34,974 nucleotides of DNA from Pseudomonadota bacterium. Its GTDB lineage: Bacteria; Pseudomonadota; Gammaproteobacteria; Burkholderiales; Ferrovaceae. Positions within the stretch are counted from its first letter, which is position 1; each line of letters begins with the position of its first letter. The DNA is taken from contig JAKBAT010000003.1 in NCBI GenBank assembly GCA_021808815.1, positions 1-34,974 on the forward strand, read 5' to 3'. Under the pieces are notes generated by a model. It was not told the origin of the DNA. It searched no databases and saw nothing but the letters and a program-made list of their open reading frames with translations. Below, in pieces: positions 1 to 34,974 of this stretch. The position numbers and the translations under genes were made by a program.

Positions 1-151
1 GACCAGTGATTTCATGACGGCGCATTGGGCCGAATTGCCCTACAGCCTGTTGGCCAAGGTGTCCAACCGCATCATCAATGAAGTACGCGGCATCAACCGC
101 GTGGTCTACGACATTTCAGGAAAGCCGCCCGCCACCATTGAGTGGGAATGA
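1..151 (+). CDS. guaA: GMP synthase (glutamine-hydrolysing), C-terminal end, partial
   Basis: This is the last 49 codons of guaA, read from base 2 and ending in TGA at 149-151; the 5' part lies outside the window. GuaA converts XMP to GMP in the cytoplasm with glutamine and ATP. The visible tail is the dimerisation domain and carries the nearly invariant family ending, with [16 protein letters not shown] followed by [11 protein letters not shown] at the very C terminus, almost identical to my memory of the E. coli enzyme. It converges with the glycosyltransferase gene, and only 8 bp separate the two stop codons. No terminator hairpin with a T tract is visible in that gap. Confidence 0.95.
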
Positions 152-159
152 ATCCCCCG

Positions 160-1770
160 TCAACGCCAGCGCAGGTGGAGTGAGCCGGTCTTCCAGCCCA
201 CAATGCGCCGGTATCCCATGAGGTAGAGCAGGCAGTAAATGCCGGCGATGGTCACCAACATGGGTGTGGACTGCCAGAACAGGCATGCCAGCACGGCAGT
301 GAGCGCCCCCCATCCCCAGAAATACTTGGCGACCCGGTTGTTGCGCTCGAGTTTGCTCAACCATCGGCCGTTGGGGGCTCGACGCGGGATCACGCGTTTG
401 TACACGAGGGTGTGGAAATGCAGGCCGTCCGGTTCTCCCGGGGACTGCCCCCGCACCACATGACGCCGGTACATGGAGAACAGGGTTTCGAACACGGGAT
501 AGATCAGGAGCAGTACCGGGAACCAGGGAGAGACGGCAGGGTTGCGCATGATCAGGAGGATGGCCAGTTCTGCGAGCAGGAAACCCAGCAGGTAGGCACC
601 ACCATCCCCCAGGAAAATCCTTCCGGTGGGCCAGTTCCATTCGAAGAATCCGATCAGTGCCCCTGCCATGGCCAGTGAGACGGAAAATACCAGGAAATCG
701 CCAACCTGGGCTGACACCACGCAATATCCCAGCAGGACGATCAGCGTGTAGCCGCAGGAGAGCCCATTGAAACCGTCGATGATGTTGATGGCATTGGCCA
801 CCCCTCCCACGGCAAACACGGTGAATGCAATGGCAAAGGGCAGCCAGCGCAAGGCCAGATCGACACCGGGGACGTCGATGCGTGGCAGAACGGCCCCCAG
901 TAGCCAGGCGGCCAGTGCGCCTGAGAGCATGGTGAGCAGCAGTCGTTGCACCACATTGATCCGTTTGGTGATGTCTTCCACCAGTCCGCCCAGGAATGCG
1001 GGCAATCCGGCCAGCATGAGCATCTCAAATTCCCGTTCCTGAGGGAATCTGTCCATGAACAGCAGGATGGCGGATGCCATCAGCAGTCCCACCATGATGC
1101 CGATGCCGCCGATGCGGGGCGTGAGTGCGGTATGGACTTTTTGCGGGCCGGTCAGGAGATCCTGGGAAAACCGGGCATGCATCGGTTCATACTTGACGAT
1201 CAGCCAGCTGGCGAGCCAGCTTCCCAGGGCAGCGGCCAGCAACAGCAGGACCGCCACTTTGATATTGGGGGTGCCCAGCAGGGAATGGACGGGTTGCGGT
1301 CGGGTTGTGTTGGGGGAAAAGCAGGTGATGGGTTGCTGGCTATCGGCGGACTGTAGCGCACTTTGGCGGCAGACTGCCAGAGCCAGTTCAGGGTTGTCCG
1401 ACAGGAATGAGACGGCGCCCATGGGCATGCGTCCGCTCGGGAAGGGTAATGGGGAAGTGGAGAGCAGCGCCCATTGGTCTTCGGTCAGGGACGTGATGCA
1501 GCGCAGCTGGCGAATGGTGCAGGTGGGGCAATGTTGCAGCACTGTGCGACCCACTTTGCCGCTGATGGCTTCGCAGTGCGGCAAGGAAGTCTGGGCATCG
1601 AACAGGAAGGTGAAGGCAAGTTTTCCGGGGGGGGAACCGGCGGCGGCAGTTGTATCGAAGGTTTCAAATTCCACCAGCGGATGAAACTGTCCCGGCCGGT
1701 CCAATGCGGCCAGACCGCCGAACGCGGACAGCAGTGCCAGAAGGAGGAGGGTAATGCCGTGCTTTCCCAT
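160..1770 (-). CDS. WecA/MraY-family glycosyl-1-phosphate transferase with extra N-terminal periplasmic domain
   Basis: The C-terminal two thirds (about residues 170-536) is a multi-pass polyprenyl-phosphate sugar-1-phosphate transferase. It shows the family motifs GGLVEDITKR (in place of the usual Asp-Asp motif), NAINIIDGFNGL, GRIFLGDGGAYLLGF and GLHFHTLVYKR. Such enzymes start cell-envelope polysaccharides on undecaprenyl phosphate. The first 170 residues are not part of the usual fold: a hydrophobic segment at 6-22 is followed by a polar stretch of about 145 residues with six cysteines (66, 81, 84, 91, 134, 150), then the first catalytic-domain helix near 172-192. This extension is probably periplasmic. 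Normal family members have about 320-380 residues, so 536 is long. The gene starts 16 bp after the hyfI stop and is co-directional, so it may be the last gene of the hyf-like operon. No Shine-Dalgarno sequence is seen. The sugar substrate cannot be told from the sequence. Confidence 0.85.
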   Translation of the reverse strand: MGKHGITLLLLALLSAFGGLAALDRPGQFHPLVEFETFDTTAAAGSPPGKLAFTFLFDAQTSLPHCEAISGKVGRTVLQHCPTCTIRQLRCITSLTEDQWALLSTSPLPFPSGRMPMGAVSFLSDNPELALAVCRQSALQSADSQQPITCFSPNTTRPQPVHSLLGTPNIKVAVLLLLAAALGSWLASWLIVKYEPMHARFSQDLLTGPQKVHTALTPRIGGIGIMVGLLMASAILLFMDRFPQEREFEMLMLAGLPAFLGGLVEDITKRINVVQRLLLTMLSGALAAWLLGAVLPRIDVPGVDLALRWLPFAIAFTVFAVGGVANAINIIDGFNGLSCGYTLIVLLGYCVVSAQVGDFLVFSVSLAMAGALIGFFEWNWPTGRIFLGDGGAYLLGFLLAELAILLIMRNPAVSPWFPVLLLIYPVFETLFSMYRRHVVRGQSPGEPDGLHFHTLVYKRVIPRRAPNGRWLSKLERNNRVAKYFWGWGALTAVLACLFWQSTPMLVTIAGIYCLLYLMGYRRIVGWKTGSLHLRWR

Positions 1771-1786
1771 GGGGAAAGATTAGCAT

Positions 1787-2308
1787 TTATTTGCCCTGCG
1801 AATATTGCACGGCCGTGAAAATACCGCGCAGGATCTCCAGCGGGGCGGGAGGGCAGCCAGGCACCTGCACGTCCACGGGGATGACGCGCGAGACGGGGCC
1901 GCAGCTTGCGTAGCTCTCCCCGAATATGCCGCCGGTACAGGCACACTCTCCCAGTGCCACCACGCGTCGCGGCGCCGGCATGGCGTCATAGGTGAGCTGC
2001 AGGGCGGTTTCCATGTTGCGCGAGACGGGTCCCGTGACGAGCAGCAGGTCGGCATGGCGGGGGCTCGCGACAAACTGGAACCCCCATTTCTCCAGGTTGT
2101 AGTAGGGGTTGTGGGTGGCATGGATTTCCAGTTCGCAACCATTGCAGGAACCCGCATCCACCGCGCGGATGGCCAGGGACCGCCCCAGGATGTGCAACAG
2201 CTCCTGCCGGATGGCACGGACTTCCGGTTGCATCCAGGTCGCTTCCGGGGCCGGGGCCGGTTCCGTGAGGATCCCCGTGCGGATCACCTTGTTGAAAATG
2301 CGCCACAT
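1787..2308 (-). CDS. hyfI: Hydrogenase-4-like small subunit (HyfI/NuoB family)
   Basis: This 173-residue protein is the homologue of the small subunit of group 4 hydrogenases and of NuoB in complex I. It holds one [4Fe-4S] cluster at the junction with the large subunit. The expected ligands are present: SCNGCELE gives Cys55 and Cys58, GECACTGG gives Cys122, and VPGCPP gives Cys152. Cys124 and Cys136 are additional. The C-x2-C spacing is that of hydrogenases, not the adjacent Cys-Cys of true complex I. The start ATG overlaps the hyfG stop by one base (TGATG), which indicates translational coupling. The cluster ligands are intact although the partner large subunit has lost its metal site, so the cluster probably still carries electrons or has a structural role. 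Confidence 0.92.
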   Translation of the reverse strand: MWRIFNKVIRTGILTEPAPAPEATWMQPEVRAIRQELLHILGRSLAIRAVDAGSCNGCELEIHATHNPYYNLEKWGFQFVASPRHADLLLVTGPVSRNMETALQLTYDAMPAPRRVVALGECACTGGIFGESYASCGPVSRVIPVDVQVPGCPPAPLEILRGIFTAVQYSQGK

Positions 2309-3801
2309 CAGAGGTCGTGCCCCGAATAACTCAGGTTGAAGGATTTGTTGATCAGGGGGAAGTCGGGCACGATGTTGCCCATGACCGCGTGTTCCAGCAC
2401 TGGCCAGTTATGCCAGGAAGGGTCATGGCAATGGCAGTCGCGGAGAACGGCCTGCCCTTCCTGCGGAGCAAGCGCCAGGGCCACGAACACTTCCCCGCGC
2501 CACCCTTCCACCGATCCGGCTCCCAGCGCAGGCTGCTCGGGCATCGGGACCGGTACCCGATGGGGGCCGGAGGGCAGGGTATCGAGCAGTGTCCGCGTCA
2601 GGCGCAGCGACTCGAATATCTCATCGAAGCGTACGGCCACGCGGGCCGCCACGTCCCCGTTGCGGTGCGTGGCGATCCGCACGGTCAGGCGATCGTAGGG
2701 GGGGCAGGCGACGTCGCAACGCAGGTCATTTGCCATGCCGCTGGCGCGTCCCGCGAGGCCCGTCAGCCCCAGACGGGCAGCCAGCGGAGGCGGAACCCGG
2801 CCGGTTCCGATGAAGCGGTCTTGCAATCCTGCATGGCCCTCGTAGATCTCCTGCAGCTCGGCCACTTCCCCGGAGAGCATGGTGCACTGGGCCAGCAAGG
2901 CATCCTGGCCCTCCATCGCGAGGTCATGCGCGACGCCGCCGGGAACAACGCCGTCCATCAGGAGGCGGTGTTCGAACAGTTGCTGCGACAGTCGCAGCAG
3001 GTTCTCCCGCAGGCGCGAGAATTGTGCGAGGCCAAAGGCAAAGCCGGCATCGTTGCCCAGCGCCCCCAGGTCACCGAGGTGGTTGGCAATGCGTTCCCGT
3101 TCCAGCAGTAGGGCCCGCAACCACTGGGCCCGCTGCGGTACCGTGCAGCTTGCGGCAGATTCCAGGGCCATGCAGTAGGCCCATGCATAAGCCACGGTGG
3201 AATCCCCCGACACCCGTCCAGCCAGGCGGTGGGCCTCGAGCGGGGGCAGTTCCCGGAAGCGCCGGGCAATGCCCTTGTGGGTATAGCCCAGCCGGGTTTC
3301 CAGGCGCAGGATTTTTTCCCCCACCACGGAAAAACGGAAATGTCCGGGCTCGATGATACCGGCATGCACGGGTCCCACCGGAATTTCATGGACGCCATCG
3401 CCGGTGACCCGCACGAAGGGGTATTCCCCGGCAGGGGAATGCCCTGCCCAGGTGCCATGGTCAATCCAGGGACGGCTATCGGTGGCGCCGGTGATGCCAA
3501 TGTCCTGCAGGTCGGTCATGGCCCGTTGCATGCGGGCTGCCGCCGGGAAAACAGGGGACAGGTCAGGGCAGCAGCGTGCGGCGGGATCCAATGGCAGGGT
3601 GAGCCAGAGTAACCCTTCCGGCAGGCGGTAGGCGCCATGGACGGCTTCGGGGCTGCCCCACAGGGAGACGAGGCGGCCTCCCCGTTCGCGCACGGCCCGG
3701 GCGGCGGTTTGCCAGCTTGGGGCATCGACCTGGCCATGCCACTGGGGCAGGGGTGCCGGCAGGCGATTGCAGCGCAGGTCCAGTCCGGGGAGCAGGTCCA
3801 T
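2308..3801 (-). CDS. hyfG: Hydrogenase-4-like large subunit (HyfG/HycE family) lacking the NiFe ligands
   Basis: The protein has 497 residues. A shortened NuoC-like part (about 1-100) is followed by a NuoD/HycE-like part. In real group 4 hydrogenases four cysteines bind nickel and iron, in an RxCGxC motif and a DPCxxC motif near the C terminus. Here the first motif reads RVSGDS (residues 196-201) and the C terminus reads INKSFNLSYSGHDL. Both cysteine pairs are absent, so no NiFe centre can form as known. This places the protein among the energy-converting hydrogenase-related (Ehr) type subunits rather than hydrogenases; that assignment is from family knowledge. Other stretches, such as GYTHKGIARRF and the DPSWHNWPVLEHAVMGN segment, are well conserved in appearance, so the gene is not decayed. 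The stop overlaps the hyfI start, and the gap to the hyfF stop is one base. Confidence 0.93.
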   Translation of the reverse strand: MDLLPGLDLRCNRLPAPLPQWHGQVDAPSWQTAARAVRERGGRLVSLWGSPEAVHGAYRLPEGLLWLTLPLDPAARCCPDLSPVFPAAARMQRAMTDLQDIGITGATDSRPWIDHGTWAGHSPAGEYPFVRVTGDGVHEIPVGPVHAGIIEPGHFRFSVVGEKILRLETRLGYTHKGIARRFRELPPLEAHRLAGRVSGDSTVAYAWAYCMALESAASCTVPQRAQWLRALLLERERIANHLGDLGALGNDAGFAFGLAQFSRLRENLLRLSQQLFEHRLLMDGVVPGGVAHDLAMEGQDALLAQCTMLSGEVAELQEIYEGHAGLQDRFIGTGRVPPPLAARLGLTGLAGRASGMANDLRCDVACPPYDRLTVRIATHRNGDVAARVAVRFDEIFESLRLTRTLLDTLPSGPHRVPVPMPEQPALGAGSVEGWRGEVFVALALAPQEGQAVLRDCHCHDPSWHNWPVLEHAVMGNIVPDFPLINKSFNLSYSGHDL

Positions 3802-3802
3802 G

Positions 3803-5257
3803 TCAGTTGCCCAGAAGTCGTGCCGCCTGGGCGTACCAGGTGCTCAGGTATGGCGGGATGTACAGGCCCAGCAACAATCCCAGCCCCAGATGGACGAATA
3901 CCGGGACCAGCGCGGGCGGGTGAGGCAGGGTTTTCACGGAGGTTTCCCCAAAGACCATGGGTTGCACCCGGGCGAAAACGGCCGCGAAGGCAATACCCAA
4001 TGCCAGCAGCAGGAACGGGGTGGCCCAGGCCTGTTCGCGCATGGCGGTGGTGAGGATCAGGAATTCGCTGGCAAATACGCCAAAAGGCGGCAACCCGAGA
4101 ATGGCAAGCGCTCCCAGCAACATGCCCCAGCCGACCGTGGGGTTCACGGTGATCAGTCCGCGAATGCCTTCCATGAGCTGGGTGCCTGCCTTCTGGGTGG
4201 CATGTCCTACCGTGAAGAAGATGGCGGATTTGATGAGGGAATGCACGGTCATGTGCAGCAGCCCGGCAAAGTTTGCCACCGGCCCTCCCATGCCGAAGGC
4301 GAAGGTGATGAGGCCCATGTGCTCGATGGAGGAATAGGCGAACAAGCGTTTCACGTCCTTCTGGCGCCACAGGAACAAGGCGGCCATGACCACGGACAGC
4401 AAGCCGAAACCCATCATCAGCTGGCTGGCCAGGTGGTTGTGCAGGGCGCCGTCGGCCAGCACCTTGCAGCGCAGGATGGCGTACAGCGCGACGTTCAGCA
4501 ACAGGCCAGAGAGCACCGCGGACACGGGGGTGGGACCCTCCGCGTGGGCATCCGGCAGCCAGTTGTGCAAGGGGGCAAGCCCCACCTTGGTGCCATACCC
4601 GATGAACAGGAATGCGAACGCGAGTCCCATGATGTGCGGGTCAAGGGTCCCCTTGATGGTTTCGAGGTGGGTCCACAGCAAGGCATCGCTGCCGCTGCCC
4701 ACGAGTTTGCCGGCAGCCATGTACAGCAGCACGGTTCCGAACAGGGCCTGCGCAATGCCCACGCCACAGAGGATGAAATATTTCCAGGCGGCTTCAAGGC
4801 TGGCGGCGCTGCGATAGACGCTCACCAGCAGCACCGTGGTGAGGGTGGCGGCTTCCATGGCCACCCACAGGATGCCGAGGTTGTTGGTCATGAGGGCCAG
4901 CAGCATGGTGAAGCTGAACAGCTGGTACATGCTGTGGTACAGGCGCAGGCGCGCCGGCGTCATTTTGCCCTGGGCTATTTCCACTCGCATGTAGGGGGAG
5001 GAAAAAATGGAGGTGGTCCAGCCCACGAAGGCGGTAAGGGTCACCATGAACACGTTGAGCGGGTCAATGAAGAATTCCTGGTCCCATACCCAGACCGGCC
5101 CGCGTGCAATGACCTCCATGGTGAGTGCGCCGGCGGCCACGAGCGTGCCCAGGCTGAAGATCATGTTGAGGGTGCGGGCGAAGGGGCGGTGTCCGAAGAA
5201 GGCCAGCGCCATGCTCCCCAGCAATGGAAATCCCAGCACGAGGAATAACGGGCTCAC
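3803..5257 (-). CDS. hyfF: Hydrogenase-4-like antiporter-type membrane subunit (HyfF, NuoM/NuoN-like)
   Basis: This is a 484-residue polytopic membrane protein of the NuoL/M/N and Mrp antiporter family. It starts with GTG at 5257. The key charged residues of the proton path are in place: a glutamate in LWVAMEAATL and a lysine in GYGTKVGLAPLHNWLPDAH, followed by the signature GPTPVSAVLSGLLLN and the KRLFAYSSIEHMG loop. These subunits are thought to move protons or sodium ions across the inner membrane when coupled to redox chemistry. The length and composition fit HyfF. The gene is followed by hyfG after one base and preceded by hyfE with a one-base gap, so it sits in the middle of a tightly packed operon. 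It is assigned by similarity to HyfF/HycC; it could also be called NuoM-like. Confidence 0.92.
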   Translation of the reverse strand: MSPLFLVLGFPLLGSMALAFFGHRPFARTLNMIFSLGTLVAAGALTMEVIARGPVWVWDQEFFIDPLNVFMVTLTAFVGWTTSIFSSPYMRVEIAQGKMTPARLRLYHSMYQLFSFTMLLALMTNNLGILWVAMEAATLTTVLLVSVYRSAASLEAAWKYFILCGVGIAQALFGTVLLYMAAGKLVGSGSDALLWTHLETIKGTLDPHIMGLAFAFLFIGYGTKVGLAPLHNWLPDAHAEGPTPVSAVLSGLLLNVALYAILRCKVLADGALHNHLASQLMMGFGLLSVVMAALFLWRQKDVKRLFAYSSIEHMGLITFAFGMGGPVANFAGLLHMTVHSLIKSAIFFTVGHATQKAGTQLMEGIRGLITVNPTVGWGMLLGALAILGLPPFGVFASEFLILTTAMREQAWATPFLLLALGIAFAAVFARVQPMVFGETSVKTLPHPPALVPVFVHLGLGLLLGLYIPPYLSTWYAQAARLLGN

Positions 5258-5258
5258 G

Positions 5259-5918
5259 CTAATCTTCCTTCAGCTTTTCCAGATGGCGAATGTCCATGCT
5301 GTCGAACTGTTCGCGGATGTGGAACAGGAAGACCCCGAGGATCAGGATCCCCACCAGCACGTCCAGGGCAATGCCCAGTTCCACGACCATGGGCATGCCG
5401 TAGGTGGCTGCAGTGGCGGCAAAGAACAGTCCGTTTTCCATGGCCAGGAACCCGATGACCTGAGGGACGGCCTTGGAGCGGGTGATCATCATCATGAAGG
5501 ACAGCAGCACGGAGGCCAGTGCAATGCCCAGAGTGCCGCGGGTGATGGTGAGCGACATCTGGGCAATGGGCTGCGCCAGGTAAAAGGAAAAAATCACCAG
5601 CACGATGCCGGCAAGCAGGGTGGTGGGAATGTTGATGAGGGTTTCCACATCCCAGCGCACGTTGAGCCGGTCGATGACCCGGTGCAGCAGCAGCGGGATC
5701 AGGATGACCTTGAGCAGCAGGGTTAGCGCCGCGGAGAAATATAAGTGCGGCTGGTGGGTGGCTACGCCCACGATGGCGGTGGACAGGGCCAGGGTCGCAC
5801 CCTGCAGGGTGAACAGGTGGATCAGGGACAGTACCCGGCGCTGGGACAGCATGGCGAAGGCCAGCATCAGCAGGATCGCGGCCAGCAGGTTGATAGACTG
5901 GGTGAGTACGGTACTCAT
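5259..5918 (-). CDS. hyfE: Hydrogenase-4-like membrane subunit HyfE (NuoK-like)
   Basis: This 219-residue membrane protein has about six hydrophobic segments and matches HyfE in length, composition and position. The first half contains the NuoK-like part. The segment around ITRSKAVPQVIGFLAMENGLF carries the glutamate in a membrane helix that is typical of the family. The ending is a short polar tail with RHLEKLKED. HyfE links the antiporter-type subunits to the membrane foot of the complex. It starts at ATG 5918, immediately after the hyfC stop, and ends in TAG one base before the hyfF start codon. The N-terminal reading MSTVLTQSINLLAAILL fits the start of a first membrane helix, so the start is well supported. 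Confidence 0.9.
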   Translation of the reverse strand: MSTVLTQSINLLAAILLMLAFAMLSQRRVLSLIHLFTLQGATLALSTAIVGVATHQPHLYFSAALTLLLKVILIPLLLHRVIDRLNVRWDVETLINIPTTLLAGIVLVIFSFYLAQPIAQMSLTITRGTLGIALASVLLSFMMMITRSKAVPQVIGFLAMENGLFFAATAATYGMPMVVELGIALDVLVGILILGVFLFHIREQFDSMDIRHLEKLKED

Positions 5919-5919
5919 C

Positions 5920-6864
5920 TCAGGCGCCCAGCAGTATGTTGATCAGCATGCCCATGACCGCCAGCAGGAAGGCCGAGGCGAGGAATTCCGGCACGCGGAA
6001 TATGCGCATTTTCGCGCTGACGCTTTCCAGCAGTGCGAGCAGGGCGCCGCTCACGGCAAGCTTGCCCATCAATACCGGAAGCGCCAGCAGGAGGACTTCC
6101 GGACTGCGGGCATCGGCGACGCCCCAAGGAAAGAAGAGGGCGAGGCCGGCACAGGCATAGGCAAACAGCTTGAGGCTTGCGGCCCATTCCAGCAGGGCCA
6201 GGTGGCGGCCCGAATATTCCAGCAGGAGGGCTTCGTGCACCATGGTGAGCTCGAGGTGCGTGGCGGGATTGTCCACGGGAATGCGAGCGTTTTCCGCGAG
6301 GGAGACCAGGATGAAGGCGACCCCTGCCAGTGCCAGACTGGGATGGATGGCAAATTGGCGGTGGGCGAACTGGTCCACGATGGTGGTGAGGGACGTGGAT
6401 TGCGAGAGCAGGGAAGCGCAGAACAGCACCATCAGCAAAGCTGGTTCGGCCAGAAACCCGATCAACATGTCGCGGCGCGCGCCCAGGGTGCCAAAGGCCG
6501 TGCCCACATCCATGGCGGCCAGGGAGAGGAATACCCTTGCCAGGGCAAACAACCCCACCAGCGCAATGGCATCGGCCGCAGGCGAAAGCGGCAGGTCTGT
6601 GGACAGGGAAGGGATGATGGCGCAGGCCAGCGCCATGGCACCAAATACCAGGTAGGGTGCCATGCGATAGAAAGGCGAGGCATGTTCTGCCAGCACCGGT
6701 TCCTTGTGAAACAGCTTGTGCAGTTTGCGGTAGGGTTGCAGCAGGCTGGGTGCCGATTTGTTTTGCAGCCAGGCGCGCCACTGGTTGACCCAGCCGGTCA
6801 GCAGCGGGGCGAGCCACAGGGCCAGCAGGACTTCCAGCAACTGGGACAGCAGGCCGGTATTCAT
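5920..6864 (-). CDS. hyfC: Hydrogenase-4-like membrane subunit HyfC (NuoH-like)
   Basis: This 314-residue polytopic protein is of the NuoH/HycD/HyfC family, which anchors the hydrophilic arm to the membrane. Typical stretches are QPYRKLHKLFHKEPV in the first loop, AMDVGTAFGTLGARRD, and the acidic loop ENARIPVDNPATHLELTM followed by HEALLLEYSGRHLALLEWA. These acidic loop residues are conserved in NuoH-like subunits and sit near the quinone or active-site entry. The frame is open upstream to 7170, but the conserved N terminus begins at ATG 6864. This ATG overlaps the hyfB stop in an ATGA, so I take it as the start. The hydrophobic profile and the loop motifs are intact, with no sign of decay. 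Confidence 0.93.
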   Translation of the reverse strand: MNTGLLSQLLEVLLALWLAPLLTGWVNQWRAWLQNKSAPSLLQPYRKLHKLFHKEPVLAEHASPFYRMAPYLVFGAMALACAIIPSLSTDLPLSPAADAIALVGLFALARVFLSLAAMDVGTAFGTLGARRDMLIGFLAEPALLMVLFCASLLSQSTSLTTIVDQFAHRQFAIHPSLALAGVAFILVSLAENARIPVDNPATHLELTMVHEALLLEYSGRHLALLEWAASLKLFAYACAGLALFFPWGVADARSPEVLLLALPVLMGKLAVSGALLALLESVSAKMRIFRVPEFLASAFLLAVMGMLINILLGA

Positions 6865-8849
6865 TGGCGTACCACCAGGAGCACGGCGATCAAGGTCAGG
6901 AAACTGTAGAGCAGATAAATGGCGATGCGTCCCTGTTGCAGCTGGCCGGCCAGGCGGGCCAGGCGTTCCACGGTCCGGGCAATGGGCAGGTAGAGCCAAT
7001 GCCACAGGGGGTCGCTCACGCTGACGCGGTAGTGGGGCGTGGCGTCGAAGGCATCGGGCAGGTCCCGTTCCATGCGGAAAAAAGGTTCGAAAATCTGGCG
7101 GATCGGCTGACCGAACCCTTCTGCCGTATCCTGCATGCGGGCATTGCGCCAGGGATAGCCACAGTTCCATGGGGGCACGCGCTGCAATCGTCCGTGATAG
7201 CGCCAGCGTACCAGGAGGAAGGTGGTGGCAACACAGCCGCTGACGCCCAGCAAAAACAGCACGGGGCCGTAACTGGCACGGGCCGGGTCAATGGGGGCCA
7301 GCAACCAGGGGCCTGCCTGGGTGGCGAGGCTCGCACCCACCAGCGGACGCGTGACGGCGTCGAGTAAGGCCAGAACCTGCACCGGAAACAGGCCCAGCAC
7401 GAGGCAGCCGGCGGCCAGCCACAGCATGCCGATGCGTTCCCAATATCCGGCATCATGAGCCTGGGAGAGTTTTTCCTCGCGCGGTTGACCCAGGAAAATC
7501 ACGCCGAAGAACTTGACCATGGTATAGCCTGCCAGCGCAGTCACCAGGGCAATCAGGGCGGCCACAACGGGTACCAGCATGTTGAGGAAAGCGTTGGGCA
7601 GGCCCGGGGTAAACAGGAAGCTCTGCAGCAGCAGCCACTCGGAAACGAAGCCGCCCAGGGGGGGCAACCCTGCACTGGTGAGGGCACCAAGGAGCGTGAT
7701 CCAGGCGACCCAGGGCATGTAGCGGATCAGTCCTCCCAGTTTTCCCAGGCTGCGTTCGCGGGTGGCATGCAGGACGGCGCCGGTGGCCACGAACAACAGG
7801 CTTTTGAAACAGGCGTGGCTCGCCACGTGATACAGCACGGCCGTCAAGGCCAGTGCGGCCATGGGGCGCATGTCATAGGCGGCAAACAACACGGCAAGGC
7901 CGGTGCCGGCAAACACCAGTCCCAGATTCTCGATCGAGGAATAGGCGAGCAGGCGTTTCATGTCCACCTGTACGGCGGCAAACACGACGCCCGCGAGGGC
8001 GCTTGCCAGCCCCAGCGCCAGGAGCAGCAGTCCCCACCACCACAGCGGGGTATGCAGGAAATCGAAAGTCACGCGCAGGAGGCCGTAGACGGCAGTCTTC
8101 AGCATGATGCCGCTCATGAGCGCCGAAGCGGGGGAGGGGGCGGCCGGGTGTGCTTCGGGGAGCCAGACATGCAAAGGCAGCAGCCCACCCTTGGCGCCGA
8201 AGCCGGCTGTGGCCAGCAAGAAGGCCAGGGAGGCAGCGAACGGGCTCAGGTGCTGGGCGCGCAGGTTGGCAAAGGTGTAATCCCCGGTATTGGCCTGCAG
8301 TACGCCAAAGCAAAGCAGGATGGCCATGGCCCCTACGTGGGCCATCAGGAGGTAGAGGTAGCCGGCGCGGCGGATTTCTCCCAGGCGGTGGTTGGCAATC
8401 ACCAGGAAGAATGAGGACAGTGCCATGGTTTCCCACATGACCATGAACCCATAAGCGTCATCGGCCAGCAGCACCAGTGCCATGCTGGCCAGGAACACGT
8501 GGTACTCCAGGCATAGCAGCCCGGGCGGGGTCCCCTCCCCGCTGCGAAAGTAGCCTGCCGCAAAAAAGGAGACGCCGGCACTGACCGCTCCCAGGATGAG
8601 CAGGAAAAATGCAGCCAGGCTGTCCAATCGGAAGTGGAATGGCAGTGTTGGCAGACCAATGGGCAGGATCACCGAAGCGGGTGGAAAGGTGAGTGACCAT
8701 GCCGCGGCAGCCGCCAGAAGGAGTCCTGCCAGCCCGCCGGCTGGAAACATGAGACGGGCCACCAGCCGCAGGCGGTGCAATACAAGGACCCCGAAGATTC
8801 CGATGAGGAGCCACGCGGCGACGACCAACAAAATGCAGTCCAGTGGCAT
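6861..8849 (-). CDS. hyfB: Hydrogenase-4-like antiporter-type subunit HyfB (NuoL-like)
   Basis: This is the first gene of the operon, 662 residues with about 15 membrane helices. It belongs to the NuoL/HyfB family of ion-pumping subunits. Motifs include a glutamate in FMVMWETMALSSFF, a lysine in GFGAKGGLLPLHVWLPEAH, the helix-8 region PSPASALMSGIMLKTAVYG, and the KRLLAYSSIENLG loop. The long C-terminal part, with a hydrophilic segment carrying PWNCGYPW and a last membrane helix, resembles the lateral helix arm of NuoL/HyfB. The promoter region lies in 8850-8953, shared with the divergent ribbon-helix-helix gene. No clear Shine-Dalgarno sequence precedes the ATG. A role as DabB, the NuoL-like partner of the inorganic-carbon transporter DabA, was considered but does not fit its hyf neighbours. 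Confidence 0.92.
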   Translation of the reverse strand: MPLDCILLVVAAWLLIGIFGVLVLHRLRLVARLMFPAGGLAGLLLAAAAAWSLTFPPASVILPIGLPTLPFHFRLDSLAAFFLLILGAVSAGVSFFAAGYFRSGEGTPPGLLCLEYHVFLASMALVLLADDAYGFMVMWETMALSSFFLVIANHRLGEIRRAGYLYLLMAHVGAMAILLCFGVLQANTGDYTFANLRAQHLSPFAASLAFLLATAGFGAKGGLLPLHVWLPEAHPAAPSPASALMSGIMLKTAVYGLLRVTFDFLHTPLWWWGLLLLALGLASALAGVVFAAVQVDMKRLLAYSSIENLGLVFAGTGLAVLFAAYDMRPMAALALTAVLYHVASHACFKSLLFVATGAVLHATRERSLGKLGGLIRYMPWVAWITLLGALTSAGLPPLGGFVSEWLLLQSFLFTPGLPNAFLNMLVPVVAALIALVTALAGYTMVKFFGVIFLGQPREEKLSQAHDAGYWERIGMLWLAAGCLVLGLFPVQVLALLDAVTRPLVGASLATQAGPWLLAPIDPARASYGPVLFLLGVSGCVATTFLLVRWRYHGRLQRVPPWNCGYPWRNARMQDTAEGFGQPIRQIFEPFFRMERDLPDAFDATPHYRVSVSDPLWHWLYLPIARTVERLARLAGQLQQGRIAIYLLYSFLTLIAVLLVVRQ

Positions 8850-8918
8850 TGCGGGAAAGAAAGCCTTTGACTAGTGTTGCATAGTCTGTAAACTACATTG
8901 GACTTGCTGATATTGGCA

Positions 8919-8937
8919 ATGTTAATTTGATTAACAT
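8919..8937. promoter_or_regulatory. Perfect 8-bp inverted repeat between hyfB and the ribbon-helix-helix gene, putative operator
   Basis: The arms ATGTTAAT (8919-8926) and ATTAACAT (8930-8937) are perfect inverted copies around a TTG spacer. The site lies in an AT-rich 104-bp divergent control region, and in the plus direction it falls between a possible -35 (TTGGCA, 8913-8918) and -10 (CATACT, 8935-8940). A second, weaker inverted repeat, GACTA-N8-TAGTC, is at 8869-8886, closer to hyfB. Dyads of this kind suit a dimeric or tetrameric repressor; the adjacent ribbon-helix-helix protein is the obvious candidate, but this is inference. Confidence 0.5.
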
Positions 8938-8953
8938 ACTTCTCCTTGTGCCC

Positions 8954-9600
<647 letters not shown>

Positions 9601-9661
9601 TGGCCAGGCCCCGGCTCGGGTAGAATGACGCCATGACCGTGGCCTTTCCGCAGGTTTCCCT

Positions 9662-12600
9662 GTGAGCGATTTTTCCCCTTCCTTCGTCCATCTGCGCCTG
9701 CATTCGGAATTCTCGGTGACGGATGGCATCGTGCGCATCGAGGATGCCGTGGCGCAGGCGGTTCGGGACGGGATGGCGGCGCTGGCCGTCACCGACCTGG
9801 CCAACCTCTTCGGTTTCATCCGCTTCTACAGCACGGCGCGTGCCATGGGGCTCAAGCCCATTGCCGGGTGCGATGTATGGATTGCCCCCGAAGGCGATCG
9901 TGCGCCGGCGTCCCGGGTGTTGCTGCTCGCCCGTCGTCACGAGGGTTTCCTGGCCCTGTGCCGGCTGTTGTCCCGTGCCTGGCTGGAAGGCCAGTCCCAC
10001 GGGGTTGCCAGGATACAGCGCCAGTGGCTCGAGGAAGATGCCGCCGGACTGATCGTGCTGTCCGGGGCTGCCCAAGGTGACGTGGGGCTTGCCCTGGCGG
10101 CGGGTAACATGCCGGAAGCGCGCCTGCGACTGCAGCGCTGGCTGAAAACCTTTGGCGATGCGTATTACCTTGAAGTGCAGCGTACCGGCTTGCCGGGACA
10201 GGAGGACATGAACACGGCCACCCTGCAGATTGCGGGGGAACTCGACGTGCCAGTGGTGGCCACCCATCCCATCCAGTTTCTGCATCCCGATGACTTCAAG
10301 GCCCACGAGGCGCGCGTCTGCATTGCTGGCGGCTACCTGCTGGCCGATCCGCGTCGGCCCCGGACGTTTACCCGCGAGCAGTACTTCAAGAGCCAGGGCG
10401 AGATGGCGGCACTGTTTTCCGACATGCCGGAAGCGTTGCAGAATACCGTCGAAATCGCCAAACGCTGCAACCTCGAACTGGTGCTGGGCAAGCCCCGGCT
10501 TCCCGACTTCCCTACGCCGCCCGGCGAGACGCTCGACGATTACATGGCGCGGCTGGCGAGTGAAGGGCTTGCACGACGCCTGGAGCATCTCTATCCCGAT
10601 CCTGAATTGCGCCGGCGTGAACTGTCGACTTACCAGTCCCGTCTCGATTTTGAATGCCAGACCATCCTGCAAATGGGATTTTCCGGCTATTTCCTGATCG
10701 TGGCCGACTTCATCAACTGGGCCAAGCAGCATAACGTGCCGGTGGGGCCGGGGCGGGGGTCGGGAGCCGGTTCTCTGGTGGCCTACTGCCTGGGCATCAC
10801 CGATCTCGATCCGCTCCGCTATGACCTGCTCTTCGAACGATTCCTCAACCCGGAACGGGTCTCCATGCCCGATTTCGATGTGGACTTTTGCCAGGACGGC
10901 CGTGACCGCGTGATTGAATACGTGCGCCAGAAATACGGCACCAATGCGGTTTCCCAGATCGTGACTTTTGGCACCATGGCGGCCAAGGCGGTGATACGCG
11001 ACGTGGGGCGCGTGCTGGACCTGCCCTACAACTTCGTCGACCCGCTGGCCAAGCTCGTTCCCTTCGAAATCGGCATGACCCTTGCCCGGGCTCGCGAACA
11101 GGAACCCCAGATCAACCAGCGCGCCGAGACGGAAGAAGAGGTGGCGGAACTTCTGGCGCTGGCAGAAAAGCTGGAAGGCATTACCCGTACCGTGGGCATG
11201 CATGCTGGAGGCGTATTGATCGCGCCAGGACGCCTGACCGACTTCACGCCCCTGTATTGCCAGGAAGGCTCCGAAGCAGTCGTCAGCCAGTTCGACAAGG
11301 ATGATGTGGAGAAGGTGGGGCTCGTGAAGTTCGACTTTCTCGGGCTGCGCACCCTCACTATTCTGGACTGGACCGAACGGTATGTACGCGGCATGCCCAG
11401 GCTTCCCGGAGCGGACACTTTCAGGCTCGCGGACATCCCGCTCGACGATCCGGCCACCTATGCCCTGTTCGGTTCCGGCAACACCACGGCAGTGTTCCAG
11501 CAGGAATCGCGCACCGCCAAGGACCTGGAAAAGCGCCTCAAGCCGGATAGCTTCGAGGACATCATTGCCCTGATGGCCCTGAACCGTCCAGGTCCCTTGC
11601 AATCGGGCATGGTGGATGACTTCATCAACCGCAAGCAGGGGCGGGCCAAGGCGGAATATTTTCATCAATCCCTGGAGCCGGTATTGCGCCCCACCTATGG
11701 GGTGATCGTCTACCAGGAACAGGTCATGCAGATTGCCCAAGTGCTGGCAGGGTACACCCTGGGTGGCGCGGATTTGCTGCGCCGGGCCATGGGCAAGAAG
11801 AATGCTGCCGAAATGGGCCAGCAGCGCACCCGGTTCATCGAAGGCGCCACCGAGCGGGGCATCGCGGTCAAGCTGGCCACCCAGTTGTTCGACCTGATGG
11901 AGAAATTTGCCGAATACGGCTTCAACAAATCCCATTCGGCAGCCTATGCCCTGGTGTCCTACCAGACGGCCTGGCTCAAGGTGCATTACCCGGCAGCCTT
12001 CATGGCGGCGACCCTTTCGGGAGACCTGGACGACACGGACAAGGTGGCGGTTTTCGTGGAGGACGCACGCGCCAATGGATTGGTGATAGAGCCGCCGGAC
12101 GTGAATACCTCCCACTATCGCTTCGTGCCGGTGGACGAACGGCACATCCGGTACGGACTGGGGTCGGTCAAGGGTACCGGGGAGTCGGCAGCCCTGGAAA
12201 TCGTGCGCGCACGGGAGGCAGAGGGCCCTTTCCGGGACCTGTTCGACTTTTGCCTGCGGACCGACAAGCGCATCGTCAATCGACGCGTGGTGGAGGCCCT
12301 CATCAAGGCGGGCGCTTTCGACAGCCTGGGGGTGGAGCGCGCCACGCTCTTTGCTTCCATGGACGACGCACTCGATCTGGCAGAGCAGACCGCGCGGTAT
12401 ACCCATCAGGGCGGGCTGTTTGATGGCGAGGCGGATGCTTCTACCGTGCCCGCCGTGGGCCTGACCGAAGTCCCTGCCTGGCCGCTCAAGGAGCAGCTGT
12501 CCCATGAAAAATCGGTATTGGGGTTCTATTTCAGCGGGCATCCCTTCGCGGCCTATCGGCGCGAGGTGGAGGGATTCGCATCGCGTGCCCTGTCGGACCT

Positions 12601-13108
12601 GGTGCCGCATCCCGAACCGGTGGTGGTGGCAGGCATCGTGGCGGCAAGTCGTATCCAGCAAACCCGGCGCGGTCGCATGGGGCTCGTGACGCTGGACGAT
12701 GGCTCTGCCAAGGTGGAGGTGGTGATTTTCAGCGAGCTGTTCGACACAGTGCGTGCCCTGCTGCGGGAAGACCAGATGCTGGTGGTGGAGGGCAAGGTGG
12801 CTCTGGACCACTTCACGCAAGGCGTGCGCATGACTGCCGAAAACGTGTATGCATTGGCACAGGCACGCATCCGCTTCGCACGGGGTTTGCGCTTGTCCAT
12901 GAACGGCCAGGCGGATGCGGCCCGCCTCGCGGCACTGTTCAAACCTTATTTGCCAGGTTCCTGTCCGGTGTGGCTGCACTATGCCAACGGTGATGCCTGC
13001 TGCGATCTCGAACTGCCTCCGGCACGGCTCGATGAAGCGTTGCTGCAATCCCTCACGGCCTGGCTTACCGATGCACAGGTGCAGGTGATCTACCGTAATG
13101 GCGTCTGA
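9662..13108 (+). CDS. dnaE: DNA polymerase III subunit alpha
   Basis: This is the replicative polymerase of 1148 residues, close to the 1160 of E. coli. It has an N-terminal PHP domain (FVHLRLHSEFSVTDG; about residues 8-280), the palm with GPGRGSGAGSLVAYCLGITD and the catalytic PDFDVDF (Asp406 and Asp408), and the third catalytic aspartate in VKFDFLGLRT (Asp558). Helix-hairpin-helix and OB-fold regions follow (the latter around residues 990-1080, VVVAGIVAASRIQQ). The start is GTG at 9662, since the protein begins directly with the conserved family N terminus. A possible -10 (TAGAAT, 9621-9626) lies upstream without a convincing -35. It converges with metG, with 12 bp between the stops. The large antisense open frame opposite it is a codon-bias shadow. 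Confidence 0.97.
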   Translation: MSDFSPSFVHLRLHSEFSVTDGIVRIEDAVAQAVRDGMAALAVTDLANLFGFIRFYSTARAMGLKPIAGCDVWIAPEGDRAPASRVLLLARRHEGFLALCRLLSRAWLEGQSHGVARIQRQWLEEDAAGLIVLSGAAQGDVGLALAAGNMPEARLRLQRWLKTFGDAYYLEVQRTGLPGQEDMNTATLQIAGELDVPVVATHPIQFLHPDDFKAHEARVCIAGGYLLADPRRPRTFTREQYFKSQGEMAALFSDMPEALQNTVEIAKRCNLELVLGKPRLPDFPTPPGETLDDYMARLASEGLARRLEHLYPDPELRRRELSTYQSRLDFECQTILQMGFSGYFLIVADFINWAKQHNVPVGPGRGSGAGSLVAYCLGITDLDPLRYDLLFERFLNPERVSMPDFDVDFCQDGRDRVIEYVRQKYGTNAVSQIVTFGTMAAKAVIRDVGRVLDLPYNFVDPLAKLVPFEIGMTLARAREQEPQINQRAETEEEVAELLALAEKLEGITRTVGMHAGGVLIAPGRLTDFTPLYCQEGSEAVVSQFDKDDVEKVGLVKFDFLGLRTLTILDWTERYVRGMPRLPGADTFRLADIPLDDPATYALFGSGNTTAVFQQESRTAKDLEKRLKPDSFEDIIALMALNRPGPLQSGMVDDFINRKQGRAKAEYFHQSLEPVLRPTYGVIVYQEQVMQIAQVLAGYTLGGADLLRRAMGKKNAAEMGQQRTRFIEGATERGIAVKLATQLFDLMEKFAEYGFNKSHSAAYALVSYQTAWLKVHYPAAFMAATLSGDLDDTDKVAVFVEDARANGLVIEPPDVNTSHYRFVPVDERHIRYGLGSVKGTGESAALEIVRAREAEGPFRDLFDFCLRTDKRIVNRRVVEALIKAGAFDSLGVERATLFASMDDALDLAEQTARYTHQGGLFDGEADASTVPAVGLTEVPAWPLKEQLSHEKSVLGFYFSGHPFAAYRREVEGFASRALSDLVPHPEPVVVAGIVAASRIQQTRRGRMGLVTLDDGSAKVEVVIFSELFDTVRALLREDQMLVVEGKVALDHFTQGVRMTAENVYALAQARIRFARGLRLSMNGQADAARLAALFKPYLPGSCPVWLHYANGDACCDLELPPARLDEALLQSLTAWLTDAQVQVIYRNGV

Positions 13109-13120
13109 GCGTCTGAAGGG

Positions 13121-15148
13121 CTATTTGATCCGCAGTCCGGGGGTGGCGCCACTGTCGGGAGACAGCAGGTAGAGCCCGGAGCCGTCGCCTGCGGCCAGCA
13201 CCATGCCCTGCGATTCGCCAAAGCGCATTTTTCGCGGGCTCAGGTTGGCCACCATCACGGTCAGGCGTCCCACCAGCTGTTCCGGCGTGTAGGCGTGCTT
13301 GATGCCGGCAAACACGGTGCGCTGTTCCACGCCGATGTCCAGTGTGAGGCGGAGCAGCTTGTCGGCTTCGGGTACCGTGTCGGCCGCCAGGATGCGCGCC
13401 ACCCGCAAGTCGATTTTGGAGAAGTCGTCGATCCCGATGGTATCTGCCACGGGCAGCAGGTGGGCAGGTTCCGGCAGCGGTTCCGGAGCGGGTGGCGTCA
13501 GTTCCTTGCTCACGACCACCAGCGCCTCCACCTGCTTGGGGTCGATGCGGGTGATCAGATGCTGGTAAGGCCGGATGCGTCGCCCCGGCAAGGCCGCGTC
13601 GTCTGTTGCCTGGGACCAATCCAGCGCAGGAATGTCGAGAAATGCTTCGACCTTGGCTGCAAGCACTGGCAGGACCGGCTTGAGGAAAAGGGTGAGCAGG
13701 CGGAACATTTCCAGCGCACTGGTGCAGACCTGCTGTAGCGCTTCCTGCAGGGAGGGCTCCTTCGCCATGTCCCAGGGTTTTGCGCTGTCGATGAACTGGT
13801 TGGCGCCATCGGCCAGTTCCATGATTTCACGCAGGGCCTTGCCGAATTCCCGGGCATCGTAGAGCATGGCAATGGACTCGGCCCGGTCTCGGAAACGTTC
13901 CACCAGCGCTTCTGCGGCCGGATGCAGGGTGGGCGAGAGCTGGCCGTCGAAGCGCTTGCTGATGAAGCCTGCCGCGCGGCTTGCGATGTTGACGTATTTC
14001 CCCACCAGGTCGCTGTTGACGCGGGCGATGAAATCCTCGAGGTTGAGATCGAGGTCATCCATGCCGGAATTGAGTTTGGCGGCGTAGTAATAGCGCAGGT
14101 ATTCCGGGTCGAGGTGGCGCAGGTAGTTGCCTGCGGTAATGAAAGAACCCCGGCTCTTGGACATTTTCTGGCCGTTCACCGTCAGGAACCCGTGCACGAA
14201 CAGTTGCGTGGGGGTGCGGAAACCTGCGCATTCCAGCATGGCGGGCCAGAACAGGGAATGGAAATACAGAATGTCCTTGCCGATGAAATGGTAGAGCTCC
14301 ACGCGGCTGTCGGGGTTCCAGAAGGCATCGAAGTCGAGGCCCTGCGTGTCCGCGAGTTTTTTGAATGTTCCGATGTAGCCAATGGGGGCATCGAGCCAGA
14401 CATAGAAGAATTTGTTGGGCGCGCCCGGAATTTCAAAGCCGAAATAGGGGGCATCGCGGGAAATGTCCCAGTCTGACAGGCCGGCATCGAACCACTCGTC
14501 CAGCTTGTTGGCGGCTTCGGGTGGAATGGTGCCCGAGCGGGTCCATTCCTTCAGGAAGGATTCGCAGGCACCCAACCGGAAAAAATGGTGTTCTGAAGTT
14601 CTCCGGACGGGCGTTGCGCCGGAAATGGCGGACACCGGATGGATGAGGTCGGTGGGAGCGTAGGAGGCACCGCAAACTTCGCAGCTGTCGCCGTACTGGT
14701 CCCTGGCGTGGCAACGGGGACATTCACCCTTGATGAAACGGTCCGGCAGGAACATGCCGCGTACCGGATCGAACAGTTGTTCGATGGGGCGTATGTTGAT
14801 CAGTCCCGCGGTCTTGAGCCGCTGGTATATTTCGCTGGCAAAGGCCCGGGTTTCCGGCGAATGGGTGCTGTAATAGAGGTCGTGCTGAATGTGGAACCCT
14901 GCAAAGTCCTCCATGTGCTCAGCCCGGGCCTTCTCGATCATCTGTTCGGGAGTGATGCCCTGGGCCTCCGCCGCCAGCATGACGGGGGTGCCATGCGTAT
15001 CGTCGGCGCAGATGAGGTAGACCACATGTCCACGCATGCGTTGATGGCGCACCCAGATGTCGGTCTGGATATGTTCGACCATGTGACCGAGGTGGATGCT
15101 GCCGTTGGCATAGGGCAATGCGCTGGTGACTAAAAGGGTGCGACTCAT
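13121..15148 (-). CDS. metG: Methionine-tRNA ligase
   Basis: The protein has 675 residues and charges tRNA-Met in the cytoplasm. The class I signatures are HLGH at residues 19-22 (in the stretch [17 protein letters not shown]) and KMSKSRGSF near residue 330. A zinc knuckle with C-x2-C (CPRCHA) and a second pair (CEVCGA) lies in the connective peptide. The last 110 residues form an EMAP/Trbp111-type tRNA-binding domain ([16 protein letters not shown] and [15 protein letters not shown]), used for dimerisation and tRNA capture. All expected parts are intact. It is divergent from mrp, with 112 bp between the start codons, an arrangement common in proteobacteria. Confidence 0.97.
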
Positions 15149-15189
15149 CGGAAGGAATTCAGCGAAAAAGGGATTAGTGTAACAACCTC

Positions 15190-15218
15190 CTGCCGCAATT
15201 TCGATACTCCACTATAAT
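15190..15218 (+). promoter_or_regulatory. Putative sigma-70 promoter of mrp-dcd
   Basis: A consensus -10 hexamer TATAAT is at 15213-15218. With a 17-bp spacer, the -35 position at 15190-15195 reads CTGCCG, matching three of six consensus bases. The transcription start would fall near 15225, about 35 bases before the mrp start. This is seen in sequence only. Confidence 0.55.
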
Positions 15219-15260
15219 CTTGCGTGATCGACCCTCCGAACGCATAAAAAGGTAATGGAC

Positions 15261-16352
15261 ATGGCAATCGCAGAAAACGACTTGGAAGCGCTGGTCAAGG
15301 CGCAGGTGGATCCCAATACCGGCAAGCCCCTGGGGCGGACGAAATCCGTGCGCCAGGTCAGTGTGTCGGAGGGCGTCATCACGGTGGATCTGGAACTGGG
15401 CTATCCAGGCCGTACCCTGGGGGCTGCCGTGCGCGAAACCGTGCAAAAGGCGCTGGCAGCGCAGCCGGGCGTGAAGCAGGTGAACGTGAATATCGACTGG
15501 CGCATCAAGGCGCACGCAGTGCAAGCCGGACTCAAGCCCCTGGCGGGCATTCGCAATGTGGTGGCCGTGGCTTCTGGCAAGGGGGGCGTCGGCAAATCCA
15601 CCACCACCGTCAACCTGGCACTGGCCCTGGCAGCGGAAGGGGCACGCGTGGGCATTCTCGATGCGGACATCTACGGGCCTTCCCAGCCCACCATGCTGGG
15701 AATTCATGGCCATCCGGAAGGGGCTCCCGACGGGAAGTCCATGCTGCCGCTCGAAGGTTACGGGCTGCAGACCATGTCCGTGGGTTACCTGATCGATCCG
15801 GACCAGCCCATGGTCTGGCGGGGGCCGATGGTGACCCAGGCACTGGAACAGTTGCTGCGCGACACCCACTGGAACGACCTGGATTACCTGATCGTGGACA
15901 TGCCCCCCGGCACAGGCGACATCCAGCTCACCCTGGCCCAGAAAGTGCCCGTCACGGGGGCTGTGATCGTGACCACACCGCAGGACATTGCGCTGCTGGA
16001 TGCACGCAAGGGATTCAAGATGTTCGAGAAAGTAGGGGTCCCCATCCTGGGTGTGGTGGAAAACATGAGTACCCATATCTGTTCGCACTGCGGACACGAA
16101 GAGCACATTTTCGGGGAGGGAGGTGCTGCCCGGATGTGTGCCGACTTCGGGACGGAACTGCTGGGCGCATTGCCACTGGATATCCGCATCCGCGAGCAGA
16201 CGGATTCCGGGCATCCCACGGTGGTGGCCGACCCCGAAGGTCCCGTGACCAAAATCTACCGTGCCATTGCCCGGCGGGTGGCGCTCAAGGTGGCCGAGCG
16301 TAGTGAGGACCATGGGGCCAAATTCCCCAAGATCGTCGTGCAGAACTCCTGA
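15261..16352 (+). CDS. apbC: Mrp/ApbC/NBP35-type iron-sulfur cluster carrier ATPase
   Basis: A scaffold or carrier that delivers [4Fe-4S] clusters to target enzymes. The N-terminal part (about 1-85) is a MIP18/DUF59 domain. The rest is a deviant-Walker-A P-loop ATPase with GKGGVGKST (from residue 106), [10 protein letters not shown], and VDMPPGTGD. The cluster-binding Cys-x2-Cys is ICSHCG (Cys274 and Cys277). Two in-frame ATGs exist, at 15255 and 15261. The second is chosen because the purine-rich AAAAAGG at 15246-15252 lies 8 bases from it but only 2 bases from the first. The protein then has 363 residues, normal for the family. dcd follows after 14 bp. The neighbouring Fe-S enzymes in this genome, such as HyfI, are possible clients, but nothing specific links them. 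Confidence 0.95.
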
Positions 16353-16366
16353 CAGGTGGATGTGAG

Positions 16367-16933
16367 ATGAGCATCAAATCGGACCGCTGGATCCGGACCA
16401 TGGCCGAGCGCCATGGCATGATCGACCCCTTCGAACCGGGACAAGTGAAGGAGATCGGGGGGCAACGCATCGTTTCCTACGGCACTTCGAGCTATGGCTA
16501 CGACATTCGTTGTTCTGACGAGTTCAAGCTCTTTACCAACCTCAATTCCACCATCGTGGATCCAAAAAACTTTGACGACAATTCCTTTGTGGACGTCAAG
16601 GCCCCGGTGTGCATCATTCCGCCCAATTCCTTCGCATTGGCCCGCACCGTCGAGTATTTCCGGATCCCGCGCAACGTGCTGACCATCTGCCTGGGGAAAT
16701 CCACCTACGCCCGTTGCGGCATCATCGTGAACGTGACCCCTTTCGAGCCCGAATGGGAGGGATATGTCACGCTGGAGTTTTCCAACACCACGCCTCTGCC
16801 AGCCAAGATCTACGCCAATGAAGGGGTCGCCCAAGTGCTGTTTTTCGAGTCGGACGAAACCTGCGAAGTGTCCTACAAGGATCGCGGCGGCAAGTACCAG
16901 GGGCAACAGGGCGTTACGCTCCCCAAGATGTAA
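16367..16933 (+). CDS. dcd: dCTP deaminase
   Basis: A 188-residue enzyme that deaminates dCTP to dUTP, feeding thymidylate synthesis. Typical family stretches are [25 protein letters not shown], the active-site region [20 protein letters not shown] with the conserved Ser-Arg-Glu set (the Glu follows in [11 protein letters not shown]), and [10 protein letters not shown]. The length agrees with E. coli Dcd (193). It sits 14 bp after mrp and probably shares its transcript. The start ATG at 16367 begins the conserved N terminus [14 protein letters not shown]. Downstream lies a 213-bp gap with two strong hairpins before flhD. Confidence 0.96.
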
Positions 16934-16949
16934 CGTCACCTGTCACGTT

Positions 16950-16977
16950 GGTTCATGGGACGAATGTCCCGTGAACC
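16950..16977. other. 12-bp hairpin between dcd and flhD
   Basis: Left arm GGTTCATGGGAC (16950-16961) and right arm GTCCCGTGAACC (16966-16977) pair fully with one G-U wobble, around a GAAT loop. No T tract follows on either strand, so it is not a typical Rho-independent terminator. It could end dcd transcription with help, stabilise its mRNA, or be a protein-binding dyad. Confidence 0.6.
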
Positions 16978-17031
16978 TGGCATGATCCTCCCTCCGGTTT
17001 GCGCTAACCCATTGCCAGGCCAGCACTTGTC

Positions 17032-17059
17032 GGTCGTGAGCCACAGCGGGCTCATGGCC
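17032..17059. other. 11-bp hairpin in the flhD upstream region
   Basis: Arms GGTCGTGAGCC (17032-17042) and GGCTCATGGCC (17049-17059) pair with two G-U wobbles around a six-base loop. A possible flhD -10 (TATAGT, 17089-17094) lies downstream, with only a weak -35 candidate (GTTCTG, 17066-17071). If the promoter is there, this dyad would sit just upstream of it, as an activator or repressor site might. The rest of 16934-17146 shows no gene. Confidence 0.45.
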
Positions 17060-17146
17060 ACCGACGTTCTGTCGTGCTAATTTCTCCTTATAGTGCCGCG
17101 TGCACTCCTCTTCGTCGGGTGCGTTCACTTCAAGGAGAAGCGATTC

Positions 17147-17455
17147 ATGAGCACGCTTGGCAAGTCCATGTCGGACATCAATCTGGGCATGTTGTACCTG
17201 GCTCGCGAAGTACTGCAGCAAGACTATCATCTGGGCATGGCCAACCTGGGGATCAGCCCTGAGGTGGCGCAAACCCTGCTCTCCCTCTCCGCCGAGGAAA
17301 TCAATCGTCTGGCCCGAACGCCGTTGCTGCTGGTGGGGTTGCGCTGGCGCGGCGCCGGTGTCTGGAATTGCCTGCGCCAATATGCCATGGGGACGGCGGC
17401 AGCATTGCCCCGTGCCCTGTTGCTGGGGGAGGGTGAACTCGATCATGTCCACTAA
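17147..17455 (+). CDS. flhD: FlhD-like transcriptional regulator (FlhD/SetD/AcaD family)
   Basis: FlhD forms a hetero-oligomer with FlhC that activates transcription: flagellar class II genes in enterobacteria, or conjugation genes for the SetDC and AcaDC relatives in SXT/R391 elements and IncC plasmids. This 102-residue protein shows the family core: SDINLGMLYLAREVLQQD, then LGISPEVAQTLLSLSAEEINRLA, which lines up with FlhD's LGINEEMATTLAALTLPQMVKLA region. The start is ATG 17147, preceded by AAGGAGA at 17132-17138 with 8-base spacing; the frame is open further upstream but without such a signal. The end overlaps flhC by 11 bases. No flagellar gene is in the window, and the genes downstream are conjugation-like, so a role in DNA transfer or another process is possible. 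Confidence 0.85.
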   Translation: MSTLGKSMSDINLGMLYLAREVLQQDYHLGMANLGISPEVAQTLLSLSAEEINRLARTPLLLVGLRWRGAGVWNCLRQYAMGTAAALPRALLLGEGELDHVH

Positions 17456-18002
17456 ACGGGACCTGCAAACCGAAATCCTTCAGTATCGTAATGCGGAGCG
17501 CCTGTTTCGCCTGGGCGCGCGCGTCCCCATCGTGATGGAGATGACCCGCCTCTCGAGCTGGTTTCTGCGCAAGCTGTCACTCGAAATACGTGGGGAAGCC
17601 CCCCGCAAGGGACAGATTCCCAACTCGGACCAGTGGTATCTGCGGCGTCAGAACCATTTGCAGGCTTCCCTGTTTTGTGCCATTTACGATCGCCTCAAAC
17701 AGCAAGCCCTCCAGGAGGAGGATCCCTGTGGTTTGCTGGTATCCGCTTATGGCGAACTGGCTGCCGTGATGGAGGCAGCGGGGTTGACCCTGCAGATGTC
17801 CATCGATCGCGCCTGGTGGCTGGTGAAATCGTTGCAGATCCGCAATTTGCAACGCTCGCGTTGCCGCGTTTGTGGGGGCCGCTACCTGCAAGTCTGGGGC
17901 AAGCTGGAACGCAACTTCCTGTGCGGCCATTGCCGGGCACAGGGATACGTGCTCACGGGCGGCCGGGCCCCCCGTCAGTTGAGGCAGGAAAAGGCGGGTT
18001 GA
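17445..18002 (+). CDS. flhC: FlhC-like transcriptional regulator (FlhC/SetC/AcaC family)
   Basis: This 185-residue protein is the DNA-binding partner of FlhD. The four zinc-ligand cysteines of the family are perfect: RCRVCGG gives Cys140 and Cys143, and LCGHC gives Cys160 and Cys163. Other conserved stretches are FRLGARVPIVMEMT, LRGE-like EIRGEAPRKGQIP, QNHLQASLFCAIY, and RAWWLVKSLQI. The start at ATG 17445 overlaps the flhD end, and a GGGGGAGGG run at 17425-17433 lies upstream; longer versions of the frame would run through flhD. The stop TGA overlaps the TTG where the TraI_2-like frame may begin. Its target promoters cannot be read from the window, but the overlap with the tra-like genes suggests one unit. 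Confidence 0.9.
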   Translation: MSTKRDLQTEILQYRNAERLFRLGARVPIVMEMTRLSSWFLRKLSLEIRGEAPRKGQIPNSDQWYLRRQNHLQASLFCAIYDRLKQQALQEEDPCGLLVSAYGELAAVMEAAGLTLQMSIDRAWWLVKSLQIRNLQRSRCRVCGGRYLQVWGKLERNFLCGHCRAQGYVLTGGRAPRQLRQEKAG

Positions 18003-18925
18003 ACGGGCCCGTGCAACCCCTGCTGGCATTGCAAAGCCCTTCATCGTGCCTGCTGCAGGCACGCGCTCCCCTCATGGCCTGGCGAACCCTGGCAGAACTG
18101 GATCTGGGGGAAACGGAACAGGTGTTGATGCCCACGCTCGAACGCCTGGGGGGCTGGGTGCTCAACCTGCCGGGCAGGGCGGTGACGGATGTCACGGTAT
18201 TCCGCATGGCCCTCGAGGCAGGGATCGCCGTGCTGCAGGGTGGCGCCCTGCGCTCCGATCCGCCCTTGCGCGTGGCCGTTGCACTGGAAGCCGCACTGCA
18301 GGTCGTGGCGTGGCAATTGCATCCGATGCAGGTTTCCGGGGAAGGGGCTGCGATACCCTGGGGGATGTATTCATGCAGCCTGTGGGGCTGGTCGCAAGCC
18401 CATGGTGTGGATCATGTGCACTGGGCATGTCGGCCTGGGGCACCCCCTGTTCCCCTGACCGTGGCCCTGTTGGCCGGGCGTATCCTGTCTGGGGCAACGC
18501 TGGCCTGGCTGGAACAGCACTGCGCGGAAGGAGTGCAGGCCTTATGGCAAGGTGCCGGCCACGCGGGCCCGGCGGAGGACACCGGAATGTTTGCGCTCCA
18601 GGTGCAGAAGGCAGCCCGGGCGCTGGCCCAGCGGGGGCTCTGGCACCCGCAGCGGCCGCCTGGAAAGGTATGGTGCACCGGCCGGCATTATTGCCTGCTC
18701 TGGCCTCTGGCCGGCCAGGACCTGCTAAAAGAGATGCATGGCGTAACCGCGGTACCACCGGCAGCATCCCTGCCCTGGCTGGAAACCTTGCAACGGGCGG
18801 GTTGTGTGCTGGGATCCGGTGCCGGGGCGGTTGAAATGCAGATGCATCCATTGTTGGGGCGTCCTGTCCAGTCCGTGCTTGCCGGCGGGTTGCTGGAAGA
18901 GGCACTGCACACGCTATGGCCGTGA
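17999..18925 (+). CDS. TraI_2-like protein, short and without recognisable catalytic residues
   Basis: I match this 308-residue protein to the TraI_2/MobH type of conjugation protein by pattern, not by a strong motif. The N-terminal half has the layout of that domain: TEQVLMPTLERLGGWVLNLP, then a helix VFRMALEAGIAVLQGG where relaxases have RHGLEVALRALQ, then PLTVALLAGRILSGATLAWLEQ. The C-terminal part (about 200-308) may correspond to the TraI_2 C-terminal domain. The histidines and HD pair expected in the active site are not seen, and SXT TraI is more than twice as long. The start is uncertain: TTG 17999 overlaps the flhC stop, GTG 18011 and ATG 18074 are alternatives. The end overlaps the TraD-like start by 10 bases. 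It may be an adaptor that survived after loss of nicking activity. Confidence 0.6.
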   Translation: MNGPVQPLLALQSPSSCLLQARAPLMAWRTLAELDLGETEQVLMPTLERLGGWVLNLPGRAVTDVTVFRMALEAGIAVLQGGALRSDPPLRVAVALEAALQVVAWQLHPMQVSGEGAAIPWGMYSCSLWGWSQAHGVDHVHWACRPGAPPVPLTVALLAGRILSGATLAWLEQHCAEGVQALWQGAGHAGPAEDTGMFALQVQKAARALAQRGLWHPQRPPGKVWCTGRHYCLLWPLAGQDLLKEMHGVTAVPPAASLPWLETLQRAGCVLGSGAGAVEMQMHPLLGRPVQSVLAGGLLEEALHTLWP

Positions 18926-20544
18926 GGGAACTGACATGGGTGCCCTGGGTTGTTGCCCTGGCATTGGGGGAAATGGCAGGTTACGGGAGCGGTCTCGGGG
19001 GCAGGGCGGCCAGTGCCTGTACATTGCTGTGGGCAGTTCTGATTTTTCTGAGGTATATCCCTGCCCATCTGCAGCGTTGGCAGAGGGTACGGCAGTCCCG
19101 TCTGCGGTGGGTTGGGGAGGCTGCACTGGCCCGGTGGCGGCGGCACCATCCTGGACAGCGCCTTCTGGGTTACGGGTCGGTCTGGGGGACACGGGAGGCC
19201 CAACGCCTGCATCGATGGCAGGCGGGATCAACGCCTTTTGCGGGAATGTCCCCTGCCGTGCTGGCGGGACCCTCCCGTCCATTGGGGATCGAAGCCCGGG
19301 CGGGCGGCGGGCACATGCTGGTGATGGGCGCGCCCGGCACAGGAAAAACCCAGTTGTTCAAGTTGCTGGCCCTGCAGGCCATTGATGCCGGGGATGCCGT
19401 GGTCCTGCTCGACCCCAAAGGCGGGCGGGCCCTGCGCGAGAGCCTGGCTGCAGCGGCGGCCCGCGTCGGGCGTCCCTATTATCAGTTGCTGCCTGCCGAA
19501 CCGACCTTGAGCGATCGCCTGGACCTGCTCGCCAATGGCCGTGACCCTGCCGAGTTGGCAAGCCGCCTGAGCCGATTGATTCCCGCAGGTGAAAGCGACA
19601 ATGTTTTTGGGCAGTTTGCCTGGATGACCCTGCACCGTCTCGTGGGCGCTTTGCAGGCATTGGGAGAGCCGGTGACCTTGCAGTGCCTGAATGCCCACGT
19701 GGCGGATCAGGGCCAGGCATTGTGGCATCGTTTCCAGGTCCACCCGCTGCCACTGGACGGCGCCGTGCAAACGGGGCTGTCAGCGCTGGTGCAGCACGAT
19801 CCGGCACACTACCGCAAAATGGTGTTGGCGCTGACCCCAATCCTGGAAATGCTTGCGGGTGGGGCGCTGGGTGCCCTGTTGTCTCCCTCTGAGCAGGACC
19901 GGGCGACCGCCCCCGTCCGGGTCAATCTGGCCCAGATCGTGCGGCAGGGGGGTGTCCTCTATGCGGGCCTGGGTGCCTTGACCGATGTTGCCACATCCCA
20001 GGCGCTGGGAGCGCTCCTGCTGGCAGATCTCGCTGCGGTGGCCGGAGATCGTTATCGTGACGATGCGGCGGGCCCCCTTGTGCGGCTACTGGTGGACGAG
20101 GCTGCCGAAATTACCAATCCGGCGTTCATTCAGATGCTCAACAAGGGGCGTGAGTGCGGCGTGCAAGTGACATTTGCAGTCCAGACCCTGGCGGATCTGG
20201 AAGTGGCGATGGGAAGCGAAGGCGCTGCCCGGATGATGCTGGGCAATGCCGGCCATTGGATCGCATTCCGCACCCTGGATGCCGGCTCGCGCCTGGCCTG
20301 GTCCGAACGGGCTGGCCGGGTGTGGGCAAGGCTGGCGGGAAGCTCGCAACAGGCCCAGCAGGGGCAGGGGCCTGCAGGACGCCATCGCGGGCGCAGCGCA
20401 GGCCGCAGTGAGCAATTGCGCGAAGTGCCCCTGGTGCCGGAAGTGCTGTTGTCGCAGTTGCCCGACTTGCATTTCATGGGGCTACTGGAGGGACGATGCG
20501 TGGTGGGGGCGATTCCCCTGGTTCGCCGGGGGCCGGATGATTGA
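18916..20544 (+). CDS. TraD/VirD4-like type IV coupling ATPase
   Basis: The protein has 542 residues. Two hydrophobic segments (about 8-28 and 32-48) anchor it in the inner membrane. The ATPase domain has Walker A GAPGTGKT (138-145), the substrate-linked VLLDPKGGRALRE stretch, and Walker B LLVDEAAEI with Asp394 and Glu395. The region MLNKGRECGVQVTFAVQTLADLE is typical of the TraD/TraG family, where the motor pairs with a type IV secretion channel. The length is near that of SXT/TOL-type TraD. ATG 18916 overlaps the preceding gene, and the end overlaps the next gene by 8 bases. No secretion channel genes (TraB, TraC, TraG and so on) are in the window, so the motor either works with distant genes, is a remnant, or has been reused. 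Confidence 0.82.
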   Translation: MAVRELTWVPWVVALALGEMAGYGSGLGGRAASACTLLWAVLIFLRYIPAHLQRWQRVRQSRLRWVGEAALARWRRHHPGQRLLGYGSVWGTREAQRLHRWQAGSTPFAGMSPAVLAGPSRPLGIEARAGGGHMLVMGAPGTGKTQLFKLLALQAIDAGDAVVLLDPKGGRALRESLAAAAARVGRPYYQLLPAEPTLSDRLDLLANGRDPAELASRLSRLIPAGESDNVFGQFAWMTLHRLVGALQALGEPVTLQCLNAHVADQGQALWHRFQVHPLPLDGAVQTGLSALVQHDPAHYRKMVLALTPILEMLAGGALGALLSPSEQDRATAPVRVNLAQIVRQGGVLYAGLGALTDVATSQALGALLLADLAAVAGDRYRDDAAGPLVRLLVDEAAEITNPAFIQMLNKGRECGVQVTFAVQTLADLEVAMGSEGAARMMLGNAGHWIAFRTLDAGSRLAWSERAGRVWARLAGSSQQAQQGQGPAGRHRGRSAGRSEQLREVPLVPEVLLSQLPDLHFMGLLEGRCVVGAIPLVRRGPDD

Positions 20545-20920
20545 GTGGGGGCTGGTACGGGAAGCGTGGCGTGACCAGCAGGCCTGGCACGGCACCCTGG
20601 TCCTGCAGGCCTGGCAATGGGCCATTTCTGGCCGGGCACATGCCGCCTGGTGGCCGCAATGGATCTATCGTGTGGCTGTGCTGGCAGGATGGTTCGCGGC
20701 GGGTGCGCCCCCAGGGATCCTGCTGGCCTGGCACTGCTGGCGCGATGGCCGGGACCGGGACCCGCTGGCGCTGCTCGAACGACGTGGACGCGGATTGGCC
20801 TGGGCGGCGGTGGGGGCCATCGGGACCGTGGCTTACCTGTCCTGGCCGGCACCCATCCTGCCGTGGGTTGCCCCCATGTGGGCAGGGCTCCTGTTACTGG
20901 GACTGGCGTGGGTACCCTGA
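20537..20920 (+). CDS. Small membrane protein in the tra-like group
   Basis: This 127-residue protein begins at ATG 20537 inside the end of the coupling-ATPase gene. It has three likely membrane helices (about 43-66, 84-103 and 110-127) and many tryptophans. A polar loop with DGRDRDPLALLERRG lies between the first two helices. I do not recognise a family. In SXT/R391 elements a small integral membrane protein gene also follows traI and traD, so the position is suggestive. It ends at TGA 20918-20920, 10 bp from the end of the convergent small ORF. Confidence 0.7.
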   Translation: MIEWGLVREAWRDQQAWHGTLVLQAWQWAISGRAHAAWWPQWIYRVAVLAGWFAAGAPPGILLAWHCWRDGRDRDPLALLERRGRGLAWAAVGAIGTVAYLSWPAPILPWVAPMWAGLLLLGLAWVP

Positions 20921-20930
20921 GGCAGCCCGG

Positions 20931-21092
20931 TCATTTCCCGCCGCGACAGAAATCATCGATGTCCGCATCTTCCACCACGTGGAAGGCATCGAGGGAGTCG
21001 TCGTCCATGGTGTCGCGTCGCAGTGCGTTGAGCGGTAGAATGGCGGATTCGAATTCATTGAAAAGTGCTTCATCGGTGTTTTCAGGGCGCAT
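20931..21092 (-). CDS. Small acidic protein of 53 residues
   Basis: The frame runs from ATG 21092 to TGA 20931 on the minus strand. A strong Shine-Dalgarno sequence GGAGG (complement of 21098-21102) sits 5 bases before the ATG. The protein is acidic, with MRPENTDEALFNEFE at its start, a central TMDDDSLDAF and the ending DIDDFCRGGK; it has one cysteine and no membrane helix. The codon use looks like that of neighbouring genes. I do not recognise a family. It converges with the tra-like membrane protein gene and is divergent from the HDOD-GGDEF gene, whose start is 182 bp away. Being an intact frame with a good ribosome site, it is more likely real than chance. Confidence 0.6.
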   Translation of the reverse strand: MRPENTDEALFNEFESAILPLNALRRDTMDDDSLDAFHVVEDADIDDFCRGGK

Positions 21093-21274
21093 CACGGCCT
21101 CCAGGTTTTACTCGTCTTTTTTCACAATATCGTTCACCTTGCAGTAGACCTGAACGGTATGACAGGGGTGTGACAGCCAGTGGTGTGGGCTGAAGGCGGT
21201 GGCGCATCTGCTGGTGCAAATTGCAGGCGGCCGGGGGATAATGGGCTACGATAAAAAAGTCAAATGGATGCGCC

Positions 21275-23140
21275 ATGATCAGGGATGATGCCAACGGGCA
21301 GGCAGCATTGGAGGGCTCTGCCGAAGAGTCCATTTTGCTTCAGATTCAGGCGTTGGGACAATTGCCTTCTCCATCCCGTACGGCACTGCGCCTGTTCTCC
21401 CTCCTGCAGTCCAGCGAATCCGGCCTGAAGGACATTGCGGCCGTCGTCAAATCCGATCCGGCCCTGACCGTGCGCCTGCTGCGTCTTGCCAACCGTCCCG
21501 GCAATGGTGCCGTACGTCCGGCGGTGGCAGTGGAGGATGCCCTGGTGCGGCTGGGCATCAATGCTGCGATACATCTTGCCGCCGGCTTGTCCGTGCTGGA
21601 CCAGGCTTTGTCAGAACAGGACGGCGAAGTGGCGGCCTATCTGGCGCTATGCCGGCGTTCCCTCGCGGCAGCCGTGACAGCCGAATGGCTGTGCTCCCAG
21701 CCCGGCATGCCGGCGGGTTCCGCCGAAATGTTCACCTGTGCCCTCCTGGCACGTATCGGGCAGTTGGCATTGCTGCGTTTCTACCCCGATGCCTACAGCG
21801 GTTTCATGGAAAACACCGTGCAGGCAGAGGAACTGCTGCATCTGGAGCGGCAGCATTTCGGGGTGGACCATGTGGCGATCAACACGGCATTGCTGCAGGA
21901 CTGGGGGTTCCCCTCCGTTCTGGTGGATGTGATCCGGCTGGCGGAAACCCGCCTGGACGATCATGTCACCCATGAGCGCAAAAGCATCATGGCGCAGATT
22001 TTGCGCTCTGCCTGGGACATCGCACCCGATCTGATGGTGGAATCCGATAATGAACTGCTGGCCCTGGCCCTGCGCAACATTCTGGCCACCCTGGGCGTCA
22101 GCCATACGCAGGAAGGCTTGTTGCAGGCGGCCGGGCAGTTGCGTCATGGCTGGCATGAGTGGATCGAGGACCGCCCTGTGGGCAGTGATAGCCTGGCACC
22201 GGATGTGCACATGACGGGCAACCATGGGGAACAGGTGCGTATCGCACTGTGTGTGCAGTTGCCTGGCTGGCGGCAGTCTTGGCAGGAGGCTTTGGAGAAG
22301 GCGGGGTACCCCGTCTTGCTGGCAGAGTCTCTTGAGGCGGCCGGGCGACACCTGACCGCGGGGCATGCTGCCATCCTGGTGGTGCAGCTGGAGGCGGCGG
22401 CTCTGGAAGCACAGCAGGGACTGCTGGGGGTATTGACGGCACCACCAGGCCAGGCCGTGATCCTGGTGGGGGACGTGACAGAACCGGCGTCCCGCGTCGC
22501 CCTGCTGACCTGTGGCGTGGAAGCCGTAGTGCCCCCGCAGGTGAGCCCGGAATGGCTGGTTGCCCAGGTACACCATGCGGCACAACGCATCCGGCTCCAC
22601 CGTACCCTGGAACAGGAACGTGCCTCCCATCGCCGCAGCCTGTCGCAACTGGCCGTGACCACCCGCAAGTTGCATCGCCAGACCCTGACCGACCCCCTCA
22701 CCGGGCTTGCCAACCGCCGCATGGCCGACGCGTTTCTCAAACGTCACTGGGCCCAGGCCGAGCGGCGACAAACACCGCTGGGCTGCATGCTCATCGATCT
22801 CGATAATTTCAAGCAGATCAACGATGCTTTCGGACACGATGCGGGGGACCGCGTGTTGCAGGAATTGGCCACGATCCTGAAGCGCCAGGTGCGGCAGGAG
22901 GATCTTGCCGTGCGCATGGGAGGCGACGAGTTTCTCATGATCTGCCCCTTGGCGCGTGAATCGGACCTGGAAGTCCTGCGTCGCCGCCTTCTGGTGGCGG
23001 CAGCCAAAGTGAATCTGGAAACCGGCCCCCTCCTGTTCTCCACCGGGTTGGCCGAACGTGACCCGCACGTGATGAAAACACCGGAAGATTTGCTTCGGGC
23101 CGCTGATCAGAAACTCATGCGCATCAAGCGGGGGCGTTAA
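21275..23140 (+). CDS. HDOD / degenerate receiver / GGDEF signalling protein
   Basis: The 621-residue protein has three parts. An N-terminal HDOD domain (about 20-290) contains LPSPSRTALRLFSLLQ and SDPALTVRLLRLAN. A receiver-like segment follows (about 315-440), in which the usual phospho-accepting aspartate is missing (ILVVQLEA). After a coiled linker (ERASHRRSLSQLAVTTRKLHRQ) comes a diguanylate cyclase domain (about 455-621). The cyclase keeps the active-site GGDEF (549-553) and the inhibitory I-site RQED (540-543) at the right five-residue distance, so it likely makes cyclic di-GMP and is product-inhibited. The start at ATG 21275 has only a weak ribosome site. The gene is followed by the cbb leader, but nothing shows that it controls it. 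Confidence 0.88.
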   Translation: MIRDDANGQAALEGSAEESILLQIQALGQLPSPSRTALRLFSLLQSSESGLKDIAAVVKSDPALTVRLLRLANRPGNGAVRPAVAVEDALVRLGINAAIHLAAGLSVLDQALSEQDGEVAAYLALCRRSLAAAVTAEWLCSQPGMPAGSAEMFTCALLARIGQLALLRFYPDAYSGFMENTVQAEELLHLERQHFGVDHVAINTALLQDWGFPSVLVDVIRLAETRLDDHVTHERKSIMAQILRSAWDIAPDLMVESDNELLALALRNILATLGVSHTQEGLLQAAGQLRHGWHEWIEDRPVGSDSLAPDVHMTGNHGEQVRIALCVQLPGWRQSWQEALEKAGYPVLLAESLEAAGRHLTAGHAAILVVQLEAAALEAQQGLLGVLTAPPGQAVILVGDVTEPASRVALLTCGVEAVVPPQVSPEWLVAQVHHAAQRIRLHRTLEQERASHRRSLSQLAVTTRKLHRQTLTDPLTGLANRRMADAFLKRHWAQAERRQTPLGCMLIDLDNFKQINDAFGHDAGDRVLQELATILKRQVRQEDLAVRMGGDEFLMICPLARESDLEVLRRRLLVAAAKVNLETGPLLFSTGLAERDPHVMKTPEDLLRAADQKLMRIKRGR

Positions 23141-23261
23141 GCCCATTAAATATAAGCATCACTGATGAAAGCAATCAAAATAATTTAATTTACTTATGCT
23201 TTGTTTTCTTCGATGATGCGCTTCATCACGACAGAATGATGGAACCCCACGGAGGAATACC
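23141..23261 (+). promoter_or_regulatory. AT-rich control region and leader of cbbL
   Basis: This 121-bp stretch stands out as AT-rich in a GC-rich window, especially 23146-23215. It contains a TGAT-N7-ATCA dyad at 23163-23177 and the outer inverted pair AAGCAT (23154-23159) and ATGCTT (23196-23201), either of which could serve a LysR-type regulator such as CbbR. The best promoter guess is TTTACT (23189-23194) with GATGAT (23212-23217) at 17-bp spacing, each matching four of six bases. The ribosome site GGAGG is at 23251-23255, 6 bases before ATG. No cbbR gene is in the window. Confidence 0.4.
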
Positions 23262-24683
23262 ATGGCAGTGAAAACCTACAACGCCGGCGTGAAGGAATAC
23301 CGGCATACCTACTGGACTCCCGAATACACCCCTAAAGATACCGACATCCTGGCGTGCTTCAAGATCACTCCCCAGGCCGGCGTGGATCGCGAGGAAGCTG
23401 CTGCTGCAGTGGCGGCCGAATCTTCCACCGGTACGTGGACCACAGTCTGGACGGACCTCCTGACCGACCTGGACTACTACAAGGGTCGCTCCTATCGCAT
23501 TGAGGACGTGCCGGGCGATGACACCTGTTTCTACGCGTTTGTGGCGTACCCGATTGACCTCTTCGAGGAAGGTTCGGTGGTCAACGTCATGACTTCGCTC
23601 GTGGGCAACGTGTTCGGCTTCAAGGCCATCCGGGCACTGCGCCTGGAGGATGTGCGCTTCCCGCTCGCCTATGTCATGACTTGCGGCGGCCCGCCCCAGG
23701 GTATTGAGGTGGAGCGCGACAAGCTCAACAAGTATGGTCGCCCGCTCCTGGGCTGCACCATCAAACCCAAGCTTGGCCTGTCCGCCAAGAACTACGGCCG
23801 TGCCGTGTACGAGTGCCTGCGTGGCGGCCTTGATTTCACCAAGGACGACGAAAACGTCAACAGCCAGCCTTTCATGCGCTGGCGCACTCGCTTCGAGTTT
23901 GTGCAGGAAGCCACCCTGAAGGCGGAACGGGAAACCGGTGAGCGCAAGGGTCACTATCTCAACGTGACGGCGCCCACACCGGAAGAAATGTACAAGCGTG
24001 CCGAGTTTGCAAAGGAAATCGGTGCTCCCATTATCATGCACGACTACCTGACGGGCGGTCTCACAGCCAATACCGGGCTTGCCAACTGGTGTCGTGACAA
24101 TGGCATGCTGCTGCACATCCATCGCGCCATGCACGCCGTGCTTGACCGCAACCCCCATCACGGCATTCATTTCCGCGTGCTGACCAAGATTCTGCGCCTG
24201 TCCGGCGGTGATCACCTGCATTCCGGTACCGTGGTGGGCAAGCTGGAAGGATCGCGTGAAGCGACCCTGGGCTGGATCGACCTGATGCGTGACAGCTACA
24301 TCAAGGAAGACCGCAACCGCGGCATTTTCTTCGACCAGGACTGGGGCTCCATGCCGGGCATCCTCCCGGTGGCCTCCGGCGGAATTCACGTGTGGCACAT
24401 GCCGGCGCTGGTGACGATTTTCGGTGACAACTCGGTGCTGCAGTTTGGTGGCGGTACCCTGGGTCACCCCTGGGGCAATGCGGCGGGTGCCGCAGCCAAC
24501 CGGGTGGCGTTGGAAGCCTGCGTGGCCGCGCGCAACCAGGGTGTGGCTGTGGAGAAGGAAGGCAAGGCGATCCTTACCCAGGCAGCCCAGCACAGTCCTG
24601 AACTCAAAATTGCGATGGAAACCTGGAAGGAAATCAAATTCGAGTTCGATACCGTGGACAAGCTGGACGTGGCCCACAAGTAA
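23262..24683 (+). CDS. cbbL: RuBisCO large subunit, form IA
   Basis: The protein of 473 residues carboxylates ribulose bisphosphate in the Calvin cycle. All catalytic residues are visible: Lys168 in CTIKPKLGL, the carbamylated Lys194 with Asp196 and Glu197 in [13 protein letters not shown], His287 in HIHRAMH, and loop 6 Lys327 in GTVVGKLEG. The overall sequence is of form I, proteobacterial IA type, judged from stretches such as [20 protein letters not shown]. The absence of carboxysome shell genes and the presence of cbbQ and cbbO mark it as the non-carboxysomal IAq class. cbbS follows after 27 bp. Confidence 0.98.
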
Positions 24684-24710
24684 GCAACCCCGCACATCAA
24701 GGAGCATGTC

Positions 24711-25067
24711 ATGAGCGAAGTCATGGATTACAAGTCCCGCCTGAGCGATCCCGCCAGCCGGAAATTTGAAACTTTTTCCTACCTGCCGGCCATGTCGGCG
24801 GAAGAAATCCGCAAGCAGGTGGAATACCTGGTGAAGAAAGGCTGGAACCCCGCCATCGAGCATATCGAACCGCAGTACCTGATGGATTCCTACTGGTACA
24901 TGTGGAAGTTACCCATGTTTGGCGAAACCGACGTGGATCGTGTTCTGGCCGAAGCCGAAGCCTGTCACAAGGCCAATCCCGACAACCACGTGCGCCTGAT
25001 CGGCTATGACAATTTCAGTCAGTCGCAGGGGACTTCCATGGTGATTTTCCGCGGCAAAACTGTTTAA
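24711..25067 (+). CDS. cbbS: RuBisCO small subunit, form IA
   Basis: The small subunit has 118 residues and caps the octamer of large subunits. It contains the family's [10 protein letters not shown] start of the fold, [15 protein letters not shown], and [16 protein letters not shown]. The N-terminal lead [14 protein letters not shown] is typical of small subunits from cbbQO-linked operons; this last point is from memory of the family. AAGGAG at 24699-24704 lies 6 bases before ATG 24711. A strong terminator begins 24 bp after the stop, separating the enzyme genes from the activase genes. Confidence 0.97.
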
Positions 25068-25091
25068 ACGGCATGGTTTTGCCTTTTTAGA

Positions 25092-25122
25092 CCCCCGTCG
25101 CCGTATGGCACGGGGGTTTTTT
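25092..25122 (+). terminator. Rho-independent terminator between cbbS and cbbQ
   Basis: The arms CCCCCGT (25092-25098) and ACGGGGG (25110-25116) pair perfectly, with an inner GCC-GTAT-GGC extension (25100-25109), followed by TTTTTT (25117-25122). This should end most transcripts after cbbLS and allow lower, read-through expression of cbbQO. The ribosome site of cbbQ begins about 6 bases later. Confidence 0.88.
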
Positions 25123-25138
25123 GTTGGCGAGGTAGATG

Positions 25139-25942
25139 ATGAGCGATATTCTTGCGCAGTACCGGATTGGTGCGACGCCTTATTACCGACCGGTGGCCGA
25201 TGAAGTGGAGCTGTTCCAGGCCGCCTATTCCGTGCGCATGCCCATGATGCTGAAAGGTCCTACGGGGTGCGGCAAAACCCGTTTCGTGGAATACATGGCC
25301 CATACCCTGGGCAAACCCCTGATCACGGTGGCCTGCAACGAAGACATGACGGCTTCCGACCTGGTGGGCCGTTTCCTGCTCGATGCCCAAGGCACCCGCT
25401 GGCAGGACGGGCCCCTGGCCATCGCTGCCCGGCATGGTGCCTTGTGTTACCTGGATGAGGTGGTGGAGGCACGCCAGGACACCACCGTGGTCATCCATCC
25501 CCTGACCGACAATCGGCGTGTGCTGCCTCTGGAGAAGAAAGGGGAGCTGGTGCGGGCCCATCCCGATTTCCAACTGGTGATTTCCTACAACCCGGGCTAC
25601 CAGAGTCTCATGAAGGACCTCAAGCAATCCACCAAGCAACGTTTCGGGGCGCTTGATTTCAATTACCCGGAACATGCCATTGAATCGGAAATTGTGGCCC
25701 ATGAGGCGGTGGTTTCCGCAGCCGTGGCCGACAAGCTTGTCTCCATCGCCGAGCGTGCACGCAACCTCAAGGGCCATGGCCTGGACGAAGGGATTTCCAC
25801 GCGCATGCTGATTTATGCCGGCAGCCTGATTGCCCATGGAGTGGATGCCAGGAATGCGTGCCGGGTGGCGCTGGTGCGTCCCATCACCGACGATCCCGAC
25901 ATGCGCGATGCGCTGGATGCCGCGGTGACCACGTTCTTCTGA
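25139..25942 (+). CDS. cbbQ: RuBisCO activase AAA+ subunit CbbQ
   Basis: A MoxR-group AAA+ ATPase of 267 residues that with CbbO removes inhibitory sugar phosphates from RuBisCO. Visible motifs are the Walker A GPTGCGKT (near 40-47), the Walker [12 protein letters not shown], and [10 protein letters not shown] as sensor region. Two adjacent ATGs occur (25136 and 25139). GAGG at 25129-25132 lies 6 bases from the second and 3 from the first, so 25139 is preferred. The gene sits between the terminator and cbbO (9 bp to the cbbO start), and the two probably form one unit that relies on read-through. Confidence 0.95.
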
Positions 25943-25951
25943 GGGAGCGCC

Positions 25952-28273
25952 ATGGCCGTTCACCTGGAACAGTACGCGGCGTTGCTCGAGGAGTTGCCCG
26001 AACCCTGCCGCGAGGCCATGCACCACGCCTGGCGGGAAGCCACCCGGACCCTGTCGGCGGCCGGGCTGGAACATTACATGCAGGGGATGGCAGCCCTGTC
26101 ACGCCTGGGCAAGGGCAACGACCTGCCCCTGGGCTGGGTCGACATTGCGCCTCAGGTGGCGCGGGAAGTGGGGGAAGATGTCCTGACCGAACTGGTGCAG
26201 ACAGCCTTGGGGTTTTCTTCGCGCACTTCCGGCGCCGTCATCGAACGCCTGCTTGCCACGGCGCCCGTGGCGGCCCGGCGGCTTGCCGATCCGGAATTGT
26301 TCCGCCATTACCTGCAGTTCCTCAATCAGTTGATCGGACAGGCGCCACGCGGAGTGCGGCCCCTGCTCGAGCACCTGGATGTGCTGCTGGGGCAGTTGAC
26401 CCTGGGGGGCTTGCGGCGGTGGGCCCTGTGGGGTGCCCATGCCCATCGCACCGACTATGCGGCCCAGACGGATTACTTCAGCCTCGCATCCCGGGAATCC
26501 CAGGCTGTGCTGCAGAAGGAACGCAAGGGCACCCTGTTCGTGGATGTGCAACGGCGCATTGCCATGTATTTGCGGGCCTTGTGGGGGCGGGATTTTTTCA
26601 TGCGGCCCACCTCCGGTGATTTTGAACGGCGGGAAGGTTACCGTCCTTACATTGAAGGCTACCTGTTTCACCTGCCGGATGCCTACGACGATCATCCCGG
26701 CCTGACCGGGGTGGAACTCTATCGCGCTGCCAGCGCGCACTGCGCAGCGCACCAGGTGGCCACCACCGTGCCTCTGACCGCCGAAAACCTTAATGGCCTG
26801 CAGCGTGCCCTGGTGGAGCTTGTGGAAGATGCGCGGGTGGAAACATTGGCGATTCGACGCTTCCCCGGGCTGCAGGCGTTGTGGCGGCGCGGGCATCTGG
26901 CCACGCCCGAGCTGGATCGCAGTGCCGGCCATTATTTCGATCGCCTGGCCCGGGCCCTGCTCGATCCCGACTACGTGGACCCCGACCCCTGGGTGACGCT
27001 GGGCCGCTCCCTGTTTGCCCAGGCGGCCGAACGCCTGGACACGGTGGAAATCTCCTGGGAAATCGGCGTGGCCCTGGCCCATGCCTTCCGGGAAAAGAAG
27101 TTGGCGTTCAATCCCCGTACCGATGTGCAAGGCGCACTCTATCGCGATGATAACCGCTACCTCTGGGCTTTCGACGGACATGGCGCCTCGCCCGAGGCCG
27201 GGTTCGAGGCGCCCCGCCAAGTCCGGCGCAAGGTCAGCCTCATGGAAATGGTCAACGAAATCGACACAGAACTGGCGGGTGACGATGCCCAGGAAATCTG
27301 GGTGCTGGGTTCCGAACTGTTTCCCTACGAGGACGAGGGCAAAAGCTACAACGAAATGGAAGGCAAGGAGCCGGTCTCCGATCCCTACCATTATCCCGAA
27401 TGGGATTACCAGATCCAGCTGGAACGCCCCACTTGGGCCACGGTCCTGGAGCGGCGTGCCCGCCTGGGCGAACTGGATCTCGTGGACGCCATCACGGCCC
27501 GACACAAGCGGCTGATCGGGCGCATGAAGTACATCCTGGATGCCATGCAGCCCCAGGGGGTCACCCGCTTGCGCAAGCTTGAAGAGGGGGATGACATCGA
27601 CCTCAATGCGGCGATCGCGAGTCTGGTGGACTGGCGCATGGGGCACCAGCCTGATCCGCGCATCATGATGCGCAGCGTGCGCAAGGTGCGTGACATCGCG
27701 GTGCTGGTGTTGCTGGACCTGTCGGAATCCACCAACGAACGGGTGGAGGGGCAGGACCACACGGTGCTGGACCTCACCCGCGAGGCCACGGTATTGCTGG
27801 CGGATGCCATCCACAAGGTGGGAGATCCCTTCGCCATTCACGGCTTTTGTTCGGACGGGCGCCATGACGTACAGTACTGGCGTTTCAAGGATTTCGACCA
27901 ACCCTACGATGCCCTGGCCAAGGCGCGTCTAGCGGGCATGCGTGGCCAGCTCTCCACCCGCATGGGCGCCGCCTTGCGCCACGCGACCTGGCACCTGCGG
28001 GCTCAACCTGCGGCCAAAAGGCTGCTGCTGGTTCTCACCGACGGGGAACCTGCGGATGTGGACGTGCGCGATCCCCAGTATCTGCGCTACGATACCCGCA
28101 AGGCGGTGGAGGCGGCGGGCCGGCAAGGCATCGCCACCTATTGCATGACGCTGGATCCGCGCGCGGACCAGTATGTGTCGCGTATTTTCGGGGCCCGCAA
28201 CTATCAGGTACTGGATCAGGTGGCGCGCTTGCCTGAAAAATTGCCGATGTTGTATGCCGGACTGACGAGGTGA
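25952..28273 (+). CDS. cbbO: RuBisCO activase subunit CbbO, VWA domain protein
   Basis: The protein of 773 residues is the adaptor of the CbbQO activase. The C-terminal von Willebrand A domain (about 580-773) has the MIDAS motif DLSES starting at Asp589, and LVLTDGEPADVD as a later metal-site stretch; in known systems the domain contacts the RuBisCO large subunit. The N-terminal part (about 1-570) is helical and serves to bind the CbbQ hexamer. The start ATG 25952 follows GAGGGAG (25941-25947). The end overlaps the GTG codon at 28270 and is followed closely by a small gene. The length is normal for CbbO. Confidence 0.96.
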   Translation: MAVHLEQYAALLEELPEPCREAMHHAWREATRTLSAAGLEHYMQGMAALSRLGKGNDLPLGWVDIAPQVAREVGEDVLTELVQTALGFSSRTSGAVIERLLATAPVAARRLADPELFRHYLQFLNQLIGQAPRGVRPLLEHLDVLLGQLTLGGLRRWALWGAHAHRTDYAAQTDYFSLASRESQAVLQKERKGTLFVDVQRRIAMYLRALWGRDFFMRPTSGDFERREGYRPYIEGYLFHLPDAYDDHPGLTGVELYRAASAHCAAHQVATTVPLTAENLNGLQRALVELVEDARVETLAIRRFPGLQALWRRGHLATPELDRSAGHYFDRLARALLDPDYVDPDPWVTLGRSLFAQAAERLDTVEISWEIGVALAHAFREKKLAFNPRTDVQGALYRDDNRYLWAFDGHGASPEAGFEAPRQVRRKVSLMEMVNEIDTELAGDDAQEIWVLGSELFPYEDEGKSYNEMEGKEPVSDPYHYPEWDYQIQLERPTWATVLERRARLGELDLVDAITARHKRLIGRMKYILDAMQPQGVTRLRKLEEGDDIDLNAAIASLVDWRMGHQPDPRIMMRSVRKVRDIAVLVLLDLSESTNERVEGQDHTVLDLTREATVLLADAIHKVGDPFAIHGFCSDGRHDVQYWRFKDFDQPYDALAKARLAGMRGQLSTRMGAALRHATWHLRAQPAAKRLLLVLTDGEPADVDVRDPQYLRYDTRKAVEAAGRQGIATYCMTLDPRADQYVSRIFGARNYQVLDQVARLPEKLPMLYAGLTR

Positions 28274-28275
28274 GC

Positions 28276-28575
28276 ATGGAACAGCGGTATTCAGGTGTAT
28301 TTCGTGACCGCCAGGGCGGGTTGACGCATCTGGGGCGCGTGGTTCGCGATGCGTGGGTGTTTGGGCTGCTGCCCGAAACCCAGGACGGGGCCGGATGGCG
28401 TGCCGACCAGCTGCAGGCCCTGTATGAGCAGGTGTATGCAGAGTGGGACAAGTATGGGCATTTGCCGAGCCGTCTGCCCGATGACCTGCGTGCCCGCTAC
28501 CTTCGTATCCATGGCGAAGCCGTGGTCCTGGCGCGAGCCCAGGGATGGAATCCCGAACTGGGCGAAGACGACTGA
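28276..28575 (+). CDS. Small protein after cbbO
   Basis: This 99-residue protein is read from ATG 28276, preceded by GAGG at 28267-28270; GTG 28270 is an in-frame alternative that overlaps the cbbO stop. It is mostly helical by eye and has no membrane segment. Recognisable stretches are RVVRDAWVFGLLPE, QALYEQVYAEWDKYG and RYLRIHGEAVVLARAQGW. I do not recognise a family. Its position directly after cbbO, with only 2 bp between, suggests a part in RuBisCO maintenance or the activase, but this is inference. It converges with the phosphoesterase gene, with 15 bp between stops. Confidence 0.8.
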   Translation: MEQRYSGVFRDRQGGLTHLGRVVRDAWVFGLLPETQDGAGWRADQLQALYEQVYAEWDKYGHLPSRLPDDLRARYLRIHGEAVVLARAQGWNPELGEDD

Positions 28576-28590
28576 GCAGCGTGCCGCAGT

Positions 28591-29331
28591 TCAGCGCTCG
28601 ACGTGCACGCAGGCCATCGGGTCAAAGCCCGTGGTTTCGCCGGGTACGCCGCGAGGATTGGAGTATATGCGGGTACCCGCAATCCGGTAATCCACTGCGA
28701 GATGCGTGTGGCCATGAATCCAGAGGGCCACGCCGTCCCCCATGAGGTCTTCCCAGGCATTGGCAAAGGCGGCATCCAGATGGCTGTAGGGGTCGGGCTG
28801 GTTCTCAAGCGAGCGCAGGGACGGGGCGTGATGGGTGACCACCACGGTGGGGCCGGGGTATTCCTGTGCGAGCTGCCGCCGGAGCCAGTTCAAGGCGGTG
28901 TGGTTGCGTTCGATGAAATCCACCGGTTGGGCGCGGCGTCCGTTGGCCGCCCGGATGCGCTCAAAGTCCTGGAATCGCGTGCGCACGCCCCATTGGGCCG
29001 CTGCGGCATCGCCTGTGACGGTGAAGTCGGTCCATCCGGTGGCGGCCACGAACCGGATGCCCTGGAAGTCGTACCAGCCCTGATCCAGAAAGCGTACATG
29101 GGTATCGCTGGCCAGCAGCAGGGCTTCGCGCGTGTGATCCAGGTGTCCCCGGTAGTATTCGTGGTTCCCCGCCACGTACAGCACCGGACAATCGAAGGCA
29201 GCGCGGGCCCAGTCCATGCCGCGCGTACCCTCGTCGATGTCCCCCGCGAGGATCACCAGGTCGGTATCGGTGACCCGGGGAGTGTAGAGTGCGCGCTCGT
29301 TGTGCAGGTCGGACAGGATGTGGAGCTTCAT
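28591..29331 (-). CDS. Calcineurin-like metallophosphoesterase
   Basis: The 246-residue protein has the metal-binding set of the superfamily: SDLHNE near the start, AGDIDEGT, AGNHEYYRG, VVTHHAPS, and the ending IHGHTHLAVDY. It probably hydrolyses a phosphoester in the cytoplasm with two metal ions; the substrate is unknown. The frame is open far upstream, but the family N terminus MKLHILSDLH starts at ATG 29331, which is chosen. It is divergent from the YceI-like gene, with only 25 bp between the starts, so each promoter must lie inside or right next to the other gene. Confidence 0.9.
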   Translation of the reverse strand: MKLHILSDLHNERALYTPRVTDTDLVILAGDIDEGTRGMDWARAAFDCPVLYVAGNHEYYRGHLDHTREALLLASDTHVRFLDQGWYDFQGIRFVAATGWTDFTVTGDAAAAQWGVRTRFQDFERIRAANGRRAQPVDFIERNHTALNWLRRQLAQEYPGPTVVVTHHAPSLRSLENQPDPYSHLDAAFANAWEDLMGDGVALWIHGHTHLAVDYRIAGTRIYSNPRGVPGETTGFDPMACVHVER

Positions 29332-29356
29332 GGGGAAGCGGGCTAGGATAGGACCG

Positions 29357-30031
29357 ATGAGACCCATTGTATCCATTTTCCTGGGGGCCGGTCTGCTCGC
29401 AGCCTGCACGCCTGCATCCATGCCCCCAAAAGCTTCCGCGCCTCCTCCCGCGGCCCTCACTGCCTTGCAGGAAGCCGGATCGCTCCCCTTGCAGGTGAAT
29501 GCGGCACGCTCCCTGGTGACGTTTCGCGTGCATCGCGCCGGGCCCCTGGCACGACTGGGGCACGAGCACGTGCTGGCAAGCCATGCCCTTGCCGGCGAGG
29601 TGTTGCCCGCTACTGGCATGGCGCGCCTGACCCTGCCGCTTGCGACCCTCACCGTGGACGAGCCGGCGTTGCGCGAGGCTGCAGGGCTCGACCCGGACGT
29701 GACCGCAGAAGCCATTGCGGGAACGCGCCGCAACCTGCAGGAACGCGTGCTGGAAACCGCACGCTATCCCCTGGCCCGGATCCTGATTCGGCGCCTGTCC
29801 GCCGATCAGCTGGAAGTCCGCATGGAAGTGCACGGGGTGGTGCATACGCAGGCGGTCCCAGTGCAGCTGGAAACCCGCAGCGATGGCAGCATCCTGGCGC
29901 GGGGCGACTTCGTGGTCCATCAACGGGATTTCGGCCTGACGCCATTGGCCGTGTTGGGCGGAGCCCTGCAGGTGGCGGACGCCGTGGAGGTCCATTTCCA
30001 GGTGGTGGCCGACCCCGTTGCCAAGCCGTAG
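29357..30031 (+). CDS. YceI-like lipoprotein
   Basis: The 224-residue protein starts at ATG 29357 after an AGGATAGGA stretch. Residues 1-17 form a lipoprotein signal with lipobox LAAC, so Cys17 is the likely lipidated residue and the protein is anchored in the envelope. The mature part resembles the YceI fold, with VTFRVHRAGPLARLGHEHV as the marker stretch, followed by LETARYPLARI and the VVHQRDFGLTP ending strand. YceI proteins bind isoprenoid or lipid-like molecules in the periplasm. The gene is followed by sorA after 128 bp holding its own promoter, so a shared function with sulfite oxidation is not shown. Confidence 0.75.
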   Translation: MRPIVSIFLGAGLLAACTPASMPPKASAPPPAALTALQEAGSLPLQVNAARSLVTFRVHRAGPLARLGHEHVLASHALAGEVLPATGMARLTLPLATLTVDEPALREAAGLDPDVTAEAIAGTRRNLQERVLETARYPLARILIRRLSADQLEVRMEVHGVVHTQAVPVQLETRSDGSILARGDFVVHQRDFGLTPLAVLGGALQVADAVEVHFQVVADPVAKP

Positions 30032-30039
30032 GGGTTGTT

Positions 30040-30091
30040 ACAAATAATTTACAATTTGTTGGCATATAACCAGATCGAATACGCATATAAT
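30040..30091 (+). promoter_or_regulatory. Promoter and possible operator of sorAB
   Basis: A consensus -10 TATAAT is at 30086-30091. The nearest -35 match, TTGGCA (30059-30064), is 21 bp away, which is too far for a good promoter, so an activator may be needed. Just upstream is an inverted repeat, ACAAAT (30040-30045) and ATTTGT (30054-30059), overlapping the -35 position. The stretch is AT-rich compared with its surroundings. The remaining leader (30092-30159) shows only the ribosome site AAGGAGGA. Confidence 0.5.
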
Positions 30092-30159
30092 CCACCGCGC
30101 TAATAAGGGCGGTGGTGGCAGTGCCCTCAGGATGCGACTTAACTTAAGGAGGAATGGGG

Positions 30160-31407
30160 GTGTTGAAAGTCAAGGGCGTCGACCCGGCACGTCGGCAATG
30201 GTTGCAAACCCTGGGGCGCTGGGGCTTGGGGGCGACGGCATTGGGAGGCTTGCCCGGGACACTTTGGGCCGACGAAGCCCCTCCCATGGTCGAGTTACCC
30301 TTTGCCAACGGTCAGCGGCCCCTGGTGGCCTATCCACAAAAGCGGCCCCTGATACTCCTGACCAGCCGGCCCCCCCAGCTGGAAACTCCCTTTTCCGTCT
30401 TCAACGAAAGCCTGTATACGCCCAATGACGCGTTTTTCGTGCGCTACCACTGGAGCGAGGTGCCCACCCACGTGGACCTGCAGACCTATCGCCTGCAGGT
30501 GGGGGGGCACGTGAAAACCCCGCTTTCCCTGTCGCTGGAAAAACTGCAGGCCTTGGGGACAGCGGTGGAACTGCCGGCCGTACACCAGTGTTCGGGGAAC
30601 AGCCGTGGCAAGATGATGCCGCGCGTCAACGGCGGGCAGGCCTATAGCGGATTGATGGGCAATGCCCGCTGGGAGGGCCTGCCACTCAAGACACTGTTGG
30701 AGGCGGCCGGCGTCAAGGCCGGCGCCGTGCAGGTCTCGTTTGACGGGCTGGACCATCCTCCCCTGCAGCAAAGCCCGGATTTCGTCAAGGCGCTCGACAT
30801 CGACCATGCCCTGGATGGGGAAGTGATGGTGGCCTGGCGCATGAATGGCGCCGCCTTGCCGCTGCTCAACGGCTATCCATTGCGTCTCGTGGTGCCGGGG
30901 TACTACGGGACCTACTGGGTCAAGCACCTGTCCAGCATCCAGGTGCTGGAAAAACCTTTCGAGGGCTTCTGGATGGAGCATGCTTACCGCGTGCCCGAAG
31001 ATGCCTGCCATTGCCTGTCTCCCGATGACACGGCGAAGACGTCCGTGCCCATCGCCCGCTTCGACGTGCGCTCCTTCATCACGAGCCTTGCGGATGGCGA
31101 TCGCATCCAAAAGGGGCGGACCTATACCGTGCGCGGGATTGCCTTTGACGGCGGGTACGGCATCACGGAAGTGGCATTTTCCGCGGATGGGGGCCAGCGC
31201 TGGCAGGACGCCACGCTGGGCCGTGATGTGGGGCGCTATGCCTTCCGGGAATGGACGGTGCCTTTCCGGGCCGAACACAGCGGGGAATACCGCCTGCTGG
31301 TGCGAGCCGTGAACCGCATCGGGCAAACCCAGCCGCAGCAGGCGTTGTGGAACCCCGGGGGTTACATGTACAACGCCACCGAGCATGTACGTGTGGTGGC
31401 AGGATAG
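30160..31407 (+). CDS. sorA: Sulfite dehydrogenase (cytochrome), molybdopterin subunit SorA
   Basis: SorA oxidises sulfite to sulfate in the periplasm and passes electrons to the cytochrome SorB. The protein has 415 residues. Near its N terminus is a twin-arginine signal (ARRQWLQ followed by a hydrophobic stretch and LWADEAP), as expected for a folded cofactor-bearing enzyme. The molybdenum-binding cysteine lies in HQCSGNSRGKMMP (Cys144). Other family stretches are RYHWSEVPTH and YGTYWVKHLSSI. A C-terminal dimerisation domain of immunoglobulin type follows. GTG 30160 is preferred because AAGGAGG (30146-30152) ends 7 bases before it; ATG 30154 directly abuts the ribosome site. sorB follows after 4 bp. 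Confidence 0.93.
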   Translation: MLKVKGVDPARRQWLQTLGRWGLGATALGGLPGTLWADEAPPMVELPFANGQRPLVAYPQKRPLILLTSRPPQLETPFSVFNESLYTPNDAFFVRYHWSEVPTHVDLQTYRLQVGGHVKTPLSLSLEKLQALGTAVELPAVHQCSGNSRGKMMPRVNGGQAYSGLMGNARWEGLPLKTLLEAAGVKAGAVQVSFDGLDHPPLQQSPDFVKALDIDHALDGEVMVAWRMNGAALPLLNGYPLRLVVPGYYGTYWVKHLSSIQVLEKPFEGFWMEHAYRVPEDACHCLSPDDTAKTSVPIARFDVRSFITSLADGDRIQKGRTYTVRGIAFDGGYGITEVAFSADGGQRWQDATLGRDVGRYAFREWTVPFRAEHSGEYRLLVRAVNRIGQTQPQQALWNPGGYMYNATEHVRVVAG

Positions 31408-31411
31408 CGTG

Positions 31412-31738
31412 ATGCGACAGATGATCCGGAACACTTTCCTGATGCTGGTGTTGGGAAGTCCCCTGGGAGTGCTGGCGGACCTGCCCGGGGAAATTACCCT
31501 GCCCCAGGACAGTACCAGCTACCAGGCCAATGATTTGCCGGGGTACCCTCTGGTGCTCAAAAACTGTCTCACCTGCCATTCCTCGCAATATGTGCAGACG
31601 CAGCCGCCAGGCTCCCCGCGTACCTACTGGAATGCCACCGTCCACAAGATGCAGCAGGCGTTCAAGGCCCCGATTCCCGACGAGGAAATCCCCGCCATCG
31701 TGGATTACCTCACCAAAACCTACGGTGCGGAAAAGTGA
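31412..31738 (+). CDS. sorB: Sulfite dehydrogenase cytochrome c subunit SorB
   Basis: A 108-residue c-type cytochrome. A Sec signal (about 1-22, with a hydrophobic LMLVLGSPLGVLA) is followed by the mature protein. The heme site is NCLTCHSSQ, a standard C-x2-C-H, and HKMQQAF offers the methionine axial ligand. It receives electrons from SorA and hands them on to the respiratory chain. ATG 31412 lies 7 bases after AGGA at 31401-31404. The gene is directly downstream of sorA and so shares its transcript. It converges with the methyltransferase-like gene with 15 bp between the stops and no visible terminator hairpin. Confidence 0.92.
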   Translation: MRQMIRNTFLMLVLGSPLGVLADLPGEITLPQDSTSYQANDLPGYPLVLKNCLTCHSSQYVQTQPPGSPRTYWNATVHKMQQAFKAPIPDEEIPAIVDYLTKTYGAEK

Positions 31739-31753
31739 TCCGTATTGGGCCGG

Positions 31754-32203
31754 TTACCACAGTCCGGGAATGAAACGGGACACGCTCGCGCAGTAACGGG
31801 CATATTCCGCCCAGTGGGCGGTGAGCAGGCGCTCTTCCAGTGCCGCCTTGAAATTCAGCACGCCCCACAACAGCCCCCACAATACCCATAGCCCGGTTTG
31901 GGAAGAGGCGGCCACGAGCCCCGCAGTGGCGAGCAGCAGGGCCACATACATGGGGTGGCGCACGAAGCGGTAGGGGCCGGTGGTGACGAGGCGCGCCCCC
32001 GACTTGGGTTCGGGGCGGATGTTGAAATTGCCGGGACGGTTATGGGCAAACACCCACAGGGCCAGTGCCGCCCCGGCGGCCATCAGCCCCGTTGCGACAG
32101 GCTGCCAGTGCCAGGGTGCGCTGCCCGGTACCAGCAGGAACAGCAGCAGGAACTGGGCGGCAACCCAGAAGGCCGATTGCCATTTGAGAGGCAGGCCGTT
32201 CAT
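31754..32203 (-). CDS. Isoprenylcysteine-methyltransferase-like membrane protein
   Basis: The 149-residue protein has about four membrane helices and the family signature TTGPYRFVRHPMYVALLL, with a later EERLL and HWAEYARY stretch that binds the methyl donor and cofactor. Bacterial proteins of this type are membrane methyltransferases of unknown substrate, related to the ICMT and phospholipid N-methyltransferase families. Its ATG overlaps the stop of the DUF1614 gene by four bases (ATGA), so the two are translated together. A link with sorAB, which converges with it, is not shown. Confidence 0.82.
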   Translation of the reverse strand: MNGLPLKWQSAFWVAAQFLLLFLLVPGSAPWHWQPVATGLMAAGAALALWVFAHNRPGNFNIRPEPKSGARLVTTGPYRFVRHPMYVALLLATAGLVAASSQTGLWVLWGLLWGVLNFKAALEERLLTAHWAEYARYCASVSRFIPGLW

Positions 32204-32862
32204 GCCAGCAGTACAGCCACGAAACCGGTAATGAAGATGCCGTCAAAGGTGCCGGCGCCTCCAATGGAGGCAATGGGTGCGCCGAGCATCTTGAGGTCCT
32301 TGAGGCGTACCAGGTCAGCACCGATCAACACGCCGAGGCTGCCTCCGATATAGGCCAGTGCTGCGCGTTGCTCCGGATTGAGCATCCAAGCGATGAGGGC
32401 GGCCACGATGGGCGCCACGAAGATGGGCATGGCAATGCCCACGCCGGGCACGGGGCGACTGATGGCATGGGCCACGAAGGACACCACGCCCACTGCAGCC
32501 AGGATTTCGAAGGGGGAAATCGGGCGATGGGCCATCAGGTACAGGGAAAAGGCAAGCGGCACCAGGGCCCCGCCCACGTTGACTACCACGGTGGTTTTTC
32601 CGGTGAAGGGGATTTTCCGGAACAGGGGCAGGCGGGCCAGTTCGGGGGGCAGCACGGGAGAGGGTGCCCCTTCCGAACGTACGCTGTACAGGGGCAGATT
32701 GATGCTGCTGCCCAGCAAGGTGCCCAGTAGCAGCAGGTAGGCCGAATGATCGGACAGGCCCAGCTTTTCGAAAGCAACGCTGACGATGCCGAACTGGACG
32801 ACCACCACCAGCAGGATCAGCGCAGCGATCAAGAACAGGATGCGAAAGGGCGAGAACGGCAC
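32200..32862 (-). CDS. DUF1614 family membrane protein
   Basis: The 220-residue protein has about seven membrane helices. It matches the DUF1614 pattern by eye: LGTLLGSSINLPLY near the start, then VVVNVGGALVPLAFSLYL, VSFVAHAISRPVPGVGI, and the closing PIASIGGAGTFDGIFITGF. Its biochemical role is unknown. It is co-directional with ppk2 upstream (71 bp away) and overlaps the methyltransferase-like gene downstream. The start is ATG 32862, which gives a short cytoplasmic lead before the first helix. Confidence 0.82.
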   Translation of the reverse strand: MPFSPFRILFLIAALILLVVVVQFGIVSVAFEKLGLSDHSAYLLLLGTLLGSSINLPLYSVRSEGAPSPVLPPELARLPLFRKIPFTGKTTVVVNVGGALVPLAFSLYLMAHRPISPFEILAAVGVVSFVAHAISRPVPGVGIAMPIFVAPIVAALIAWMLNPEQRAALAYIGGSLGVLIGADLVRLKDLKMLGAPIASIGGAGTFDGIFITGFVAVLLA

Positions 32863-32933
32863 TCAAGTCTCCCGAGGGTCCTGACAGTGTACCCCGATCC
32901 GGAAGGGGATGCGGGGGAAGCCAGACCGGAACG

Positions 32934-33701
32934 TCAGGCAAATGCAGGCAGCGTCGTGCTGCCCACGGGCCATTCGCACATCACGGCCGGGTCCCAGTGC
33001 AGCAGCGCGGGTTGCTTCCCGGGGTAATGCAGGCGGGACAGCAGGTGGCGCAGCAGGTTGATCCGGGCTGTCCTCTTGTCGTCGGATTGCACCACGGTCC
33101 AGGGCGCCAGCGGATGGTGGGAACGCAGGAGCATGGCGTCACGCGCCTTGCTGTAGGCTTTCCACTTGCGGGAGGCCACCTTGTCGATGGGGCTCACTTT
33201 CCATTGTTTGAGCGGATTGCGCGCACGGTCCTGGAGGCGGCGCATCTGTTCTTCCCGCGAAATGTCGAGATAGTACTTGAACAGGGTGATGCCGGAGCTT
33301 ACCAGCATGGCTTCGAAGGTGGGCACGGTGTTCATGAAGTCCTCGTATTCCTGGGCCGTGCAAAACCCCATGACCGGCTCCACGCCGGCCCGGTTGTACC
33401 AGCTGCGGTTGAACAGGACGAATTCGCCACGGCTGGGCAGGTGGGGGACGTAACGCTGGAAATACCATTGGCCCTGTTCCCGGTCAGAAGGCTTGCCCAG
33501 CGCCATCACCCGTGTTTCCCGCGGGCTCAGGTGCTCCACGATGCGCTTGATGGTGCCATCCTTGCCGGCCCCGTCGCGTCCTTCGATCAACACGAGGATG
33601 CGTTCCCCGCCACCGATGAAATGGCGCTGCAGTTTCACCAGCTCGATTTGCAACAGCCGCAAGGTTGTTTCATAGTCGGCCAGGCTTCCGGTTTTTTTCA
33701 T
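32934..33701 (-). CDS. ppk2: Polyphosphate kinase 2
   Basis: PPK2 uses polyphosphate to phosphorylate nucleoside diphosphates (or the reverse). The protein has 255 residues from ATG 33701, a choice supported by GGAG followed by about eight bases on the minus strand; the frame is open to 33803, but the added residues are not conserved in type. Walker A is EGRDGAGKD (residues 40-48), the Walker B-like segment is LFNRSWYNRAGVEPVMGFC, and the lid holds RNPLKQWKVSPID. The length and motifs fit class I PPK2. It is divergent from the methyltransferase gene, with 77 bp between starts, and lies upstream of the DUF1614 gene, possibly in the same operon. Confidence 0.94.
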   Translation of the reverse strand: MKKTGSLADYETTLRLLQIELVKLQRHFIGGGERILVLIEGRDGAGKDGTIKRIVEHLSPRETRVMALGKPSDREQGQWYFQRYVPHLPSRGEFVLFNRSWYNRAGVEPVMGFCTAQEYEDFMNTVPTFEAMLVSSGITLFKYYLDISREEQMRRLQDRARNPLKQWKVSPIDKVASRKWKAYSKARDAMLLRSHHPLAPWTVVQSDDKRTARINLLRHLLSRLHYPGKQPALLHWDPAVMCEWPVGSTTLPAFA

Positions 33702-33778
33702 GAAAGACTCTCCACGCCATGTCGTATTCGTGAAATGATACGGCATCTTTCCACGCCCTCCATACTTCTCCATTCCCC

Positions 33779-34792
33779 ATGACAGCTGATGCGCTGAAAA
33801 CACAATTTCGCCAACAGGCGCAGGGAGCGCTGAGTCTCAACATCGCCTTCATCGGCATCAGCGCAGGCCTGTTTTCCGCACTTCGCCACCAGGCCGGCTC
33901 GGCTGCAGACTTGGCCCGGCGCATGGGCCTGGATGCTGGTTACGTGACACGCTGGTGCGATGCTGCCTATGCCTTCGGTTACCTGGAAGAGGATGATGCA
34001 CTGTTCCGGTTGAGTGCCACTGGTGAGGCCATGTGCCCCGAGGCGCCCGACAGCCTGATGCCACTTGCCGTGCAGTCCGTACTATCGGCACACATGGCGG
34101 AACGTGCCGCCGGACTCATGCAGGGCGGCGAACGCCCGGGGGAAAGCGTGCTGGGGGAGCGGGCCACGGTGCTGCCCTGGTTCGGCCCCATGCTGGAAGC
34201 GAGCTTCGGCCCGTTGTTCGAAACGGTCATTTGTCCTGCGTTACCGGTGTTTGCCGAGGTGGATGCCGTGGGCGGCGAAGTGCTGGATCTGGGCTGCGGC
34301 AACGGTTGGTATTTGCGGGTATTGGCCCGGCGCTATCGCCGGCTGCGGGGGCTGGGGCTGGATGGTTTTGCCGAGAACGTGGAGCAGGCCCGTGCCCGTG
34401 CCGTGACAGAAGGGTTGTCCGATCGCCTGCGTTTCGAGCAGGGAGACATCCACGCCACCACGCTGGCGGCACCTGTGGACCTGATTGCCATGAACCGGGC
34501 GCTGCATCATGTGTGGGAACAGGATCAAGCCGGTATCGTTGCCTGGCTGCGTGACCACCTCAAGCTGGGCGGCCATGCTGTCATCTGGGAACCGGCCTGG
34601 CCTGCGGATCGTGCCCAACTGCGTGACCCTGCCCGGCGCAGCCTGGCATTCCAGAACCTGAGCGAGCATGTGCAGGGCAATCACCTGCTGCAGCCGGAGG
34701 AAATTGCCACGGCTTTCCAGAAACAGGGTATGGCCGTACAAATGTTCCGGTTTTCCGGGAACAACGAAGCTGTTATCGTGGCACGCCGCTGA
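33779..34792 (+). CDS. Winged-helix SAM-dependent methyltransferase
   Basis: The 337-residue protein has an N-terminal winged-helix dimerisation-like part (about 15-90; SAADLARRMGLDAGYVTRWCDAAYAFGYL) as found in small-molecule O-methyltransferases, and a C-terminal class I methyltransferase fold. Motif I is VLDLGCGNGWY (168-178), motif II-like GLGLDGFAENVEQA, then GDIHATTLAAPVDLIAMNRALHHV as the acidic binding loop. The substrate is unknown. No clear ribosome site precedes ATG 33779. It is divergent from ppk2, and downstream lies an SOS promoter that begins 9 bp after the stop. Confidence 0.85.
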   Translation: MTADALKTQFRQQAQGALSLNIAFIGISAGLFSALRHQAGSAADLARRMGLDAGYVTRWCDAAYAFGYLEEDDALFRLSATGEAMCPEAPDSLMPLAVQSVLSAHMAERAAGLMQGGERPGESVLGERATVLPWFGPMLEASFGPLFETVICPALPVFAEVDAVGGEVLDLGCGNGWYLRVLARRYRRLRGLGLDGFAENVEQARARAVTEGLSDRLRFEQGDIHATTLAAPVDLIAMNRALHHVWEQDQAGIVAWLRDHLKLGGHAVIWEPAWPADRAQLRDPARRSLAFQNLSEHVQGNHLLQPEEIATAFQKQGMAVQMFRFSGNNEAVIVARR

Positions 34793-34800
34793 TCCAGCCC

Positions 34801-34846
34801 TTGCCGGGGGCCTGTCCTTGGCGATATACTGTACATATATACAGTA
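34801..34846 (+). promoter_or_regulatory. LexA-regulated promoter (SOS box)
   Basis: At 34827-34846 lies TACTGTACATATATACAGTA, which differs from the E. coli SOS consensus only at its eighth base. It overlaps the -10 element TATACT (34825-34830), with a -35 TTGCCG (34801-34806) at 18-bp spacing. A LexA dimer would block this promoter until DNA damage. The following gene starts about 15 bases after the box. Confidence 0.9.
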
Positions 34847-34860
34847 TTTTTGCCATTGCC

Positions 34861-34974
34861 ATGCACCGTGCCCCGTTTTCCCCACAGGCAGACCTTGCAC
34901 CGCTACCACAAGCCCTGAGCGGCCAGGTTCCTCCCGGTGGCGTGCCCTGTCTCAGCCATCCCATCTCCGCAGGC
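34861..34974 (+). CDS. SOS-controlled gene, 5' end only (possibly imuA)
   Basis: An open frame of 38 codons starts at ATG 34861 and continues past the window end. It has no visible ribosome site and begins MHRAPFSPQADLAPLPQALS, with no motif yet. In many proteobacteria an SOS box at this distance drives the imuA-imuB-dnaE2 mutagenesis operon. The short reading (a variable lead, then VPCLSHPISAG, where ImuA proteins have a serine-glycine turn before the RecA-like domain) is compatible with ImuA but does not prove it. It could equally be another SOS gene. Confidence 0.55.
   Translation, partial: MHRAPFSPQADLAPLPQALSGQVPPGGVPCLSHPISAG

Follow-up and report, generated by a model that had tools for sequence, protein, structure and literature searches.

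The SOS box at the end of the analyzed DNA is, with high confidence, the LexA operator of a umuDC operon (DNA polymerase V) whose umuD begins at position 34861. The window, 34,974 nucleotides in length, is an entire contig that ends within this gene, and relatives were used to name the gene cut at 34974. The directly observed data behind this assignment were the box, the promoter, a UmuD arm with its cleavage motif, the gene order in congeneric genomes, a compatible LexA, and boxes in front of lexA and recA. From comparison with relatives we also consider it fairly likely that chromosomal umuDC in this family and genus has several times lost the UmuD arm, usually followed by the catalytic dyad, so that UmuD' would be made directly, with the RecA-dependent checkpoint gone and LexA control kept. 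The species of the window is an armed sister of these forms.

The SOS box, its promoter and the gene cut by the contig end

The site CTGTACATATATACAG differs at one base from the consensus CTGTATATATATACAG, which is of the CTGT-N8-ACAG type. It was the sole site in the window (GC content 62.5%) with three or fewer mismatches to this consensus, where 0.01 was expected from dinucleotide-preserving shuffles, and the near-perfect SOS box described in the first-pass annotation was thereby substantiated. Within the 1.69-Mb draft genome of the species, both CTGT-N8-ACAG ends together with an AT-rich core were found at only 3 sites, namely those of umuD, lexA, and recA. The 12 remaining CTGT-N8-ACAG sites were rejected as regulon members: all have 6 to 8 mismatches to the consensus, and the 11 whose surroundings were read lie within long open frames, the twelfth (L041) being near its contig start. 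The DNA damage control site at the contig end was thus confirmed to be real.

A pattern scan placed a sigma-70-like promoter, TTGCCG-18 nt-TATACT, at 34801 to 34830 with 9 of 12 matches, and this was unique in the last 475 bases of the window, where 0.2 was expected. The -10 hexamer and the SOS box share two bases, in agreement with the earlier description of a good promoter overlapped by the box. The TTG, the 18-nt spacing, TATACTGTA, and the box were all preserved in the four congeneric genomes (G001 to G004).

Table 1. Features at the right-hand end of the window
Feature	Position	Strand	Support
SAM-dependent methyltransferase gene, synteny anchor	33779..34792	+	Pfam PF13649, E 6.9e-17; 74-75% DNA identity in G001-G003
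-35 hexamer TTGCCG	34801..34806	+	Pattern scan; TTG and 18-nt spacing kept in G001-G004
-10 hexamer TATACT	34825..34830	+	Pattern scan; invariant across five genomes
Extended palindrome TACTGTACATATATACAGTA	34827-34846		20-mer; mismatch is the same single base as in CTGTACATATATACAG
SOS (LexA) box CTGTACATATATACAG	34829..34844	.	Four congeners carry a box at the equivalent position
5' end of umuD, N-terminal arm (38 codons)	34861..34974	+	Translation, similarity to the G002 arm, congener gene order

The frame downstream of the box runs from its predicted start codon, the ATG at 34861, to the contig end and translates as MHRAPFSPQADLAPLPQALSGQVPPGGVPCLSHPISAG. With 38 codons readable, the driven gene does lie almost wholly outside the window, as had been stated. 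The peptide (MHRAPF...CLSHPISAG) ends with Ala-Gly codons, matching the self-cleavage bond at the end of the N-terminal arm. Because the frame ends in LSHPISAG, the neighborhood of UmuD cleavage, the contig was deduced to break at the self-cleavage motif. The same end resembles the Polynucleobacter arm LSHRISAG-FPSPA. A Pfam search with the 38-residue fragment gave zero matches, while alignment to the UmuD arm of G002 gave 44% over 32 residues (E = 0.001), a single comparison that is weak by itself.

In G001 and G003, SOS box-umuD-umuC comes directly after the methyltransferase gene. G002 has one aldo/keto-reductase-like gene (L024) in between, an insertion found at that place in neither G001, G003, nor the window, and in G004 SOS box-umuD-umuC lies close to a contig start. 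The arrangement box-umuD-umuC was therefore present in all four congeneric genomes. The congener UmuC was assigned from its IMS domain (E 2.4e-38) and a UmuC-type tail (DUF4113), and an S24 core with the catalytic Ser and Lys was found in G002 and G004. There is hardly any doubt that the truncated gene is umuD of a umuDC (Pol V) operon rather than imuA; with its arm, the UmuD of the window is of the ordinary kind. The first-pass annotation was right in that the box drives a gene of DNA damage tolerance.

The missing umuC and the LexA regulon

The window's species is known from a draft assembly only (1.69 Mb, 147 contigs, 89.8% complete), and this was searched for the remainder of the operon. 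For the rest of umuD, with its S24 domain and catalytic residues, the sole match in the other contigs was LexA; umuC was absent from the draft; and the Y-family domain (PF00817, IMS) gave zero matches there, DinB included. The missing rest of umuD and umuC are taken as a small assembly gap beyond the contig, though the draft would look the same after a real loss of umuC. These same absences, of umuC and any Y-family polymerase and of a second piece of umuD, would also be expected if the umuD start were genuine and umuC had been lost or the operon had decayed, leaving a lone UmuD. This is considered unlikely, since the contig stops within umuD and a gap suffices in a draft that is 90% complete in 147 contigs, since the box and arm are well preserved, and since umuC is kept in 4 of 4 congeners.

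The first-pass annotation had favored imuA-imuB-dnaE2, and this cassette is among the LexA-regulated genes reported as a conserved core in alpha- and beta-proteobacteria (PMC3323433). Each of the four congeners had a single PF00817 match, every time to UmuC, so that ImuB is lacking in the genus as far as sampled. ImuB is an IMS-domain protein, and the absence of IMS from the draft and its presence in the congeners only as UmuC tell against such a cassette. Moreover, the congeners have umuDC at that position and the window peptide fits UmuD, and an imuA identity for the cut gene is accordingly regarded as very improbable and was given up. That the box is real while the short frame is spurious, with another gene beyond, is scarcely credible: just 38 codons are readable, and no clear Shine-Dalgarno sequence was seen before the ATG at 34861 (a weak point), but the 16 nt from box to ATG is near the 12 to 13 nt of the congeners and the peptide is similar to the UmuD arm and cleavage motif.

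Assignment of the box to umuDC is also consistent with the LexA of this organism. The draft genome encodes one full LexA (L004; PF01726, E 1.5e-26), a second PF01726 match (23.5 bits, on C26) being a different, shorter protein. By-eye reading of L004 gave the recognition helix RSPNAAEDHLRALARKG. The E. coli LexA recognition helix is RSPNAAEEHL, from which RSPNAAEDHL departs by one E-to-D change (E45D) in the contact region. The box before lexA is CTGTATTTTTATACAG and that before recA is CTGTATATAATCACAG, so that the strong LexA sites of the genome number three, before lexA, recA, and umuD. The CTGT-N8-ACAG operator and a LexA with a matching recognition helix, as in the beta/gamma-proteobacterial LexA regulon, are thus both present.

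CTGT-N8-ACAG is the LexA box in most beta- and gamma-proteobacteria (PMC3323433), and because the type is common to both, the box is no specific pointer to enterobacteria. By its relatives, which place it in a beta-proteobacterial order, the organism is beta-proteobacterial-like. The earlier claim of a LexA of enterobacterial specificity was therefore upheld as to the E. coli-type helix and the boxed lexA gene, "enterobacterial" being too narrow. The result names the gene left open by the first-pass annotation and, for a beta-proteobacterium with a small genome, outlines an SOS core of few genes (lexA, recA, umuDC).

UmuD without its arm in relatives

The UmuD proteins of G001 and G003 start MTPAFFPEPAEP and MSPAFFPEPAEP, respectively, 13 nt past the SOS box. 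Both have lost the arm of 30-odd residues, whose removal is normally required for the polymerase to work, but retain the start region and a core with GDSM and Lys. An in-frame TTG is found further upstream, above the box, and a start there would still be without the Ala-Gly bond. In the same family, four species of genus g4 and one of genus g5 likewise have armless umuD starting 12 to 13 nt past a strong box, and there both catalytic residues are replaced (GDSM by SNAL, SQAL, or SDAM, and Lys by Arg). The armless UmuD in the family thus number 7, from two congeners and two other genera, and 5 of these 7 have lost both catalytic residues. In each case (L048, L049, L061, L063 to L066) the armless UmuD stands under an SOS box and is followed by umuC, and the dyad is kept in G001 and G003 only.

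The survey covered UmuD next to UmuC in relatives obtained from a genome-contig search and an order-wide search, the latter finding UmuC in 136 of 399 genomes. Classification of 197 nonredundant UmuD cores was made by script and by-eye reading, drawing on the SOS box and on predicted start codons in frame. Ten were armless (G001, G003, G008, G007, G014, G019, G023, L080, L094, and L131). An eleventh, L246 (G391), was below the length filter and was added by hand, giving 11 of about 198; it is a 99-aa UmuD with its ATG within its own SOS box (CTGTAATTATGTACAG) and umuC downstream. Four further candidates that the script had classed as armless (L057, L126, L252, and L256) were rejected, by-eye reading having shown long forms or an arm. 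For L094, a frameshift was considered and rejected: the remnants resembling an arm are out of frame and behind stop codons, in keeping with a real loss of the arm. L080 and L094, both from Nitrosomonadales MAGs, have Lys replaced by Arg and no recognizable SOS box, whereas in L082, a near sister, the arm is still present.

Changed catalytic residues were observed in 8 of the 10 armless against 4 of the 187 armed forms (Fisher p about 4e-10, in a test that took no account of relatedness and was applied once the pattern had been noticed, and hence indicates association only). On the UmuC tree, at least four changes were needed for the eight armless rows other than G001 and G003; these two are nested among armed congeners, judging by identities, and add one further arm loss. 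Four or five losses of the arm are therefore probable. For G001-G003, dN/dS was about 0.26; for the g4 pairs with usable dS it was about 0.06, some dS values being saturated or undefined. On these values the armless genes of G001/G003 and g4 were deduced to be under purifying selection. As judged by these comparisons, armless forms are rare among the surveyed UmuD, of multiple origins, and under purifying selection where tested. A search of the open-access literature found no paper on a chromosomal armless UmuD with its own umuC behind it, which is weak evidence.

A different departure was seen in genera g2, g3, and g8 of the same family (L053 to L058 and L068), where UmuD is about 200 aa long with the N-terminal extension GGxRxGAGRKPGTGxYGEPTQxIRxP, GHSM replaces GDSM, and no CTGT-N8-ACAG box lies close upstream. 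These long forms are possibly regulated in another way.

Comparison with known systems

In E. coli, LexA represses until the RecA filament drives its cleavage; UmuD is thereafter cleaved to UmuD', and the active mutasome is UmuD'2C plus RecA (PMC4552617, PMC6511836). The need for UmuD cleavage holds Pol V back in time, and the cleavage detaches it from the membrane (PMC4552617). That pathway is the model here for repression, induction, cleavage, and the action of the polymerase. By analogy, LexA on the -10 region would shut the promoter; DNA damage would lead to a RecA-single-stranded DNA filament, to LexA self-cleavage, and to synthesis of UmuD and UmuC; UmuD would be converted to UmuD' by self-cleavage at the end of its arm (here ...ISA-G); and UmuD'2C with RecA would carry out mutagenic translesion synthesis. 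The LexA box over the promoter, the order umuD then umuC, a site of self-cleavage at the junction of the arm with the S24 core, and the Ser60/Lys97 dyad in the armed congeners are all as in E. coli. The arm, however, is about 35 to 38 residues here rather than 24, the cleavage bond is Ala-Gly rather than Cys-Gly, and none of the four congeners has a Y-family polymerase other than UmuC.

In E. coli, UmuD cleavage adds a second timer to LexA control. Armed and armless sister species, with the dyad kept in one pair and lost in other genera, constitute a natural experiment, and comparing them directly would allow the need for this second timer to be tested.

The long UmuD with an N-terminal extension in L053 to L058 recalls UmuDAb of Acinetobacter in sequence form alone, whereas the window's gene is not of that long type. 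Acinetobacter, moreover, is reported to lack LexA.

The closest likeness to the armless forms is found in phages. HumD of phage P1 starts with MGFPSPAADY; its gene is preceded by a LexA site and, according to the annotation, complements E. coli UmuD'. A similar gene is carried by phiKO2. Both share with G001, G003, G008, and genus g4 a LexA-controlled armless UmuD'. They differ in being phage genes with no umuC annotated adjacent in the stretches shown, whereas the armless relatives have their own umuC, and they differ from the window's own UmuD, which carries the arm. Phage HumD is the known precedent for a natural UmuD'.
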